Below are positions 1-64,000 of a stretch of 64,000 nucleotides of DNA, one piece after another. This stretch comes from Ancylothrix sp. D3o (GTDB lineage Bacteria; Cyanobacteriota; Cyanobacteriia; Cyanobacteriales; Oscillatoriaceae), in contig NZ_JAMXEX010000005.1 of assembly GCF_025370775.1 (NCBI RefSeq), forward strand, positions 124,001 through 188,000. The letters are read 5' to 3'. The translations under genes and the position numbers were made by a program. The notes beneath the pieces are model-generated. The model did not search any database and was not told the origin of the DNA. It worked only from the letters and a program-made list of their open reading frames with translations. Position 1 is the first letter of the stretch, and the number at the start of each line of letters is the position of its first letter.

Positions 1-60
1 GGTTTTTGGATTCATTGTTAAAACACGCAAACAAACTTAACAAAAAAAATGAGTGAAAAT

Positions 61-74
61 TTGATTTAAGTCAA
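61..74 (+). promoter_or_regulatory. FNR/CRP-type operator upstream of hcp
   Basis: The sequence TTGAT-N4-GTCAA matches nine of the ten fixed bases of the FNR consensus TTGAT-N4-ATCAA. Its centre lies about 67 bases before the hcp start. A weak -10-like CATACA at 96-101 would put the transcription start about 41 bases downstream of the box centre, the classical activator position. The CRP/FNR-family protein that would bind it is not in the window, so function is inferred. Confidence 0.45.
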
Positions 75-134
75 GGCGACGACAGGGGGGCCGGTCATAC
101 AGTGAGGGTAACAAGAAAAAAAGAGGAAATTGAC

Positions 135-1778
135 ATGATGTTTTGTAGCCAATGTGAGCAAACTGCCAAAGAAGACGCCTGCTTAGTATCAGGTGCCTGC
201 GGAAAAAGCCCCGAAGTTGATGCACTCCAAGATTTACTCACATATACTTTACGCGGTTTAGGACAAGTGGCGCTGGCGGCTCGCCGGTATGGCATTATTA
301 ACCCAGAAGCCGATGCCTTCACAGCAGAAGCGCTTTTTTCTACCCTAACAAACGTCAATTTTGATGCTCAAAGATTTGTTGAATATATTTATCGATCCCT
401 CGAATTAAGGGAAACTTTAAAAACCCAACTTTTGACCATTGTACCAGCAATTACATTTCCAGAAAAAGCAGCAAATTTTATTCCGGCAACCACATTAGAA
501 GCCCTAAGACAACAAGGCAGAGATGTCGAGTTAGAATTTATCTCAAGTTCTGGGCAAAATATCGATATTTTCTCTCTTAAACTTACTGTAATTTACGGCC
601 TCAAAGGTATTTCTGCGTACGCTTACCACGCCAAAGTTTTAGGCCAAGAAAGCACGGAAGTATATACATTTTTCTATGAGGCTTTAACTCAGCTTGAGCG
701 CAATGATTTAACATTGCAAGATTGGGTAGCTTTGGCGTTAAAAGTTGGCGAAGTTAATTATAAAGCCATGCAGCTTTTGGATGCCGGAAACACAGAAACC
801 TACGGTCATCCTGTCCCCACACCAGTGCCATTAAATGCCAGAAAAGGCAAAGCCATTTTAGTTTCAGGTCACGATCTCAAAGACTTAGAAGAATTGCTGA
901 AACAAACCACCGGCAAAGGCATTGATATCTACACACATGGTGAAATGTTGCCGGCACATGGCTATCCAAAATTAAAAGAAAAATATCCCCATCTGTACGG
1001 ACATTATGGCAACGCTTGGCAAAATCAGACAACAGAATTTGCTGCTTTTCCCGGTGCCATTGTAATGACAACTAACTGCTTAATGCCACCCCGTGAAACT
1101 TATAAAAACCGAGTCTTTACCTTGGGGCCGGTGGGGTGGCCAGACATGGCACATTTAGAAAATAACGACTTCACCCCAGCCATAAATAAAGCTTTAGAAA
1201 TGCCTGGGTTTACAGCAGATGAAACACCGCGTCAAGTATTAACCGGCTTTGCACGCAATGCTGTTTTAGGAGTCGCCCCAGAAGTCATCAAAGCAGTTAA
1301 AGAAGGAGACATTCGCCACTTCTTTTTAATCGGTGGTTGCGATGGTGCAAAACCAACCCGCAACTACTACACAGAATTAGCTGAAAAAGTGCCAGAAGAT
1401 TGCGTTATTTTAACTTTAGGTTGTGGTAAATTCCGCTTTTTTGATAAAGACTTGGGCGACATTCATGGTATCCCCCGCTTGTTGGATGTAGGACAATGTA
1501 ATGATGCCTATTCTGCGGTGCAAATTGCCCTTGCTTTGGCGAATGCTTTTGAAGTTGGCGTAAATGATTTACCATTGTCGATGATTCTTTCTTGGTATGA
1601 ACAAAAAGCTGTTTCTGTGTTGCTGACGCTGCTTTATTTAGGAATTCAAAATATCCGCTTAGGCCCAACTTTGCCGGCGTTTATTACTCCAAATGTCTTT
1701 AAGTTACTCTCAGAAAATTATGGCCTTAAAGCAATCACAACTCCTGATGCTGACTTAGCCGCTTGTTTAGCTCATTAA
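135..1778 (+). CDS. hcp: hybrid cluster protein (hydroxylamine reductase / NO reductase type)
   Basis: Hcp is a cytoplasmic Fe-S-O cluster enzyme that reduces hydroxylamine and, in other bacteria, NO, so it belongs to nitrosative-stress defence. The N-terminal cysteines C4, C7, C16 and C22 give CX2CX8CX5C, the spacing of class I proteins that bind a cubane cluster. The hybrid-cluster cysteines are near 315 (TTNCLMPP), 402 (GGCDGAK), 430 (LGCGKF) and 455 (GQCNDA). At 547 residues it has the family length. I chose ATG at 135, preceded by AGAGGAAA, over a GTG at 102 that would add 11 unconserved residues. An FNR-like box lies upstream and a terminator hairpin downstream; the next gene encodes an Rrf2 regulator, the family of the Hcp regulator NsrR. 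Confidence 0.95.
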   Translation: MMFCSQCEQTAKEDACLVSGACGKSPEVDALQDLLTYTLRGLGQVALAARRYGIINPEADAFTAEALFSTLTNVNFDAQRFVEYIYRSLELRETLKTQLLTIVPAITFPEKAANFIPATTLEALRQQGRDVELEFISSSGQNIDIFSLKLTVIYGLKGISAYAYHAKVLGQESTEVYTFFYEALTQLERNDLTLQDWVALALKVGEVNYKAMQLLDAGNTETYGHPVPTPVPLNARKGKAILVSGHDLKDLEELLKQTTGKGIDIYTHGEMLPAHGYPKLKEKYPHLYGHYGNAWQNQTTEFAAFPGAIVMTTNCLMPPRETYKNRVFTLGPVGWPDMAHLENNDFTPAINKALEMPGFTADETPRQVLTGFARNAVLGVAPEVIKAVKEGDIRHFFLIGGCDGAKPTRNYYTELAEKVPEDCVILTLGCGKFRFFDKDLGDIHGIPRLLDVGQCNDAYSAVQIALALANAFEVGVNDLPLSMILSWYEQKAVSVLLTLLYLGIQNIRLGPTLPAFITPNVFKLLSENYGLKAITTPDADLAACLAH

Positions 1779-1797
1779 TACGCAGTTATTTTTAAAA

Positions 1798-1835
1798 AAA
1801 CACAGAGGATATACAGAAACAAGTCCTCTGTGTTT
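1798..1835 (+). terminator. terminator hairpin after hcp
   Basis: AAACACAGAGGA (1798-1809) pairs perfectly with TCCTCTGTGTTT (1824-1835) around a 14-base loop. A pyrimidine run ending in six T follows. It separates hcp from the Rrf2 gene. Confidence 0.75.
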
Positions 1836-1887
1836 CTCTTTTTTGAAAATTAAGATATGCTAGAGGCGTTGTGTTTTTACACCGGCC

Positions 1888-2331
1888 ATGAAACTCACCA
1901 CTCGCGGACATTACAGCGTTAAAGCTTTGCTTGATCTGACGATGCAAAAAAATAAAGGCCCCGTCTCTGTTCGCGCCATTGCCAAAAGGCAAGAAATACC
2001 GGCACCTTATTTAGAAAAACTGTTAATTGAAATGCGGCGGGCCGGTTTGGTAGAATCAGTACGCGGTTCCCAAGGTGGCTATCAGCTTGCCAAAAGGCCA
2101 AAGCATATTTCGTTAGGGCAAATTCTCGAAGCAGTTGGCGAAACCATTGAACCCCTACCCCGCCTTTCTGCTGATAGTGAACAGGCAGAAGATTGGGTGA
2201 CATTTACGGTTTGGAACAGGTTACACCAAAAAATTAAAGAAGCACTTTATAGCATTTCTTTAGAAGATTTATATTTTGATGCTCGCAGTTGGCAAGCTTC
2301 CCAAGGAGAGGAAGCCAGTTTTGTGATATAA
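1888..2331 (+). CDS. Rrf2-family transcriptional regulator without cysteines
   Basis: The protein is 147 residues with the Rrf2 winged-helix fold: an N-terminal MKLTTRGHYSVKALLDL motif, the recognition region VSVRAIAKRQEIPAPYLEKLL, and the wing VRGSQGGYQLA. Rrf2 proteins include the Fe-S sensors IscR and NsrR, which hold a [2Fe-2S] cluster with three cysteines. This protein has no cysteine at all, so it cannot bind such a cluster in the usual way. It lies between hcp and cbiB and could regulate either; neither is shown. The ATG directly follows an ACCGGCC and has no clear ribosome-binding site. Confidence 0.88.
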   Translation: MKLTTRGHYSVKALLDLTMQKNKGPVSVRAIAKRQEIPAPYLEKLLIEMRRAGLVESVRGSQGGYQLAKRPKHISLGQILEAVGETIEPLPRLSADSEQAEDWVTFTVWNRLHQKIKEALYSISLEDLYFDARSWQASQGEEASFVI

Positions 2332-2364
2332 ACTCTATTAAATATCAAACTAATTTTAAGAAAC

Positions 2365-3384
2365 GTGAGCCAAATATTACTGCATAATCTCTCTCTTTTA
2401 CCCCTAGCAGCCACTCTTGATTATGTGATAGGAGATCCTTGGGGATGGCCTCACCCTGTGCGCGTTATGGGTTGGTTTATCACACACTACACACAGCTTA
2501 TTTTTAAATTACCTATTTCTGAGAAAAATCGATTTTTTTCTGCATTCCGCCGGCTTGCTGGGATAATTTTAGGAATTAGTTTAATTTTCGGTTCTGGTTT
2601 TTTTGGTTGGGCGTTAATTTTCCTCAGCAACCGGCTTTCTCCTTGGTTAGGATTTTTGATTGAAATTATCCTTTTAGCTAGTTGTTTTGCTGGTCGGAGT
2701 TTGCGAAATGCTGCTGAAGATGTTTTACAACCACTTGCTGCTAAAGATATCATAACCGCCCGCCAAAAATTAAGTAATTATGTAGGAAGAGATACAGACA
2801 ATTTATCGGAAAACGAAATTTTAAGGGCTGTCTTAGAAACCGTTACAGAAAATGCCGTTGATGGCGTTCTTGCACCGCTATTTTATGCGATTATTGGCAG
2901 CTTTTTATTTGGGGCCGGTGGGATAGCTTTTGCCCTTGCTTATAAAGCCGCCAGCACCCTTGATTCAATGGTGGGTTACAAAACAGAACCCTACAAAGAT
3001 ATTGGCTGGTTTAGTGCCAAATTTGAAGATATTATCACCTGGTTTCCTTGCCGGTTGGCTGTTTGTACTCTCGGTTTAATTTCGGGAAAACTTTTCTATG
3101 TTTTGCAACTTTGTCAACGCGATGCTATTAAAGATCCAAGCCCTAATTCTGGCTGGAGTGAATGCACCTATGCCGCCATTTTAGGCGTGCAAGTTGGGGG
3201 GATTAATTATTACAAAGGCGAAATTAAAGAAAAACCGCTTTTAGGTGAGCCGGTTTCCCCGATCACTCCAGCAAAAATTCAGCAAGCTTTACAACTGACT
3301 CGAAATTGTTTTTTGCTGTGGTTATGTTTTAGCATGATTATCCACTTTTTGGCTGCCTACGATAATTTATTTAAAATAACGTAG
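2365..3384 (+). CDS. cbiB: adenosylcobinamide-phosphate synthase CbiB/CobD
   Basis: CbiB is an integral membrane enzyme that attaches aminopropanol (or its phosphate) to adenosylcobyric acid in cobalamin synthesis. The 339-residue sequence shows the family hallmarks: the N-terminal LDYVIGDPWGWPHPVRVMG, the central YVGRDTDNLSENEI followed by ETVTENAVDGVLAPLFY, the YKAASTLDSMVGYK segment, and the late LLGEPVSPITPAKI. Several hydrophobic helices are evident (near 67-90, 93-110, 170-190 and the C-terminus). Translation begins at GTG 2365, 33 bases after the Rrf2 stop, so the two may be co-transcribed. No other cobalamin gene is nearby. Confidence 0.93.
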   Translation: MSQILLHNLSLLPLAATLDYVIGDPWGWPHPVRVMGWFITHYTQLIFKLPISEKNRFFSAFRRLAGIILGISLIFGSGFFGWALIFLSNRLSPWLGFLIEIILLASCFAGRSLRNAAEDVLQPLAAKDIITARQKLSNYVGRDTDNLSENEILRAVLETVTENAVDGVLAPLFYAIIGSFLFGAGGIAFALAYKAASTLDSMVGYKTEPYKDIGWFSAKFEDIITWFPCRLAVCTLGLISGKLFYVLQLCQRDAIKDPSPNSGWSECTYAAILGVQVGGINYYKGEIKEKPLLGEPVSPITPAKIQQALQLTRNCFLLWLCFSMIIHFLAAYDNLFKIT

Positions 3385-3447
3385 GGGCCGGTTTCATAAA
3401 AAAGAATTGCATAATACCCTAGAGATCATTGATAAACCCGCCCCTAC
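3381..3447. repeat. imperfect inverted repeat, GTAGGGGC type
   Basis: GTAGGGGCCGGTTT (3381-3394) is matched by AAACCCGCCCCTAC (3434-3447) with one mismatch. The pair bounds a 67-base palindromic element just after cbiB. It resembles small non-autonomous palindromic repeats common in cyanobacterial spacers. Confidence 0.6.
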
Positions 3448-3566
3448 AAAGGCAACCGGCATCAACAGCCCCCAAACACCGATAAAATACTGAAATAATA
3501 AAAAAGCCCTGTCAACAAACAACAAATTACGGCATACTAAATAAATATCAAATCAGTTCTTTAATT

Positions 3567-4106
3567 ATGTCGCCAGAAATTGTAGAAATCTTAACAGAAG
3601 AAGAATTCCGCCGCACCCTCACGCGCATGGCATCGCAGATCATCGAAAAAGTTAGAGACCTCTCAAAACTCGTCCTACTTGGCATTTACACACGCGGTGT
3701 CCCCCTCGCACACCTGCTGGCACACCAAATACAAACCCTCGAACAAATAGAAGTCTCCGTCGGCGCTTTGGATATCACATTTTACCGTGATGATCTCGAC
3801 CAAATAGGTATGAGAACACCGGCAAAAAGCGAGATCCCCTTTGACTTGGCCGGCAAAACCGTAGTATTAGTTGATGATGTCATATACAAAGGTCGAACTG
3901 TCCGCGCTGCCCTCAACGCCGTCCACGAATACGGAAGACCCGAAGCCATTTATTTAGCCGTCCTGGTTGATCGTGGACACCGAGAATTACCCATTCACCC
4001 AGACTTCACCGGCAAAAAACTTCCCACCGCCAAAGAAGAACAAGTCAAAGTTTTTTTACAAGAACTAGATGGACGCGACGCTGTACAATTAATTCGGGCT
4101 AATTAG
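3567..4106 (+). CDS. pyrR: bifunctional pyr operon regulator / uracil phosphoribosyltransferase PyrR
   Basis: This is a 179-residue type I phosphoribosyltransferase. The PRPP-binding motif is [13 protein letters not shown] (about residues 108-120), and the [11 protein letters not shown] loop and [11 protein letters not shown] segment are typical of PyrR. In Gram-positive bacteria PyrR binds pyr mRNA to cause attenuation; in cyanobacteria usually only the uracil phosphoribosyltransferase activity or a regulatory role is inferred. No pyr gene or attenuator is visible beside it. The start at 3567 is the first ATG and fits the family N-terminus. Confidence 0.93.
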
Positions 4107-4203
4107 TCATTTGTCATTAGTCATTTGTCATTGGTAAAACAACAAAAGACAAAGGGCTTTTGACAAATGATAAAGGACTTTTGACAAAGGACAAATGACA
4201 AAT
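4107..4203. repeat. heptamer repeat tract running into the fni start
   Basis: The spacer is built of imperfect seven-base units: first TCATTTG/TCATTAG, then the complementary form TGACAAA, TGATAAA, GGACTTT, TGACAAA, GGACAAA, TGACAAA. The two orientations can pair into a hairpin. The last unit supplies the ATG of fni. Confidence 0.85.
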
Positions 4204-5238
4204 ATCATTCCCCCAGAAACCCAAAACCGCAAAGCAGAACACCTGCGAATTTGCATCGAAGAAAACGTACAATTTCAAGACATCACCACCGGCCTTGAAA
4301 AGTACCGTTTTACTCACACTTGCTTACCCGAAATTAACCGCAGCGAAATTCACATTAGCACTCAATTTTTTAACAAAAAACTCAACGCACCCCTGCTCAT
4401 TTCTTCAATGACCGGCGGTACCGACTACGCCAAAACTATTAACTACAGACTCGCCGAAGTCGCCCAACATTATAAAATTGCAATGGGTGTAGGTTCCCAG
4501 CGCGTCGCCGTCGAAAACCCCGATGTGGAAAATACCTTTGATGTCCGAAAAGTTGCCCCCGATATATTGCTTTTTGCTAACCTTGGCGCAGTGCAACTTA
4601 ATTACACTTATGGTATCGAAGAATGCCGCCGGGTAGTTGATAGCCTCCAAGCAGATGCCTTAATTTTGCATATTAATCCCCTTCAAGAATGCGTCCAAAC
4701 CAACGGCGACACAAATTTTCGGGGATTGCTTGACAAAATCAGCAAAATATGCAGTGTGCTTGAGGTGCCGGTGATCGCCAAAGAAGTCGGAAACGGCATC
4801 TCCCCCGCAATGGCCCAAAAACTGATAGAAGCAGGAGTTAGCGCCATCGACGTTGCCGGTGCCGGGGGAACATCCTGGGCCAAAGTTGAAGGGGAACGGG
4901 CCAAAGATAGCAAACAACAGCGCCTCGGACAAACCTTTACCGACTGGGGAATTCCCACCGCCGAATGTATAACCGGCATCCGAACACATCACCCAAATAT
5001 CCCTCTGATAGCCTCTGGCGGCCTTAAAAACGGCTTAGACGTCGCCAAATGTATAGCATTAGGTGCAGACTTGGCCGGTTTGGCATGGGCCTTTTTGCAA
5101 GCCGCCGCCGAATCACCGGAAGCCTTACACAGTCTGACAGAGATACTTTTTGCAGAAATTACAACAGTATTATTTTGCACCGGCACTCTCAATCTTGAAG
5201 AGTTTAAACACGCAAATGCTCTACAGCGAGTAGGATAG
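4195..5238 (+). CDS. fni: type 2 isopentenyl-diphosphate delta-isomerase
   Basis: Fni is the FMN- and NAD(P)H-dependent isomerase interconverting IPP and DMAPP, used by cyanobacteria for isoprenoid (carotenoid, phytol, quinone) synthesis. The 347-residue TIM-barrel protein shows SSMTGG near the N-terminus, [14 protein letters not shown] with the catalytic glutamine, [10 protein letters not shown], and the phosphate-binding [24 protein letters not shown]. The first codons (MTN) are written by the heptamer repeat itself and no Shine-Dalgarno is visible. The conserved region begins at about residue 12 (RKAEHL), so this start is right or nearly so. Confidence 0.95.
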
Positions 5239-5239
5239 A

Positions 5240-5270
5240 AGGTAATGGGTAATGGTGTATGGGTGAGGAG
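5240..5270. repeat. heptamer repeat GGTAATG
   Basis: Imperfect seven-base units (GGTAATG, GGTAATG, GTGTATG, GGTGAGG) follow the fni stop codon. This is a short example of the heptamer repeat class seen elsewhere in the window. Confidence 0.6.
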
Positions 5271-5298
5271 TTATTTTTGCGTCGTTTTGGGAATATTT

Positions 5299-5330
5299 AA
5301 CCGCAGATAAACGCAGATGAACGCAGATTA
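5299..5330. repeat. 10-mer ACGCAGATGA repeat
   Basis: Three head-to-tail units (ACCGCAGATA, AACGCAGATG, AACGCAGATT) occupy the spacer before sppA. It is one member of a family present at about nine spacers in this window. Confidence 0.85.
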
Positions 5331-5403
5331 TTGATTGGAAAGGATAAATAGTTACCTTACCAATTATCGGTTTTTGATTACTAATCACATAGAATGGAAA
5401 CTC

Positions 5404-7212
5404 ATGCGAGATTTTCTTAAATATACTTTTGCTAGTTTACTTGGCAACCTTCTGGGATTGGTGTTAATTTCTAGTTTTGGAATTGGCGGCTTAATTTTTC
5501 TCGCTATCAGCGCCGCTAACCGCGAAGAACCAGGCCCAAGAGTTGAAAATAAATCGATTTTAGTGTTTGATTTATCGCTGAATATTACTGATAGCCGGCC
5601 CAACTCCAGCACCGGCGAAGCCCTTCAGGAAGCACTCTCTGATGAAAACAGCGACTCCCTGACATTGCGAAGCGTTTTAGACAGCATAGATCGTGCCACC
5701 AAAGACAACCGAATTACCGGCATATTTTTACAAGGAACCACCACCGGCAACGCCAATGGTTTAGCCACATTGCGAGAAGTCAGAGAAGCCTTAGAACGGT
5801 TTAGAAATAGCGGTAAACCGATCTATGCTTATGATGAAGACTGGTCAGAAGGAGAATATTATCTTGCCTCCGTTGCCAACACAATTTACGTCAACCCCCT
5901 TGGCGCTTTAGAAATCAATGGATTTAGCACCCAAACCACATTTTTTGCCGGTGCCTTAGAAAAATTTGGTGTTGGTGTACAAGTCGTGCGCGTCGGCAAA
6001 TATAAATCAGCCGTCGAACCCTTTGAACGCACCCAAATGAGTCCAGAAAACAGACAACAAACCCAAAAACTTTTAAACGATCTTTGGGGAGAATATCGCG
6101 CCACCGTCGGCAAATCTCGGCAACTCACGCCGCAACAAGTCCAGCAAATTGCAGATAGCCAAGGCGTCTTTATGCCAAAAGATGCCCAAAAGCGCAAACT
6201 TGTTGATAAAGTCGCCTACTTTGATGAAGTTACCAGCGAACTTAAAAAAATCAGCGGCAAAGAAGACGACGACCAAAATTTCCGCCAAATTCCCATCACT
6301 ACCTACGCCAAAGTTGGTGAAAATCAACGAATTTCTGCCGGCAGTTCTAACCGCATCGCCGTAATTTATGCGGAAGGCGAAATCGTTGATGGGCAAGGCA
6401 CTGGGCGCTCTGTGGGCGGCGACAGGCTCTCCAAACAATTGCGCCGGTTACGATTAGATAAAAATATCAAAGCCGTTGTCTTGCGCGTCAACAGCCCAGG
6501 GGGAAGCGCCACCGCATCAGAAGTCATTCTCCGAGAAGTAAAACTCACCCGCAAAGTTAAGCCGGTTGTCGTTTCAATGGGAAATCTTGCCGCCTCTGGC
6601 GGATATTGGATCTCCACCGATGCTAACCAAATTTTTGCCGAACCCAATACAATTACCGGCAGTATTGGTGTTTTTGGATTATTGCCTAATATTCAAAAAA
6701 TTGCCAATAATAACGGCATTAATTGGGATGTGGTAAAAACGGGCCGGTATGCAGACGCTCAAAGCAGCATTCGTCCCAAAACCGAACAAGAACTTGCCCT
6801 TTATCGCAAAGTCGTTCAAGAAATTTATGAGCAATTTCTCACCAAAGTAGCCGAATCTCGAAACCTCTCCAAACAAAGCGTCGCTCAAATTGCCCAAGGT
6901 CGAGTTTGGTCAGGTTTAGAAGCCAAAAAAATCGGTTTAGTTGATCAAATTGGCGGCATCCAAGATGCCATCGCCGAAGCCGCAAAAATTGCTAAATTGG
7001 AAAAATGGGAAATTGACGAATATCCCAAAACCCGAAGTTTAGAAGAGCGAATTCTTGAAAAATTCATCGGAGTAAAAACAACTCCCCCAAACCCTCCAGA
7101 CATGATTACTGCCGAGTGGCAAAAATTCCAAAAAGAGTTAGAAATTATCAGCAATTTAAACGATCCTAAAGGCATTTATGCCCGTTTACCGTTTAATTTT
7201 CGCGTTGAATAA
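5404..7212 (+). CDS. sppA: signal peptide peptidase SppA, 67-kDa type
   Basis: SppA is a membrane-anchored Ser/Lys protease that degrades signal peptides; in cyanobacteria it has also been linked to light acclimation. The protein is 602 residues with an N-terminal membrane helix (about residues 9-33) and two tandem S49 domains, as in the long Gram-negative form. The general-base lysine is in VGKYKSAVEPF (K201) and the nucleophile serine in NLAASGGYW (S398), matching the E. coli K209/S409 arrangement. I chose ATG 5404; an upstream TTG at 5335 would add 23 residues lacking family features and starts next to the 10-mer repeat. Confidence 0.95.
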   Translation: MRDFLKYTFASLLGNLLGLVLISSFGIGGLIFLAISAANREEPGPRVENKSILVFDLSLNITDSRPNSSTGEALQEALSDENSDSLTLRSVLDSIDRATKDNRITGIFLQGTTTGNANGLATLREVREALERFRNSGKPIYAYDEDWSEGEYYLASVANTIYVNPLGALEINGFSTQTTFFAGALEKFGVGVQVVRVGKYKSAVEPFERTQMSPENRQQTQKLLNDLWGEYRATVGKSRQLTPQQVQQIADSQGVFMPKDAQKRKLVDKVAYFDEVTSELKKISGKEDDDQNFRQIPITTYAKVGENQRISAGSSNRIAVIYAEGEIVDGQGTGRSVGGDRLSKQLRRLRLDKNIKAVVLRVNSPGGSATASEVILREVKLTRKVKPVVVSMGNLAASGGYWISTDANQIFAEPNTITGSIGVFGLLPNIQKIANNNGINWDVVKTGRYADAQSSIRPKTEQELALYRKVVQEIYEQFLTKVAESRNLSKQSVAQIAQGRVWSGLEAKKIGLVDQIGGIQDAIAEAAKIAKLEKWEIDEYPKTRSLEERILEKFIGVKTTPPNPPDMITAEWQKFQKELEIISNLNDPKGIYARLPFNFRVE

Positions 7213-7246
7213 ACGTAGAGGCTTCCCCCCTCTAGCGCAGGCGTCC

Positions 7247-7312
7247 CCAGTGGCGCAGGCGTCTCGCCTGCGATTATTGTGCCAAAAGCAGGCGGGACGC
7301 CTGCACCACTGG
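7247..7312. repeat. double-hairpin GCAGGCG element
   Basis: Two perfect hairpins lie side by side: CGCAGGCG/CGCCTGCG (7254-7261 with 7265-7272) and GCAGGCG/CGCCTGC (7288-7294 with 7298-7304). They are enclosed by an outer stem, CCAGTGG (7247-7253) with CCACTGG (7306-7312). The whole can form a four-way cruciform between the convergent sppA and regulator genes. It may also end transcription, but there is no T-run. Confidence 0.7.
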
Positions 7313-7354
7313 TGATTGCTGTGATTGCTGCGATTGCCCGCCCCACACTAATAA

Positions 7355-8032
7355 CTAATGACCACTAACTCGATACGCACACCGGCGATCACCCTGCATA
7401 ATATGTTCCACTCGTTCCACAGAAACCGCCGGCCCCAACAAAGTTTTAAAAACCTCCAACTCAGACCGGCATAACAAATTACAATTTTTGGCCGCAGAAG
7501 AAATCGGACAATGATTTTCTACCAAAAGCACACTACGATCCGACAATTCAATCATCTCCGCCATATAGCCTTCTTGATTGCGAAACTGCGCCAACAAAGC
7601 CACTTTTTCCCGCCAATTTCCACTTTTTCCTAACGTTTCTAACCGCAAAGAATAATTTTGAATTTGCCTTAAAGTTCTTTCAGCCAGCAACTTTTCCAAC
7701 CCCGACTCACCAAAAAGTACCTCCACACCTCGCAACAAATCCACCATCAAATCGCCATGAGAATCGGGGAAAAAATGCCGGCATTCCTCCGTTAATTGCC
7801 ATAACTTCACCGGCCGGCCTTGCGGACGCCTCTCCTCCTCATAAGTCACCCAATGCTCAGCCTGTAACACCTGTAAATGTTGACGTACAGCCATAGGTGT
7901 CACCTGTAAATGTTCCGCCAGCGCCGTCGCTGTTTGGGCTCCTTGCATTTTCAATAGGCGTAAAATTTGACTTTTTGCTTTTTGCTTATCGTCCATAGTT
8001 TTTTTTAAAATTAACCAACTTTCTTTAAACAT
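7355..8032 (-). CDS. SufR-like winged-helix regulator with C-terminal cysteine cluster
   Basis: The 225-residue protein has an N-terminal ArsR/DeoR-type winged helix (about residues 17-80: ILRLLKMQGAQTATALAEHL, VTPMAVRQHLQVL, GRPVKLWQLT). Its C-terminal domain carries cysteines in ENHCPISSAAKNCNLLCRSE and a last one in GDRRCAYRV. This layout matches the SufR family, which binds an Fe-S cluster and represses sufBCDS. No suf gene is near, so the target is unknown and it may be a SufR paralogue. Met13 (7996) is an alternative start; neither start has a convincing ribosome-binding site. Confidence 0.8.
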   Translation of the reverse strand: MFKESWLILKKTMDDKQKAKSQILRLLKMQGAQTATALAEHLQVTPMAVRQHLQVLQAEHWVTYEEERRPQGRPVKLWQLTEECRHFFPDSHGDLMVDLLRGVEVLFGESGLEKLLAERTLRQIQNYSLRLETLGKSGNWREKVALLAQFRNQEGYMAEMIELSDRSVLLVENHCPISSAAKNCNLLCRSELEVFKTLLGPAVSVERVEHIMQGDRRCAYRVSGH

Positions 8033-8145
8033 AGCTTGCCCGAAAAACTTTTAAAAGTATCATTTATAACGACTGGTGATTAAGGATAGGCAAGAAATGA
8101 GGTTTAAAAAAAGCCGGCTTCTTCAAAAAACCGGCCTCTACTCCC

Positions 8146-8883
8146 CTAAAATCGATAATTTCGATCCTTCACCCACAAACTCACCGGCACCGCATGACCG
8201 TTTTTATCCACCTTCACCTCCACAACAAAAGGCTGTTTCTGCCGGTTTTGTCCGCCTTGACTTGTGGCTTGATTAATATCATCATTAATCTGCTCACGTT
8301 GGTCTTCAGGCATATAATAACTCTCTAACCCATACTCTGTTTGCCATCCCAGATGTTTACCCCGAATTGCAATTTGATTTGCCGGCAAATTTTGCGGCAA
8401 TTTCTCACTCACCCGCACCGGCTTCCAAGCAAGCGGTAAACCCGACGTTTTTTGCGTTTTTGGTTGTTCCAAAATTACATAAAAAACCGTCCCCGTAGTC
8501 ACATATTTCTCTGGCTTGCAAGTATTTTTGGCCGGCGGTTTAGGGGCCGGTGGACAAGTGATCATCGTCCCCGGTAAATCATACCAACCAGGCAAAACTT
8601 TCAAAGTATTTTGTTGAGAAATATCATAACTAAGCGTTTGATAATACCCCCGCAACAAATCATAAGGATCAACCGGCATCGTTTGCAAAACCACCGTTTT
8701 TCCCGTCATAAACGTATAAGCAGACTGCGCCGGCACCGCCGCAATCAAAATCGTTTGCAACACCAAAGGAACCCATAAGCGCCAACTTTTTAAAGCTTCC
8801 CTTGGAGCTTCCCAACTAATGGCCGGTTCAGCTATCGGCTTTTCTTCAACTAAATTTTGAGGATTTTCCACATTTTCAGTCAT
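8146..8883 (-). CDS. GDYXXLXY-domain membrane-anchored protein
   Basis: A 245-residue protein with one membrane helix (about residues 36-57, LWVPLVLQTILIAAVPAQSA) and an extracytoplasmic C-terminal domain. The segment PVDPYDLLRGYYQTLSYDIS is the family signature, normally LLRGDYxxLxY; here the Asp is a Tyr. It lies directly downstream of, and on the same strand as, a DUF2157 membrane protein, the usual pairing for this family. The biochemical role of the pair is unknown. A ribosome-binding AAAAGGAGAAA precedes the ATG. Confidence 0.82.
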   Translation of the reverse strand: MTENVENPQNLVEEKPIAEPAISWEAPREALKSWRLWVPLVLQTILIAAVPAQSAYTFMTGKTVVLQTMPVDPYDLLRGYYQTLSYDISQQNTLKVLPGWYDLPGTMITCPPAPKPPAKNTCKPEKYVTTGTVFYVILEQPKTQKTSGLPLAWKPVRVSEKLPQNLPANQIAIRGKHLGWQTEYGLESYYMPEDQREQINDDINQATSQGGQNRQKQPFVVEVKVDKNGHAVPVSLWVKDRNYRF

Positions 8884-8918
8884 TGACTTTTCTCCTTTTT
8901 CAAAAAAAACATTCGTTC

Positions 8919-10382
8919 TTAAACTTTCCCTTTCTGTTCAGAAGGCATCAAGTGATGCGAATAACGCTCAAACCACAAACCGGCAACAATCACCCCAACC
9001 CCACACAAAAAGAACACAAAAGCCTTAAACAACAAACCAGTATCATATTCCAACATTCGGCTGAGAATTTGTAAACTCAAAACCCCCAAACCACCCCAAA
9101 AACTGCGTCGATTGCCAATAGCCAAACCTTCTCGAATCAAGCCGGTACCAAGCAAAAACAACAAAACATTATAAAGAAAAATCGCCAAAATTCCAATCGG
9201 AAAAACATTAAAATGCCACACCGGCACCAAAGTTGCAATCGCAATCAAACAAGCCACCACATTTGTTGTTAAATCCACCACTTGACGTTTAGGAGATTTG
9301 CGTTGCCGGCGGCTTAAATGTAACCATTCATAAATTGTTAAACCTGCCAATAAAACCACCGAAACAAAAGGAGTCCAGCCCAAAACTGACTCAGCACTAT
9401 TATTAATGCCATCCGTCGTATAATTCCACCATTTAAACGAACCAAAATAAAACAAAACAGCCAAGAAAAACAACGCCAAATTACGGGCAAGTGGTTGAAA
9501 CAAACGACTGTGAATATTCGGCCACATCACATCATCATACCCCCACAACAGAGCCGGTGGAAGCGCACAAACCGAGACAATAAAAATCCATTCCGGTATA
9601 TTTATCGAAGCACTAGCCAAAATCGTAATAATCAGCGAATTAACAACCCCAATAGCAGCCAAGAAAAAAATAGCCCGTGAGCGACACCAATAAGCCAAAG
9701 GAACAAACGCCAAGCCAGCAAAAATTGGCATATAATCCAGCAAGAGTTTTAAATAGCTAAACTCTTCTTTTGAACTCCAATCACCCACACCCAAAAGATA
9801 GCCAAAACCAATTAAAAGAATCGATAAAACCCCCAAAGAAGTTAAGCGCAAACTATAAGCCATTGCCAAAACACCCAACCCCCAAACCAGGTATAAGCCA
9901 TAAGGAGAGCCGGTGATATGGAACATTTGCGCCATCAGCCCCATATTTGCGCCTAAAATAATCGCCCCTAACAGCAACAAACCGTGACCCAATCTTTGTT
10001 TCCAACCGCTTCTTGTCGGGTATATTTTGCCGTTTTTTACCCCATCTTTTCCACCCAAAAACTCAGAAGATTTTGCAGGAGTGCGCCATAAATAAAAACC
10101 GGCAGCATTCACCCCAATAAATAAACTTAACAACAAAACTACCCGAAATTCCCGTGACCACGCCTGCCAATTTGCCGCCACAAACGTAATCACCGCCAAA
10201 CCAACCAAAACCCCACCCAAGCCAATAAAAATCGCAATAAAACGATTTTGCGCCGAAGTTTCCAAAGCATCAAACTGATAGCGTTGAGATAATTGACGAA
10301 ACAAATCTTCATCAATCACACCCTCAGCCTTCCATAACTTCGCCTCATGGCGTAGCTGGTGGCGAAACTTGTCTGAAGCCAT
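8919..10382 (-). CDS. DUF2157 multi-pass membrane protein
   Basis: The 487-residue protein begins with a soluble helical segment (HQLRHEAKLWKAEGVIDEDLFRQLSQRY), the DUF2157 signature, followed by about 12-14 hydrophobic helices from residue 46 onward. It is the upstream gene of a two-gene unit with the GDYXXLXY protein (35-base gap). Function is unknown; co-occurrence suggests the two form one membrane complex. A GAGGG motif stands before the ATG. The C-terminus ends in a short charged tail. Confidence 0.85.
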   Translation of the reverse strand: MASDKFRHQLRHEAKLWKAEGVIDEDLFRQLSQRYQFDALETSAQNRFIAIFIGLGGVLVGLAVITFVAANWQAWSREFRVVLLLSLFIGVNAAGFYLWRTPAKSSEFLGGKDGVKNGKIYPTRSGWKQRLGHGLLLLGAIILGANMGLMAQMFHITGSPYGLYLVWGLGVLAMAYSLRLTSLGVLSILLIGFGYLLGVGDWSSKEEFSYLKLLLDYMPIFAGLAFVPLAYWCRSRAIFFLAAIGVVNSLIITILASASINIPEWIFIVSVCALPPALLWGYDDVMWPNIHSRLFQPLARNLALFFLAVLFYFGSFKWWNYTTDGINNSAESVLGWTPFVSVVLLAGLTIYEWLHLSRRQRKSPKRQVVDLTTNVVACLIAIATLVPVWHFNVFPIGILAIFLYNVLLFLLGTGLIREGLAIGNRRSFWGGLGVLSLQILSRMLEYDTGLLFKAFVFFLCGVGVIVAGLWFERYSHHLMPSEQKGKV

Positions 10383-10728
10383 ATTATTACCCTCAACGTT
10401 TCTGCAAACACAGCAATTTCATTTCATTTATAACCTCTCACATAATTTGTTGCCAGAGCAAAAACCTATGACACCCTGTCGGTTGTCACATAAACTTAAT
10501 ATTCCCCCTTTTAAAATTCCCATCAAAACAGTAGACAACCCACCGACTGCCACAATCAACCAAACTAAACCTAATTATAAATAAGTAACCTATCTGTGGG
10601 GCCGGCATCACCGCTGCTTTACAGAGAGGTTAAAAAAATCAAACCTCTTCCCCAAATCCCAAAAAAACCTACTATAAATCATATATTTTATAATTCACCT
10701 CCTAAACCATTAAACCAGAAAAAACCCA
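10383..10728. other. 346-base spacer without a supported gene
   Basis: The spacer holds the promoter region of the DUF2157 gene and the downstream side of the dehydrogenase gene. Open frames on the plus strand here are Pro/Lys/Asn-rich, have no ribosome-binding site and look like translated spacer. A weak inverted pair TGACACC/GGTTGTCA lies near 10469-10488. Confidence 0.5.
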
Positions 10729-12045
10729 TTACTTCCCTTCATATTGCACCCGATAAATCCGGTTATTTCCCTCATCCGTAAAAAGCAAACTTCCATCAGG
10801 TAAAACCAACAAACCTACAGGCCGGCCCCAAGTTTTCGGCCCCTGCGGGTCTACCAAAAACCCAGTTACAAAATCCTCATAAAAACCCAAAGGTCGGCCT
10901 TGATTATTAAACGGAATAAACACAATTTTATACCCCGTGCCGGTGTTGCGATTCCAACTGCCACGAAACGCCACAAAAGCACCATTTTTGTACTTTTCAG
11001 GAAACGTTTTTCCATCATAAAACTGTAAACCCAAAGCCGCCGAATGAGCTTGAAACAAAACATCAGGAGTTTTAGTTTTTGCCACTAAATCAGGACGCTC
11101 ACTTTTACCATCACGCATCCGTCGGGGGTCAAGATTTTTAGGAGACAAATAAGCATAAGGCCAGCCATAAAACTCACCCTGTTGAATTCGGGTAAAATAA
11201 TCAGGAACCAAATCATCCCCCAAACCATCCCGCTCATTTACACTCGTATAAAGTTCCCCAGTTTTTGGGTGAAAATCCAACCCCACAGGATTCCGTAAAC
11301 CAGAAGCAAAAACTTGATTTCCCCCCCCATCCAAACTCATCACCGAAACCGCCGCACGCGGTGGCAATTCTTCCTCAACATTACTTTCCGAACCAACCGA
11401 AACATAAAGCTTCTTACCATCAGGAGAAACCACCACATTTCGCGTCCAGTGTTGATTATAACCCCGTCCCGGTAAATCAGCAATTTTTTCTCCCTTTCCT
11501 GTTATTTTATCCTCACCGGCCTTATAAGGAAACCTCCGCACCTCCCCCGTATTGCCAACAAAAAAATATCCCCCAGCAAAAGCCATCCCCAAAGGTAAAT
11601 CTAAATTATTTTCTCTCGAAGCAAACACCTCCCTAAAATCCGCCACCCCATCACCATTTGTATCTCGCAACAACCGAATTTGATTATCCGGAGTTTCCGT
11701 CACCAAAACATCCCCCGTCGGCGTTAAACCTAACCACCGAGGTTTATTCAAATTTTCCGCAAAAACATTAACCGTAAACCCCTGTGGAACCTGTAAAACA
11801 GCATTAGCAGGCACCGGCACAACCTGCGGAGATTTAGAAGCACTATTTGTCGCAAAAGGTTGAGGCAAACTCTCCAAACTCACCTCAATCCTTTCAGGCG
11901 AAAAAGGCTGAACTTTAACAAACTGATTAGCCGCCATCACCGTTGCAGTTGACTTATCTTCAACTTGATTTTGCTCAACGTTATTGTTACAACCAAAACC
12001 CCCTAATAGAACCAAAAAACTCAACCAAAAAAATATTATCCTCAT
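10729..12045 (-). CDS. PQQ-dependent sugar (sorbosone) dehydrogenase-like lipoprotein
   Basis: The mature protein is a beta-propeller of the glucose/sorbosone dehydrogenase family. Recognisable segments are LQVPQGFTVNVFAENLNKPRWL, the NQIRLLRDTNGDGVADFREVF motif, GRGYNQHWTRNVVVSPDGKKLYVSVGS, FASGLRNPVGLDFHP and FYGWPYAYL. The N-terminus is a lipoprotein signal, hydrophobic to the lipobox LGGFGC, so it should be membrane-anchored in the periplasm. I chose ATG 12045 because a perfect AGGAGG precedes it; a longer frame to 12129 reads through the 10-mer repeat. Substrate and PQQ use are not determinable here. Confidence 0.88.
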   Translation of the reverse strand: MRIIFFWLSFLVLLGGFGCNNNVEQNQVEDKSTATVMAANQFVKVQPFSPERIEVSLESLPQPFATNSASKSPQVVPVPANAVLQVPQGFTVNVFAENLNKPRWLGLTPTGDVLVTETPDNQIRLLRDTNGDGVADFREVFASRENNLDLPLGMAFAGGYFFVGNTGEVRRFPYKAGEDKITGKGEKIADLPGRGYNQHWTRNVVVSPDGKKLYVSVGSESNVEEELPPRAAVSVMSLDGGGNQVFASGLRNPVGLDFHPKTGELYTSVNERDGLGDDLVPDYFTRIQQGEFYGWPYAYLSPKNLDPRRMRDGKSERPDLVAKTKTPDVLFQAHSAALGLQFYDGKTFPEKYKNGAFVAFRGSWNRNTGTGYKIVFIPFNNQGRPLGFYEDFVTGFLVDPQGPKTWGRPVGLLVLPDGSLLFTDEGNNRIYRVQYEGK

Positions 12046-12107
12046 AACTCCTCCTAAAAAACTTGCCAAGCCAAAAAAACCACTTTTCCCGAAAAAGCAG
12101 ACAAACC

Positions 12108-12139
12108 ATCTGCGTTCATCTGCGTTCATCTGCGGTTAA
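12108..12139. repeat. 10-mer ACGCAGATGA repeat, inverted orientation
   Basis: Three units read as ATCTGCGTTC on the plus strand lie just upstream of the dehydrogenase gene. When translated they give the artefactual MNADERR N-terminus of the over-long frame. Confidence 0.85.
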
Positions 12140-12331
12140 AAAACTCTTTTCCCATCTTAAAGACCAAAAAGCCCAAAAAAATCCTTTATAAATTGAATTA
12201 CCAAGCCCTGGGCCTTCCCCCGCACAGCCGGCAGCAACAAAAAAAAGCTTATATTACCCATCATAACCCATAGCCCTTGAAACCCCCGTAAAAATATGAT
12301 AAAACACCCATAACCAAAACAAAAATCCCCC

Positions 12332-13036
12332 ATGAACAGCCAACAAATAACCATAAAAAGCGCAGATAGCGGAAACTTCAGCGCCTACCTCGCCACCCCC
12401 ACAACCAGCAAAAAAGCCGGTTTGATCCTCATTCAAGAAATCTTTGGAATCAACGCCACAATGAGACAACTCGCCGACAGCTACGCAGAAGCCGGCTACC
12501 TGACAATAGTCCCAGATTTATTTTGGCGTATAGAACCCAACATTGAACTCAGCGACCAAAACGAAAACCACTGGCAAAAAGCTTTTGAACTTTACAACAA
12601 ATTCGACGAAAACAAAGGCATAGAAGACCTAATAGCCACCCTCAACACCCTCAAACAACAGCTAGAAAACAACACCGGCAAAATCGCCAGCGTCGGATAT
12701 TGTCTAGGCGGAAAACTCGCCTATCTCATGGCAACACGCTCCCAAGCAGACTGTAACGTAAGCTATTACGGAGTAGCAATAGAAAACAACCTCAACGAAA
12801 GTCAAAACATCAAAAAACCCCTCCTCCTCCACCTAGCCGGTAACGACGAATACGTTTCTAGCCAAGCACAAACCCAAATCAGCAGCCACCTCAAAAACAA
12901 CCCCCTGATCACCCTCCACAGCTATCCCAACCTCTCACACGGTTTTGCACGAGTCGGAGGCACTACCTACAACCCCGAAGCCGCAGAACAAGCCAATCAG
13001 AGAACCCAAGCCTTTTTGCAAAAACACTTAAACTAA
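12332..13036 (+). CDS. dienelactone hydrolase family protein
   Basis: A 234-residue alpha/beta hydrolase. The nucleophile cysteine is in VGYCLGGK, the family glutamate in ILIQEIFGIN, and the catalytic histidine in LSHGFAR. An aspartate in HLAGNDEYV completes the triad. Family members cleave dienelactone in chlorocatechol breakdown, but most cyanobacterial homologues have no such pathway and act on unknown esters. It is monocistronic, 150 bases ahead of the kinase-like gene. The codons are markedly C- and A-rich compared with most neighbours, as is the following gene. Confidence 0.9.
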   Translation: MNSQQITIKSADSGNFSAYLATPTTSKKAGLILIQEIFGINATMRQLADSYAEAGYLTIVPDLFWRIEPNIELSDQNENHWQKAFELYNKFDENKGIEDLIATLNTLKQQLENNTGKIASVGYCLGGKLAYLMATRSQADCNVSYYGVAIENNLNESQNIKKPLLLHLAGNDEYVSSQAQTQISSHLKNNPLITLHSYPNLSHGFARVGGTTYNPEAAEQANQRTQAFLQKHLN

Positions 13037-13188
13037 ACCGGCAACAGTACCCAATCCTATCCCAATCCCAAAAAATTGATTTGATCCCATCCAAACAACC
13101 CCCACAAGGCGCAAAACCAAGCCAGCGAGGCATTTGCGCGATATATTTTTAACCAAAAAAATCTTAAAATCCCCACAGCAGCAAAAAC

Positions 13189-14562
13189 ATGACCATCCCA
13201 TTAAAAGCTGGCACAGTCTTACAAAACGGCAAATACACCATAGACGCAATATTAGGCACCGGCATCATCCTCACCTGCGAAGCCACACAAACCGACTTAA
13301 ACTTACCCGTCATCATCAAAACCCTCAATATCTCCTCCCATCGCAGTGACTTTGACCGGCTGCAAACCCAATTTCAATCCCTCAGCCAAAAACTACGACA
13401 ATGCCAACATCCCAACGTTGTCAAAGTTTTAGACAATTTTTCCGAAAACGGCCAAATTTATAGCGTCATGGAATATATACGCGGTCAAACCCTACAAGAA
13501 CTCCTAGACACCGGCCTAGAAATTTCCCCCACACTAGCCCTAGACTATATCCGCCAAATCGGAAACGCACTCACAGAACTGCACCACCAAAGCATCCTCC
13601 ACCGCAACATCAAACCCCAAAACATCAAAAAACGCCAAGGCAGCAACACCGTCATCCTCATAGACTTTGGCATTCTCGATTACCTCCGACAAGCAGAAGG
13701 CCATCAACTCATCCCCAAAACAGACACCAACGATGAAAAAACACTCTTTGGCGGATATGCACCCATCGAACAATACCTTCCCCACACCGAACTGACAACC
13801 AAAAGCGATATCTATTCCCTCAGCGGCACATTGTATTGCCTGCTCACCGGTTCGGCACCCCTAGCAGCCCCCCTCCGCGAACGCATCACCTCCCCAAAAG
13901 CAATCCGAACATTTCCCACAGAAGAACCCTCACCCCCTCCCCTGCGTGAAATCGTCCAATCAGCAAACGCCCTGGGAGTCAAAAGTGCCGGCACCCTGAG
14001 AACCTATAAAAATGCCAAACGACTTATCCAACGTCAAAGCCGGATCGAAGAATGGTTACAGAGATGGAATGAATTCCCCTCTAACCTTGACCCCAGCCTG
14101 GAAGTAGCCCTAAAACGAGGTTTAGAAATAGACGACCTCAACCGGCCCGCCAGCATCGAAGCCTGGTTAGCCCTATTGCCGCAAACTGAACAAGAAAAGC
14201 AAACACCGGCCATCACCATTGAAGTACCCCACTCCAACGAAACAACCAACCCCAACCCACTTACCCCACTTCTTTTTGGATGGCTTAAATCTCCAACCAA
14301 ACGAGCCTTTGCCCTTACCGCTGTCATTGCCGGTTTTTTTGGCATCAGTTTGGGGTTATCCCTCCGCGTTGGTTTAGTCGGCCAAATTAGTGTAGAAATT
14401 TTCGACGTCGAACAATCTTTTCCTCCCCTCGAAGATTGGCCAAGCAGCGAGCCGGTGGAAGTTTATGGAGACTTCGAGACATCCCCAGAGGAAGACTTGC
14501 CAACCCAAACAGAACAAGACTTAGAAACTGTTAGAGGAGCGGACTTAGAGACTAATCAATAA
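13189..14562 (+). CDS. Ser/Thr kinase-fold protein with HRN in place of HRD (probable pseudokinase)
   Basis: Residues about 13-290 have the Hanks kinase fold: the beta-3 lysine K44 (VIIKTL), HPNVVKVLDNF, the hinge VMEYIRGQTLQELL, the catalytic loop ILHRNIKPQN (138-145), IDFG (159-161) and APIEQY. The catalytic aspartate of HRD is Asn140, and the glycine loop reads LGTGIILTC, lacking the third glycine. A membrane helix lies at about 372-395, followed by an acidic extracytoplasmic tail rich in Glu. Loss of the base normally abolishes phosphotransfer, so a scaffold or regulatory role is more likely. UbiB-kinase and PP2C genes follow, but with gaps. Confidence 0.88.
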   Translation: MTIPLKAGTVLQNGKYTIDAILGTGIILTCEATQTDLNLPVIIKTLNISSHRSDFDRLQTQFQSLSQKLRQCQHPNVVKVLDNFSENGQIYSVMEYIRGQTLQELLDTGLEISPTLALDYIRQIGNALTELHHQSILHRNIKPQNIKKRQGSNTVILIDFGILDYLRQAEGHQLIPKTDTNDEKTLFGGYAPIEQYLPHTELTTKSDIYSLSGTLYCLLTGSAPLAAPLRERITSPKAIRTFPTEEPSPPPLREIVQSANALGVKSAGTLRTYKNAKRLIQRQSRIEEWLQRWNEFPSNLDPSLEVALKRGLEIDDLNRPASIEAWLALLPQTEQEKQTPAITIEVPHSNETTNPNPLTPLLFGWLKSPTKRAFALTAVIAGFFGISLGLSLRVGLVGQISVEIFDVEQSFPPLEDWPSSEPVEVYGDFETSPEEDLPTQTEQDLETVRGADLETNQ

Positions 14563-14629
14563 CCAATCCCCAGTCGTCTCTCTTCCTCTTTACAGGGATC
14601 GGGCCTTTCGCCTCTCCAAAGGCCAATCA

Positions 14630-14672
14630 CCCATGACAAATCACAAATGACAAACGACAAAGGACTTTTCAA
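14630..14672. repeat. heptamer repeat TGACAAA
   Basis: Units TGACAAA, TCACAAA, TGACAAA, CGACAAA, GGACTTT run head to tail in the spacer after the kinase-like gene. This is the same unit as in the tract before fni. Confidence 0.8.
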
Positions 14673-14730
14673 GCAATCACCGTTGAAACATCGCGTTATA
14701 ATTCTTTACGGATAGGCGCAATAATTATCT

Positions 14731-15063
14731 ATGAATAATAATTCTTCCGTTCACGCTTTTTTTGTCGGCAGAGCAATCGCTCAGGCTCTTTACCAACAAC
14801 TCGAACAAAACTTAACCACCGCCCTCAGCGAACTCGGCAAATTTGATGCCGAACAGCGCGAACGTTTGCGCGATTTCGCCACCACTGTTATGCAGCGGGC
14901 TGACATGGAAACGCAAAACACCCCCGTTTCCACACCATCCTCTGCCTATTCCCGTACCTCTGCCCCCAACTCAGACCTCCAAGCCACCATTGACGAACTG
15001 CGGGCCGAAATTGCCGAAATGCGCGTTCAACTCCAGCGCTACCGCAGCACCCGCATTAGTTAA
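14731..15063 (+). CDS. small cyanobacterial coiled-coil protein, DUF6825-like
   Basis: A 110-residue protein. The N-terminal part (VHAFFVGRAIAQALYQQLEQ, then LTTALSELGKFDAEQRERLRDF) matches a conserved cyanobacterial family I recall as DUF6825; the name is from memory. A Pro/Ser/Thr linker (67-88) leads to a C-terminal helix with heptad character (LQATIDELRAEIAEMRVQLQRY). No catalytic motif is present. It precedes the UbiB-like kinase by about 80 bases on the same strand and may share its transcript. Confidence 0.8.
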   Translation: MNNNSSVHAFFVGRAIAQALYQQLEQNLTTALSELGKFDAEQRERLRDFATTVMQRADMETQNTPVSTPSSAYSRTSAPNSDLQATIDELRAEIAEMRVQLQRYRSTRIS

Positions 15064-15142
15064 TTGCTCAGCGTCCTTAAACTCTGAACGCTTAACACAA
15101 CTCGTTTAAAAAGTCAAGTCCCACCAACATTTAGGAAATCTC

Positions 15143-16981
15143 GTGTCTGCTCTACCTGATGAACCTGCGACCAGCAAGCGTAATTCCGCCGGCCATAACG
15201 AGCCGGCGGATCACGCCCTAGGCGACGCAAAGCGAACAGCCGTTGTAAAACCAGGCAGTGTAGCGCTCGCCTCCCCCTCCCGAAACGAACAAATCGGCGG
15301 TTTATTGAAATCGAAAGACAAGGCATACCGCTGGAGTCGGGAAAATTACTCGCACAAACGGCGTTTTATCGAGATATGGGCCTTTGTATTAACCTTGATG
15401 GCCAGCGTGTGGTGGGACGGCAAAGCCTGGACTTATCCAGGGGGAATGACGGAAGCCAAAAAACAAGCCCGCCGGCGCAGACAAGCAATTTGGATTCGAG
15501 AAACTTTTTTAGAATTAGGGCCAACTTTTATTAAACTTGGTCAATTGTTCTCAACTCGCGCTGATATTATCCCCGTCGAGTATGTAGAAGAATTAACAAA
15601 ATTGCAAGATAAAGTACCGGCTTTTAACTATGAAATTGCTAGGCGGATTATTGAGCAAGATTTAACAAAGCCGGTTAATGAATTATTTGCCAGTTTTGAT
15701 CCTGTTCCTCTAGCAGCCGCTTCTTTAGGTCAAGTTCACAAAGCTGAACTCCACACCGGCGAAACAGTTGTGGTGAAAGTACAGCGCCCCGGTTTGCGGC
15801 GATTATTTAATATCGATTTAGATATAGCAAAAGGTATCGCTCGTTATTTCCAAAACCATCCCCGATGGGGCAAAGGGCGCGATTGGATGGGCATCTATGA
15901 CGAGTGTTGCAAAATTCTTTATGAGGAAATAGACTACCTCAATGAAGGCCGCAATGCTGATACGTTTCGTCGCAATTTTCGCCCCTATGATTGGGTGAAA
16001 GTACCAAGGGTTTATTGGCGTTATGCTTCGGCGCGGGTTTTAACTTTGGAATATGTACCAGGGATTAAAATTAGCCATTATGAAGCTTTGGAAGCGGCGG
16101 GACTTGACCGCAAACACTTGGCAAAATTAGGTGCAACGGCTTATTTACAACAATTGCTCAATGATGGCTTTTTCCACGCAGACCCCCACCCTGGAAATAT
16201 TGCCGTCAGTGCGGAAGGATCGCTGATTTTTTATGATTTTGGCATGATGGGTAGAGTCAGAAATGATGTCCGCGAAAAGTTGATGCAGTTGTTTTTTGGC
16301 GTTGCTCAAAAAGATGGCGACCGTGTGGTGGCGACTTTGGTTGAGTTGGGCGCCTTGTCAGCAATGGATGATATGGGGCCGGTGCGCCGGTCTGTGCAAT
16401 TCATGCTCGACAATTTTATGGATCAGCCCTTTGAAAATCAATCGGTAGCCTCGATTACCGATGATTTGTACGAAATTGCCCATGACCAACCGTTTCGATT
16501 CCCAGCCACGTTTACGTTCGTGATGAGAGCTTTTTCAACCCTCGAAGGCGTAGGCAAGGGCCTTGATCCGGATTTTAATTTTATGGAGGTTGCAAAGCCT
16601 TTTGCAATGGAAATTATGACAGATGGCAATTCTTTTGATGGCAACGGTTTTCTGGGTGAGTTGGGCCGGCAAGCAGTTCAAGTCAGCAGTACGGCTTTGA
16701 GTCTCCCCCGCCGCATTGAAGATACGATTGAAAAGTTGGAACGGGGCGACATTCGCGTTCGCGTTCGTTCAACGGAAACTGACCGAGCTATCCGCCGGCT
16801 CAGTAATATGCAATTAGGTACAAATTATGCTCTCCTCGCCACTGGTTTCACTTTGTCGGCTACGATTTTATTAGTGAGTAACTATGCTTGGCTAGCAATC
16901 CCTGTGGCCGGTGTGTCAGGACTCCTGCTCCTGGCGTTTTTCCGCCTGTTAATGCGCGTTGACAGATCGGATCGGTTTTGA
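15143..16981 (+). CDS. ABC1/AarF/UbiB-family atypical kinase
   Basis: A 612-residue protein of the ABC1K/ADCK family, which supports quinone and prenyl-lipid metabolism in cyanobacteria and plastids. The family motifs are present in order: FIKLGQLFSTRADIIP (KxGQ), AAASLGQVHKAEL, the lysine in VVKVQRPG, HADPHPGNI near residue 346 and FYDFGMMG. Two hydrophobic helices near the C-terminus (about 553-595) suggest membrane attachment. The first 60 residues are a low-complexity extension. Translation starts at GTG 15143 after TTAGGAAATCTC. Confidence 0.93.
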   Translation: MSALPDEPATSKRNSAGHNEPADHALGDAKRTAVVKPGSVALASPSRNEQIGGLLKSKDKAYRWSRENYSHKRRFIEIWAFVLTLMASVWWDGKAWTYPGGMTEAKKQARRRRQAIWIRETFLELGPTFIKLGQLFSTRADIIPVEYVEELTKLQDKVPAFNYEIARRIIEQDLTKPVNELFASFDPVPLAAASLGQVHKAELHTGETVVVKVQRPGLRRLFNIDLDIAKGIARYFQNHPRWGKGRDWMGIYDECCKILYEEIDYLNEGRNADTFRRNFRPYDWVKVPRVYWRYASARVLTLEYVPGIKISHYEALEAAGLDRKHLAKLGATAYLQQLLNDGFFHADPHPGNIAVSAEGSLIFYDFGMMGRVRNDVREKLMQLFFGVAQKDGDRVVATLVELGALSAMDDMGPVRRSVQFMLDNFMDQPFENQSVASITDDLYEIAHDQPFRFPATFTFVMRAFSTLEGVGKGLDPDFNFMEVAKPFAMEIMTDGNSFDGNGFLGELGRQAVQVSSTALSLPRRIEDTIEKLERGDIRVRVRSTETDRAIRRLSNMQLGTNYALLATGFTLSATILLVSNYAWLAIPVAGVSGLLLLAFFRLLMRVDRSDRF

Positions 16982-17113
16982 GAATCTATAATAATCTCTT
17001 GGTTGCTGCTTTGCTAAGCACGCTCAGGTAAAAAAGGGAAAATTTGCTGAGTTTTAATGCCTTTTTCCCTATTCCCCCACCGCCCTACAGCATTTAAAAA
17101 ACGAGTTTGTTAC

Positions 17114-17875
17114 ATGAAACGTTATTCTGTCGGTCTGACTGACCAGGGACTCATTCGATCTGTTAACCAGGACTCCTACTACATTGATCCCAAGGGACGC
17201 TTTTTTATTGTCGCCGATGGCATGGGAGGTCATGCCGGAGGTCAAGAAGCCAGCCAAATTGCTACCTCTGTGATGCAGGCTTATTTGTCAGACCATTGGG
17301 AGTCGGCTTCTTCTCCTATTGAACTGCTCGAAGGCGCTTTTTTTAAGGCCAATCAGGCTATCCTTGATGATCAGCGCACTCACCCTGAACGTTCGGATAT
17401 GGGAACAACGGCGGTGGTGTTGATTTTTTGGGAAGATCAAGCTGACAACTCTAGTTTAAGTTGGGTGGCTCATGTTGGTGATTCTCGGATCTACCGGCTG
17501 CGCGGTTCTAAGTTAGAGCAGGTGACTGAGGATCATACTTGGATTGCTAGGGCTATGAAAGCTGGCCATCTCTCTGTTGAGCAAGCTCGCTCTCACCCTT
17601 GGCGTCATGTTTTGTCTCAATGTTTGGGCCGGCAGGATCTTCAAGAAGTCGAAATTCGTTCTCTGGAAGTTAACCCCGGCGACCGCTGGTTACTTTGCAC
17701 CGATGGCCTCACAGAGGAGTTATCGGACAGTATGATTTTGTCTCATCTTAAGTCGATTCGCGCTTGTGACCAAGCTGCTAAAAATCTAGTTAATGCGGCT
17801 AAGGATAAGGGCGGACGCGATAATATTACGGTGGTAATTGTGGCCTCGGAAACTCGCCCTACGGGTGAAGATTAA
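17114..17875 (+). CDS. PP2C-family protein serine/threonine phosphatase
   Basis: A 253-residue metal-dependent phosphatase. All PP2C motifs are present: RSVNQDSYY, VADGMGGHAGG, MGTTAVVLIF, AHVGDSRIYRLR, EDHTWI, LLCTDGLTEELSD and GRDNITVVIV, including the aspartates that bind the two Mn/Mg ions. It is stand-alone, without sensor domains, resembling PrpC/Stp partners of Hanks kinases. The start was placed at ATG 17114 (MKRYSVGLTD), where family similarity begins; the frame is open for 19 residues more. The nearest kinase-fold gene, at 13189, appears catalytically dead. Confidence 0.93.
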   Translation: MKRYSVGLTDQGLIRSVNQDSYYIDPKGRFFIVADGMGGHAGGQEASQIATSVMQAYLSDHWESASSPIELLEGAFFKANQAILDDQRTHPERSDMGTTAVVLIFWEDQADNSSLSWVAHVGDSRIYRLRGSKLEQVTEDHTWIARAMKAGHLSVEQARSHPWRHVLSQCLGRQDLQEVEIRSLEVNPGDRWLLCTDGLTEELSDSMILSHLKSIRACDQAAKNLVNAAKDKGGRDNITVVIVASETRPTGED

Positions 17876-18468
17876 GGTTTTTTGTCAAAGGTCATGGCTC
17901 AAACCTCCTTTTTCCGTTGTCTTTTGTCCCTTTTCTCCCTCTTGGGGTGTTTTTATTCCTTTTGATTGATTAGCCAGCTAACCTAAAATCCGTTGGAAAA
18001 CTTCTTTTATAAGAAGCCAATCGGTAAGCTTTTTACTAAAAACCTGCTACATTTTAAAGCTATCAATCCTTGCGGTGCATAGGTTATAAAGTTTATATTC
18101 GCTTCGTTTTTAAAGTAATTTATTAAACAACCTCTTCATTAAATCTGAGCCAGGCTTCAGCAAATATTTATCGCTGGCCAGAATTTTTGTTCTCTCTGAG
18201 CATTTTTACTTAATACAATTTGATACAACCGTACTACCGGAGTTATAAAACCGGTGGAACGACTACACCTTATCACCCGTCAAATTCCCCATTCAGAAGG
18301 ATGTGCGTTTTGTCAAATGTTTGTTATCTTTTTTAACATAAGAGAACAAACAAACGGAAAGGGCTTGTCCTGATAACGTTTGGACAACTCTGAAACAAGC
18401 GTGATAATTCTGTCTTATCCACTGCTGAACTTTAGATCAGCCTAAATTTTCTTAAATACGAGGACGTT
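17876..18468. promoter_or_regulatory. 593-base nblA upstream region with candidate promoters
   Basis: No supported gene lies here. A candidate promoter is TTGGAC (18380-18385), 17 bases, GATAAT (18403-18408), about 60 bases before nblA. An inverted pair TTGTCC/GGACAA (18365-18370 and 18382-18387) overlaps its -35 and may be an operator. A second, farther candidate is TTGATA (18220-18225), 18 bases, TATAAA (18244-18249). I see no clear NtcA site (GTA-N8-TAC). Confidence 0.4.
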
Positions 18469-18666
18469 ATGAGCAACAACATCAATCTCAGCTTAGAGCA
18501 ACAATTCAGCATCCGCGCTTTTGCCACCCAAGTCCAAGAAATGAACCAGCAACAAGCCCAAGACTTTTTAGTGAAACTCTATGAACAAATGATGATTCGA
18601 GAAGCCACTTACCAGCATCTTCTCAAACATCAGTGGGGTTTAGAGCAGGCTACAGGTCTTGAGTAG
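18469..18666 (+). CDS. nblA: phycobilisome degradation protein NblA
   Basis: The 65-residue protein matches the NblA family throughout: LSLEQQFSIRAFATQV, MNQQQAQDFLVKLYEQMM and the C-terminal LLKHQWGLE. NblA binds phycobiliproteins and the ClpC chaperone and drives dismantling of phycobilisomes during nitrogen or sulfur starvation. This gene shows the organism has phycobilisomes. The start has a nearby GAGGACG as ribosome-binding site. The long leader upstream fits a strongly regulated gene. Confidence 0.95.
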   Translation: MSNNINLSLEQQFSIRAFATQVQEMNQQQAQDFLVKLYEQMMIREATYQHLLKHQWGLEQATGLE

Positions 18667-18895
18667 AAGCTGCCCTCCAAGTGGGCGACCTCCATCTCGT
18701 GCTGAGTTCCACGCCTGGAAAAAAGCAAGGGGTGCCGGGGCGTCACTTTAAATACATTCCGCTGTTGGTTTGATTAATTGCAATTTTATCGTTTTGGCGC
18801 TGTTGGGGCGAAAGCCACCAGTGATATCTATTGGCTTTTGGAATTGATTAATTTTTATAAGAGGCTTAGGAGCTAATGCTCTCGAAGCCAATGAG

Positions 18896-18977
18896 TGCGG
18901 ATGATAGGACTTGAACCTACACTCCTTACGGAACCAGAACCTAAATCTGGCGCGTCTGCCAATTTCGCCACATCCGC
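18896..18977 (-). tRNA. tRNA-Leu (anticodon UAG)
   Basis: Read on the minus strand, the acceptor arms GCGGATG and CATCCGC pair over seven bases with discriminator A. The anticodon arm is CCAGA-TTTAGGT-TCTGG, giving anticodon TAG (reads CUA/CUN). The T arm has GGTTCAAGTCC. A long variable arm makes it class II, as expected for leucine. CCA is not encoded. The bounds follow from the acceptor pairing. Confidence 0.93.
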
Positions 18978-19071
18978 AGGCATACCATCATTTATAATAG
19001 CACGGCTTTTGATAAACCGGCAACTTTTGGTAGCCAAATTGGAAAATTTTTTTTGCCTGTCGGCTTTCCAG

Positions 19072-19308
19072 TTAAGGTGTGGAAGCAAAAGGCCGGATCA
19101 GCAAAGTCATTTTCTCCATCCCTACTACCAACACCGGCTCGCCTGGTGAGAAAATTATGTGACAGCTAGGGGGGTATAGGCTCGCCGGCCAATATTTTCC
19201 AATACATTTTACTCTACCTCGTTTCCCAGGGGCAATTTCCTGCTCAACAATAGCGGGGATTGTTTCGGAGAATAGCTTAATTTTTGCAGAGTCAAGCAAA
19301 TGTGGCAT
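19072..19308 (-). CDS. small NfeD-like (OB-fold) protein
   Basis: A 78-residue protein. The segment IAPGKRGRVKCIGKYWPASLY followed by PGEPVLVVGMEKMTLLIRP has the pattern of the NfeD C-terminal domain, an OB-fold partner of membrane proteases or stomatins. There is no membrane segment or protease domain, and no stomatin gene is adjacent. I chose ATG 19308 (MPHLL); the frame is open to 19362. No Shine-Dalgarno is visible. Confidence 0.6.
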   Translation of the reverse strand: MPHLLDSAKIKLFSETIPAIVEQEIAPGKRGRVKCIGKYWPASLYPPSCHIIFSPGEPVLVVGMEKMTLLIRPFASTP

Positions 19309-19566
19309 GGTTTTTTTAGATTTTCGTTGTCGGGAAAAGTTCAAAACACAATCAACCCCCACCCCCTATTTTGGGAGACTTTTGCGCGCAAGTTTTCTCA
19401 ACAGAATGACTGCTGACTTGCTTTTATGTAATTGGGAAAAGATTGATTAAATTATGCAGATGCACTCGAAAAAATCTGCTATTTCGGTTTGAGGCGTTGT
19501 TGAATTCTAATTTGAGCAAACAAGTTTTGTGTTGCTACTCGTGCTGTGTTGATGGTAATGTAAAAC

Positions 19567-19758
19567 CTAGGGACAGACGGTTCCATTCGGGCAAGTAGGT
19601 TGACTTGGTGGGGTATTTTCGGCGTTTTTCACCGCAACTTCTATTACATTTGGGGGGAGTTGAAGAGGAGTTGAGGAGGCTGAGACGGCGGTTTTATAGT
19701 TGGTAGAAATAAGAGAAACAGTTAAAACAATTGGGAAGATGGCATCTCTGACTGACAT
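19567..19758 (-). CDS. possible small secreted protein
   Basis: A 63-residue frame with a short N-terminal hydrophobic stretch (AIFPIVLTVSLIS) that could be a signal peptide cleaved after TAVSA. The mature part is Pro-rich and ends with CPNGTVCP, two cysteines that could form a disulfide. A GGAG lies ten bases before the ATG. I do not recognise a family, and the frame could be chance. Confidence 0.35.
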   Translation of the reverse strand: MSVRDAIFPIVLTVSLISTNYKTAVSASSTPLQLPPNVIEVAVKNAENTPPSQPTCPNGTVCP

Positions 19759-20041
19759 GGCTAGAAAACTCCGCTGATCAAGGTTATAGAGGAAAGTTAA
19801 TTTGCAGAATTTGCCTTAGCATAAGAGAATTTATTTTTATGCTTGAAAAGGCGTTTTCCGTTGTTTGCTTTCTTACTAATTTGTTGGAGTCATCAGCGAG
19901 AAATTATGCAGAGTAGCAGTTAAATTTTTTGTGGAGTTTGCCGGTGTGCTTTGCGCCGGTTTAGTTTTGAGGAAAAAATTAGGTTTTTTTGCAGTCTTAA
20001 GAGTGGGATGCCATAGGTGAACCTAGTCCAGATCAAGATTA
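19759..20041. other. spacer before the duplicated segment
   Basis: AT-rich sequence with no convincing reading frame on either strand and no RNA I recognise. It leads into the first copy of the duplicated segment. Confidence 0.4.
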
Positions 20042-20225
20042 ATGGTTTTTGCACCGGCCTCTGCTTTTTGGAGATGGGGCTATATTTGGTTGAAATCACA
20101 AATAAAAGAATTGTGCGAAAAGTTAAATTTTTGTATTAATCGCGTAAACGTCGACTACAAGAGAGAAAATCAAATATACAAAACAGATAAATTTCTGGAA
20201 GAGGCTTTACTTAACAAAGTTTGTG
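20042..20225. repeat. duplicated non-coding segment, copy 1
   Basis: This copy and the one 295-297 bases downstream share an identical block starting ATGGTTTTTGCACCGGCC and running through CTCTGCTTTTTGGAG. They also share the pattern TTGTATTAA-N-CGCGTAAACG, the motif AAACAGATAA and the end CAAAGTTTGTG. Similarity decays between these blocks. The open frame of 67 codons in this copy is not kept in copy 2, so the conserved unit is probably not protein-coding. Confidence 0.75.
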
Positions 20226-20338
20226 GGTGGTGTGGTGGAGGGTAGCCGACAAAGGTTGAGTTGTTGAATTTTTTATTGTTGTGGCTGGTGGCTTGTCGGG
20301 GGTATTAGAGATGGAGGTTTTAGCTGGGGGTAAGATTG

Positions 20339-20520
20339 ATGGTTTTTGCACCGGCCTCTGCTTTTTGGAGGGTTTTTATATTCGTTGTGAGCGAATAAGT
20401 GTAATTTTTGTGTGAAAAATTAAAGTTTTGTATTAAGCGCGTAAACGCATACTTGCTTTACATTAGAAGCTTATACTAAACAGATAATTTTCCAGAGAGG
20501 ATTAAATTACAAAGTTTGTG
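20339..20520. repeat. duplicated non-coding segment, copy 2
   Basis: Second copy of the segment at 20042-20225, aligned with small insertions and deletions. The conserved blocks are at both ends and in the middle (around TATTAAGCGCGTAAACGC). A small RNA gene or a decaying repeat are both possible. Confidence 0.75.
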
Positions 20521-20540
20521 TAATCTAGGATAGCGGATAA

Positions 20541-20566
20541 GGCATGAGGGATGAGGGATGAGGTAT
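20541..20566. repeat. heptamer repeat ATGAGGG
   Basis: Units CATGAGGG, ATGAGGG, ATGAGGT lie at the 3' end of the next minus-strand gene. Confidence 0.6.
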
Positions 20567-21012
20567 TAATTTCTTTGGCGCTCATAGGTAGCTTCCATCG
20601 TGCTACTTAAATAATGACCGGCCATGATACCACTCGAATGAAAATATTTATTATTATCAACTCGGTGGAGTACCTCAAAACCGCTGCGGCGTTCCTTGTC
20701 TCCCAATACCCAATAGCGTTGAACAATGGTTTGGGGGGCTATCCAGCCTTCGCCTTCCACTTTTCCCAGTTCGCTGTGTTGGAGGACAAAAGTGTAAAGT
20801 CGTTCCTCTTCGTCGAGATGTCCGCGATACTGAAACGTAATTTCCTCGCGTTCACTGCCGGGAAAAACCAGCTTTGTCACCATTGTAAACCAGTTATCTT
20901 GGTTCCAAGCGACCAAAGTTTTGCCTTTGACAGGGATAGGCATTGCATTACGTTCTAGCCAGGTTCCTTCTAGTGTCCAGCGACCAGGTTCTATTAAAAA
21001 TGTATGACTCAT
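20566..21012 (-). CDS. conserved-looking hypothetical protein, beta-rich
   Basis: A 148-residue protein I cannot assign. It begins FLIEPGRWTLEGTW and alternates short hydrophobic and polar stretches typical of a beta-barrel (VTKLVFPGSEREEITFQYRG, ERLYTFVLQHSELGKVEGEGW). There is no signal peptide, membrane helix or cysteine pattern. Codon use is like its neighbours. It follows anmK on the same strand, after 150 bases. A heptamer tract (TTTAGAG units) sits immediately upstream of the start. Confidence 0.7.
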   Translation of the reverse strand: MSHTFLIEPGRWTLEGTWLERNAMPIPVKGKTLVAWNQDNWFTMVTKLVFPGSEREEITFQYRGHLDEEERLYTFVLQHSELGKVEGEGWIAPQTIVQRYWVLGDKERRSGFEVLHRVDNNKYFHSSGIMAGHYLSSTMEATYERQRN

Positions 21013-21015
21013 TGG

Positions 21016-21061
21016 ATGTTAGAGTTTAGAGTTTAGAGCTTAGATTTTAGGTTTTAGATAG
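21016..21061. repeat. heptamer repeat TTTAGAG
   Basis: Imperfect units GTTAGAG, TTTAGAG, TTTAGAG, CTTAGAT, TTTAGGT, TTTAGAT lie directly upstream of the 20566-21012 start. Confidence 0.75.
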
Positions 21062-21164
21062 ATTCAACAAAGGCAGGTAGGGTTTCGGAAATATTGATGA
21101 TGGCGTGGGGAGGCTGGATGAGTTGGATCGTTTTTGTCAACAGGGGATCACTTGCACGTTGACT

Positions 21165-22316
21165 TTATTCGCTACCAAAATGAATCTCGCCTAAAAGCAC
21201 CGATTTTTTTGCGCCGGTGACTTGAGGTAAGTTTCCCACAATTCCTTGATTTCGCCAATAAGCAAGAACAGCAAACGCTATGGCTTCTTTAAAATCTGCG
21301 TTTAAACCTACCTCATCTGTAGTCAAGACCGGCACCACTTTTAAATGGTATTCCAGTCTGGATTTCAAGTAAAGGTTACGCGAACCTCCCCCACAGAGCA
21401 AGACTTGTTCTGGCATTTGGGGTAAAAAGGTTTGGTAGCTATGGGCAATGGAAATGGCGGTAAGTTCGCTGAGGGTGGCGAGGATGTCTGCGGGGGTGAG
21501 GTGATAAGTTTTGGCTTGTTCTAGGCATTGCTGGAAATATTGGGGGCTAAATAATTCTCTGCCGGTTGATTTTGGCGGCGGTTGGTGGAAAAAGGAATGC
21601 TGCATCCATTTTTGGATTAATTCCTGGCAGGGTTTGCCGGTGCTTGCCCATTGGCCGTTTTTGTCGTAGGTTTGTTTTGAGTTGCTGAAATGTTGTACGG
21701 CTAAGTCGATTAAGACGTTTCCAGGGCCGGTGTCCCATCCTAAAATTTTTGTTTCCCAGGTTTGGTTGTCTTTTGTTTGCGCCGGCAGGTAGGTTGTGTT
21801 TCCTATTCCACCCAGGTTTTGTACACACCGGCTTTTGGTAGGATGGCTGAGTAGGTAAGCGTCTACGCGGGGAACTAAGGGGGCACCTTGTCCACCGGCA
21901 TTAATATCGGCGGAACGAAAGTTACTGATGGTGGTAATTTTTGTTAGGGTGGCGATCTGGCTGCCTCTTCCGAGTTGCAGGCTGTATCCGAGTTGTTCTT
22001 TTTCGGGGGGCCGGTGATAGACGGTTTGGCCGTGTGAGCCGATTAATTCGGGTTTCGGGTGGCCGGTGTTTATTTGGATGGCTGCTTTGGCAAATTCTTG
22101 GGCGATGTCGTCATCAAGGCTGGCTAGTTCGGCTAAGCTGATTACAGAGCCGCTGCATAAGTCTAGGATTCTCTGTCTGAGGGTTTCTGGGTAGGGATAG
22201 GTGTTCGCTTGTAGGAGTTCTATTTTGAGAGCCGCTTGGCTGCCGGTGATTTCTACCAGGGCTGCATCAATTCCGTCTATCGATGTGCCACTCATTAAGC
22301 CGATCACTTTTGTCAT
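21165..22316 (-). CDS. anmK: anhydro-N-acetylmuramic acid kinase
   Basis: AnmK phosphorylates and opens 1,6-anhydroMurNAc to MurNAc-6-phosphate during peptidoglycan recycling. The 383-residue sequence starts with the signature [19 protein letters not shown] and continues with [58 protein letters not shown] and [12 protein letters not shown]. These are the ASKHA-fold nucleotide and sugar-binding motifs. Length is normal. No other recycling gene is adjacent. Confidence 0.96.
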
Positions 22317-23037
22317 TATTCTAGGGTTTGGCGATGGGGGGATGCAGAGATTTTAGATTTTTAGGCCGGTGATGGGGGAAAAAATGGCCGTTTTTTTAAG
22401 AGTGTTTTTGTCAAAGTTGTTAAATTTTTGTTGATGGCTGGGAGTTTCCTTTGTTGGAGATGTTTTTAGCAAGCGCTCTCATGTTTAGTCCATACCATAT
22501 TTTTGCTTTTTTGTCAAATGGCCGATTTTTGAGGAAAAAATTTTTTCAGAGGTTTGGGGAGAGAAGCGAAAAATTCGTACACCGGCAACAGGCGTTTTTT
22601 GAGGTTTTCGGGCAAAAAGTTACGGAGTAATAAGGCTATTCGGCGTTTTTTCTGCGTTTGCACACACCATGCCTGTGATGCTAGAAATTTCACTTTACCA
22701 CGAAAACGTTGTTTTTTCGTAAAAAAATTGAGATAAAATCAATAAATCGGGGGGTTCTCAAGCGCTGCTTTTTCTAAAAGCAATACAAATATTTGAATAA
22801 AATTCCTTGAACTATTAGTTTAGCTTATATGTTGGCCAAAACACGACCCCTAAATAGCAGACAGACTCGTGTATAGGACAGATGGAGAAAAACAAGATGG
22901 TAGGAGTGGGAGAGGTAGTTTTAGGGAAGCTGTAAAAGCGAGGAAGGAAAGAGAGAAGAATTGCCCTGAAAACTGGCTGGCAAGAGAAAGAAAAATCCTA
23001 ACCAAACCATACCGCTAAGTAGAAGCACTTAATTATT
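22317..23037. other. spacer without a supported gene
   Basis: AT-rich DNA between two minus-strand genes. Two loosely similar stretches (AAATGGCCG followed by TTTTT near 22382 and 22516) are visible. A short Lys/Arg-rich frame on the plus strand lacks a ribosome-binding site and was not accepted. I recognise no structured RNA. Confidence 0.45.
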
Positions 23038-23110
23038 TGTAGGATGGGTAGAGCCTAAGCGAAACCCATCAAAGCCTCTGTTGGGTTTCGTTCCTCTACC
23101 CAACCTACAA
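23038..23110. repeat. palindromic element (73 bases), MITE-like
   Basis: Outer arms of 17 bases (23038-23054 with 23094-23110) pair with one mismatch, and an inner stem CGAAACCCA/TGGGTTTCG (23060-23068 with 23082-23090) pairs perfectly. The element contains no gene. It resembles the small palindromic GTAGGTTGGGT elements dispersed in many cyanobacteria. Confidence 0.8.
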
Positions 23111-23205
23111 TACATCCTTAGTTTAATTAAGTTGACTTACTTACCAACTCCAAAAAGGGGGAAAGAAAGGGAAAAACCAGCTAAAAGGAAAGAAAACAAA
23201 GCCCT

Positions 23206-25320
23206 TTAAGAATTAGCCATATCCAGCAAAACTTTTTGGCAATTTAACTCACGGGAACGCTCAGGAGAACGGCGCTGAACATAACTTCCATCCGGTTGTA
23301 AATCCCAAGCATGACGATGGTCAGCTAACATAATACCGAGAATTTCTTCGAGATCCTTAATAAGTTCCGGGTCTTCAATAGGAGTGATAGCTTCGACACG
23401 GCGATTAAGATTGCGAGGCATCCAATCAGCACTACCGATATAAACCTCTTGCTTAGAAGCATTATGGAAATAAAAAATCCGAGAATGTTCCAAAAACCGG
23501 CCTACAATACTGACGACGCGGATATTTTCACTAAGCCCCGCTAAACCTGGACGCAGACAACACATCCCGCGAATAATTAAATCAATTTGCACCCCAGCAA
23601 TCGAAGCCTCATAGAGAGTTGCAATAATTTGGGGGTCAACCAAAGCATTCATTTTCGCCACAATACGACCGGCACGACCGTTTTTTGTATGTTCAATTTC
23701 GCGGCGAATTAAAGCAATCATCCGTTCGCGCATATTCACCGGCGCGACTAAAAGCTTACGGTAAGAACGTTGTCGAGAATAGCCGGTAAGATAATTGAAC
23801 AAATCCGTTAAATCAGCAGCCAAATCATCTCGACAACTTAACAAGCCTATATCGGTATAAATGCGAGCGGTTTTTGGATTGTAATTGCCGGTGCCAATAT
23901 GAACATAACGACGGATACGGTCTTCCTCACGGCGGACAACCATAGCCACTTTTGTATGAGTTTTTAACCCTACTAAACCATAGACAACATGAACACCGGC
24001 TTTTTCTAAACGGCGAGCCCAGTGGATGTTATTTTCTTCATCAAAACGAGCCTTTAACTCCACCAAAACTGCCACTTGTTTACCATTTTCTGCTGCTTCA
24101 ATCAAAGCTTGAGGAATAGGAGAATCGCCGGTGGTACGATAAAGAGTCATTTTAATAGCTAAAACCGCCGGATCGTGAGCAGCATCAGTAATAAAACGCT
24201 GAACTGTCGCCGAAAAAGAATCATAAGGATGATGTAACAATAAATCGGACTGACGAATCAAAGAAAAAATATCCTCGCCCTCATCAGCAAGGGTGCCCGG
24301 ATCAGCAAGCCGGCGGAAACGAGGAGGGATAGCCGGTGTAAAAGGAGCATCTTTCAAATCAGGTAAAGGCAGAGACATAAAAGACATCAAATCGCCCAAA
24401 CCCAGCGTCCCATCAACTTCATAAACATCCTTATCCGCCAGAGAAAGCTCTTCTTTGAGCATTTGCAAAACCGGCAAAGGCATAGTAGCTTGAACTTCCA
24501 TCCTCACTACCGAACCACCAAAACGACGCTTGCGTAACTCTTGCTCAATAGCCACCAACAAATCATCAGCCTCATCTTCTTCTAACTCCAAATCAGCATT
24601 ACGAGTAATGCGAAAAGGATGATATTCTTGAATATTCATCCCCGGAAAAAGAGACTCTAAATTGTGAGCAATTACTTGTTCAAGAGGAACAAAAACAAAC
24701 CCGCCGCCCCAATCTTGATCGGGGAGACGAACAAAACGAGGTAACAACTTCGGAACCTTAACACGAGCAAATAATTCCTCATCAGTCTCCGGATCTTTAA
24801 CAACCACAGCCAGATTGAGACTTAAATTAGAAATATGAGGAAAAGGGTGCCCCGGATCAACAGCTAAAGGAGTTAAAACCGGAAATAACTGCTCTTCAAA
24901 ATACCGCTGGAGATAGAGCCGCTGTTCTTGATTAAGATCGACATACTCAAGAATATGAATATTCTGCTGAGACAAAGCCGGACGAATTTCCTGTTCAAAA
25001 TGCAGGTGTTGGAGACTCACCATCGGACGCAATCGCTCGCTGATCGCATCTAACTGTTCAGTTGCCACCCGACCATCAGCGGATAACTTGCGGACTTTTG
25101 CTTCAACCTGCTGCTTGAGAGCAGCAACCCGAACCATAAAAAACTCATCCAAATTAGAACTAAAAATCGCTAAAAATTTTAAGCGCTCCAAAAGAGGAGT
25201 CCGCGCATCGAGAGCCTCATGCAAAACCCGATAATTAAACTCCAGCCAACTCAACTCGCGGCTGAAATAAAACTCAGGAGCATTCAAATTAAACTCTGTA
25301 GCTTGGTTGATCGCGTGCAT
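23206..25320 (-). CDS. ppk1: polyphosphate kinase 1
   Basis: PPK1 polymerises the ATP gamma-phosphate into polyphosphate granules. The 704-residue protein shows the N-terminal FSRELSWLEFNYRVLHEA, FSSNLDEFFMVRVAAL, the PDPDDL-like acidic region and DPAVLAIKMTLYRT. The catalytic part has LVELKARFDEENNIHWARRLE, GLVGLKTHTKVAMV with the phosphorylated histidine, HIGTGNYNPKTARIYTD and LEHSRIFYFHN with the second histidine. Domain order and length are those of the family. It is transcribed alone. The ATG lies 76 bases into the gap from the next minus-strand gene upstream. Confidence 0.97.
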   Translation of the reverse strand: MHAINQATEFNLNAPEFYFSRELSWLEFNYRVLHEALDARTPLLERLKFLAIFSSNLDEFFMVRVAALKQQVEAKVRKLSADGRVATEQLDAISERLRPMVSLQHLHFEQEIRPALSQQNIHILEYVDLNQEQRLYLQRYFEEQLFPVLTPLAVDPGHPFPHISNLSLNLAVVVKDPETDEELFARVKVPKLLPRFVRLPDQDWGGGFVFVPLEQVIAHNLESLFPGMNIQEYHPFRITRNADLELEEDEADDLLVAIEQELRKRRFGGSVVRMEVQATMPLPVLQMLKEELSLADKDVYEVDGTLGLGDLMSFMSLPLPDLKDAPFTPAIPPRFRRLADPGTLADEGEDIFSLIRQSDLLLHHPYDSFSATVQRFITDAAHDPAVLAIKMTLYRTTGDSPIPQALIEAAENGKQVAVLVELKARFDEENNIHWARRLEKAGVHVVYGLVGLKTHTKVAMVVRREEDRIRRYVHIGTGNYNPKTARIYTDIGLLSCRDDLAADLTDLFNYLTGYSRQRSYRKLLVAPVNMRERMIALIRREIEHTKNGRAGRIVAKMNALVDPQIIATLYEASIAGVQIDLIIRGMCCLRPGLAGLSENIRVVSIVGRFLEHSRIFYFHNASKQEVYIGSADWMPRNLNRRVEAITPIEDPELIKDLEEILGIMLADHRHAWDLQPDGSYVQRRSPERSRELNCQKVLLDMANS

Positions 25321-25381
25321 AACTGTCCCAGGTGGCGTTGAGAACTATTATCTAACGTCGGCCTGACTTTAAAACTACTAT

Positions 25382-25588
25382 TTAAAAAACTTCATCTTCC
25401 AGCCCAATCCACCATTCGCCAAGACTCATCAAATCTTTGTGTATATCTGCCAGTTCTGTAGCGTACTGTTCTGTAGAAAGCTCGGCGCGGCGTTCGGCTA
25501 ATTTTTGTAACCGAAGTTGAGCTAATAGCCAGGGTTTGCTGATGCTGCCGGTTTGTTCAATATAGTTTGCTAGGTCTTTGCTGTTCAT
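25382..25588 (-). CDS. small conserved-looking hypothetical protein
   Basis: A 68-residue, mostly helical, charged protein (LRLQKLAERRAELSTEQYATELADIHKDL) ending WWIGLEDEVF. No motif is recognised and there is no membrane segment. It lies 61 bases upstream of ppk1 on the same strand and may share a transcript. The amphipathic pattern and intact frame favour a real gene. Confidence 0.6.
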   Translation of the reverse strand: MNSKDLANYIEQTGSISKPWLLAQLRLQKLAERRAELSTEQYATELADIHKDLMSLGEWWIGLEDEVF

Positions 25589-25622
25589 TGGTTTAGGTTG
25601 GGAGAGTTTGGCGTAAGATTTT

Positions 25623-25654
25623 AAACCGCAGATGAACGCAGATAAACGCTGATG
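25623..25654. repeat. 10-mer ACGCAGATGA repeat
   Basis: Three units (ACCGCAGATG, AACGCAGATA, AACGCTGATG) lie in the spacer between sodB and the small gene. Confidence 0.8.
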
Positions 25655-25669
25655 GGTTTTTTGAAGAGG

Positions 25670-25699
25670 AAGACACAGAGATATTTATTTCTGTGTCTT
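25670..25699 (-). terminator. terminator hairpin after sodB
   Basis: AAGACACAGA (25670-25679) pairs with TCTGTGTCTT (25690-25699) around a ten-base AT loop, just beyond the sodB stop codon. Confidence 0.65.
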
Positions 25700-25715
25700 C
25701 TGTGTTTAAAAAGGG

Positions 25716-26321
25716 TTAGGAAGCTTTGGCAAGATTTTCGGCTACAAAGTCCCAATTGACGAGTTTATCGAGGAAGTTGCTGATAAAGTCGGGACGTTTG
25801 TTTTGGAAGTCGAGATAATAGGCGTGTTCCCAAACGTCGAGGGTGAGGAGGGGAGTTTTTCCGTGTACTACGGGGTTTTCGGCGTTGGGGGTTTTGGTGA
25901 CTTTGAGGGTACCATTATCTAAAACTAACCAAGCCCAGCCGCTTCCAAATTGGGTAGCAGCAGCGGTTTTGAATTCTTCTTTGAATTTGTCGAAGCTGCC
26001 GAAGTCTGCGTTAATTTTGTCGGCGAGGGCTCCGCTGGGGGCTCCGCCACCACCCGGTTTCATGCAATTCCAGAAGAAGGTGTGGTTCCAAACTTGAGCG
26101 GCGTTGTTGAAGATGCCGGCTTTGGATGGGTCTTTGTAGGATGTGGTAACGATTTCTTCTAGGCTTTTGTCCGCTAGTTCGGTTCCTTCAATCATTTTGT
26201 TGAGGTTGGTAACGTAGGCGGCGTGGTGTTTGCCATGATGGAAGGAAAATGTGTTTGCTGACATCCCTGCCGATTCTAGGGCATCGGGGGCGTAGGGCAG
26301 TTCGGGTAGTGTAATTGCCAT
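25716..26321 (-). CDS. sodB: iron superoxide dismutase
   Basis: The 201-residue protein is a standard Fe-SOD that removes superoxide in the cytoplasm. The metal ligands are in [19 protein letters not shown] and [11 protein letters not shown]. The glutamine in [11 protein letters not shown] is the residue typical of Fe rather than Mn enzymes. The ATG follows GAGGAGA with good spacing. The gene is single, with a hairpin terminator. Confidence 0.96.
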
Positions 26322-26532
26322 TGTGTTCTCCTCAGTTTCGGTTTGGCAGGCTTTTTAAGCGTGTTCTATCCTCCGGCATTTTTGGGGCCGGTGGTTTTTT
26401 TGCTTAATGATAGGATTTTATATCAAAAGTCCCTTTTGCGAAAGAGATTTGAGGATCTGCCTTGGTTGGACGTTTTTGTTACACTTTGTAAACTTAGGTA
26501 TTGGAGACGACTGAGGTGGTAAGTCGAGTGTG

Positions 26533-26573
26533 TCATCTCTAATCTTTAATCTCTAATCTTTAATCTTTAATGC
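26533..26573. repeat. heptamer repeat TAATCTT
   Basis: Five or six units (TAATCTT/TAATCTC) run up to within a few bases of the hybrid kinase ATG. Confidence 0.8.
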
Positions 26574-26580
26574 CCTAATT

Positions 26581-28806
26581 ATGAATCAAGAGCAAATTGA
26601 AAAGCGTTTACGGCGATTGAAGGAAGAACAGGAACTTATCCTCAATCAAGTGGATAATGCGATTGCTTTGTTTGATTTGTCGGATCATCTAATTTTGTTT
26701 AATCGTCGTCTGGCTGACATTTGGGGGATTTCTTCTGAATGGTTGCAAACTCAGCCTCATTGTGATGTACTTTTGGCTAAGTTGGCGGAGAGGGGTTGTT
26801 GGAGTTCTGCTCAAGGTCAGCAGCTTAGGGAGGCGATGGTTCAAACGGAAACGGAAAGCGTTTCGTTTTATTTAGAACAGGCTAACGGTATTTGTCTTGA
26901 GGTGTATAGCACTCTGACTTCTGATGGGGGGCGTTTGTTTACTTTTCGGGATGTGACTGTTTACCGGCAGTCTCAAGATAATTTAAATGCTGAGGTGCGC
27001 CGGTTACGTTTTTTGTTAGGGTTGACTGAACGTTTGCAGGCTTCGGTTGAGTTGCGCGAAATTGGTCATTTTGCTTTGAGTTATTTGGTGGAGGCGATGA
27101 ATGCGGCGTTTGGCGATGTGAAGGTGATTAATGGTGAGGGTGTTGATCGTTATGCCGGTGTTTTGACTAATCAAATTTCTACTCAGTTTATTGCAACCTA
27201 TGGCGCGCCGGCGGTTGCTGATATGCAAACTTTACTTAATCAAGGTATCCCCTACGGACAGGGTTTGCTTTGGGATGTGATCGAAAGTGGTGTACCGTTG
27301 TTTGTTGATGACTATCAAAATCACCCAAAGGCGGTTAAGGCGTTTCGTCATCCTGCTATTGGTCAGTTGGGGGTTTTTCCGATTCCTTCGCCAACGGGTA
27401 CGATTATTGGTGTGCTGACTTTGGAGTCTCGTAATCTCCAAAAACTTCAAGATGCTCCGAATCAAGATATGCTTTTGGCTGCTTGTCGGACTTTGGGTGT
27501 GGCTATTGAACGGGCTAGGGCTCAAGAACATCTTACTCAAGTGAATAAGGATCTCGAACGGGCTTCGCAATTAAAGTCTGAGTTTTTGGCTTCGATGTCC
27601 CATGAGTTGCGAACTCCTCTCAATAGTATTATTGGTTTTTCTGATTTGTTGCAACGCCAAACTGCCGGTTCTCTCACTCCGCGTCAAATAAATCACGTTA
27701 AGGCGATTGAAACGAGTGGGCAGCATTTGTTGCAGTTAATTAATGATATTCTCGATTTGTCGAAAATTGAGGCCGGTAAGGTTGAGTTAACTTTAGAGCC
27801 GGTTGCTATTCAAGAGTTATGCACTCAGTGTTTGCGAATGATCCAACCGCGAGCAGAGGCGAAAAGTCTGGCTTTGGCTTTGGAGTGGGATTATCGGCTT
27901 GATCGGATGTTGCTTGATGAACGCCGGGTTAGTCAGATGTTGATTAATTTGCTCTCGAATGCGGTTAAGTTTACGCCGGAACGCGGTAAGGTTAAGCTGG
28001 CCGGCAGGTTGGCTTATGGTGTTCAACTTTGTGAAGATGTCCGTCCTGATCAAAGTCCGGTTAATCCTGGGACTGCTTATTTATGCTTGGAGGTAAGTGA
28101 TAGTGGGATTGGTATTCCTCCTGAAAAATGGCATTTGTTGTTTCGTCCTTTTCAACAAATTGATGCGTCTCTTTCCCGCCGCCATGAGGGTACCGGTTTG
28201 GGTTTGGCTTTAACTAAACGTTTGGCGGAGTTACACGGGGGGACGGTTTCTTTTCAGTCTGTGGCTGGTGAGGGTAGTGTTTTTCGTGTCTGGATACCGA
28301 TGAGTGAGTTTCTTTCTCCACCGGCTGCTGGACAAAAGCCGGTTTCTCGGTTGAGTATTTCTACTCCCGCCGCAAAAGTGCCGCCAATGTTGTCGAAGCG
28401 TATTTTGGTGGTGGAGGATCAGCCGTCCAATCAAGTTTTAATTGCTGAGTTTCTGGAGTCTGAAGGTTATATGGTGGAATTGATATCGGATGGTAATACT
28501 ATGTTACAAACGATTCATTCGCCTCTGCTTAAGCCTTCTTCTCTGCCTGATTTAATTTTAATGGATGTTCAGCTTCCGGGTGTGGATGGTTTTGAGTTGA
28601 TGCGCCTGTTAAAGGCTAATTCTCTTTGGCAAACTGTGCCGGTGGTGGCGGTGACTGCTTTGGCAATGTCTCGTGATCGTGAGCGTTGTTTGGCTGCTGG
28701 TGCTGATGAATATTTGAGTAAGCCTTTAAATTTGGAGCAGGTGATTTGTACGGTTCGCTCTTTGATTGGTATCGCGCCGGCGCCCGATTCTGGGCAAAAA
28801 GATTAA
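26581..28806 (+). CDS. hybrid sensor histidine kinase (PAS-GAF-HisKA-HATPase-REC)
   Basis: The 741-residue cytoplasmic kinase has a PAS domain (about 15-125), a GAF domain (about 150-315), HisKA with H341 in MSHELRTPLNSIIGFSDLL, and an HATPase (about 445-580: LINLLSNAVKFTPE, DSGIGIP, GTGLGLALTKRL). A C-terminal receiver domain has D662 in LILMDVQLPG and the conserved VTALA and SKPLN. No membrane helix is present. The next gene, 290 bases on, is a receiver-cyclase, a plausible partner. The signal is unknown; the GAF domain shows no obvious bilin-binding cysteine motif. Confidence 0.94.
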   Translation: MNQEQIEKRLRRLKEEQELILNQVDNAIALFDLSDHLILFNRRLADIWGISSEWLQTQPHCDVLLAKLAERGCWSSAQGQQLREAMVQTETESVSFYLEQANGICLEVYSTLTSDGGRLFTFRDVTVYRQSQDNLNAEVRRLRFLLGLTERLQASVELREIGHFALSYLVEAMNAAFGDVKVINGEGVDRYAGVLTNQISTQFIATYGAPAVADMQTLLNQGIPYGQGLLWDVIESGVPLFVDDYQNHPKAVKAFRHPAIGQLGVFPIPSPTGTIIGVLTLESRNLQKLQDAPNQDMLLAACRTLGVAIERARAQEHLTQVNKDLERASQLKSEFLASMSHELRTPLNSIIGFSDLLQRQTAGSLTPRQINHVKAIETSGQHLLQLINDILDLSKIEAGKVELTLEPVAIQELCTQCLRMIQPRAEAKSLALALEWDYRLDRMLLDERRVSQMLINLLSNAVKFTPERGKVKLAGRLAYGVQLCEDVRPDQSPVNPGTAYLCLEVSDSGIGIPPEKWHLLFRPFQQIDASLSRRHEGTGLGLALTKRLAELHGGTVSFQSVAGEGSVFRVWIPMSEFLSPPAAGQKPVSRLSISTPAAKVPPMLSKRILVVEDQPSNQVLIAEFLESEGYMVELISDGNTMLQTIHSPLLKPSSLPDLILMDVQLPGVDGFELMRLLKANSLWQTVPVVAVTALAMSRDRERCLAAGADEYLSKPLNLEQVICTVRSLIGIAPAPDSGQKD

Positions 28807-28811
28807 TATAG

Positions 28812-28845
28812 AAAAAACCCACCGATTTAATTTCGTGGCTTTTTT
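28812..28845 (+). terminator. terminator after hybrid kinase
   Basis: AAAAAACCCAC (28812-28822) pairs with GTGGCTTTTTT (28835-28845) with one mismatch; the T-run forms the end of the stem. Confidence 0.6.
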
Positions 28846-29096
28846 GCTTCTTAATTGCGGCAACTTTTCAGGGGTATCTTAATCATTTAGATTTGAGGTG
28901 GCAACAGTTTTAAACATCAAACCCAAGCTGGGTAAGGCTTGGCGTTGTTAAAATTTGTAGCCCTAAAAAAGTGTAACAACAGGGAAAGGTAAGCCAAATT
29001 GCTTTTTTTAACTCCGCTAGTTTAGCTTAAAAAGTTAGAAAAAGTGATAGTTTGGCGGTGTATTATTATTTTTGACTGTTGTCAACACTCTCGCGG

Positions 29097-30458
29097 ATGA
29101 CAAAAATTAATCTATCTTTGATGAGAAGTATGTCTAACTCTACCCCGCGCATATTACTTGTAGATGATGAGCCGGTGAATTTGTTTTTACTTGAAGAAGT
29201 CTTGCAATTACAAGGTTATGAAACAATTTCTGCTTTATCGGGTGCTGAGGCTTTGCGTTTGGCGAAAGCTTGCGAACCGGCTTTAATTTTATTGGATGTA
29301 ATGATGCCAGAGATGGATGGTTTTGAGGTGTGCCGTCAATGTCGTGAAGATCCACAATTGCAAACGGTGCCGGTGATTTTTTTAACAGCACTCGATGATG
29401 ATGAGTCTCGTCTTAAGGCTATAGAAATGATGGGAGATGATTATATTACAAAACCAATTCAAACTAAATTTTTAATTGCCAAAATCTCAAGTATTTTCCG
29501 CTTGCAAGCGATGAGAAATGAGAAATACAAAGCCCAAGTAACGGAAAAAATCCAAGAAAAAAACCAAAAAAGTTTGTCGGCTGCTTGGCAAATTAATCAG
29601 GCTTTAACAGAGAAGTTTCGATTATTTGTACCGGAACAATTTTTACAAAGAATTGCGCCGCGAGGAGTCGAGTCTATTGAGTTGGGAAATGCTAATGAAG
29701 AGGAAATGACGATTTTATTTTGCGATATTCGCGGCTTTACTTCGATGGCAGAAGAAATGCCGGCAATGGAAACATTCAAATGGCTAAATTCTTTTTTTAC
29801 GCAAATGAATGAGGTTATTTGCTCGAACTATGGCTTTATTGATAAATTTTTAGGAGATGCGATTTTAGCTGTTTTTGACCGGCCTAATCACCATGCTGAG
29901 GATGCGGTAACGGCGGCAGTAATGATGCGTCAAACGTTGCAGGATTTTAATGCCAGCCACGATGCTGTAGCCTGTGAGGGGCCGGTGAATATAGGGATAG
30001 GCGTTCATACTGGACGCGGTTTAATTGGCACTTTAGGGGCTGATTCTCGCATGGATTCTACGGTAATTGGGGATGTCGTGAATACAGCTTCTCGCTTACA
30101 AGATTTAACAAAAGTCTATGGTTGCCAAGTGATTGTTAGCCAAGCCACGATTTCTGAATTAAATAACCCCAATTCATATTATTATCGATTTATTGATCAG
30201 GTCACACCGCGAGGTAAACAAAAAAGTTTATTTCTCTACGAATTGTTAGGCAGTGCTTTACTTCCCCTCGATGAAGCCAAAATTACTAATTTGCCGATCT
30301 ATGAGTTGGGTTTAGAGGCTTGGCAAAACGGAAAACCAGAAATTGCAATATCATATTTCGCTGAAATAGTCAAGCAAAATAGCGCTGATTCTCTAGCGGT
30401 TTTCTATTTAAAGCGCTGTCAAGAAGAGCCGATTCGGGATACCCTAAAAGTGGGATAA
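29097..30458 (+). CDS. response regulator with class III adenylate cyclase output
   Basis: The protein has a receiver domain (phospho-acceptor aspartate in LILLDVMMPEMDG, lysine in YITKPIQ), a coiled-coil linker and a class III cyclase domain. The cyclase keeps both metal aspartates (LFCDIRGFT and FLGDAILAVF), the substrate lysine (GFIDKFLGD), a threonine at the second specificity site (STVIGD), and Asn and Arg (VVNTASRL). The K/T pair matches cyanobacterial adenylyl cyclases such as CyaC. It probably makes cAMP when phosphorylated. The start is uncertain: TTG 29079, ATG 29097, 29121 or 29130 are all in frame. Confidence 0.92.
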   Translation: MTKINLSLMRSMSNSTPRILLVDDEPVNLFLLEEVLQLQGYETISALSGAEALRLAKACEPALILLDVMMPEMDGFEVCRQCREDPQLQTVPVIFLTALDDDESRLKAIEMMGDDYITKPIQTKFLIAKISSIFRLQAMRNEKYKAQVTEKIQEKNQKSLSAAWQINQALTEKFRLFVPEQFLQRIAPRGVESIELGNANEEEMTILFCDIRGFTSMAEEMPAMETFKWLNSFFTQMNEVICSNYGFIDKFLGDAILAVFDRPNHHAEDAVTAAVMMRQTLQDFNASHDAVACEGPVNIGIGVHTGRGLIGTLGADSRMDSTVIGDVVNTASRLQDLTKVYGCQVIVSQATISELNNPNSYYYRFIDQVTPRGKQKSLFLYELLGSALLPLDEAKITNLPIYELGLEAWQNGKPEIAISYFAEIVKQNSADSLAVFYLKRCQEEPIRDTLKVG

Positions 30459-30669
30459 AAACAAAAATTTCAGACAAGCTTAATTTCTCAAACTCCTCTG
30501 TGGCTAACTCTTGTATCTACTGATGTCTAAAAACGCCTTTTTAACGGGGAATGCGGGTTTGAGCATCCGTTAATTTTACCACGATAAATTATATATTTTT
30601 ATTTTTTAATTCATCAATACTCTTCTGCTTTAATTATTAATAATACTTCGCTCTGAGATTAGTCTAAAA

Positions 30670-32451
30670 ATGTTGAAACGGCGCTCTAGCTATTGGCAAC
30701 TTTTGCCTTATATTCGCCCCCAGTGGGCTACAATTTCTCAAGCTTTCGTCTGTACTTTAGGTTTTACTGTATTTTGGCCGGTGTTGGCTGTTCTGGCCGG
30801 TCGGATGGCCGCTTATGTCGGCGAAGGAAATTTACGCGCTATTGCCGAATTAGCTGGCTTGGTAGCTGTAATTTTTTTAATCCGGGGAACTGTGCAATAT
30901 GGTCAAGATTCTCTGATGGCAAAAGCCGCCTTAAAAATTGCCCTAGAATTGCGCGTTAAAGTCTTCTCTCACCTCCAAAACTTGAGTCTGGGTTACTTTG
31001 CTTCTGCCCAAACCGGCGACCTCTCTTATCGTCTCACAGAAGATGTTGACCGCATTGGCGAAGTAGTGAATAAAGTTTTCCACCAATTTATTCCCTGCAT
31101 TTTACAACTGATTGTCATTTTTGCTTATATGATTTGGCTAAATTGGCAACTAACATTTGCCACTTTAATAATTGCGCCGTTGATAGCGGTTTTAATTGGT
31201 TGGTTTGGGGAGAGACTGTTGTTTTTCTCTCGCAGCAGCCAAGATCGAATGTCTAATTTATCTTCGCTTTTAACGGAAATTTTTTCTGGTATTCGTTTAG
31301 TGCGAGCCTTTGGTGCTGAAAATTATATGCTATCGCGGTTCCGTTTGGAATCAGAACAAAACCGGCAAGCAAAATATTTGGCGGAAAGAATGAAGGCTTT
31401 GCAATTTGTGGTGGTCGGTTTTTTAGAAGCCCTAAGTGTGTTATTACTCTTCTTTTTAGGGGGTTGGCAAATCTCAACCGGCAATTTAACCGGCCCAGGT
31501 TTTATTAGTTATGTAACTGCTGTGGCTTTGCTGATTGATCCAATTGCAATTACCACCAGTAATTATGGCGACTTTAAACAAGGTGAAGCCTCTTGTGAGC
31601 GAATTTTTGAACTTTTGCAAATTCCCCCGGCTGTCATCGAAACCCCCAATGCTTTGCCACTTCCCCCCGTCACCGGCAAAGTAGAATATCGCCATGTCAC
31701 GTTTGCTTATGATATCCAGCGAGGCGCAGAATCTAAAAACTCTCCCCAACCTTCAATTCCTAATTCCCAGTTTCCTGTTTTAAATAATCTTAATTTGTTG
31801 GCTTTACCCGGAGAAGCTATTGCCCTGGTGGGATCTTCGGGCGCGGGGAAAACAACTTTAGTTAATTTGTTACCGCGTTTTTATGACATCCAAGGCGGGG
31901 AAATTTTAATTGATGGGGTACATATCAAAGATGTAACTTTAAGTAGTTTACGCCGGCAAATTGGGATTGTGCCGCAAGATGTGACGTTGTTTTCTGGCAC
32001 GATTGCTGAAAATATTGCTTTTGGCCAAACACATTTTGATTTAAAAGAAGTGCAAAAGGCGGCAGAAATTGCCAATGCTGATCAGTTTATTACTCAAATG
32101 CCAGAAGGCTATCAAACTTGGGTAGGAGAAAGGGGTATAAATTTATCGGGAGGACAGCGGCAAAGAATTGCAATTGCGCGGGCAGTTTTGTTAAATCCGC
32201 GTATTTTGATTTTGGATGAAGCGACATCGGCGCTGGATTCGGAATCGGAGGCTTTGGTACAAGAAGCTTTGGAACGATTGATGCAAGATCGAACGGTGTT
32301 TATTATTGCCCACCGGCTTGCTACGGTTCGGCGTGCCAGCCGCATTTTAGTGATGGAAAAAGGGTGTATTGTGGAAGAAGGAACTCATGCAGAATTGTTA
32401 GAAAAAGAAGGCCGATATGCCCGTTTTTATGCTCAACAGTTCAGCCAATAA
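30670..32451 (+). CDS. ABC exporter, fused permease-ATPase (MsbA-like)
   Basis: A 593-residue half-transporter. The N-terminal half (about 20-310) has six hydrophobic helices of an exporter domain, and the C-terminal half is the ATPase. It shows Walker A VGSSGAGKTTLVN, Q-loop VPQDVTLF, signature LSGGQRQRIAIARA, Walker B ILILDEATSALDSE and switch IIAHRL. A low-complexity insert (SKNSPQPSIPNSQFP) sits at the start of the ATPase domain. It should work as a homodimer exporting a lipid or peptide; the substrate is not predictable. Confidence 0.93.
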   Translation: MLKRRSSYWQLLPYIRPQWATISQAFVCTLGFTVFWPVLAVLAGRMAAYVGEGNLRAIAELAGLVAVIFLIRGTVQYGQDSLMAKAALKIALELRVKVFSHLQNLSLGYFASAQTGDLSYRLTEDVDRIGEVVNKVFHQFIPCILQLIVIFAYMIWLNWQLTFATLIIAPLIAVLIGWFGERLLFFSRSSQDRMSNLSSLLTEIFSGIRLVRAFGAENYMLSRFRLESEQNRQAKYLAERMKALQFVVVGFLEALSVLLLFFLGGWQISTGNLTGPGFISYVTAVALLIDPIAITTSNYGDFKQGEASCERIFELLQIPPAVIETPNALPLPPVTGKVEYRHVTFAYDIQRGAESKNSPQPSIPNSQFPVLNNLNLLALPGEAIALVGSSGAGKTTLVNLLPRFYDIQGGEILIDGVHIKDVTLSSLRRQIGIVPQDVTLFSGTIAENIAFGQTHFDLKEVQKAAEIANADQFITQMPEGYQTWVGERGINLSGGQRQRIAIARAVLLNPRILILDEATSALDSESEALVQEALERLMQDRTVFIIAHRLATVRRASRILVMEKGCIVEEGTHAELLEKEGRYARFYAQQFSQ

Positions 32452-32563
32452 TTAACTTTTTTGAAAAATTGGGAATTGGGATCTAGGGTTGAGGGGGAAG
32501 ATTTGAAAAGTTTAATTGTTGGCCGGTCAATCACCAGCCCCCTGTCTCTACTTCCCAATTATT

Positions 32564-32989
32564 TTAAAGCGTTTCCAAAAATCCCAAAAGATCGGCCATT
32601 TCTTGAGGGTTGGGTTGAAATTGAGGCATGGGAGGGGTGTCGCCGCTGATGACTTGGTGGATGAGGCTGACACGAGACCGGCGTTTAGAGATGTGCCCTA
32701 GACTTGGCCCTACTCTACCTTGGGCTTCTAATCCATGACAGCCGGCGCAATTAATTTGAAAGATGGCGTGGCCTTTGATCGGATCGCCACTGAGGGTTAA
32801 TACGTTTTTGATGTAGGGATCGGCGGTTTGTAATTGGTAAAAAGCCAGAACGCCGGCGAGGATTAACCCCAAAATCCCAAACGCCCAAAGTACGCCCGGA
32901 TGGAGTGTTGTTTCGGTTTCAGGCTGCTGCTTGTCCAAATGGTTTGTTTTTAAAGAAAAATGTCGCAAAAGTTTATCGTTTAATAACAT
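32564..32989 (-). CDS. cytM: membrane-anchored cytochrome c, CytM
   Basis: A 141-residue c-type cytochrome with an N-terminal membrane anchor (about 33-50, LWAFGILGLILAGVLAFY) and one heme site CAGCH (INCAGCHGLEAQGRVGPSL). The axial methionine is in DTPPMPQFQ. The pattern DPYIKNVLTLSGDPIKGHAIFQINC is that of cyanobacterial CytM. CytM is proposed to affect respiratory and photosynthetic electron flow under stress and mixotrophy. It diverges from petG, sharing a 210-base promoter region. Confidence 0.93.
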   Translation of the reverse strand: MLLNDKLLRHFSLKTNHLDKQQPETETTLHPGVLWAFGILGLILAGVLAFYQLQTADPYIKNVLTLSGDPIKGHAIFQINCAGCHGLEAQGRVGPSLGHISKRRSRVSLIHQVISGDTPPMPQFQPNPQEMADLLGFLETL

Positions 32990-33200
32990 ACCTTAAAATT
33001 TTGAACGAGCGCCGGCAGGTTTGATGAATTTAGCTGTGGCCGGTCAGCAATACTTTGTTACGTTAGCACAACTGACGAAAGCCGGCAGGTAATCTCGAAA
33101 ACTTCTGTGCCGGCATGATTGATTGGTGCCTTGCAGCTTGTAGGATGAGAAACAGCTAATAATTTTTAATCTATTGCAGGCAAGCAAAAGGAGTCTAATC

Positions 33201-33314
33201 GTGGTAGAACCTTTACTCTCTGGGATTGTTTTGGGTTTGGTGGTGATCACCTTGGCCGGTTTGTTCTTTAAGGCTTACGAACAATACAAACGCGGCAACC
33301 AGTTAGGTCTGTAG
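33201..33314 (+). CDS. petG: cytochrome b6f complex subunit 5, PetG
   Basis: A 37-codon gene reading [16 protein letters not shown], then [21 protein letters not shown] and stop. It matches PetG, a one-helix subunit required for assembly of the cytochrome b6f complex in thylakoids. Initiation is at GTG 33201 with a strong AAAAGGAG eight bases upstream. It is oriented away from cytM and runs toward rsmD. It is easily missed because of its size. Confidence 0.96.
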
Positions 33315-33331
33315 GGCCGTTTTTGGTCTTT

Positions 33332-33874
33332 CTACGGTACGATGGGCCGGTAGAAAGTTAAGGCGGTGTTGCCATAGACTTTCTGCCGGCATATTTCTAG
33401 GGCTGTTACCGCCGGCACTTTTTCTTTGCGGTGTTCGACGGCCATCTCGCCGGTAGGACTCAATAACCGATATTCTGCCACTGCTTCTAACACCGGCGCG
33501 TATAAGTCACTCGCATAAGGTGGATCAAAATAGATGCAGTCAAATTCTTTACCCTCAAGGCTTTTAATTCTTTGATCTACCGAACCGCGCAAAACCACAA
33601 AAGTTTGATTTTCTCCACAAACTTTTTGCAAATTTTCCCGAATTATGCTAATAGCGCGGTTTGATTGTTCAATAGCAGTGACTTCGGTAGCCCCCCGACA
33701 TAAAGCTTCGGCACTCATGGCACCAGTGCCGGCGCACAAATCTAACCACCGACAGCCGGCTATCGAGTCTTGCCAAATATTAAACAAAGCTTCGCGTACC
33801 CGTGCGGGGGTAGGGCGGGTTTCAAGGCCGGGTAAAGTTTTGAGTAGTCGGTTGCCGTAAATTCTCAAACTCAT
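33332..33874 (-). CDS. rsmD: 16S rRNA (guanine966-N2)-methyltransferase RsmD
   Basis: A 180-residue class I methyltransferase. It shows the RsmD features: N-terminal GNRLLKTLPG, TRPTPARVREALFNIW, the SAM loop WLDLCAGTGAMSAEALCRGA, VTAIEQ and the catalytic YFDPPYAS. It methylates G966 in the 30S subunit. Convergent with petG, with 17 bases between the stop codons. Confidence 0.94.
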   Translation of the reverse strand: MSLRIYGNRLLKTLPGLETRPTPARVREALFNIWQDSIAGCRWLDLCAGTGAMSAEALCRGATEVTAIEQSNRAISIIRENLQKVCGENQTFVVLRGSVDQRIKSLEGKEFDCIYFDPPYASDLYAPVLEAVAEYRLLSPTGEMAVEHRKEKVPAVTALEICRQKVYGNTALTFYRPIVP

Positions 33875-34123
33875 AAATAATAGAAAATAAGAGCGAAGGG
33901 TTTAATTTTTCACTGCTTTTGAAGCAGATGTCAAAGACAGCTAAAATCCATGACTGCCTTTATTTTAAACCCTCCTGAAAATTCTCCTCTAACTGACGAG
34001 CAATTTTATCAGCTTTGTTTAGCCAAGCGATCTTTAAGGCTTGGAGGGAGGCAAAAAAGAAATTATTAACCAGTCGTGTGCCAACTTTTTAAGGGCTAAG
34101 GCAACCTAAAAATTGCTCAACTT
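33875..34123. other. spacer upstream of rsmD
   Basis: No supported gene or RNA. It contains the presumed rsmD promoter region. Confidence 0.4.
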
Positions 34124-34285
34124 TCAGATAATTAGACCGATGCAGATGGCACAGGAATTGCCTTCGATTCGTCCATAGGCTTTATAGTTCCAGATAATGC
34201 AAATTATGGGCGGAATGCTGCCGATGACGGCGATGGCTAAAGCAAGATAGGGAACGACCGAACCGAAGAGATTAAGATCACCACT
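34124..34285 (-). pseudogene. possible small membrane-protein remnant without start codon
   Basis: A 53-codon frame closed upstream by TAG and containing no ATG, GTG or TTG at its head. It reads NLFGSVVPYLALAIAVIGSI, then PPIICIIWNYKAYGRIEG, and ends after CAICIGLII. The hydrophobic helix followed by a polar, Tyr/Lys/Arg loop looks like real protein. A GTG in the next frame at the 5' end would need a one-base shift to join it. I do not recognise the family. Confidence 0.35.
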
Positions 34286-34425
34286 CTAAGTTGATTCTGT
34301 CACCCTGCTTAAAAGTTTGCTATCACTCTGATTAGCTTTACTAATCACGCTGGTAGCCGGTGTGTCATCACCGAAAATGCGTTAAAAATTATTGATATTA
34401 AAAATAGCCATTCATCCAAACGACC

Positions 34426-34686
34426 ATGCAAACACAAATTTCTGTTTCTCAAGACAACGCCTCCGAAGAGCTTAAGGCTCTCAAATCACGGTTCATTAAT
34501 AGAATCTCGCACGATTTTCAAGAGCCTTTATCGATTATCATACTTTCAACAGAATTGCTCACGCATCACAGCCATACCTGGGACGCTGAAACAAAGCTTC
34601 AGCATTTACACCGCATCCAAGCGGCTGTTTTGGAAATGACGCAGATGTTAGAAGAATCACTGAATCAAAGTCTTGAGTCTGACTGA
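34426..34686 (+). CDS. stand-alone HisKA (DHp) domain protein
   Basis: The 86-residue protein is a histidine-kinase dimerisation/phosphotransfer domain alone. SRFINRISHDFQEPLSIIILSTELLTHHSHTW carries the H-box histidine, and TKLQHLHRIQAAVLEMTQMLEESL forms the second helix. The pattern resembles the DHp of large cyanobacterial hybrid kinases. No ATPase domain follows: the frame stops at 34686 and the next 500 bases have no N-, G1- or G2-box. It is either a truncated remnant or a free phosphotransfer/dimerisation module. The ATG has no clear ribosome-binding site. Confidence 0.7.
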   Translation: MQTQISVSQDNASEELKALKSRFINRISHDFQEPLSIIILSTELLTHHSHTWDAETKLQHLHRIQAAVLEMTQMLEESLNQSLESD

Positions 34687-35270
34687 CCGGCAAATTTTGG
34701 TTTGACTTCCCCACTCCCCCCTTTTTTAAGCTTGTTGGGGGGGAATATCGAAACTTGGAATTTAGGGAGGCGGTTTTGTATTTTTTGGCAAGACCACCGG
34801 CCCAACTCTACCTATTACTGATACTAGCGACCGGTTGACTGGAATTTGTTAAATGTTGCGGTGATATCTTGCGACTGCAAACGTTATTCATTGCTCATTT
34901 GTTGGTCTGATCACTTGCTTTTGTGAGGTTCAGGGAAAAGCCCTAAATTTTTTCTTCTCAAATTTTCCGGATTTGTTTATTTAGAACTGAGAAAACCTAA
35001 TTTTTATAAATAAGTTGGGCGGAGGATTTTCTAATTCAGCAACAAGCCTATTCAAAAAGAGTATAACTTGGCACAAACTAAATCTCTCTGCTGGGAGAGG
35101 CGAGAGGGGGCCAAGGTTTTATAGGATGAGAATAGCAGATAAAAGGTGCTTGGCTTAGGAAAATTTCAACTGGGAAAAAAGCTCAAAGGCTGATAATTAA
35201 AGCTTTTGATAACTGCAAATAAACTAAGCCAAAAACAAGAAAATTTTGGCAAAAATTGGCGAGGAAAACT
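34687..35270. other. 584-base spacer
   Basis: I see no kinase ATPase remnant, other gene or RNA. The last 200 bases are AT-rich and probably hold the promoter of the following gene. Confidence 0.45.
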
Positions 35271-35972
35271 ATGAAATCTAATGAAGGCAACAACTACGGT
35301 AGTAATGTGAAAAGCACGAGCGTCCCAGAGACTCCGGGTGAAATTCACAAGGTCGATACTTCTAAGCAGTCAGCTTACCATGACGGCTATGTTCACGGTC
35401 GTGTTTCCGAACACAACCGCGATGTTGTGAGGCAAGAAGTGCGGGATAACGATAATGCAGCGCGTGGCTTGTTGCTGGGCATTATTTTGACTTCGCTGGT
35501 GGGATTAACGGCAGGCGCTTTATATTTTATGAACCAGCGCAATAATCAGCCGGTGCCAGCTTCAGCCCCGGTGATAGTACCGGCAGCACCTACAGCCTCA
35601 CCTAGTCCAGCGGCAACAACTAGAACGGACACAACGGTAATTGAAAGAGAAGTGCCGGTTAGTTCGCCTGAACCGACGATTATTGAAAGAACGGTGCCGG
35701 TGCCGGTGCCGGTGCCTTCTAATTCGCCGAATCAGACGACAATTATTGAGAGGGAAACAGTGGTGCCGGTGCCTTCTAATTCCTCACCGGATATCAATAT
35801 TACGGTTCCTAATGGTCAGTCGAACCCGGCTTCAACTACAGAACCGCGTGGCAGTCTGGAAAAACCGGCATCGTCGGGTGGCGAGTCCAAAGGTTCGTCT
35901 CCATCAAGAGCAACTGAGAGTCAAGAAGCCTCACCGGATGGCAATAGCGATACCAGTGGCGAAAACCGTTAA
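35271..35972 (+). CDS. single-pass membrane protein with Pro-rich repeats
   Basis: A 233-residue protein of unknown function. A polar N-terminal part (about 1-66, including AYHDGYVHGRVSEHNR) leads to one membrane helix (about 67-88, LLLGIILTSLVGLTAGALYF). A long extracytoplasmic low-complexity tail follows, with repeated blocks TIIERTVPVPVPVPS and TIIERETVVPVPS and ending in Ser/Gly/Glu. ATG 35271 is supported by GAGGAAA upstream. The first part looks conserved and the tail length probably varies. Confidence 0.75.
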   Translation: MKSNEGNNYGSNVKSTSVPETPGEIHKVDTSKQSAYHDGYVHGRVSEHNRDVVRQEVRDNDNAARGLLLGIILTSLVGLTAGALYFMNQRNNQPVPASAPVIVPAAPTASPSPAATTRTDTTVIEREVPVSSPEPTIIERTVPVPVPVPSNSPNQTTIIERETVVPVPSNSSPDINITVPNGQSNPASTTEPRGSLEKPASSGGESKGSSPSRATESQEASPDGNSDTSGENR

Positions 35973-36124
35973 CACTGTCTTTGTTGAAAGCCACGTTTTC
36001 GGCAGCCCAGATGCCCGCCCTTTAAAATTAATGGTCGATGTCTATTGTGGGAAACTTGTTTGTTTTTTCTTTTTGAGCAATGACCCCTAACTGTTGAGGC
36101 GTGCGGGCATCCCCAACAATTCTT

Positions 36125-36346
36125 TTAGCTATCGACGACTTCAAATAAATCCTCAATCATCACATCAAACGTCCGGGCCAGCTTAATCAGGGCCATCAAA
36201 TCCGCCATTGCCATCCCCGGAGACACGGCATAAGTTTTAACCGTGCTGTAAGCCACCCCAGATCGATCCGCCACTTCCTTGAGCGTCCATCCCTCTCTGG
36301 CGGCCAATTCTCTGATCCGCAACTTTACTAATTTATCTCTTGACAT
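36125..36346 (-). CDS. XRE-type helix-turn-helix regulator
   Basis: A 73-residue protein that is almost entirely one HTH domain: LVKLRIRELAAREGWTLKEV, ADRSGVAYSTVKTYA, then LIKLARTFDVMIEDLFEVV. The last segment is the usual C-terminal part of Cro/XRE domains. It resembles the small stand-alone regulators used in cyanobacterial stress or toxin-antitoxin circuits, but no toxin gene is adjacent. I chose ATG 36346; the frame is open for 20 more residues (to 36406). Confidence 0.8.
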   Translation of the reverse strand: MSRDKLVKLRIRELAAREGWTLKEVADRSGVAYSTVKTYAVSPGMAMADLMALIKLARTFDVMIEDLFEVVDS

Positions 36347-36733
36347 AAAGCTGAGAGACCGGCTGATTTTAAATAACATAGAAGCGACCGCTCTGTGAGA
36401 TAGCAAGCCAAGAGCGATCTCTGCTGATCAAAGGCCCATTCGGGGTTTGACAGAAATATGATAACAATTCTTCTTGGTGAAGGGACAATCGCCTTTCTGT
36501 TGGCTAGACTTCCAAAAAAAGCAAAGCAAAAAACTTTGGTGATTTTAAAGAGTAAATATACTCAAAAAAGTCTGGAAAACCTTTATTTTAACTAACAAGC
36601 TGCCGGTTACAACCTTTAAATTAAAAATTTCTTGACAAGGTAGAGCGTCTTAGTGGTTCAAAAATAATATACAATTATTAACATAAGTTCACTTAAACCG
36701 CTGCTCAAGAAAAGCAAGTCCAAGACGCAATAT
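36347..36733. promoter_or_regulatory. divergent promoter region, XRE regulator / typA
   Basis: The spacer carries a perfect -35-like TTGACA at 36632-36637, but no good -10 at normal distance. An AT-rich stretch (TAATATACAAT) stands nearer typA. Nothing else is recognised. Confidence 0.3.
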
Positions 36734-38524
36734 ATGAGTCTTCCCATTCGTAACGTAGCCATCATCGCCCACGTCGATCACGGCAAAACCACTCTCGTAG
36801 ACGCTCTCCTCAAACAATCCGGTATCTTCCGCGAAGGCGAAGACATTCCAGATTGCGTCATGGACTCGAACGCCATTGAACGGGAGCGCGGCATTACCAT
36901 TTTGTCGAAAAACACCGCCGTTAAATACAAAGAAACTCTGATCAATATCGTGGATACTCCTGGCCACGCTGACTTCGGCGGTGAAGTTGAGCGGGTTTTG
37001 GGGATGGTTGATGGTTGTTTGTTAATTGTGGACGCCAACGAAGGCCCGATGCCGCAAACGCGCTTTGTGCTGAAAAAGGCTTTGGAAAAAGGCTTGCGTC
37101 CTATTGTGTTTGTTAATAAGATCGACCGGCCCCAAGCAGAACCATACAGCGCTATTGATAAGGTGTTGGATCTGTTCCTAGAATTGGGTGCGGATGAAGA
37201 TCAGTGTGATTTCCCGTATTTGTTTGGTTCGGGTCTTGGCGGCTATGCCAAAAAAGATTTGGATGGCGAGTCTGTGGATATGCAGCCGCTATTTGAGGCG
37301 ATTTTAGATCATGTTCCGCCGCCGGTGGGTGATGCGAGTAAGCCTCTGCAATTGCAGGTGACGACGCTGGATTATTCTGAGTATTTGGGTCGGATTGTAA
37401 TTGGTCGGATTCATAATGGTACAATCCGCACCGGCCAGCAAGCGGCATTGGTAACAGAAGACGGTACGATTGTCAAGTCTAAAATCACAAAATTAATGGG
37501 CTTTGAGGGTTTGAAGCGCATTGATATTGAGGAAGCGACGGCGGGGTATATTGTGGCGGTGGCCGGTTTTGCCGGTGCGAATATCGGGGAAACGATTACT
37601 TGCCCGAATGAGCCGCAAGCTCTACCTTTGATTAAGGTGGATGAACCGACTTTGCAGATGACTTTCTCGGTGAATGATTCGCCTTTCTGTGGCCAAGAAG
37701 GTCAGTTTGTGACTTCTCGTCAGGTACGGGATCGTTTGATGCGGGAGTTGCAAACGAACGTTGCTTTGCGGGTGGAGGAAACGGACTCTCCTGATAAGTT
37801 CCTGGTTTCGGGACGGGGTGAGTTACACCTGGGTATTTTGATTGAGAATATGCGCCGTGAGGGGTATGAGTTCCAGGTTTCTCAGCCGCAGGTGATTTAT
37901 CGTGAGGTAAGCGGGCACCCGTGCGAGCCGTTTGAGTGTCTGGTTTTGGATGTACCAGAGGCGGCGGTTGGCGGTTGTATTGAACGCCTTGGTCAGCGCA
38001 AGGGTGAAATGCAGGATATGCACGTTGGTGGAAATGGACGGACTCAAATTGAGTTTGTGATTCCGGCGCGTGGGTTGATTGGTTTCCGGGGTGAGTTTAT
38101 GCGCTTGACTCGCGGTGAGGGGATTATGAATCATAGTTTCCTTGATTACCGGCCTTTGAGTGGTGAGATTTCGGCACGTCGAAATGGGGTGTTGATTTCT
38201 TTTGAGGAAGGTGTGGCGACGTATTATGCTTTGCAAAATGCTGAGGATCGGGGGGTGTTTTTCATTACTCCTGGGACGAAGGTTTATAAGGGTATGATTG
38301 TCGGGGAGAATAACCGGCCTCAAGATTTGGAACTTAATATCTGTAAGTCGAAGCAGTTGACTAACCACCGCGCTTCTGGTGGTGAGGAGTTGGTTCAGTT
38401 GCAGGCGCCGGTGGATATGAGTTTGGAACGTGCGCTTGAGTACATTGGCCCGGATGAGTTGGTGGAGGTTACTCCGAAGTCGATTCGTTTACGGAAGTTA
38501 AGTAAGAAGTTGGTTAAACGGTAG
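36734..38524 (+). CDS. typA: ribosome-associated GTPase TypA/BipA
   Basis: A 596-residue translational GTPase related to EF-G that helps 50S assembly and growth under stress. G motifs are AHVDHGKTTLVDALL (G1), RGITI (G2), DTPGHADF (G3) and NKIDRPQAE (G4). The later EF-G-like domains and the TypA-specific C-terminus (HRASGGEELVQLQAP) are present. Length is normal. A strong intrinsic terminator follows. Confidence 0.97.
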   Translation: MSLPIRNVAIIAHVDHGKTTLVDALLKQSGIFREGEDIPDCVMDSNAIERERGITILSKNTAVKYKETLINIVDTPGHADFGGEVERVLGMVDGCLLIVDANEGPMPQTRFVLKKALEKGLRPIVFVNKIDRPQAEPYSAIDKVLDLFLELGADEDQCDFPYLFGSGLGGYAKKDLDGESVDMQPLFEAILDHVPPPVGDASKPLQLQVTTLDYSEYLGRIVIGRIHNGTIRTGQQAALVTEDGTIVKSKITKLMGFEGLKRIDIEEATAGYIVAVAGFAGANIGETITCPNEPQALPLIKVDEPTLQMTFSVNDSPFCGQEGQFVTSRQVRDRLMRELQTNVALRVEETDSPDKFLVSGRGELHLGILIENMRREGYEFQVSQPQVIYREVSGHPCEPFECLVLDVPEAAVGGCIERLGQRKGEMQDMHVGGNGRTQIEFVIPARGLIGFRGEFMRLTRGEGIMNHSFLDYRPLSGEISARRNGVLISFEEGVATYYALQNAEDRGVFFITPGTKVYKGMIVGENNRPQDLELNICKSKQLTNHRASGGEELVQLQAPVDMSLERALEYIGPDELVEVTPKSIRLRKLSKKLVKR

Positions 38525-38563
38525 ATAAATACGGTGGGCTGAAGCTTGCCGGTATTCAGAGAT

Positions 38564-38587
38564 AGCCCGCCTAGGCGGGCTTTTTTT
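38564..38587 (+). terminator. intrinsic terminator after typA
   Basis: AGCCCGCC and GGCGGGCT form a GC-rich perfect palindrome (38564-38581), followed by a run of seven T. Confidence 0.9.
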
Positions 38588-38651
38588 ATAGGTAGGGTTT
38601 TTTTGGAGGGGGATTAAATGTTTATAAAATTGGATAAATTTAGATGTTAAT

Positions 38652-39758
38652 ATGGGTAAGGCTGTTCGTGCAAAAGAGCCCATGAATATTAATTTTGAAC
38701 CTTACTATACGACGGATTTCGGTGCGGCTTATTTACGAGATAGCCTGGAATTATTAACTAAAGTTCCTGATGAAAGTGTTGATTTAATTTGTACTTCTCC
38801 GCCGTTTGCATTGCTACGAAAAAAAGAGTATGGAAATGTTGATGCGGATGAATATTTAGAATGGTTTACACCTTTTGCAAAGCAGTTTTACCGAATTCTT
38901 AAACCGCAGGGTTCCCTAGTAATTGATATTGGCGGAAGCTGGATTAAAGGCTATCCGGTGCGTTCTCTTTACCATTTTGAGTTGGTTGTTAATTTATGCA
39001 AGCCACAACATAAAGGGGGGTTGGGTTTTTATTTGGCGCAGGAGCTATATTGGTATAATCCTGCGAAATTACCGACACCCGCAGAATGGGTGACTGTGCG
39101 GCGGGAACGGGTTAAGGATGCTGTTAATACAGTATGGTGGCTGTCTAAAGATCCCCACCCTAAAGCCAATAATAGACGGGTTTTAAAGCCTTATAGTGAG
39201 GCAATGAATCAGCTTTTAAAGAATGGTTATTCGGCAAAGCTTCGTCCTTCGGGCCACAATATTTCTACGAAGTTTCAAAAGGATAGCGGAGGGGCTATTC
39301 CTCCTAATTTGATAGAGGGTCGGTTGGAGGAGGATAGAATAACAGAAATGGGTGCGCCGGTTTTGTTTTTTTCTGATGATGTGGAGATGAGTAGTTTTGT
39401 TCAACCTGTGAATGTTATTTCTGCTTCTAATACTTCTTCTAATGATTCCTATCAAAAAAGATGTAAACAAATGGGTATAAAACCTCATCCGGCCAGGTTT
39501 CCGGCGGCGTTACCAGAGTTTATTATTAATCTTTGTACGGAACCTGGGGATTTAGTGTTAGATCCCTTTGCGGGTTCTAATACGACTGGTTGGATGGCTG
39601 AGAAGTTAGAAAGAAAATGGCTGGCTTTTGAGATTAATAAAGATTACTTGGAGGGGTCTAAGTTTAGATTTGAAAAACCAGGGTCGGCTGCTGTTGAGTC
39701 GGTGCGGGAATTTCAGCAAGGTAATTTGTTTGATTTGCTGCACCCCGGTGAAAATTAA
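38652..39758 (+). CDS. site-specific DNA methyltransferase, beta-class (amino-methylating)
   Basis: A 368-residue DNA methyltransferase with the catalytic motif CTSPPF (about 47-52) before the SAM-binding motif DPFAGSNTTGWMAEKL (about 304-319), the beta order. SPPF is usual for N4-cytosine enzymes, though N6-adenine cannot be excluded. The region between (about 90-290) holds the target recognition part. The nuclease-like gene follows after 20 bases, so they form an operon. GCCGGY-type hexamers are scarce in this gene (one seen), unlike most of the window, hinting at later acquisition. ATG 38682 is an alternative start. Confidence 0.9.
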   Translation: MGKAVRAKEPMNINFEPYYTTDFGAAYLRDSLELLTKVPDESVDLICTSPPFALLRKKEYGNVDADEYLEWFTPFAKQFYRILKPQGSLVIDIGGSWIKGYPVRSLYHFELVVNLCKPQHKGGLGFYLAQELYWYNPAKLPTPAEWVTVRRERVKDAVNTVWWLSKDPHPKANNRRVLKPYSEAMNQLLKNGYSAKLRPSGHNISTKFQKDSGGAIPPNLIEGRLEEDRITEMGAPVLFFSDDVEMSSFVQPVNVISASNTSSNDSYQKRCKQMGIKPHPARFPAALPEFIINLCTEPGDLVLDPFAGSNTTGWMAEKLERKWLAFEINKDYLEGSKFRFEKPGSAAVESVREFQQGNLFDLLHPGEN

Positions 39759-39778
39759 CTGACCAATACAGGAAAAAT

Positions 39779-41275
39779 ATGGAAAATTCAAAACCCAAAA
39801 AGTTTACCTACGGCCATCAATTTGAGCCAACTAAGTTTGATTTGGGAGAAATTATAGAAATTTGCTTGGAGTGCGAACCAAAGCGAAATAGAGTAGAAGA
39901 AGTCATTTCTATGAGATACTTTTCTGAGCATTCGCAGCAAGGAAATAGTCAAGCAAAGGCTGCTTCTAATATCCAAAAGCTGGCAATGAATTGTTTTTTA
40001 TCGTTGCGAGCCTACAAAATTGTCGAGGATACTGAGGTTAACCGGCAATATAAAGTCACTGAGCTTGCTAGAGAGATTTTAGCAGCTAAAGATAAGCAAG
40101 ATTTAGTGTACAGGATATTTGCGCGTCATATCTTAACCAATTTAACAGGATTAAGCCTGCTCAAAGCAATAGAGGCTATCAATGCTAGAGGCGAAACGCC
40201 GAATTTAGAGATCATTGGGGAAGAATTAAATGCGATGGGTTTTTCTATCTCCCCAAATGCGGTTTATGTCAGTACGATGCGAAGTTGGCTTTCTTTAGCG
40301 AAAGTTTTTGAAAGAGAGTTTGAAGTTAACTGGGATGTTGTTAATGATATTCTCGGCATAGATAAAGATTATATAGATGAAATTTACAGCCTAACACCGG
40401 CTCAAAAACATTTTTTATTAAGCATGATCAATCTTTCGATCATAGAGTTTACGCCTTGGAATCAAATTGCTAAACATACGACCAGCGTCTATAAGGTGAG
40501 GTTAACTTCTAAGCTTTTTGTAAAGCAGATGATTGAGCCGCTTGTAAATTTAGGATTGATTGAAACGCAAAAATCAACGGAGGGGAGAGGAGCAAAGCCT
40601 AATTTGGTTAAGCTGAGTGAAAAAGCGCAAGTAGAGTTAGTTCAACCTTTACTGAAAACGATTGCTGATTTAGCACAAATTTCTGAGACAGAACTGAATC
40701 GCAGTTTTGATGATGTTCTTGGAGATATTGACAGTAAAGATAAGCATATTAAAGGCAAAGCTTTAGAACTTTTGGCAATTTGGATGATTCGTTTAACGAC
40801 TTTAAGATTTACAAAATGGAGAAAACGCGATGCGGAAACAGGTCAAGGGGAGGTTGATGTTTTAGCTGCTTCGGATAGGTTTGTTTACAGTCGGTGGCAA
40901 ATTCAGTGTAAAAATACTAAGAAAGTAGATGTGGATGCTTTGGCGAAAGAAATAGGCATGACTTTTGTTACCGGCGCCGATGTGGTGATGGTAGTAACAA
41001 CGGGAGAATTTACGAGAGATGCTTACCAATATGCCTATCGTATGATGGAAGTGTCTCGATATTATATGATTTTACTGCAAAAGGATGACCTTGAGCAAAT
41101 TAGGCAAGATAAAACAAGTATTATTAATATTTTGGATAAGAAGGCGAGAAGAGTATTTGCCAAGAAAGAACTATTGATGATTGATGAGGAGGTTGATGAG
41201 ATTGAAGAAGAAGAGGATACTATTTCTGATTTGGCGCTTGATAGAGAGGATTTTGGGGAGATGTCTGAGAATTAA
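39779..41275 (+). CDS. Mrr-like restriction endonuclease with N-terminal helical domains
   Basis: A 498-residue protein. Residues about 345-440 fit the Mrr-type PD-(D/E)xK nuclease core: KGKALELLAIWM, then D360 in GEVDVLAAS and Q376-x-K378 in WQIQCKNTKKV, where Gln replaces the usual Glu as in Mrr enzymes. The first 300 residues are helical, with winged-helix-like segments (YKVTELAREIL and VNLGLIETQKSTEGRG) that may read DNA. The C-terminus is an acidic tail. The gene is 20 bases after a DNA methyltransferase, so it is probably the nuclease of a restriction-modification system. Specificity is unknown. Confidence 0.78.
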   Translation: MENSKPKKFTYGHQFEPTKFDLGEIIEICLECEPKRNRVEEVISMRYFSEHSQQGNSQAKAASNIQKLAMNCFLSLRAYKIVEDTEVNRQYKVTELAREILAAKDKQDLVYRIFARHILTNLTGLSLLKAIEAINARGETPNLEIIGEELNAMGFSISPNAVYVSTMRSWLSLAKVFEREFEVNWDVVNDILGIDKDYIDEIYSLTPAQKHFLLSMINLSIIEFTPWNQIAKHTTSVYKVRLTSKLFVKQMIEPLVNLGLIETQKSTEGRGAKPNLVKLSEKAQVELVQPLLKTIADLAQISETELNRSFDDVLGDIDSKDKHIKGKALELLAIWMIRLTTLRFTKWRKRDAETGQGEVDVLAASDRFVYSRWQIQCKNTKKVDVDALAKEIGMTFVTGADVVMVVTTGEFTRDAYQYAYRMMEVSRYYMILLQKDDLEQIRQDKTSIINILDKKARRVFAKKELLMIDEEVDEIEEEEDTISDLALDREDFGEMSEN

Positions 41276-41355
41276 GAAACCGGGATTGCTGAATGACTGA
41301 TGTAGCTTTTCTCAATGGAGTGAGATACTCAGTAAAATTATCATATTATTTTTTT

Positions 41356-41413
41356 AACCGCAGATGTTAGGCGTAGCCGTCACCGAAGTGCGTACGCAGA
41401 TAAACGCAGATGG
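41356..41413. repeat. 10-mer repeat interrupted by an insert
   Basis: AACCGCAGATG and TACGCAGATAAACGCAGATG are separated by about 30 unrelated bases (GTTAGGCGTAGCC and on). The tract lies between the nuclease and the cytosine methyltransferase genes. Confidence 0.7.
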
Positions 41414-41427
41414 GTTATCGGTTTTAC

Positions 41428-41481
41428 GGGAGGTTTTATGATATATTTTAAAAATGTTTTTTATGGAATTTGGGCGTTAAG
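41428..41481 (+). promoter_or_regulatory. translation-initiation region of the C5 methyltransferase with overlapping mini-ORFs
   Basis: A strong GGGAGG (41428-41433) precedes ATG 41438, which opens a frame different from the methyltransferase. A second short frame starts at ATG 41454 and stops at TAA 41478-41480, one base before the methyltransferase ATG. Reinitiation or coupling is possible. Confidence 0.35.
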
Positions 41482-42456
41482 ATGCGGTTTATCGATCTGT
41501 TCGCCGGCATTGGTGGTTTTAGACTGGCGTTTGAAGAGGCGGGCTTTCAATGTGTTTTTTCTTGTGAAATTAACAAACATTGTCGAGAAGTTTATAGCAA
41601 TAATTTTAATGAAATTCCTTTTGGCGATATTCAAGAGTTAAAACCGGAAGAAATAGCTGATTTTGATGTGTTGGTTGCCGGTTTTCCTTGTCAGCCTTTT
41701 AGTATTTGTGGCAAAAAGCGTGGTTTTGAAGACACGCGAGGTACTCTATTTTTTGAAATTTGTCGAATTATTGAAGTTAAACAGCCTAAAGTTATTGTTT
41801 TAGAAAATGTCAAACATTTGATTCATCACGATGGCGGCAATACTTTAAAAGTTATTTTAGAGAGTCTTAGAGATTTAGGCTACAACGTCAATTATAAAAT
41901 TTTGAATGCTAAAAATTTTGGCCTTCCTCAACACCGGGAAAGAATTTTTATTATTGGGACGAAAGGCAAAGAATTTAGCTTTGATAACTTGAAACCTAAA
42001 GTTACACCCAAATTAAGAGATTTTATTGATAAAAGTGATGATTTTGAGTTTTTAGATAAATCAGAATACACTTTAATTGATAGTCCGCGCCGGCAAGATT
42101 CGGGTTTATTATTTGTGGGTTATAGAAATAAAGGAATTTGGAAAACCGGCATTAGACCAAATACAGAACATTTGTCAAGAGTTCACCGGCAACCTAACCG
42201 TATTTACTCTATTGATGGCACCCATCCCACTCTCCCCTCACAAGAAACATCTGGGAGATTTTTTATCTACATTCCTGAACAAGATCAGGTGCGAAAATTA
42301 AGTTTGAAAGAATGTTACCGGATTATGGGTTTTCCTGAAACCTTTAAAGTTCATTCAAATGTTAGCGAAAGTTATAAGCAAATTGGGAATTCTATTTGTG
42401 TGCCGGTGGCTAAGGCTATTGCTAAAGAAATCACAATAAATTTTGCGAAAACATAG
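41482..42456 (+). CDS. DNA (cytosine-5)-methyltransferase
   Basis: A 325-residue C5 methyltransferase with motifs in normal order: MRFIDLFAGIGGFRLA (I), catalytic C70 in GFPCQPFS (IV), LENVKHL (VI), NFGLPQHRERIFIIG (VIII), a target recognition region (about 200-265) and QIGNSICVPVAKAIAKEI (X). It modifies a short DNA sequence that cannot be read from the protein. It may belong to the upstream modification genes or be an orphan. ATG 41482 is used because motif I starts at once; TTG 41470 is also in frame. Confidence 0.95.
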   Translation: MRFIDLFAGIGGFRLAFEEAGFQCVFSCEINKHCREVYSNNFNEIPFGDIQELKPEEIADFDVLVAGFPCQPFSICGKKRGFEDTRGTLFFEICRIIEVKQPKVIVLENVKHLIHHDGGNTLKVILESLRDLGYNVNYKILNAKNFGLPQHRERIFIIGTKGKEFSFDNLKPKVTPKLRDFIDKSDDFEFLDKSEYTLIDSPRRQDSGLLFVGYRNKGIWKTGIRPNTEHLSRVHRQPNRIYSIDGTHPTLPSQETSGRFFIYIPEQDQVRKLSLKECYRIMGFPETFKVHSNVSESYKQIGNSICVPVAKAIAKEITINFAKT

Positions 42457-42486
42457 AAATACCAAAATTATTTTAATAAAAAATAC

Positions 42487-42536
42487 CGCATCTGCGTTCA
42501 TCTGCGGTTGAAATTTAAACCGCAGATAAACGCAGC
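42487..42536. repeat. converging 10-mer repeats forming a hairpin
   Basis: ATCTGCGTTCATCTGCGGTT on the left faces AACCGCAGATAAACGCAG on the right. The arms pair almost perfectly around a short AT loop. It lies between the convergent methyltransferase and pilT genes and could serve as a two-way terminator. Confidence 0.75.
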
Positions 42537-42547
42537 CTATAGCAGAT

Positions 42548-43762
42548 TTAAGCCCAATCACGGGGAGATTTGGAAGAATCGTAACCGCCGGTTCTCATGC
42601 GGCGTTCCAGGTCGTTTGTATCGGGGGAAACTCCTAAAGCATCTTCGATAGTAATGCGACCATTGATGACTTGTTCATAAAGAGCAACGTTCATAATTTG
42701 CATTCCTTCAATGGTATCGGTTGCCATTAAGCGGAAAGCATCATCTTCATTACCTTTCATTAGGTAATCTTTCATGGCCGGTGTGTTAATTAAAATGTCG
42801 TGAACAGCGGTTCGTTTTCCGTCGGTTGTTGGTAATAATAATTGGGCGATCACCCCAACTAACGATTCCAAAATTTGCACCTTCATCGGTTCTTGTTCTT
42901 CGGGCGGATACATATTTAACAGCCGGTTGATGGTGCTAATAGCGCTGCGGGTGTGCAATGTTCCTAAGACTAAGTGACCGGTTTGTGCGGCTTGCAGTGC
43001 CGTTCCTATGGTGATCCGGTCGCGCATTTCTCCAATCAAAATAACGTCGGGATCTTCGCGCAAAACGGAGCGTAACGCTGTATAAAAATCATGCGTATGT
43101 AATCCTACTTCCCGCTGACTAATCAGACATTTTTGCGAGGCATGGACGTATTCGATGGGGTCTTCAATGGTGACAACGTGCTTGGTTTCGCTTTCGTTTA
43201 AGTAGCGCATCATTGCTGCCATTGTTGTTGATTTACCGGAACCTGTCGGGCCGGTGACGAGAATTAATCCTTGATGAGCCAAAATCATTTTTTTAAGGAC
43301 TTGTGGCAGTTTTAACTCATCAATGGAGGGAATAGTTAAGCTGATTAATCGTAAGACAATGGCCCCGCCGTTAAGGCTATCAAAACAGTTGACCCTACAT
43401 CTGACTAACCCCGGATAAAAAATTGCTGTATCCAGTTCTTTTGTTTCTGCAAAGGTTTTTCTTTGCCCTGGAGTTAGAAGTTCTGAAAGATACTGCTCAA
43501 AAAGTTCTTGCGTGGTTTTGGGGTGTTCTCCTGCTGGTAAGAGTTCGCCGCGAAGCCGAAATCTCGGAACATGACCCACGCGAATATGTATGTCAGAACA
43601 TTTATGAGCATAGGCATCTTTTACCATTTGCTCAATTGTGGTAGCTGTTGCCGGTGGTTTGGCCGGCGTTCTCATTGGTGGTGGCGGTACTTTCGGTGGT
43701 GGTGCTGGTGGGGTGTTTTGTGGTGTTTGCGGACTTGGTGCAGCAGCGTTTACTGGGTTCAT
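42548..43762 (-). CDS. pilT: type IV pilus retraction ATPase PilT
   Basis: A 404-residue hexameric ATPase that depolymerises type IV pili for gliding/twitching and phototaxis. It has Walker A VTGPTGSGKST, the Asp box HVVTIEDPIEYVH, Walker B DPDVILIGEMRD and the His box GHLVLGTLHT. An N-terminal Pro-rich segment (about 1-40) and the C-terminal LERRMRTGGYDSS are extra to classical PilT, suggesting a paralogue of the PilT2 kind; that is inference. No other pil gene is adjacent. Confidence 0.94.
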   Translation of the reverse strand: MNPVNAAAPSPQTPQNTPPAPPPKVPPPPMRTPAKPPATATTIEQMVKDAYAHKCSDIHIRVGHVPRFRLRGELLPAGEHPKTTQELFEQYLSELLTPGQRKTFAETKELDTAIFYPGLVRCRVNCFDSLNGGAIVLRLISLTIPSIDELKLPQVLKKMILAHQGLILVTGPTGSGKSTTMAAMMRYLNESETKHVVTIEDPIEYVHASQKCLISQREVGLHTHDFYTALRSVLREDPDVILIGEMRDRITIGTALQAAQTGHLVLGTLHTRSAISTINRLLNMYPPEEQEPMKVQILESLVGVIAQLLLPTTDGKRTAVHDILINTPAMKDYLMKGNEDDAFRLMATDTIEGMQIMNVALYEQVINGRITIEDALGVSPDTNDLERRMRTGGYDSSKSPRDWA

Positions 43763-44115
43763 TTTTTTCTCTAAGAGGTGTTGGTAAATTGCCTGATTTA
43801 TTTGAAAAAATCAATACTTTTTTGGCTTTTTTCGTGGGGAATTTCCCCGTCCTAGTTTGCGGTCAAACCTGGTTTAATTATAAAATAGGTTCGGTCTGGT
43901 TGCCAAACTATATATTTTTTTGCTGGCCAAAATTTTTTTCTTTTTCTTCACCGGCTGGGGGTTTCAGGCACTAACGGCTTTGAGTGTTTGTTACAATTTT
44001 TAATCAACAAAAGCCAAGCCCCTACCAATGACAGAACGGTAAAATTTTTGTGAGGATTTGTTTTTTTAATCTGAAAACGGTTTATCTTAGTAAAAATAAC
44101 TAAAATGCTGTGTTT
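43763..44115. other. 353-base divergent spacer
   Basis: It holds the promoters of pilT and the DUF58 gene. I see no RNA or gene. Short hydrophobic frames on the plus strand have no ribosome-binding site. Confidence 0.45.
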
Positions 44116-45294
44116 ATGAATCTGGCTCACCTGTTGGCCGGCTGGCTGAAGAAAATCAACAATCGGCTGGAAACTCGCATCTGTGCCCCCGCCTATGCAG
44201 GGTGGATGTTAACTGCTTTGGCATTGTTTTATTTTGCTGCCGGCACAAACACGATGGCGGGATGGCTTTATGTTATCAGTGGCGTTAGTTTGGCGATTTT
44301 AGCAGTGGCGGCGACTTTGCCGGTGCGTTCGTTGCGATCTTTACAAGTGCGGCGGCATTCCGTAGAGCCGGTGAGTGCGGGAGATTGTCTGACAGTGGAG
44401 GTTGAAATTGAAAATATTTCCGATGAAACCAAAACTTTATTAGAAGTTGCAGACATTTTACCTGCGGTTTTAAGCCGGCCTACTAAAGCGGTTATCGAAA
44501 GCATTCCTCCCCAGAGTAAATATTTGTGGGTATATTACCCGGAAACGAAGCGGCGGGGTATCTATCGTTGGGAAGAAATACAATTGCGAACAGGTACGCC
44601 CTTGGGCTTATTTTGGTGCCGGCGTTCGCGTTTTGCGAAAGCGTGTGCGGTAGTTTATCCCACAGTTTTATCGTTAAATATTTGCCCAATTATTGATGAA
44701 ATTGGCAGGCAACAAAGCGCTCAAATTCGCAGCGAACGCCGGTCACAAATGGCAACCGAAGGTATTACCCGCACCTTGCGACCTTATCGTTTTGGAGACC
44801 CCACTCGTTTGATACACTGGCGCAGTAGTGCGCGTTATGGAGAGTTGCGAGTCAGAGAGTTGGAATTGGCAACAGGAGGACAGGAAATTATTATTTGTTT
44901 AGATACGGCGGGAGTTTGGAAATTTGATGATTTTGAGCAAGCGGTAATTGCGGCGGCATCGTTATTTTTTTATGCCAGCCGGTCACAGTTGCAGGTTAAA
45001 CTTTGGACAGCAACAACCGGCCTTGTACAATGTCACCAAACAGCTTTGCAAACTTTGGCAGCAACAACTTCTCAAGAAGAAAAAACTGGGGGAGAACCGC
45101 CGGAACAGCCGTTAATTTGGCTGACGCAAAACCGGCAAAGTCTTAATTCTTTACCAACAGGAAGCCGTTGGATTTTGTGGCCACAAGAAGATATCCAAAA
45201 AGAAGATAAAATGCCTGCCAATTACAATTTAAACGGCTTTGAAATTCAGCCAGAGCAACCGCTAGAATTACAATTGCAACAAACTTTGAAGTAA
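44116..45294 (+). CDS. DUF58 membrane protein
   Basis: A 392-residue protein with two N-terminal membrane helices (about 29-45 and 48-70) and a DUF58 core. The signature is YRFGDPTRLIHWRSSARYGELRVRELE at about 235-260. DUF58 proteins often sit with MoxR ATPases and transglutaminases and have a vWA-like region; none of those genes is present here. ftrC follows after 55 bases. ATG 44116 is preferred over GTG 44110. Confidence 0.88.
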   Translation: MNLAHLLAGWLKKINNRLETRICAPAYAGWMLTALALFYFAAGTNTMAGWLYVISGVSLAILAVAATLPVRSLRSLQVRRHSVEPVSAGDCLTVEVEIENISDETKTLLEVADILPAVLSRPTKAVIESIPPQSKYLWVYYPETKRRGIYRWEEIQLRTGTPLGLFWCRRSRFAKACAVVYPTVLSLNICPIIDEIGRQQSAQIRSERRSQMATEGITRTLRPYRFGDPTRLIHWRSSARYGELRVRELELATGGQEIIICLDTAGVWKFDDFEQAVIAAASLFFYASRSQLQVKLWTATTGLVQCHQTALQTLAATTSQEEKTGGEPPEQPLIWLTQNRQSLNSLPTGSRWILWPQEDIQKEDKMPANYNLNGFEIQPEQPLELQLQQTLK

Positions 45295-45349
45295 TTTGTC
45301 ATTTTTCTTGTAAAATTCAAAAAATAAGCTCCCATCCAGAGGCAGATTA

Positions 45350-45712
45350 ATGAACTCAACCGAAACCGCAAGCACATTCAGCGATAAAACCCTAGAGGCG
45401 ATGCGGCAATTTTCCCAAACCTATGCCCAGCGCACCGGCACTTATTTTTGTTCTGAACCTTCTGTTACTGCTGTTGTGATTGAAGGTTTGGCAAAAAATA
45501 AAGAAGAACTTGGCTCACCGTTGTGTCCGTGCCGGCATTATGAAGACAAGCAAGCCGAAGTTGCTGCTGCTTATTGGAATTGCCCTTGCGTTCCCATGCG
45601 TGAGCGCAAAGAGTGCCACTGTATGCTATTTTTAACACCTGATAACGATTTTGCCGGCCCCTCTCAAGAAATTTCTCTCGAAACGATTCAATCTGTCAGA
45701 AATAGTATGTAA
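45350..45712 (+). CDS. ftrC: ferredoxin-thioredoxin reductase, catalytic subunit
   Basis: The 120-residue subunit holds the [4Fe-4S] cluster and redox disulfide that pass electrons from ferredoxin to thioredoxin in light regulation of enzymes. The cysteine pattern is complete: FCSEPS, CPCRHYEDK, CPCVPMRE and KECHCMLFL. The variable subunit gene is not in the window, as is usual in cyanobacteria. Spacing suggests co-transcription with the DUF58 gene. Confidence 0.96.
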   Translation: MNSTETASTFSDKTLEAMRQFSQTYAQRTGTYFCSEPSVTAVVIEGLAKNKEELGSPLCPCRHYEDKQAEVAAAYWNCPCVPMRERKECHCMLFLTPDNDFAGPSQEISLETIQSVRNSM

Positions 45713-45714
45713 AA

Positions 45715-45798
45715 TTGGTCATTTGTCTAGGGCAGACACAGGGGTACTGCCCCTACATTTGTCCCTTGACGAATGACAAAGGACTTAGGAAAAATGAC
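45715..45798. repeat. heptamer repeat with short inverted repeat
   Basis: TCATTTG, then after a GGGGCAGT-like inverted portion (AGGGCAGACACAGGGG and CCCCTACATTTGTCCCT), units TGACGAA, TGACAAA, GGACTTA lead up to the next start codon. Confidence 0.65.
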
Positions 45799-46179
45799 AT
45801 GACGACAAATGAATTTTGGCAAGGAGTTGAGCAGTTTAATCAAAAAGATTTTTATGGCTGTCACGATACCTTAGAGGCGTTGTGGATAGAAGCAGAAGAA
45901 AGCGATAAAAAATTTTATCAAGGCGTTTTACAAATTGCTGTGGCGATTTATCATCTAGGTAATTCTAACTGGCGGGGGGCCGTGATTTTGTTGGGGGAAG
46001 GTATTAGCAAATTGCGGAACTATGAGCCGACATTTTTTGAAATCGACGTAGAAAAACTCATCGATGAAAGCGCAGAATTATTAAGAGAATTGCAGCAAGC
46101 TGGGCCCGAAAATGTGGGTGATTTTGTGGAAAAAATGAAAGCCGGAGAGTTGCTTATCCCCTATATTTACAGGTTTTAA
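45799..46179 (+). CDS. DUF309 family protein
   Basis: A 126-residue helical protein. FNQKDFYGCHDTLEALWIEAEESDKKFYQGVLQIAVA is the DUF309 signature, with the usual HExxE-like stretch appearing as HDTLE. LLGEGISKLRNYEP follows. Its function is unknown. ATG 45799 is chosen for the AGGA nine bases upstream; an upstream GTG frame from 45715 is repeat sequence. Confidence 0.85.
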   Translation: MTTNEFWQGVEQFNQKDFYGCHDTLEALWIEAEESDKKFYQGVLQIAVAIYHLGNSNWRGAVILLGEGISKLRNYEPTFFEIDVEKLIDESAELLRELQQAGPENVGDFVEKMKAGELLIPYIYRF

Positions 46180-46208
46180 AAAACCCAAATCTCACACCAA
46201 CCCGCTAA

Positions 46209-46252
46209 ACATCTGCCTACATCTGCGTTAATCAGCGTCCATCTGCGGTTAA
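46209..46252. repeat. 10-mer repeat, inverted orientation
   Basis: Units ATCTGCCTAC, ATCTGCGTTA, ATCAGCGTCC, ATCTGCGGTT lie after the DUF309 gene. Confidence 0.75.
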
Positions 46253-46260
46253 AAATAAAA

Positions 46261-46290
46261 ACCCAGTAACGCAGAAGTTACCGGGTTTTT
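46261..46290. terminator. bidirectional terminator
   Basis: ACCCAGTAAC (46261-46270) pairs with GTTACCGGGT (46277-46286) with one mismatch, flanked by A-runs on the left and T-runs on the right. It separates convergent genes. Confidence 0.8.
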
Positions 46291-46304
46291 AATGCCACAG
46301 ATAA

Positions 46305-49300
46305 TTATATCAAACTGAAGTCTTGCTGAGTCAGAGTGGTAACATCAACACCGGCAAGCGTTGCCAATAATTCCCCAGTACCGGCAACCCCAATTAAAGC
46401 AGTATTGCCACTTTGAGTAAAGCTTAATTGCCCAAAACTTAACCCACTTCCCAAAACCAGTAAATCTTCACCTTTTCTAAAATCCGTAATCAAATCACTG
46501 TCTTTTCCAGATACCAGCGAAAATCGATCTAAACCATCACCACCAGTCAGCGTATCATTGCCAATATCTCCTACTAGAAAATCATTGCCCAACTCTCCAT
46601 TTAAAACATCATTATCTTTCCCGGCATAAACCGAATCATTGCCATCACTACCACGCAGAAAATCAATACCCATATTGCCATACAGCAGATCATCTCCCAG
46701 ATCGCCATTAACAATATCATTGCCGATGTTACCTTTGAGAGTGTCATTATTTTTGCCACCATAAAGCGTATCATCTGCCGCACAACCATCAATTAAATCA
46801 TTTTCCGTATTGCCAAAAATCAAATCATTGCCATCTCCCCCACAAATTGTATCTGCGCCAATATCTCCCAACAAAACATCATCGCCAAAATCGCCTTTTA
46901 TCGAATCATTATCTTTGCCCCCAAAAACTGTATCATTGCCAATTCCAGCATCGATAAAATCATTCCCAGCATTGCCAAAAATTAAATCATTGCCATCGCC
47001 AGCTATCACCGTATCAATGCCAATATCTCCCATCAAAATATCATCACCGATATTTCCCAAAACGATATCATCGTCTTTGCCGGCAAAAATCGTATCATTG
47101 CCGACACCGCCATCTAAAAAATCAGTGCCGGTGTTGCCATAAAGCAGATCATTGTCATTTCCGCCATTAAAATTGTCATTTCCCCCCATTCCATATAAAC
47201 TGTCATTTCCACCTAAGCCAATGTAACCTTCACTGATATCAATTCCTACAAAAATATCGTTAGTTTCTGTGCCGGTTAAACTTTGCTGTAGAGTATTATA
47301 ATTGGCAGGAATAGGGCTAAAACTTGGAGTCGGCATTTCTTCACAAAGACAAGACGGATCTGTTGGTGTGGGTGCCGGTGTGGGTGTGGGTGTGGGTGTT
47401 GATGTTGGTGGTGGTGTTGGTGGTGGTGTTGGGGTTACATCCGTAACGTCACCGGCAATAGCAAAATTAAAGGGATTTTCATCACTATCATTTGTCGTAA
47501 AAGAAATTTCCCCATTAAAACTACCCACAGTTGCAGCATCTAATTGAACTTGTAAAATAGCTTCTTGTAAAGCAGCAATTGAAGCCGGTAAACTCCCCAC
47601 CAAACTAAACCCTGCCGGCAATTGCAAATTACTTAAACTAAGCGCCGCATTGCCTAAATTTTTAATCGTAAAAGTTTTAGAAAGCGGTGTACCGGCAGAA
47701 GTGCTGCCAAAATTAAGCGCCGTTGTTGTGCCATCTGCAATATCAATTGTGGTTTCTAAAACTTGAATTTCTGGAGTTGCCGCCGGAAATTCATAGGCAC
47801 CAATATCAGCTAAAACTGTGCCATTGTTATCACCATCTTGAGGACGACTGACACCATTAGCAGAAGTTGCCGGTGCGCCATTATTTGTGCCGGCATCAAT
47901 AGCAGGACTTCCTAACCCTAACGCCATTGTGGGAACACCGCCACCATTATCTTGCAACGGCCCTAATAAGGGGTCAACTTGCAAAACAGTAGCCGTAATA
48001 TTACCGTTATTAAAATTATCGGAAATTGCCGGCCATTGTATATTATTTCCCCCATCTGTAAAATAGGGTGCGGGGTTTGCTTGGAAACCTTGGAAATTAC
48101 TCGCATTTTGCTTATTTCCAAACTGGTTATTAGCGGTGTTGTTGGCAACAATTGTATTTGTGAGGGTGATATTATTTCCCCCAACAATTCCCCCACCTTC
48201 ACCACCGGCCTGATTATTAGCAATCGTTGTATTGCTAACAGTTACAGGGTTAGAACTGGCAATCAGTAACCCACCGCCCTGACCGCTCGTACCGCTTGCA
48301 GAAACCGCTTTATTGCCAAAAAAGGTAGTATTAGTAATGGTGCCCGGCGATAGTTCACCAACCCATAAACCCCCACCTTGACTTTCGGCTATATTATTAG
48401 CAAAAGTTGTATTTGTAATCGTATATTGTCCGTTTCCAATTCGCAAACCAGCCCCTAAAGAATCTCCATTTGAGGCGGCGACTACTTGATTATTTTGAAT
48501 CAGCGTTTTTTCGACTACAATATTATCTGGCGGATAGACATATAAAAACATGGCTCCGCCTTGTCCCCTGCCTTTGTTCCCATCAAAAACGCTATTTCTA
48601 ACCGTAATTGTTCCGCCGATGCTATCATTCCTTAAAGCACTGGCTCCATCCGTATAAATAGCGCCGCCATAACCATTTGTATTTGTGCCAGTTCCAGTTG
48701 TAGTGTCGTTATTAATAAACCTCGAACCATCAACCGTCAGCACTCCTAAAAGAGTGTTAATTGCTCCGCCATTAATGCCTTTGTTGTTGCTAAAAGTAGA
48801 GCCGGTAACGGTGAGGCTGCCTTCGCTTTTCGTAGCAATTGCACCGCCGCCGCGTTCTTGGTTGCCGGCGCTGCCATCATTGCCATCAAAGCTACTATTA
48901 ATAACTGTGGTTTGGCCTCTAAAACCGGCGAATATTCCCCCACCTCCGTAGCTGGCAAAATTATTATTAATTTGGCTATTTTCTACCGTTAAAATTGTGT
49001 TAGAAGCCGTTTTAATTCCACCACCGGCCCCGCTTTCATCACCGGCTGTTACCCTACCATTGCTGATAATTAAATTACGCAACGTAACGGTTGATGGTTG
49101 AAAGCTGGGATTAGCTATAATTTCAAATACCCGAAAAGCATTATTGCCGCTGATTTGAATTCCGGGTGCCCCGCTACCATCTATTATCAAATTTTTATTA
49201 ACGGTTAATTGTTGCGATGTCAAAGTAATCGTTTGACCGGCAAGATTAGAAGCAAATTGTATAGTATCTCCCGCTTGTGCATCGGCAATTGCTTGGCGCA

Positions 49301-49889
49301 AAGAACCGGCACCGCTGTCGCCAGTATTGCTAACAGTAATTATCGCCAAAATTCCTGTATAGGAAGCGAGAGTTTCCGGTTTAAATGCTGTTTTGGTTGT
49401 TAAAATACCAGTTCTAAAATCTAAATTCCAATTTCTGCCTTTTTTGCAATTGCCAATTAACTGCGTAGATGCTGCAATAACAGCGCCCGTGTATTCACTG
49501 AGTTGGCGGACAAAACCGCTACCTTTACCTTTTGCCACCTCACAACTGTAAAGCAAAATTTCCGCATTTTTACTTAAAATATCTTGCCACTTTTTAAATT
49601 GATAATCATAGGCAGGGAGATTCTGCGAATTTAAAACACCAGAACCAAGTTGCAATTCACCGGCACTACCATGAGTAACAATTTGAACAGAATTAATACT
49701 GCCATAAAGGCCGACATATTTTTCAAGCGCAGCGCTAATTTGCTCGATACCGTCTTGGTTTGAGTGTAGGGCAATTGCTGTAAAACCCGGTTGGATGCCG
49801 GTGGCCAAGGTTTGCCAATTTTCTACGGAACTATCAATAAAAACCAGCCCACAATCAGAATGTGAAGATAAAATTTTGGCAAGCGTCAT
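46305..49889 (-). CDS. DUF4347 / beta-helix / RTX calcium-binding exoprotein
   Basis: A 1194-residue protein. Residues about 1-185 are DUF4347 (VQIVTHGSAGELQLGSG, LLYSCEVAKGKGSGFVRQL). About 190-690 is a right-handed beta-helix with Asn-rich turns and CSLREAI-like SLRQAIADAQAGDTIQF. About 710-830 is a choice-of-anchor D / Ig-like domain (LNFGSTSAGTPLSKTFTIKN). A Pro/Thr linker precedes some 20 RTX nonamers (GGDGNDLIFGN type), and the end VLGSGLSFGQLSF is the usual type I secretion tail. It is likely a secreted, Ca-binding surface protein. ATG 49889 has GGGAG upstream; a TTG at 49919 was rejected. Confidence 0.9.
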   Translation of the reverse strand: MTLAKILSSHSDCGLVFIDSSVENWQTLATGIQPGFTAIALHSNQDGIEQISAALEKYVGLYGSINSVQIVTHGSAGELQLGSGVLNSQNLPAYDYQFKKWQDILSKNAEILLYSCEVAKGKGSGFVRQLSEYTGAVIAASTQLIGNCKKGRNWNLDFRTGILTTKTAFKPETLASYTGILAIITVSNTGDSGAGSLRQAIADAQAGDTIQFASNLAGQTITLTSQQLTVNKNLIIDGSGAPGIQISGNNAFRVFEIIANPSFQPSTVTLRNLIISNGRVTAGDESGAGGGIKTASNTILTVENSQINNNFASYGGGGIFAGFRGQTTVINSSFDGNDGSAGNQERGGGAIATKSEGSLTVTGSTFSNNKGINGGAINTLLGVLTVDGSRFINNDTTTGTGTNTNGYGGAIYTDGASALRNDSIGGTITVRNSVFDGNKGRGQGGAMFLYVYPPDNIVVEKTLIQNNQVVAASNGDSLGAGLRIGNGQYTITNTTFANNIAESQGGGLWVGELSPGTITNTTFFGNKAVSASGTSGQGGGLLIASSNPVTVSNTTIANNQAGGEGGGIVGGNNITLTNTIVANNTANNQFGNKQNASNFQGFQANPAPYFTDGGNNIQWPAISDNFNNGNITATVLQVDPLLGPLQDNGGGVPTMALGLGSPAIDAGTNNGAPATSANGVSRPQDGDNNGTVLADIGAYEFPAATPEIQVLETTIDIADGTTTALNFGSTSAGTPLSKTFTIKNLGNAALSLSNLQLPAGFSLVGSLPASIAALQEAILQVQLDAATVGSFNGEISFTTNDSDENPFNFAIAGDVTDVTPTPPPTPPPTSTPTPTPTPAPTPTDPSCLCEEMPTPSFSPIPANYNTLQQSLTGTETNDIFVGIDISEGYIGLGGNDSLYGMGGNDNFNGGNDNDLLYGNTGTDFLDGGVGNDTIFAGKDDDIVLGNIGDDILMGDIGIDTVIAGDGNDLIFGNAGNDFIDAGIGNDTVFGGKDNDSIKGDFGDDVLLGDIGADTICGGDGNDLIFGNTENDLIDGCAADDTLYGGKNNDTLKGNIGNDIVNGDLGDDLLYGNMGIDFLRGSDGNDSVYAGKDNDVLNGELGNDFLVGDIGNDTLTGGDGLDRFSLVSGKDSDLITDFRKGEDLLVLGSGLSFGQLSFTQSGNTALIGVAGTGELLATLAGVDVTTLTQQDFSLI

Positions 49890-50528
49890 TTTTAATACTC
49901 CCAAGTCATCTATTAACAAATACGCAGATAAACGAGAAAGTCAGGAATCTTTTTATAGTCCTGAGTACATTTTTCCTTACTTAGGTAGTTATAAATTAAT
50001 TCTGCTTCTCCGCAAAAATACGGAAGCGGCGCTTAAACGCTGCATTAATGGTATTATCTGTCTAAATTAATAAAAGTTAAAAATGGCAATATCTCACCCG
50101 GCAGTAGGCCGAGTTTCTCTGTTAATTCACCGCTGCTAAGACAATTTCACTCACCGGCACGTTTGAAACATCTTCCAAGCTAGGATATCTCTATATTCTC
50201 TTTTTAACTTTTTTTGATAACCATCTTCACCACAGCTTGCTGGCAAAAAAAGATTGCTTTTTATAAAAAAATATTCTTAATTTTTGAGTATAGCACTACT
50301 CAAAGCAGCCCCCATTTTTCAATCAACAATCTCAGCCCCTACCCGCCAAAACTCCGAGGGCTTGGGAAGTTTCGCGGCAACAGCCCATCCCTAGAACCCC
50401 CCTACTGCTTAGAAAAGGGGGAGGGGAGAGTTTAAGCCCAAAAAGGGAAACAAAACGGATAGGAGTGAGTATCATAAACTAAGAGCAGTTTTATTTTTCC
50501 TGCAAAGATCGCCAAGCCCTCACATCGT
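49890..50528. other. 639-base spacer before lptA
   Basis: It starts with a partial 10-mer repeat (TACGCAGATAAACG at 49921-49934). I see no gene or recognised RNA; short frames here are Ser/Lys-rich and unsupported. A purine-rich AAAAGGGGGAGGGG stretch stands near 50413. Confidence 0.45.
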
Positions 50529-51002
50529 ATGAAATTGAAAACGAAACTTTCGCGCTTATCCGTTAAAAGTCTTGCACTGGTTTTGATGTTACCGACGGCG
50601 GGCTTATTTATGCTGGCCGGCAAAACAATTGCCCAAAACCAACCGGCCACCCTCGACCGGCCTCTAACTTTGCGTTCCGATATCCAAGAAGCGGATGCGA
50701 AAACCGGCGTTGTTACCGCAAGGGGCAATGTTCAAATTGATTATCCAGCCCGTCAAATTCAAGCCACAGCCGCCCAAGCACAGTATTTTAGCAAAGAAAA
50801 AAGGATTGTTTTGAGTGGCGATGTCTATGTTTTGCAAGAAGGAAATAGCTTGAGAGGAGAAACAATTGTTTATTTAATTGATGAAGGCCGGTTTATTGCC
50901 TTGCCGAAAAACAATCGCCAAGTAGAATCAATTTATCTAGTACCAGAAGATAATGCAGCCATCCCCGGAACACAACAACCGGCTGCGCCGCCGGCTTTTT
51001 AA
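50529..51002 (+). CDS. lptA: LPS-transport periplasmic protein LptA-like
   Basis: A 157-residue exported protein with a signal peptide (about 1-35, hydrophobic ALVLMLPTAGLFMLAG, ending TIAQ). The OstA/LptA beta-jellyroll follows: LTLRSDIQEADAKTGVVTARGNVQIDYPARQIQATAAQAQYF and IVLSGDVYVLQEGNSLRGETIVY. LptA forms the periplasmic bridge carrying lipopolysaccharide to the outer membrane. lptB and an lptF/G gene follow on the same strand. Confidence 0.9.
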   Translation: MKLKTKLSRLSVKSLALVLMLPTAGLFMLAGKTIAQNQPATLDRPLTLRSDIQEADAKTGVVTARGNVQIDYPARQIQATAAQAQYFSKEKRIVLSGDVYVLQEGNSLRGETIVYLIDEGRFIALPKNNRQVESIYLVPEDNAAIPGTQQPAAPPAF

Positions 51003-51042
51003 AAAAGTCGATAGTTCATTGTCCTTCGTAAATTTTTCCCAT

Positions 51043-51078
51043 GAATGTTGACTAATGACTTTTGACTTCTGACAAATG
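51043..51078. repeat. heptamer repeat running into the lptB start
   Basis: Units TTGACTAA, TGACTTT, TGACTTC, TGACAAA, then ATG. The last unit supplies the start context of lptB. Confidence 0.7.
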
Positions 51079-51804
51079 AAAATAAGGCTGGAAAACGTAC
51101 ATAAATTTTATGGAAAGCGCGTGATTGTTAATCGCGTGAGTATTTCTGTGGGGCAAGGAGAAATTGTGGGGTTGCTGGGGCCAAATGGGGCCGGTAAAAC
51201 CACAACATTTTATATGACGACCGGCCTAATTAAACCAAATTCCGGCAAAGTTTGGCTGGATGAGCAAGATATTACAAACTTATCAATGCACAAACGGGCG
51301 CGATTAGGAATTGGCTATTTAGCGCAAGAAGCGAGTATTTTTCGACAATTAACAGTCAAAGAAAATATTTTGCTAGTGATGGAACAAACGGGGGTGCCAA
51401 GACGGCAATGGCAAAGACGTTTAGATTCACTGTTGCGGGAATTTCGCCTCGAAAAAGTCGCGTCAACACTGGGAATTCAGGTATCGGGAGGAGAACGCCG
51501 GCGAACAGAATTAGCGAGATCCTTAGCTGCTGGGCTCACCGGCCCGAAATTTTTACTGTTGGATGAACCGTTTGCAGGAGTCGATCCGATAGCGGTTGCC
51601 GAAATTCAACAAATTGTGGCCGGTTTACGCGACCGAAATATGGGAATATTGATTACCGATCACAACGTCCGCGAAACCCTTGCCATTATAGATCGAGCGT
51701 ATATCATGCGCGATGGAGAAATTTTAGCTGCCGGCAGTGGCGAGGAACTTTACAGTAATCCTCTTGTCCGTCAGTATTACTTAGGCGACAGTTTTCAGCG
51801 TTAA
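51076..51804 (+). CDS. lptB: LPS export ABC transporter ATPase LptB
   Basis: A 242-residue ABC ATPase. Walker A is GPNGAGKTTTFY, the Q-loop YLAQEASIFRQLTV, signature VSGGERRRTELARSL, Walker B FLLLDEPFAGVDPI and switch TDHNV. The YYLGDSFQR C-terminus is that of LptB. It powers LPS extraction with LptF/LptG. It lies between lptA and the permease gene, ten bases from the latter. The ATG abuts the heptamer tract and no Shine-Dalgarno is visible. Confidence 0.95.
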   Translation: MKIRLENVHKFYGKRVIVNRVSISVGQGEIVGLLGPNGAGKTTTFYMTTGLIKPNSGKVWLDEQDITNLSMHKRARLGIGYLAQEASIFRQLTVKENILLVMEQTGVPRRQWQRRLDSLLREFRLEKVASTLGIQVSGGERRRTELARSLAAGLTGPKFLLLDEPFAGVDPIAVAEIQQIVAGLRDRNMGILITDHNVRETLAIIDRAYIMRDGEILAAGSGEELYSNPLVRQYYLGDSFQR

Positions 51805-51814
51805 ATTAGGTCAA

Positions 51815-52990
51815 ATGAAATTAACTTTATCCAAGTCTTTTGATTCTCTAAGCTGGCTGACTCCCAGAATTTCGGTGATGGATCGTTACCTGATGATGCA
51901 GCTTTTACCGCCCTTTTTGTTTGGGGTGGGGGCATTTTCATCGCTGGGGGTGGCGATTGGAACGATGTTTGATTTAATGCGAAGAGTCGCTGAATCGGGT
52001 TTGCCGATGATGATTGCGGTAAAAATTTTAGCTTTAAATTTACCTTTTTTCATCGGTTTGTCTTTTCCGATGTCGATGTTACTTAGCACTTTGCTAACTT
52101 ATAGCCAGCTTTCCAGTAATAGTGAATTAATTGCTTTACGCAGCACCGGCGTTAGTATTTACCGATTAGTTTTGCCGGCAGTGTTAATGAGTTTGATTGT
52201 CACCGGCATGAATTTTGTTTTAAATGAATTGGTAGTGCCGGCGGCCAATTATGAAGCGGCTGTTACCTTAAAAAAAGCGATCAGAGAAGAAGCGCCAGAT
52301 TTACCAGAAAGAAACATTATTTATCAACAATTTAATAAAGTCCCCCAAGAAAATGGAGAAAAAGAAGATGTCCTGAGTTATTGGCTTTATGCCAAAGAAT
52401 ATGATGGAAAAAAATTAAAAGCCTTAACAATTGTAGATTTATCCCAACCAGATTTTACCCAAATTTTAGTAGCAGAATCGGCAAGTTGGAACCCAGAGAA
52501 CAATACAGCAAGATTTTTTAATGGAACCAGCTATTTAGTAGCGCCGGATGGGTCTTACCGTAATATTGGAAAATTCAGTGAGCAAGAGCTATTTTTTCCG
52601 CGTGCTGCTATTAATTTAGCGAGAAAAAAACGAGAGCCTAACGAAATGAATATTGTGGAAGCTCAAGAGTATTTAAAGTTGCTATTGCCCACCGGCGAAG
52701 AAAGAAAAATCCGCAAATTTATTATCCGCATTCAACAAAAGTATGCGCTACCTTTTGCTTGTGTGGCGTTTGCTTTGGTGGGGGCAACGATGGGCACTAA
52801 ACCGCAACGGACGAGTAAAGCTACAGGTTTTGGGGTGTGTGTGTTGTTGGTGTTTGGATATTATTTATTGATGTCGGTGGGGGATGCTTTGGGGTTAAGT
52901 GGGGTAATGTCGCCTTATCTTGCCGGTTGGTTGCCCACGCTGTGCGGTTTTATCATGGGTATGGTCTTGCTGGTAAATTCTTCTCGTTAG
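51815..52990 (+). CDS. LptF/LptG family permease
   Basis: A 391-residue inner membrane protein of the YjgP/YjgQ family. Three N-terminal helices (about 30-125: FGVGAFSSLGVAIGTMFDLM, LPFFIGLSFPMSMLLSTLL, SIYRLVLPAVLMSLIVTG) flank a periplasmic beta-jellyroll (about 150-300). Three C-terminal helices finish the protein. Many cyanobacteria encode one such protein, presumably a homodimer, rather than separate LptF and LptG; no second gene is seen here. It is the last gene of the lpt operon. Confidence 0.92.
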   Translation: MKLTLSKSFDSLSWLTPRISVMDRYLMMQLLPPFLFGVGAFSSLGVAIGTMFDLMRRVAESGLPMMIAVKILALNLPFFIGLSFPMSMLLSTLLTYSQLSSNSELIALRSTGVSIYRLVLPAVLMSLIVTGMNFVLNELVVPAANYEAAVTLKKAIREEAPDLPERNIIYQQFNKVPQENGEKEDVLSYWLYAKEYDGKKLKALTIVDLSQPDFTQILVAESASWNPENNTARFFNGTSYLVAPDGSYRNIGKFSEQELFFPRAAINLARKKREPNEMNIVEAQEYLKLLLPTGEERKIRKFIIRIQQKYALPFACVAFALVGATMGTKPQRTSKATGFGVCVLLVFGYYLLMSVGDALGLSGVMSPYLAGWLPTLCGFIMGMVLLVNSSR

Positions 52991-53103
52991 CTGCAAGATT
53001 ATGATATTGGGGATGGTTGAGTGGTGAGAAAGAAAAAAGAAGGATAATAATAAGGTAAGCATCTATAATTCGCAATTCCCCCATCCTAACGGCATCAGCG
53101 ACC

Positions 53104-53132
53104 AAATTACCCATTACCAATTACCGATTATG
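53104..53132. repeat. heptamer repeat ATTACCN running into a start codon
   Basis: Units ATTACCC, ATTACCA, ATTACCG, ATTATGT: the last contains the ATG of the next gene. Confidence 0.75.
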
Positions 53133-54437
53133 TCACTAAACGAATTTTCAACAAAACTGCGCTATTTCCGAGCTAAGATTCGACCGCTTTCAAAACCTCT
53201 GGTTTGGATACCGGCACTGCTTGTTTTGCCGGCAGGTTATTTTTTGACAGAGTATTTGACTTCGCCAGAGGCGTTTTCTTTTTGGGAGGAGTGGCAAACC
53301 GAGCAGCAGACGGAAGCTGTTTCTGAGGCGGAAGTGCCGCAGGTAAAGGAGGAAAAACCCAAGGAGCAATCTAAGCAGCAAAATAAATTGCCTGGGGATC
53401 AAAAATTGATGGATCAGCTTCGATTGGCAAATGGTCAAGCAGCCGCACGGAATGGCACAAATGCGCCGGTGCCAAATCAATCACAGTCATTGCTGGAGGG
53501 GGGACAAGCTGGGGGTTTGGATTCGCTGTTGTTACCTGCGGGCGCTAGTTATAATCCGAGTTTGGGTATGAATGGGCTTTCTGGTAATAAGCAAGCTGGA
53601 ACGCTGGTGCCGGTGAATCCTTTACAAGCGGCTTTGGAGAGATACCAGACTGTGCCTTCTGAGAATTCGGTGGCGGGGGGGATTCCTGCGGGGGTGGGGG
53701 TTTCTAATACGGGTACGGCAACGAGTAACCTGGATGCTACCGGCACGGTTCCTTCGAGTCCTAACCCTAATGGGGCGTCTTATTTGGAAGCTGCAACGGG
53801 TATGCCAACGACGCCGGTTTCTCCGTCGAGTCCGGCAATAAGCAGCGAACCGACAAATGCAACGAGTGTAACGACAGGCGCGCAAGGAAATTCTTATTCG
53901 TATTTAACCGGCTCTCAACCGGCGACTACTAACCCGGTGATGGCGAACCCTGTGCCGGTGGTGCAAGTTGTAACGCCAGCTTTGCAAAATAGTGGGAGTT
54001 TTTTACAGACTCCGGGGAATGCGACTGTCACGCAGCCGTCTGTGAGTGTTCCGCCACAGTCAACGGTGCCACAGTCTACGCCGCCGGTGACGCAGGTGCC
54101 GATGACTCCTGTGCCGGTGGGGCCGGTGAATTATGGGCCTTCGGCGGTTTCGGGGGGTAGTGCGCCGGGGATGCCGGGAACTGTGGGCAATTATGGGCAA
54201 GGTGTTTCGCCGATGAGTCCAGGTGTTGGGGTGGTGCAGCCGGTGATGCCTGCGGCGGGGAGTTATGGTTCTGCAACGTATCCAAATGTGCCTTCTGCAA
54301 CGTCTAACCCTGGTTATCCCAGTAATTTCATTAATCCGGGGGTGCAGCCGGTTGTTCCTTCTCAACCAAATGGCCTACCTTCGGCGATTGGTGGGGGAAA
54401 TATTAATACTTTTTCTAATCCTACGGGCAATCCGTAG
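53130..54437 (+). CDS. membrane-anchored low-complexity protein
   Basis: A 435-residue protein I cannot assign. One hydrophobic helix (about 25-44, LVWIPALLVLPAGYFLTEYL) is followed by a Glu/Gln/Lys-rich segment (about 58-95) and a long Pro/Ser/Thr/Gly/Val-rich region. Short motifs such as GNYGQG and the repeated TPVPVGPVN type recur. It is probably a periplasmic or surface-spanning tail. It is monocistronic between the lpt operon and icd, and its ATG sits in the heptamer repeat. Confidence 0.7.
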   Translation: MSLNEFSTKLRYFRAKIRPLSKPLVWIPALLVLPAGYFLTEYLTSPEAFSFWEEWQTEQQTEAVSEAEVPQVKEEKPKEQSKQQNKLPGDQKLMDQLRLANGQAAARNGTNAPVPNQSQSLLEGGQAGGLDSLLLPAGASYNPSLGMNGLSGNKQAGTLVPVNPLQAALERYQTVPSENSVAGGIPAGVGVSNTGTATSNLDATGTVPSSPNPNGASYLEAATGMPTTPVSPSSPAISSEPTNATSVTTGAQGNSYSYLTGSQPATTNPVMANPVPVVQVVTPALQNSGSFLQTPGNATVTQPSVSVPPQSTVPQSTPPVTQVPMTPVPVGPVNYGPSAVSGGSAPGMPGTVGNYGQGVSPMSPGVGVVQPVMPAAGSYGSATYPNVPSATSNPGYPSNFINPGVQPVVPSQPNGLPSAIGGGNINTFSNPTGNP

Positions 54438-54442
54438 CGAAC

Positions 54443-54477
54443 AGAAACCCGGTAACTTTATCGAGTACCGGGTTTCT
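54443..54477. terminator. bidirectional terminator between convergent genes
   Basis: AGAAACCCGGTA (54443-54454) pairs perfectly with TACCGGGTTTCT (54466-54477). It sits between the low-complexity protein gene and icd. Confidence 0.85.
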
Positions 54478-54485
54478 ATGTTTGT

Positions 54486-55910
54486 TTAGCCAAAATGTTT
54501 GATGATGGCGTCGGCAAATTCAGAACATTTGAGGGGAGGTTCCACCGGCGGTTCCATTAAACGGGCTAAATCGTAGGTAACTTCTCGGTTAGAAATGGCA
54601 TTGCCAAGACCTTTTTTAATTAAGTCGGCTGCTTCTTGCCAGCCCATATATTCTAACATCATCACACCGGAAAGAATGACGGAACCGGGGTTAATGCGGT
54701 CGAGGCCGGCGTGTTTGGGGGCGGTGCCATGTGTAGCTTCAAAAATTGCACAGCTATCGCCAATATTTGCGCCTGGGCCCATGCCTAATCCGCCGACAAT
54801 GGCGGCAGCAGCATCGGAAATATAATCGCCGTTGAGGTTCATTGTGGCGAGGATGGAATATTCCGCCGGCCTGGTTTGAATTTGTTGGAAAATGCTGTCG
54901 GCAATGCGGTCATTTACCATGACTTTTTGTTTCCATTTGCCATCGCCGTGTGTTTCCCAAATGCTGTTTAAAACGCTTTCAACTTCTTGGCAAATTTTCT
55001 CTTTTTTCTCGGTCGTAAGTGAGTCGTAACCCGGTTCAATTTCGCGGGCGTTGTCTTCTATCGAAATATCAGGATTACGTTCTTTGTTGCTTAAAATCCA
55101 TGATTCGCGTTCGGTGACGCATTGGCTGCGAAATTCTGTGGTAGCGACTTCGTAACCCCAATCTCGAAATGCACCTTCGGTGTATTTCATAATATTGCCT
55201 TTGTGAACTAATGTCACCATTTGTTTATTTTGGGGCAAACGAAGGGCGTTTAAAATGGCACTGCGGACAAGGCGTTGTGAGCCGGTTTTGCTGATAGGTT
55301 TGATGCCAATTCCTGAGTCGAGGCGTATTTGTTTATTTTTGTGTTCGGGGGAGTTGGGGATGAGGTCGTTGTTGAGGAGATTAATAATTTTGTCGCACAT
55401 TTCTGTGCCTTGTTTCCACTCAATTCCGAGATAAATATCTTCGGTATTTTCCCGATAAATAATTACGTCTAATTTTTCGGGGTTTTTGTGGGGAGAGGGG
55501 GTGCCTTTGTAGTATTTGCAGGGACGAACACAGGAATAAAGATCGAATATTTGCCGTAAGGCGACGTTGAGGGAACGGATACCGCCGCCGACGGGGGTGG
55601 TGAGGGGCCCTTTGATGGCGACGCCGTATTCTTTGATGGCGGTGAGGGTGTCTTGGGGGAGGTATTGATAGGTGCCGTATTGTTCGCAGGCTTCGTCGCC
55701 GGCGTAGACTTTAAACCAGGTGATTTTGCGTTGGCCGGTGTAGGCTTTTTCGACGGCTGCATCAAGGACTTTTTGGGCTGCGGGCCAGATGTCGATGCCG
55801 GTGCCGTCGCCGCGTATAAAGGGGATGATGGGGTTGTCGGGGACTTGAGGTTGTCCGTTTTCAAAGGTGATTTTTTGGCCGGTTGTTGGGGAAGTTAGTT
55901 TTTCGTACAT
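54486..55910 (-). CDS. icd: NADP-dependent isocitrate dehydrogenase
   Basis: Icd makes 2-oxoglutarate, the carbon skeleton for ammonium assimilation and the signal read by NtcA and PII. The 474-residue sequence has [16 protein letters not shown], the substrate-binding [53 protein letters not shown] and [19 protein letters not shown]. The size is that of the cyanobacterial enzyme. I chose Met at 55910 (MYEKLTSPT), where homologues start; the frame is open to 55958. I could not identify an NtcA box upstream. Confidence 0.96.
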
Positions 55911-56298
55911 AGTTCTGTCTGATGAATCGTTTTTGATTTTATCGTTAGTTGGTGTCAAAAGCGAGATAGTGGTGATGATTTTTTTGTGGGGATGTTGTGG
56001 GGAGAGTTAGGGTTTTTTCTGTTAAAATTGTAACCATAAAGAAAGTTGGGCTATAAAAACAATAGATTTTAAAGGTTGTCTTTTTATAAAAGTACCGATG
56101 CTCTAATCCTTTGATACCCAGATATTATCCGACATAATCTGTTTGAGGGGTGAGGGATTTTTAACAATGCTTATAAACCCCAAAAAAGTACCTACATTAG
56201 TCCTGTTTATGATTAAATAAAATAAAAATATCTAAACCTAGTGCAAGTTAGGTTTTCTGTTCGGCTATAATAAACAAAATGTTCAGGAAATTATCACG
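55911..56298. promoter_or_regulatory. divergent spacer, icd / membrane protein
   Basis: A good -10 TATAAT stands at 56266-56271, 28 bases before the plus-strand ATG, with only a weak -35 (TGCAAG at 56242-56247). Otherwise AT-rich and featureless. Confidence 0.35.
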
Positions 56299-56769
56299 AT
56301 GGAAAACACACAAACAAAAACCGGCCTCTCTCGTAGTCAGCATCTTTGGATTGCCGGCACTCTTTGGACATTGGTAGGCACCGGCCTATTTATGATGGGT
56401 TTAGTATTTTGGTTTCATTTTCCCTATTTGGGGTTTTTAGATTCTAAGCATATTCTTGGCGGGATGGCGGCGTTGAGTGTGGGTTTAATTAAAGGCAAAT
56501 TTATTTTAGATAAAACTGCCGGCAGAGTGATTGAAAGGGTGGAGGTTTTGCAAGAACCAAATCCGTTTAAAAGCGTGTTTCAAATGTTTGGCGGTAAAAC
56601 AATTGCGCTGATTTTGGCGATGATTGGTTTGGGAGTAGTTTTGCGAATTGCTGGGGTGAGTTTTGAGGTTCGGGGGTTGGTTTATATTGCGGTGGGGATT
56701 GCTTTGTTGTGGAGTTGCCGGCGTTATTGGGTGGCTTCTTTTTCACCGGCTATACAAATAAAGGAGTAA
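56299..56769 (+). CDS. four-helix membrane protein of unknown function
   Basis: A 156-residue protein with hydrophobic helices at about 17-38, 47-64, 100-120 and 125-143. A charged loop (KFILDKTAGRVIERVEVLQE) lies in the middle. I do not recognise the family. It precedes the phosphatase gene by seven bases and is surely co-transcribed with it. Confidence 0.75.
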   Translation: MENTQTKTGLSRSQHLWIAGTLWTLVGTGLFMMGLVFWFHFPYLGFLDSKHILGGMAALSVGLIKGKFILDKTAGRVIERVEVLQEPNPFKSVFQMFGGKTIALILAMIGLGVVLRIAGVSFEVRGLVYIAVGIALLWSCRRYWVASFSPAIQIKE

Positions 56770-56776
56770 TAAGTTA

Positions 56777-57649
56777 ATGAGTGTTTTGTTAGCAGAAAAA
56801 ACTCTGGCAGAACTTGCAAAAATTGCCGGTTGGGTGGGATGGGGGGCTGGGGAGATTATTTTGGATTATTATTATGGAAGTAAGGAAAAGTTAGGGATTC
56901 AAAATAATAAGGATGGGCCGGTGACGGCTGCGGATTTGGCTGCAAATGAGTATATTTTAAAGCAGTTACGAATTGCTTGCGGTTCGCAGGAGTTTGGTTA
57001 TTTAACTGAGGAGACTTATAAACTAGAAAAAGACAAGAGTTTTTTGCCTTTACCGCAGCCTTTTGTCTGGATTATTGATCCGATTGATGGAACACGAGAT
57101 TTTATTGAACATACAGATAATTTTGCGCTGCATATTGCTTTGATTTACCAAAATAGGCCGGTGGTTTCGGTGGTGGCGTTGCCGGCTTTGGGTAAGCTTT
57201 ATTCGGCTTATTTGGGTGGGGGTACTTTTGTAGAAAACCAGGAGGGAATAGCCAGACGTTTACCAGTTTTGGATGGCAAGGGAATTGAGGCTTGTTGTTT
57301 GGTGGGAAGTCGGACGCATCGCAATGAAAGATTTAATCAATTATTGAAAAGATTTCCTTGCCAAAATCAAACTTATGTGGGAAGTATTGGCTGCAAAATG
57401 ACTTTAATTGCGGAAGGAAAGGCGGATGTTTATATTTATTTGTCGGGGAAAACGGGGGCGAAAGATTGGGATTTTGCGGCGCCAGAGTTGATTTTAACGG
57501 AGGCGGGGGGCCGGTTTTCTCATAGCAATGGGGGGCCGGTTCTTTATAATACGGGGGATGTGAGTCAGTGGGGTTGTTTGGTGGCGAGTAGTGGTAAGTT
57601 TCACGAGGATTTGTGCAGGGAGGCGGAGAAAATTTTGGCGGAATTGTAG
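56777..57649 (+). CDS. inositol monophosphatase / CysQ-family phosphatase
   Basis: A 290-residue Mg-dependent, Li-sensitive phosphatase fold. Metal ligands are in LTEET, IIDPIDGTRDFIEH and AKDWDFAAPELILTEAGG. The sequence is closer in pattern to 3'(2'),5'-bisphosphate nucleotidases (CysQ) than to classic inositol phosphatases, but the substrate cannot be fixed. It is translationally close to the upstream membrane protein gene. Confidence 0.88.
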   Translation: MSVLLAEKTLAELAKIAGWVGWGAGEIILDYYYGSKEKLGIQNNKDGPVTAADLAANEYILKQLRIACGSQEFGYLTEETYKLEKDKSFLPLPQPFVWIIDPIDGTRDFIEHTDNFALHIALIYQNRPVVSVVALPALGKLYSAYLGGGTFVENQEGIARRLPVLDGKGIEACCLVGSRTHRNERFNQLLKRFPCQNQTYVGSIGCKMTLIAEGKADVYIYLSGKTGAKDWDFAAPELILTEAGGRFSHSNGGPVLYNTGDVSQWGCLVASSGKFHEDLCREAEKILAEL

Positions 57650-57656
57650 GTTTTTT

Positions 57657-57740
57657 AACCGCAGCCTTTAGGCAGGCAGGATGCCTGCCCCACACGGATA
57701 GGGTATCTGCTACAGGCTGCTATAGGATGCGGTTTTTTTT
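57657..57740. terminator. nested hairpin element between convergent genes
   Basis: AACCGCA (57657-57663) pairs with TGCGGTT (57728-57734), followed by T-run. Inside lies a perfect hairpin GGCAGGCA/TGCCTGCC (57671-57678 with 57682-57689). It probably ends transcription of the phosphatase gene. Confidence 0.65.
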
Positions 57741-57765
57741 AACCCCCTATAATCAAGGAGATAAC

Positions 57766-58410
57766 TTATAATTTTGTGGCAATAACTGCATAAAATGGAT
57801 CTCCCCCACCCATTCCTAACATTTGCAAAAAGGCGGGAACGGTGGAAGGGCGAAATATGATTTCGGGTTGGCTAAATCCGGGGACGGATTTAAAATAATT
57901 TTTGACTAATTCAACGCGGTTTTGTTCGCTACTGTCTCGCCATGCTTGGATGGCTTTTTGATAAAACATTCGATTGGAAAAGCTGATGATGGCGATTCCA
58001 CCAGGTTTTAAAATACGGTGGATTTCGTGAAAGATGGCTTCTGGATATTGCAAATATTGTACGGAAACGCAGTTTAAAACGGCGTCAAAATCGGCATCGG
58101 GAAGGGGAAGTTTTGGGTTTTCGTTGAGGTTTTGCAGAAAATAATGATTGAGTCGCCGGTTTTTTGCGAGTTCTTCTTCATTCATTCCATGTCCTTCTAC
58201 ATGGGCAAATTCTATGTCGTCTGGTAGGTGTGATACCCAGCTACTCATCATGTCAAAAATGCGGGTGTTTGGTTTAAGACGTTCGCGGTAAAGTTCGGTG
58301 AGTTGATCAATAAAGTTTTCGTCAACATGGGTAACAAATCGCGGATCAGCATAAAATTGGGTGTCGTCGGTGTCGTCTAGCTTTGTCCGCTGCGTGGGGT
58401 TGAGGTTCAT
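57766..58410 (-). CDS. class I SAM-dependent methyltransferase
   Basis: A 214-residue protein of the Methyltransf_11 type. The region RIFDMMSSWVSHLP replaces the usual glycine-rich SAM loop, FDAVLNCVSVQYL is motif IV and EIHRILKPGGIAIISFSNRMF is motif VI. This variant loop is seen in a group of bacterial small-molecule methyltransferases. The substrate is unknown. It is the last gene of the minus-strand cluster, 12 bases after a DUF2142 gene. Confidence 0.85.
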   Translation of the reverse strand: MNLNPTQRTKLDDTDDTQFYADPRFVTHVDENFIDQLTELYRERLKPNTRIFDMMSSWVSHLPDDIEFAHVEGHGMNEEELAKNRRLNHYFLQNLNENPKLPLPDADFDAVLNCVSVQYLQYPEAIFHEIHRILKPGGIAIISFSNRMFYQKAIQAWRDSSEQNRVELVKNYFKSVPGFSQPEIIFRPSTVPAFLQMLGMGGGDPFYAVIATKL

Positions 58411-58422
58411 GGTTGTTAAGTT

Positions 58423-59859
58423 TTATTGCAAATAATATCTCTTTAATAATAGCGTAGCGGTGAGTGTGCAAGAAAAAATGACGTAACTGCTAAGGATGGT
58501 GGGCGTAATTTTGAAGTTAAATTTAATTTTTTGGTTATAAAATAGAAGCAGAAAAAGTGGGGCGAGGGGGATAAAATACCGACCTTGGATGCCTTGAATT
58601 ATTTGGGCACCTACGGGCATCCATGATAAATATAGCATGGTGGCGATGAATATGCTATTGGAAATTAGAATAATTATTAGCAGAATTTTTTGGGGTAAGG
58701 TAATAATAATGTTGGGCCGGTTGCTGTTGGTTGCTGTGGCGATTAATAGTATTCCGTAGGTTAGTAAATGAGGTTTTGGTAAGGCGGTGTCTATCCATCC
58801 CAGCCGGCCTATGAATTGTTCGAGATAGTCTTTTCCATAGGTGAAGAATGTTCGGAAATTAATCTGGAAATATTGCAGGGGATGGTTGAGAATGTAGGCT
58901 AGTTGGCCGGTGGTGGAAACGTTGGCTACTCTGAGGTTTAGGCTGGAAACGTTGAGGTGTTTTACGAGGCTATACCAGAGGAGAATCAGGCCGGTGTTTA
59001 ATAGCATAATTGTGATGAAAGTTAGCCAGTATTTTTTGGTGTTAGTAAATTTTTTGATGGGAATGAAGAGAAAGATAAATAATAGGGGAAAATATGAGCC
59101 AAGTTTGGAGAGAGAAAGTAAAATAGAGATGGCGGTGAGAAGAAATATATCGTTTTTTTGGATAGTTTTTTCTGGGTTGAGGGCTAAATTTAAAATCAGG
59201 GAAATGAGGAGGAAAGATAGACCGTTTGTGATGGCGTCGGCGGAGAGGGAGGCGGCTTGAAATAAGGACATTGGCATTAAGGCTAAGAGAAATAGCCATA
59301 TTTTGCCAAGGGGGGCTATTTTGATGGCGAAATAAATGCAGATTATCCAGATAATAAGGTTTGTTATTCTGCCGAAATATAAAAGGATGACTGGGGGGAG
59401 GTGAAAGAGTCTTCCTATGGTGATTCCGATGGCTTGGGGGAGGTAGGAAATGGGGGAATATATGGCGGAGTTGGGAAACCGAACAAAGACGCGATTTTGT
59501 GGGTTTAAGGGTATGTTTAGTTTGGCGAGGATGTTGGAGAGTTTCTGTTTTCTTTCGGGGTGATATTCGAGTTGCAGTTGGGAAGTTTGTTTGGCGGTTT
59601 TTACAAGGCTTTTGGGTAGCATTCCGCCAACGCATAGGGTGGCAGGTAGATAGGTTTCAAATTGGTGACCGTAGCAGTCTGTAATTTGTTTTTTGGCGAT
59701 AATTTCTCCTTGGGAAATTTGAAAGGAACGGTAAAAGTGTTGATATTCTGCTTCTGCTTGAAAGGGGGGTGTTATTAAAAGGAAGATTAAGCCAAAAGTT
59801 AGGGCGATGGCGACGAGGACGTTTTCGGGGAGTTTGAGGTTTGGTAAGGAAAGTTTCAT
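58423..59859 (-). CDS. DUF2142 membrane protein, copy 2
   Basis: A 478-residue protein with about 10-12 membrane helices. The N-terminal LLITPPFQAEAEYQHFYRSFQISQGEI and PNSAIYSPISYLPQAIG are DUF2142 signatures. DUF2142 proteins resemble GT-C glycosyltransferases and occur with polysaccharide genes; the acidic EAEYQH in the first loop fits a GT-C active site (inference). It is a paralogue of the next upstream gene, seven bases away. Confidence 0.88.
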   Translation of the reverse strand: MKLSLPNLKLPENVLVAIALTFGLIFLLITPPFQAEAEYQHFYRSFQISQGEIIAKKQITDCYGHQFETYLPATLCVGGMLPKSLVKTAKQTSQLQLEYHPERKQKLSNILAKLNIPLNPQNRVFVRFPNSAIYSPISYLPQAIGITIGRLFHLPPVILLYFGRITNLIIWIICIYFAIKIAPLGKIWLFLLALMPMSLFQAASLSADAITNGLSFLLISLILNLALNPEKTIQKNDIFLLTAISILLSLSKLGSYFPLLFIFLFIPIKKFTNTKKYWLTFITIMLLNTGLILLWYSLVKHLNVSSLNLRVANVSTTGQLAYILNHPLQYFQINFRTFFTYGKDYLEQFIGRLGWIDTALPKPHLLTYGILLIATATNSNRPNIIITLPQKILLIIILISNSIFIATMLYLSWMPVGAQIIQGIQGRYFIPLAPLFLLLFYNQKIKFNFKITPTILSSYVIFSCTLTATLLLKRYYLQ

Positions 59860-59866
59860 GGAGATT

Positions 59867-61282
59867 TTACCAATATCTTTTGAAGAGAATTAAGGTGGTT
59901 ATGGTAGAGGAAAAGATTGTGTAGGAAGCAAGCAGGAAGGTGGGTAGTTTGAAGGGTATTTTGATTTTTTGATTGTATAGCAATAGGAAAAAGAGGGGGG
60001 CAATGGGGATAAAATACCGGCCTTGTACGCCTTCTATGAGTTTTGCTCCTACGGGTGTCCAGGTTAGATACATGGCAAGGGCTATTAATAGGCTGTTGAA
60101 AGTTGCTATCAGGAATATGATTATTTTTTGATAGAAAGATAGCAATATTTTGCTATTCAAACTTGTGATAGCAACGAGTAAGAGAATGGTGAGATAAGAT
60201 GCTATTAAAAATGGGGGCAAAGTGGTATCTAACCAACCTAGCCGGCCTATGAATTGTTCGATGCCAAAGTTTCCGTATTTTAGAAGGGAATTTATTAGGA
60301 TAGTGGCAAATTCTATGGGGTTTTTTAAGATGGAGGCTAGTTGCAAATTTGGGGAGACTGGAGCCCCCTCATTGAGGGGTACATAAACGGTAGTTTTTAC
60401 GAGGATAGACCATGCTGCAAGAGGGGTAAAGGTTGTGGTTAAGAGTAAGGCGAAGGTTGTCCAGTATTTTTTGGGGGTTTCAAGTTTGGAAATGGGGATG
60501 ATTAAGAATAAGAAGAGGAGACTAAAATAGGCGGATTTTGAAAGTCCTAATAAGATGGATAGGATGGCTAAAGCGATAATTTGGCGGGTTTGCACAAACT
60601 TGGTTTCGGAAAAGCTAAAGTTTAAAATTGTGGCAATGAATAAAAATGATAGGCCGTTGGTGAAGGCGTCGGCGGAGAGGGAGGCTGCTTGAAATAAGGA
60701 CATGGGAGTTAAGGCTAGTAAAAAAATCAGCCATTTGTAAAAGGGGATAATTTTAATGGTTAGGTAAATTAGGGTTGTCCATGTTAAAAGGTTAGATAGC
60801 CGGCCTAAATATATTAATACAATTGCTGGCTTTTTTAAGAGTCTGCCGGTTGCCATTCCCAAGGCTTGGGGTATGTAGGGAACTGGGGAATATATGGCTG
60901 TGTTGGGAAAGGAAACAAAGCGGCGATTTTTTGGGTTTAGGCGGTAGTTTAGTAAGGGAAGAAGATCGGCTGGATCTTGTTTGTTTTCTGGCTGAAATCG
61001 TAATTCTACATTTGATGAGTTTTTTGCTGTTAAAAAAACGCCTAGGGGTAAGGTTCCTCCGACGCAAATGCTGTCGGGTTTTGTGGTTTCTCTGCCGTGA
61101 CAGTCGGTGATGTTTTTTTGGGAAATTAATGTTAGTTCGGAGATTTGATAGGAACGAAAATAATGCTGATATTCGTCGGCTACTTGAAAGGGTGGGGTGA
61201 TTAGTAGGTAGAGGCTTCCGAATATTACGGCTATTAGGGAAAAGGTTTTTTCTGGGTGTTTGAGTAGGTTGGTTTTTGGCAT
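59867..61282 (-). CDS. DUF2142 membrane protein, copy 1
   Basis: A 471-residue paralogue of the 58423 gene. Aligned blocks include LLITPPFQVADEYQHYFRSYQIS, ITDCHGRE, ICVGGTLP, PNTAIYSPVPYIPQALGMATGRL and MSLFQAASLSADAFTNGLSFL. The last, at about 200-220, is nearly identical in both. The close pair suggests tandem duplication followed by divergence. It is downstream of the GT2 gene with a 10-mer repeat between. Confidence 0.88.
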   Translation of the reverse strand: MPKTNLLKHPEKTFSLIAVIFGSLYLLITPPFQVADEYQHYFRSYQISELTLISQKNITDCHGRETTKPDSICVGGTLPLGVFLTAKNSSNVELRFQPENKQDPADLLPLLNYRLNPKNRRFVSFPNTAIYSPVPYIPQALGMATGRLLKKPAIVLIYLGRLSNLLTWTTLIYLTIKIIPFYKWLIFLLALTPMSLFQAASLSADAFTNGLSFLFIATILNFSFSETKFVQTRQIIALAILSILLGLSKSAYFSLLFLFLIIPISKLETPKKYWTTFALLLTTTFTPLAAWSILVKTTVYVPLNEGAPVSPNLQLASILKNPIEFATILINSLLKYGNFGIEQFIGRLGWLDTTLPPFLIASYLTILLLVAITSLNSKILLSFYQKIIIFLIATFNSLLIALAMYLTWTPVGAKLIEGVQGRYFIPIAPLFFLLLYNQKIKIPFKLPTFLLASYTIFSSTITTLILFKRYW

Positions 61283-61298
61283 GGTAGGTTTTTTATTT

Positions 61299-61331
61299 AA
61301 CCGCAGATAAACGCAGATGAACGCAGATGAA
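61299..61331. repeat. 10-mer ACGCAGATGA repeat
   Basis: Units ACCGCAGATA, AACGCAGATG, AACGCAGATG lie between the DUF2142 and GT2 genes. Confidence 0.85.
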
Positions 61332-61343
61332 TACTGATGTTTT

Positions 61344-62300
61344 TTAGGGTTCTAGGATTTTGTGGATGGGGATGCGGGGGATGTTTGTGACGTCGTAGTT
61401 TATGGCTGCTAGTAAGGATTGAAAGCCTAGGATGATGGGGAGGGATGCTAACATTACTGTTCCGCTTGTGGCGGGGATGTTTTTTGTTAGGCTGAGATGC
61501 CAGTTATAGATGCCAAAAATTGTACCTAGGGTGATTAGAATTATGGCGGCTATGAGTTCAACTGAACCGATGTTAAAGTCTCTTAGAAAGTAGTTATAGA
61601 AGATTCTTTTGAATATTCGTTTGATGTATTTTCCGGGGAATGTTAGGATGATTCGGCTGATTTTCATTTGGCTTTTTTCGTCTTCATATTTGGCTGCCAT
61701 TGGAAGGTCATAGACGACGGCGCGGATGGTGTTTAGTCGAAATAGCATATCGCTTTCAAAGAAATATCTTTTGTCTATTTTGTGGAGGGGAAGCATTTTT
61801 AGGACGCTGCTATGTATTGCGGTGTAGCCGTTTGTTGGGTCCATTATGTCCCAATATCCGCTGGCTATTTTGTTGATGAATGATAGGCCGGCGTTTCCTA
61901 TTAAACGCAGTTTTGGCATGGAGGTTATTAGGTCGAGGTCAAAGAATCTATTGCCTTTTACATAGTCGGCTATTCCGTTTTTTATGGGTTTGATAAATTG
62001 GGGTATTAAGGCGGGTTCCATTTGTCCGTCGCCATCGATTTTTATGATGATTTTTGCGCCGTCTGCTATGGCTTCTCGGTATCCTGAAATAACAGCGCCT
62101 CCGACTCCTTTGTTTGTGCTGTGGAAGATGATTTTTATTCGGGGGTCTTGGGTGTTTTTTTGCACATAGAGGCCGGTTTTTTCTGGGCAATCATCGTCTA
62201 TTATGTAGATGTTATGCACATCGGGGGGAATTTTAGAAAGGACTTCTAAAATGTGTTTTGTGACTCGGTAGCAGGGGATGACTACGGCGATTTTTTGCAT
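61344..62300 (-). CDS. GT2 glycosyltransferase, dolichyl/polyprenyl-phosphate sugar synthase type
   Basis: A 318-residue GT-A enzyme: VVIPCYRV, YIIDDDCPE, NKGVGGAVISGYREA and IIKIDGDGQMEP, then DPTNGYTAIHSSV. The C-terminal membrane part has two helices (about 243-265 and 277-302). It resembles polyprenyl-phosphate mannosyl/glucosyl transferases that load sugar donors for GT-C enzymes. DUF2142 proteins downstream could be the acceptors' transferases. The sugar is unknown. Confidence 0.9.
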   Translation of the reverse strand: MQKIAVVIPCYRVTKHILEVLSKIPPDVHNIYIIDDDCPEKTGLYVQKNTQDPRIKIIFHSTNKGVGGAVISGYREAIADGAKIIIKIDGDGQMEPALIPQFIKPIKNGIADYVKGNRFFDLDLITSMPKLRLIGNAGLSFINKIASGYWDIMDPTNGYTAIHSSVLKMLPLHKIDKRYFFESDMLFRLNTIRAVVYDLPMAAKYEDEKSQMKISRIILTFPGKYIKRIFKRIFYNYFLRDFNIGSVELIAAIILITLGTIFGIYNWHLSLTKNIPATSGTVMLASLPIILGFQSLLAAINYDVTNIPRIPIHKILEP

Positions 62301-62306
62301 TTATTT

Positions 62307-62340
62307 AACCGCAGATGTACGCAGATGTACGCAGATGAAT
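62307..62340. repeat. 10-mer ACGCAGATGT repeat
   Basis: Units ACCGCAGATG, TACGCAGATG, TACGCAGATG lie between the GT2 and methyltransferase genes. The T at the first position of two units distinguishes this copy. Confidence 0.85.
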
Positions 62341-62357
62341 AGGATGGTTTTTTGGGT

Positions 62358-63011
62358 TTATTTGTTTGGTTTCCAAGCGGTGACAAGAAAGAGGGGAAAT
62401 AGGTTGAAGTATAGGGGGACGAATGTGCGGCGTGTTGGTTTGAAGCCGTTGGCTTTTAGGTAGGTTTCTACTTGGTAGCCGGTGTGGTAATGATCTTCGG
62501 GTTTTGTGATGTTAAATATTTTACGCAATAAGACGTAAACCCAGTTTTCTGTGGGGAGGGATGTTAGTAATATTCCGTCGGGTTTTAACCACCGACTTAA
62601 GGCTGTCACCGGCACTGATAAGTCCTGAAAATGCTCTAAGACGTCGGCTGCTATAATTACATCAAAAAACTCATCGGGAATTTCGGCAATGGCTATATCT
62701 TGTTTGATAATTTTGACGTTTGGCAGTTGATATTTCTCTACGACTTGTTTGGCTTCGCTGTCTTCTAAGTCGAGAAAAAATACGCGGTTAAATATTTGGG
62801 TGAGGGTGGGTAAGAATACTCCACCACCACCCCCAAAGTCTAGGCAGTTATCTTTGGCTACCGGCAATTTTTTGAGGTGATGATGAATCATTTTTAATCG
62901 CATCCAAAATACCTCGCGCACCGGCCAGTAATTTGAGTAATATAAGGTAGGGACTCGATCTGAGTCGGTGGCGATATGGCGGAGAAAGTTGCGCTCTATT
63001 TCCAGAAACAT
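62358..63011 (-). CDS. class I SAM-dependent methyltransferase
   Basis: A 217-residue enzyme. Motif I is CLDFGGGGGVFLPTL (five Gly), acidic FLDLED, FDVIIAADVLEHFQ and LKPDGILLTSLPTENW. The terminal part has hydrophobic stretches (VYVLLRKIF, LFPLFLVTAW) that may contact the membrane. Its neighbourhood points to modification of a sugar or lipid carrier. The start MFLEIERN is the frame's only early ATG. Confidence 0.87.
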   Translation of the reverse strand: MFLEIERNFLRHIATDSDRVPTLYYSNYWPVREVFWMRLKMIHHHLKKLPVAKDNCLDFGGGGGVFLPTLTQIFNRVFFLDLEDSEAKQVVEKYQLPNVKIIKQDIAIAEIPDEFFDVIIAADVLEHFQDLSVPVTALSRWLKPDGILLTSLPTENWVYVLLRKIFNITKPEDHYHTGYQVETYLKANGFKPTRRTFVPLYFNLFPLFLVTAWKPNK

Positions 63012-63104
63012 AAAACGGGCCGGTGGTTGTTGAACTTTGTTAGATAAGTTTTCAGCAGTTTACCATGTTTGCCGGCCTTTTTCTCGATGCACAAGACAAG
63101 TTTT

Positions 63105-64000
63105 TTACTTACTTAATCCCTCAATTGACAAAACCTGTAATTGCGATGCCCAGGTTTGGATCGCCTCCTGATTTTCATATTCTAAAGCGACGCGAGCAAA
63201 GGTAAAATTAAGCAACGCTTCCCACTGCACCGGCATTAATTCATCTACTAAACAAATTTCCGGCTCTTCTGTCATATCAAAATCTTCTTGTGAGAGCAAT
63301 TCCATCGTTATGGCTGATAACATTAACTCGGCATCCTCCCTGGAAATGCCGCTAGTATCCAGCAGCAATGTAATTTCTGCTTTGCGCGGATGAGACAAAA
63401 TTGTTTTCAACAACGGTGCTAAACTTTCAAACAAATTTTCTTCACTTTGATTCCAGTCGGGAAAGCCAATGAGATTAATTTGGCGCAAATTTATCGTTTC
63501 AGGAAGCAGTGACAATTGCTTTTCCACATACATTTTTTTTAGCTGTTGTTGATACCAACTCACTACCCGTGTATAAGTACCAGGATGAACTAAGGTTAAC
63601 TGATAATTTTTTCGCTGTTTATATTCCTGTTCGAGTTGCGGATAATTTGGCAAAGCTTCTTGGCGCACAAAAAAGAAAAGGTTTTGCGCGTACCAGGCTT
63701 TCACTTTTTCATTATTCCAAATTTTATCTCGCAAACAATCAACCACTACATAGCCTTTTTTCTCAAACAATGTCACCCAGTAATCTTGCCATTGTTCATT
63801 GATGTGACCGTCGCCTCCTTGAAATGGAATTGCGGCTGAAAATAATACAACTTCTGCCAATTCTGTCAAGGAATATACAAAATTTTCGGCGCAATTTTCA
63901 GGTAAATGTTCTGCTACTTCCAGCGAAACTGCTAAATCAAATTTACGGTTAATTTCCAGCGGTTTTTTTAAATCGCGGGCTAAAAATTCAGAGGGAGAAA
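63105..64000 (-). CDS. class I SAM-dependent methyltransferase, partial (5' end beyond the window)
   Basis: The frame is open to the right edge, so the start lies outside. The part seen reads SEFLARDLKKPLEINRKF, then DLAVSLEVAEHLPENC, then LTELAEVVLFSAAIPFQGGDGHINEQWQDYW and DCLRDKIWNN. Those are the post-motif I segments of a known methyltransferase type seen in glycan clusters. The remaining 150 residues are helical, with an acidic tail region, and match no motif I know. An internal TTG at 63869 would truncate the enzyme core and is not the start. Confidence 0.85.
   Translation of the reverse strand, partial: SPSEFLARDLKKPLEINRKFDLAVSLEVAEHLPENCAENFVYSLTELAEVVLFSAAIPFQGGDGHINEQWQDYWVTLFEKKGYVVVDCLRDKIWNNEKVKAWYAQNLFFFVRQEALPNYPQLEQEYKQRKNYQLTLVHPGTYTRVVSWYQQQLKKMYVEKQLSLLPETINLRQINLIGFPDWNQSEENLFESLAPLLKTILSHPRKAEITLLLDTSGISREDAELMLSAITMELLSQEDFDMTEEPEICLVDELMPVQWEALLNFTFARVALEYENQEAIQTWASQLQVLSIEGLSK

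Follow-up and report, generated by a model that had tools for sequence, protein, structure and literature searches.

A probable membrane pseudokinase of Ancylothrix sp. D3o and the cyanobacterial family that its transmembrane tail appears to mark

The gene at 13189–14562 of the window (the whole stretch of DNA analysed: 64,000 nt of Ancylothrix sp. D3o, positions 124,001–188,000 of the forward strand of NZ_JAMXEX010000005.1) is best read as encoding a retained membrane pseudokinase. Judged from the sequences compared, its transmembrane (TM) helix and the motif beyond it form a module that marks one cyanobacterial family. The explanation which, taken as a whole, we consider likely is that of a family of membrane pseudokinases in which the conserved TM-tail module serves for docking, while the cytoplasmic domain would act as a binding or nucleotide-sensing surface; we are less confident of the docking step than of the whole. 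The features on which the description is based are the following.

13189..14562, + strand: candidate membrane pseudokinase gene, 457 aa, ATG start (from the ORF and Pfam)
13255..13272, + strand: incomplete glycine loop GTGIIL, residues 23–28, third Gly lost
13318..13320, + strand: β3 Lys44, retained
13381..13383, + strand: Leu65 at the αC glutamate position (from the profile alignment)
13600..13608, + strand: HRN, residues 138–140, the catalytic Asp replaced by Asn140
13663..13671, + strand: DFG, residues 159–161, retained
14293..14367, + strand: predicted TM helix, residues 369–393, with the conserved stripe T377-A381-G385-G389-R393
14410..14442, + strand: conserved outer motif EQSFPPLEDWP, residues 408–418
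14731..15063, + strand: DUF6825 gene, conserved downstream neighbour, putatively of the PG18 family
15143..16981, + strand: ABC1 atypical kinase gene, counterpart of SpkI (sll1770) by its position in the cluster
17057..17875, + strand: PP2C phosphatase gene, closest to 2j82 in the PDB; its start may be 17114

The Pfam Pkinase domain (PF00069) covers residues 19–231 of the protein (E = 3e-27; 96 bits against a gathering cut-off of 31.7) and was the sole Pfam domain found when the protein was scanned. The first-pass annotation had described a kinase with HRN, an incomplete glycine loop, a remaining β3 lysine and DFG aspartate, and a membrane helix, and all of this was recovered: the Asn lies exactly at residue 140 of the + strand ORF, the third Gly of the loop is gone, Lys44 and DFG are both present, and a TM helix is predicted. 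Leu65, the conserved motif at 408–418 and an extra stretch in the C-lobe go beyond that description. The catalytic-loop Asn145 is also retained. Two features expected of an active kinase are missing, namely the HRD Asp (Asn140) and the pair made by the αC Glu and the β3 Lys (Lys44 is present, Leu65 replaces the Glu). Given Lys44, Asn145 and DFG, the protein could still bind ATP-Mg; phosphotransfer seems unlikely, because of Asn140 and the missing αC Glu. The AlphaFold model has a bilobal kinase fold with a mean pLDDT of 77.5 (above 90 in most 10-residue blocks of about residues 1–160, 46–80 in parts of the C-lobe), and its top structural matches are bacterial kinases, PpkA (5hnv) being the first (Z 26.4, rmsd 3.3, 265 residues aligned). 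By eye, the C-lobe contains some 55 extra residues (about 243–300) that are missing in Microcoleus relatives; part of this stretch is modelled as a long helix (267–294). The long acidic outer tail reported earlier stands as to its composition, with 17 Asp/Glu and one Lys/Arg among the last 64 residues, while its placement outside the cell or in the lumen would follow from the charges. A Hanks-type domain, a linker, one TM helix and a C-terminal outer part are also found in PknB/PASTA-type kinases, and the model matches the structures of PknB and PpkA; PASTA kinases nevertheless differ, since the window protein scored 112.8 bits with NF033483 against an equivalog cut-off of 450 bits, its short outer tail leaves no room for PASTA repeats, and the catalytic Asp is absent.

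In the window's family, the six further members with a kinase that were compared have Asp at position 140 (HGD or HLD), so Asn140 looks like a change within the window's own lineage. This is what a single recent HRD-to-HRN mutation in an otherwise normal kinase would leave behind. As a complete explanation, however, such a mutation is already contradicted, and we regard it as very improbable: besides HGD or HLD the same six proteins carry DFS and a Leu or Arg at the αC position, the window protein also lacks the αC Glu and part of the glycine loop, and Asn occupies the HRD Asp position in 15 of 108 full-length members of the wider tail family. The comparison of orthologues at residue 140, suggested at the first pass as a check, therefore went both ways. 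Within its family HRN proved peculiar to the window protein instead of being shared, yet its relatives bear other lesions, so the objection foreseen there (orthologues with HRD, revealing one recent mutation) holds only by half.

What these relatives have in common is the C-terminal end. Among the best relatives from 60 genomes, a TM helix followed by EQSFPPxxDWP accompanied quite different catalytic lesions (HGD/DFS, HLD/DFS, HRD/DVG, loss of DFG and others). An alignment of 30 full-length members showed G385, G389, R393, Q409, F411 and P412 to be invariant, and T377, A381, S410, W417 and P418 nearly so; the conserved stripe of the helix reads TxxxAxxxGxxxGxxxR, with the outer peptide just beyond it. 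The tail motif was first recognised by eye in relatives, and a tail-only alignment was then used as a search profile (window protein: E = 9e-21, its own tail being a row of that profile). Within the order, 106 of the 388 genomes gave one match apiece; within the class, a broader profile matched 207 of 388 genomes, with a single match in all but a few. A named scan rendered 36 loci, including those of Microcoleus, Moorena, Symploca, Oscillatoria and Crocosphaera watsonii WH 8501, and also tail loci in endosymbionts of Epithemia and Rhopalodia. An apparent second copy of the tail in the window's own genome (C1:480213) was rejected as a different TM protein with CxxCH motifs. The conserved part, the TM helix plus the outer motif, was also found without any kinase, which had not been part of the earlier view of this protein.

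Members were read among 226 loci, 211 of them with a tail, which are a subset of the order and class profile matches. Having been found through the tail, they are mostly best matches and not a random sample; they yielded 162 distinct tail proteins, of which 108 had a full-length kinase domain, 11 only its N-lobe and 40 no kinase, three being set aside. Five core residues were scored (β3 Lys, αC Glu, HRD Asp, catalytic-loop Asn and DFG Asp); the loop Lys was dropped as a criterion because it varies in ordinary kinases of the same genomes, where it is often Ser, Thr or Asn. All five residues were present in 14 of the 108 full-length members. The αC Glu was lost or beyond the reach of the profile in 79, the DFG Asp in 71, the HRD Asp in 33 (replaced by Asn in 15), the catalytic-loop Asn in 32 and the β3 Lys in 31; as these calls were made by profile alignment, some may be wrong where degeneration is strongest. 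In eighteen of the 108 rows the domain is full-length, but degeneration makes the profile match end near position 125–185, and these rows were scored as having lost whatever the profile does not reach; without them, the losses numbered 61, 53, 21, 14 and 14, respectively, and 14 of 90 members retained all five residues. After thinning to below 72% identity, seven of 58 tail kinases did so. As controls, the non-tail kinases of three genomes that also supplied tail members (G000, G021 and G053) were scored: 94 of 125 retained all five residues, a lower bound since the control loci are partly short, and the HRD Asp and the DFG Asp were each present in 117 of 125. A fully canonical site is seen in 11 of 108 members (10 of 107 if the doubtful L205 is left out), so the tail family probably includes some active kinases. 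Degeneration thus belongs to the tail family and is not a general trait of the kinases of these genomes, although it also occurs outside the family, since five other kinases in the window's genome have no HRD Asp. Pkinase proteins without this residue were L355, L357, L359, L360 and L361 in that genome (with 56 matches to Pkinase at E ≤ 1e-10), L287 and L364 in G021, and L374 in G053.

Many genomes encode the tail as a separate protein, the shortest of about 65–85 residues, for example in Crocosphaera and in diatom endosymbionts (chromosomes of 2.5–3.1 Mb). When 43 apparent kinase-less cases were checked for upstream remnants, L139 and L222 turned out to be frameshifts and L212 was cut by the end of its contig. 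With these three set aside, 40 were left, and no adjoining kinase was seen in their upstream DNA (only 177 bases in the case of L187). They include one from the window's own family (G003) and three from diatom endosymbionts; in G003 and in family f45 the outer or N-terminal part is longer, still without a kinase. Eleven members, all from family f56, stop at the hinge and contain only the kinase N-lobe, the β3 Lys having become Gln or His (L174, L131, L170, L185, L184, L167, L182, L172, L200, L203 and L193). The AlphaFold model of one of them, confident at residues 1–110, predicts that the lone N-lobe is folded, and it matches the N-lobes of kinases (PpkA: Z 13.6, rmsd 2.1, 108 residues aligned). 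A Pfam scan of two standalone and three N-lobe-only proteins revealed no family above the cut-off.

The degenerate kinase domains showed pairwise dN/dS values of 0.09–0.40 (15 pairs). The values for canonical kinase domains were 0.045 and 0.063 (two pairs, the second at dS 1.7), and those for standalone tail proteins 0.07–0.18 (8 pairs); linkers ranged from 0.1 to 2.7, mostly 0.3–1. For the tail of fused forms the range was 0 to 0.68, with one pair at 1.03; these figures, from 62 codons, are noisy, and in close pairs they are not clearly below those of the dead kinase domain, a point that slightly lowers our confidence in the explanation as a whole. All these values describe relatives, the window's own lineage having no close relative in the sample. 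The dead kinase domains of the relatives are under purifying selection. At the level of the family, the initial description as a pseudokinase has therefore held, given this selection and the few full-length members (14 of 108) that keep all five core residues. A pure pseudogene was rejected, since a single open frame holds both kinase and tail in all but two of the members that have a kinase, and the measured pairs gave dN/dS values below 1. Mere decay, in which a kinase losing its role would be on its way to deletion and have no present function, fits the graded series from intact to absent and the higher dN/dS of the 15 dead pairs compared with the canonical ones. We nevertheless hold it to be unlikely, if worth keeping in mind: dN/dS was well below 1 in 15 of 15 dead pairs, only in L139 and L222 among the members with a kinase is the domain split from the tail by a frameshift, the window model predicts that the fold is retained, and degenerate forms fill whole families in the sample (23 of 24 members in f48, 16 of 16 in f15).

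The kinase tree was built from 102 paralogues and 58 tail kinases, the latter being what remained of the 90 that the profile covers well after thinning at 72% identity. Fifty-seven of the 58 clustered together with a support of 81; the fork joining the tail kinases with two paralogues (L279 and L317) had a support of only 62. The remaining one, L205, lies apart in this tree; its gene is away from the PG18 locus, and its tail match could be accidental. In the midpoint-rooted drawing the canonical L002 and L202 branch early, while the canonical L136 is found among degenerate kinases. Several independent fusions to the tail were rejected, considering that 57 of 58 tail kinases group together, with a support of 62 at the fork with the two paralogues. 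Mapped on a tree of the ABC1 proteins encoded next to the tail genes (95 rows), the kinase-less label requires at least six changes, four of them forced by starred branches, and the canonical versus degenerate label three changes, one forced; an earlier tree of 98 rows gave six changes for the kinase-less label, three forced. Both locus trees were built quickly and contain rows that are only half filled (the long rows L204, L202 and L076 were left out of the 95-row tree), and such counts do not separate gain from loss; the N-lobe-only genes are in neither, because no ABC1 gene adjoins them. Taken together with the partial forms, the trees favour one fusion of an active kinase to the tail, followed by repeated inactivation and loss. 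The kinase has been repeatedly disabled, halved or lost while the tail stayed recognisable, which suggests an essential role for the tail and not for kinase activity. We lean, by a modest degree, towards a broader form of this idea: the functional unit would be an unnamed cyanobacterial membrane microprotein to which an active kinase was joined once. In several lineages the kinase would then have been silenced, cut or removed, each time independently, and the microprotein would have kept its function throughout, including in the nitrogen-fixing endosymbionts of diatoms.

As in many other members of the family, the gene in the window lies before DUF6825, ABC1 and PP2C genes (14731–17875). Gene order and linked records point to the DUF6825 gene as a member of the PG18 family. 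The PP2C protein matches 2j82, which we take to be tPphA, with 286 bits, the next structure from another family being 2cm1 (PstP; 137 bits). The same neighbours form the PG18-SpkI-PphA cluster of Synechocystis (sll1769, sll1770 and pphA, the last presumably sll1771), a correspondence drawn from sequence for PP2C and from position and domain for PG18 and SpkI. For 152 members the available sequence reached far enough to look for PG18, and in 105 of these it was the next gene in the same orientation. Broken down by class, these are 76 of the 90 degenerate members, 20 of the 38 kinase-less and 9 of the 10 canonical ones, with none of the 11 N-lobe-only and none of the three set-aside members. The 47 members without PG18 downstream thus include the three set-aside rows and all 11 N-lobe-only genes. 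Where PG18 was present and 2.4 kb of sequence was available, ABC1 came next in 79 of 80. With 7 kb of sequence, all three genes followed in 17 of 18 degenerate loci and in none of nine kinase-less ones, these nine all sitting at other sites; Crocosphaera-type standalone genes are likewise at other sites, away from the PG18 locus. Eight kinase-less loci do have all three neighbours (L062, L073, L074, L075, L080, L180, L187 and L197). Twenty genomes were chosen for having no tail match; PG18 was present in 19, with a kinase ahead of it, in the DNA examined, in only three of these 19 and in none of the f33 genomes. The DUF6825(PG18)-ABC1-PP2C(PphA) order was seen to be conserved across numerous families of cyanobacteria, whether a kinase gene precedes it or not. 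An upstream DLH gene was rejected as a conserved neighbour, having no match in loci L031–L116. By eye, the standalone tail gene of L105 (7929–8141) adjoins psaL-like and Ycf51-like genes, and that of L116 (7938–8165; a diatom endosymbiont) lies between mnmG-like and UbiD-like genes.

A conserved cluster containing ABC1 and a PphA-like PP2C raises the question of whether the kinase is the antagonistic partner of PphA, possibly with PII or further targets of PphA as its substrates; the degenerate forms would then regulate a different kinase. The literature, in the parts of these papers available, leaves room for this: sll1770 is SpkI, encoded upstream of the PII phosphatase gene pphA, and the kinase acting on PII is given as unidentified (PMC11863333), SpkB having been proposed as a candidate (PMC10651672). 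According to the same account, however, SpkI is dispensable for the phosphorylation of PII (PMC11863333). Kinase-less forms occur in the same cluster with PP2C (L062, L073, L074, L075 and others), and in G014, a 3.7-Mb genome with the PG18-SpkI-PphA order, the gene ahead is a small TM-tail protein and there is no kinase there. Since genomes with the kinase-less form keep PP2C next to it, a general role as PII kinase is unlikely for the tail-family kinase, and the antagonist reading as such is improbable. No description of the gene ahead of PG18 in Synechocystis was found in the literature on sll1768, sll1769 or DUF6825. The product of sll1769/alr4514 is PG18, a plastoglobular protein, according to the accessible part of PMC12923008. 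Reports have linked the genes of this cluster to nitrogen signalling through PII, to lipid globules and to photosynthetic acclimation, and the membrane module beside them is uncharacterised.

Returning to the pseudokinase explanation, the proposed course of events is that one active kinase was fused to the TM-tail module and then inactivated or lost repeatedly, lineage by lineage. The window protein would have an N-in, C-out topology, docking to a conserved partner in the membrane would take place through the conserved face of the TM helix and the outer motif, and the kinase domain on the cytoplasmic side would offer a binding or nucleotide-sensing surface instead of working as an enzyme. Conservation of the neighbourhood is no proof of interaction, which counts against the docking step. 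The earlier proposal that the protein has been retained as a sensor or scaffold appears plausible from its sequence, the scaffold role being one that we infer. The protein might instead be an atypical yet active kinase or nucleotidyl transferase, in which the lost residues are compensated as in WNK or SelO-type kinases; this would also account for the presence of Lys44, Asn145 and DFG in the window protein, for the purifying selection on the dead domains of its relatives and for the existence of canonical members. The lesions vary by lineage, however, with no single replaced mechanism, and 11 members lack the whole C-lobe and 40 the entire domain; we judge this alternative to be rather unlikely.

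Kinase-like proteins without the catalytic Asp were already known in general, because a 2005 survey, seen here in part, counted such sequences in prokaryotes (PMC1262709). O'Boyle et al. (2025; PMC12599244) name seven bacterial pseudokinase families (ActPs1-3, GLW, CP1, DYD and DLHK). Like the tail family, these are pseudokinases conserved in bacteria, and several of them have a TM helix at the C-terminus, according to the portion of the paper available. The window protein was set apart from three of the seven by their descriptions there. CP1 includes cyanobacteria and mixes intact with degraded members, as the tail family does, but it has no TM helix and is linked to COG3899, whereas the window protein has a TM helix at 369–393. 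ActPs2 mostly has a β3 Arg and a DFG deletion, unlike the window protein with its Lys44 and DFG, and GLW takes the place of HRD in the family of that name, where HRN is found here. MviN/Rv3910 (ActPs3; PDB 3uqc) is likewise a membrane-linked bacterial pseudokinase; its site is filled by aromatic residues and binds no ATP according to the same text (PMC12599244), in contrast to the Lys and DFG of the window protein, and the membrane parts of the two proteins differ. Neither a QSFPPxxDWP tail nor N-lobe-only forms nor kinase-less orthologues are described for the seven families in that portion of the paper (PMC12599244). No account of the tail family was found in the literature on bacterial or cyanobacterial pseudokinases or Hanks-type kinases, covered mostly through papers available without subscription, and a literature search with the letters of the outer motif gave no description of a tail protein. 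The evolution of pseudokinases is usually viewed as a single before-and-after pair. Here one orthologous gene shows the stages together (intact, degenerate, reduced to the N-lobe, and gone), and with these side by side it becomes testable which property of a kinase domain survives the loss of catalysis.

Elsewhere in the window, adjoining genes resembling those for a DNA methyltransferase, a restriction-type protein and a cytosine methyltransferase were noticed by eye at 38652–42456, and they may constitute a restriction-modification system.
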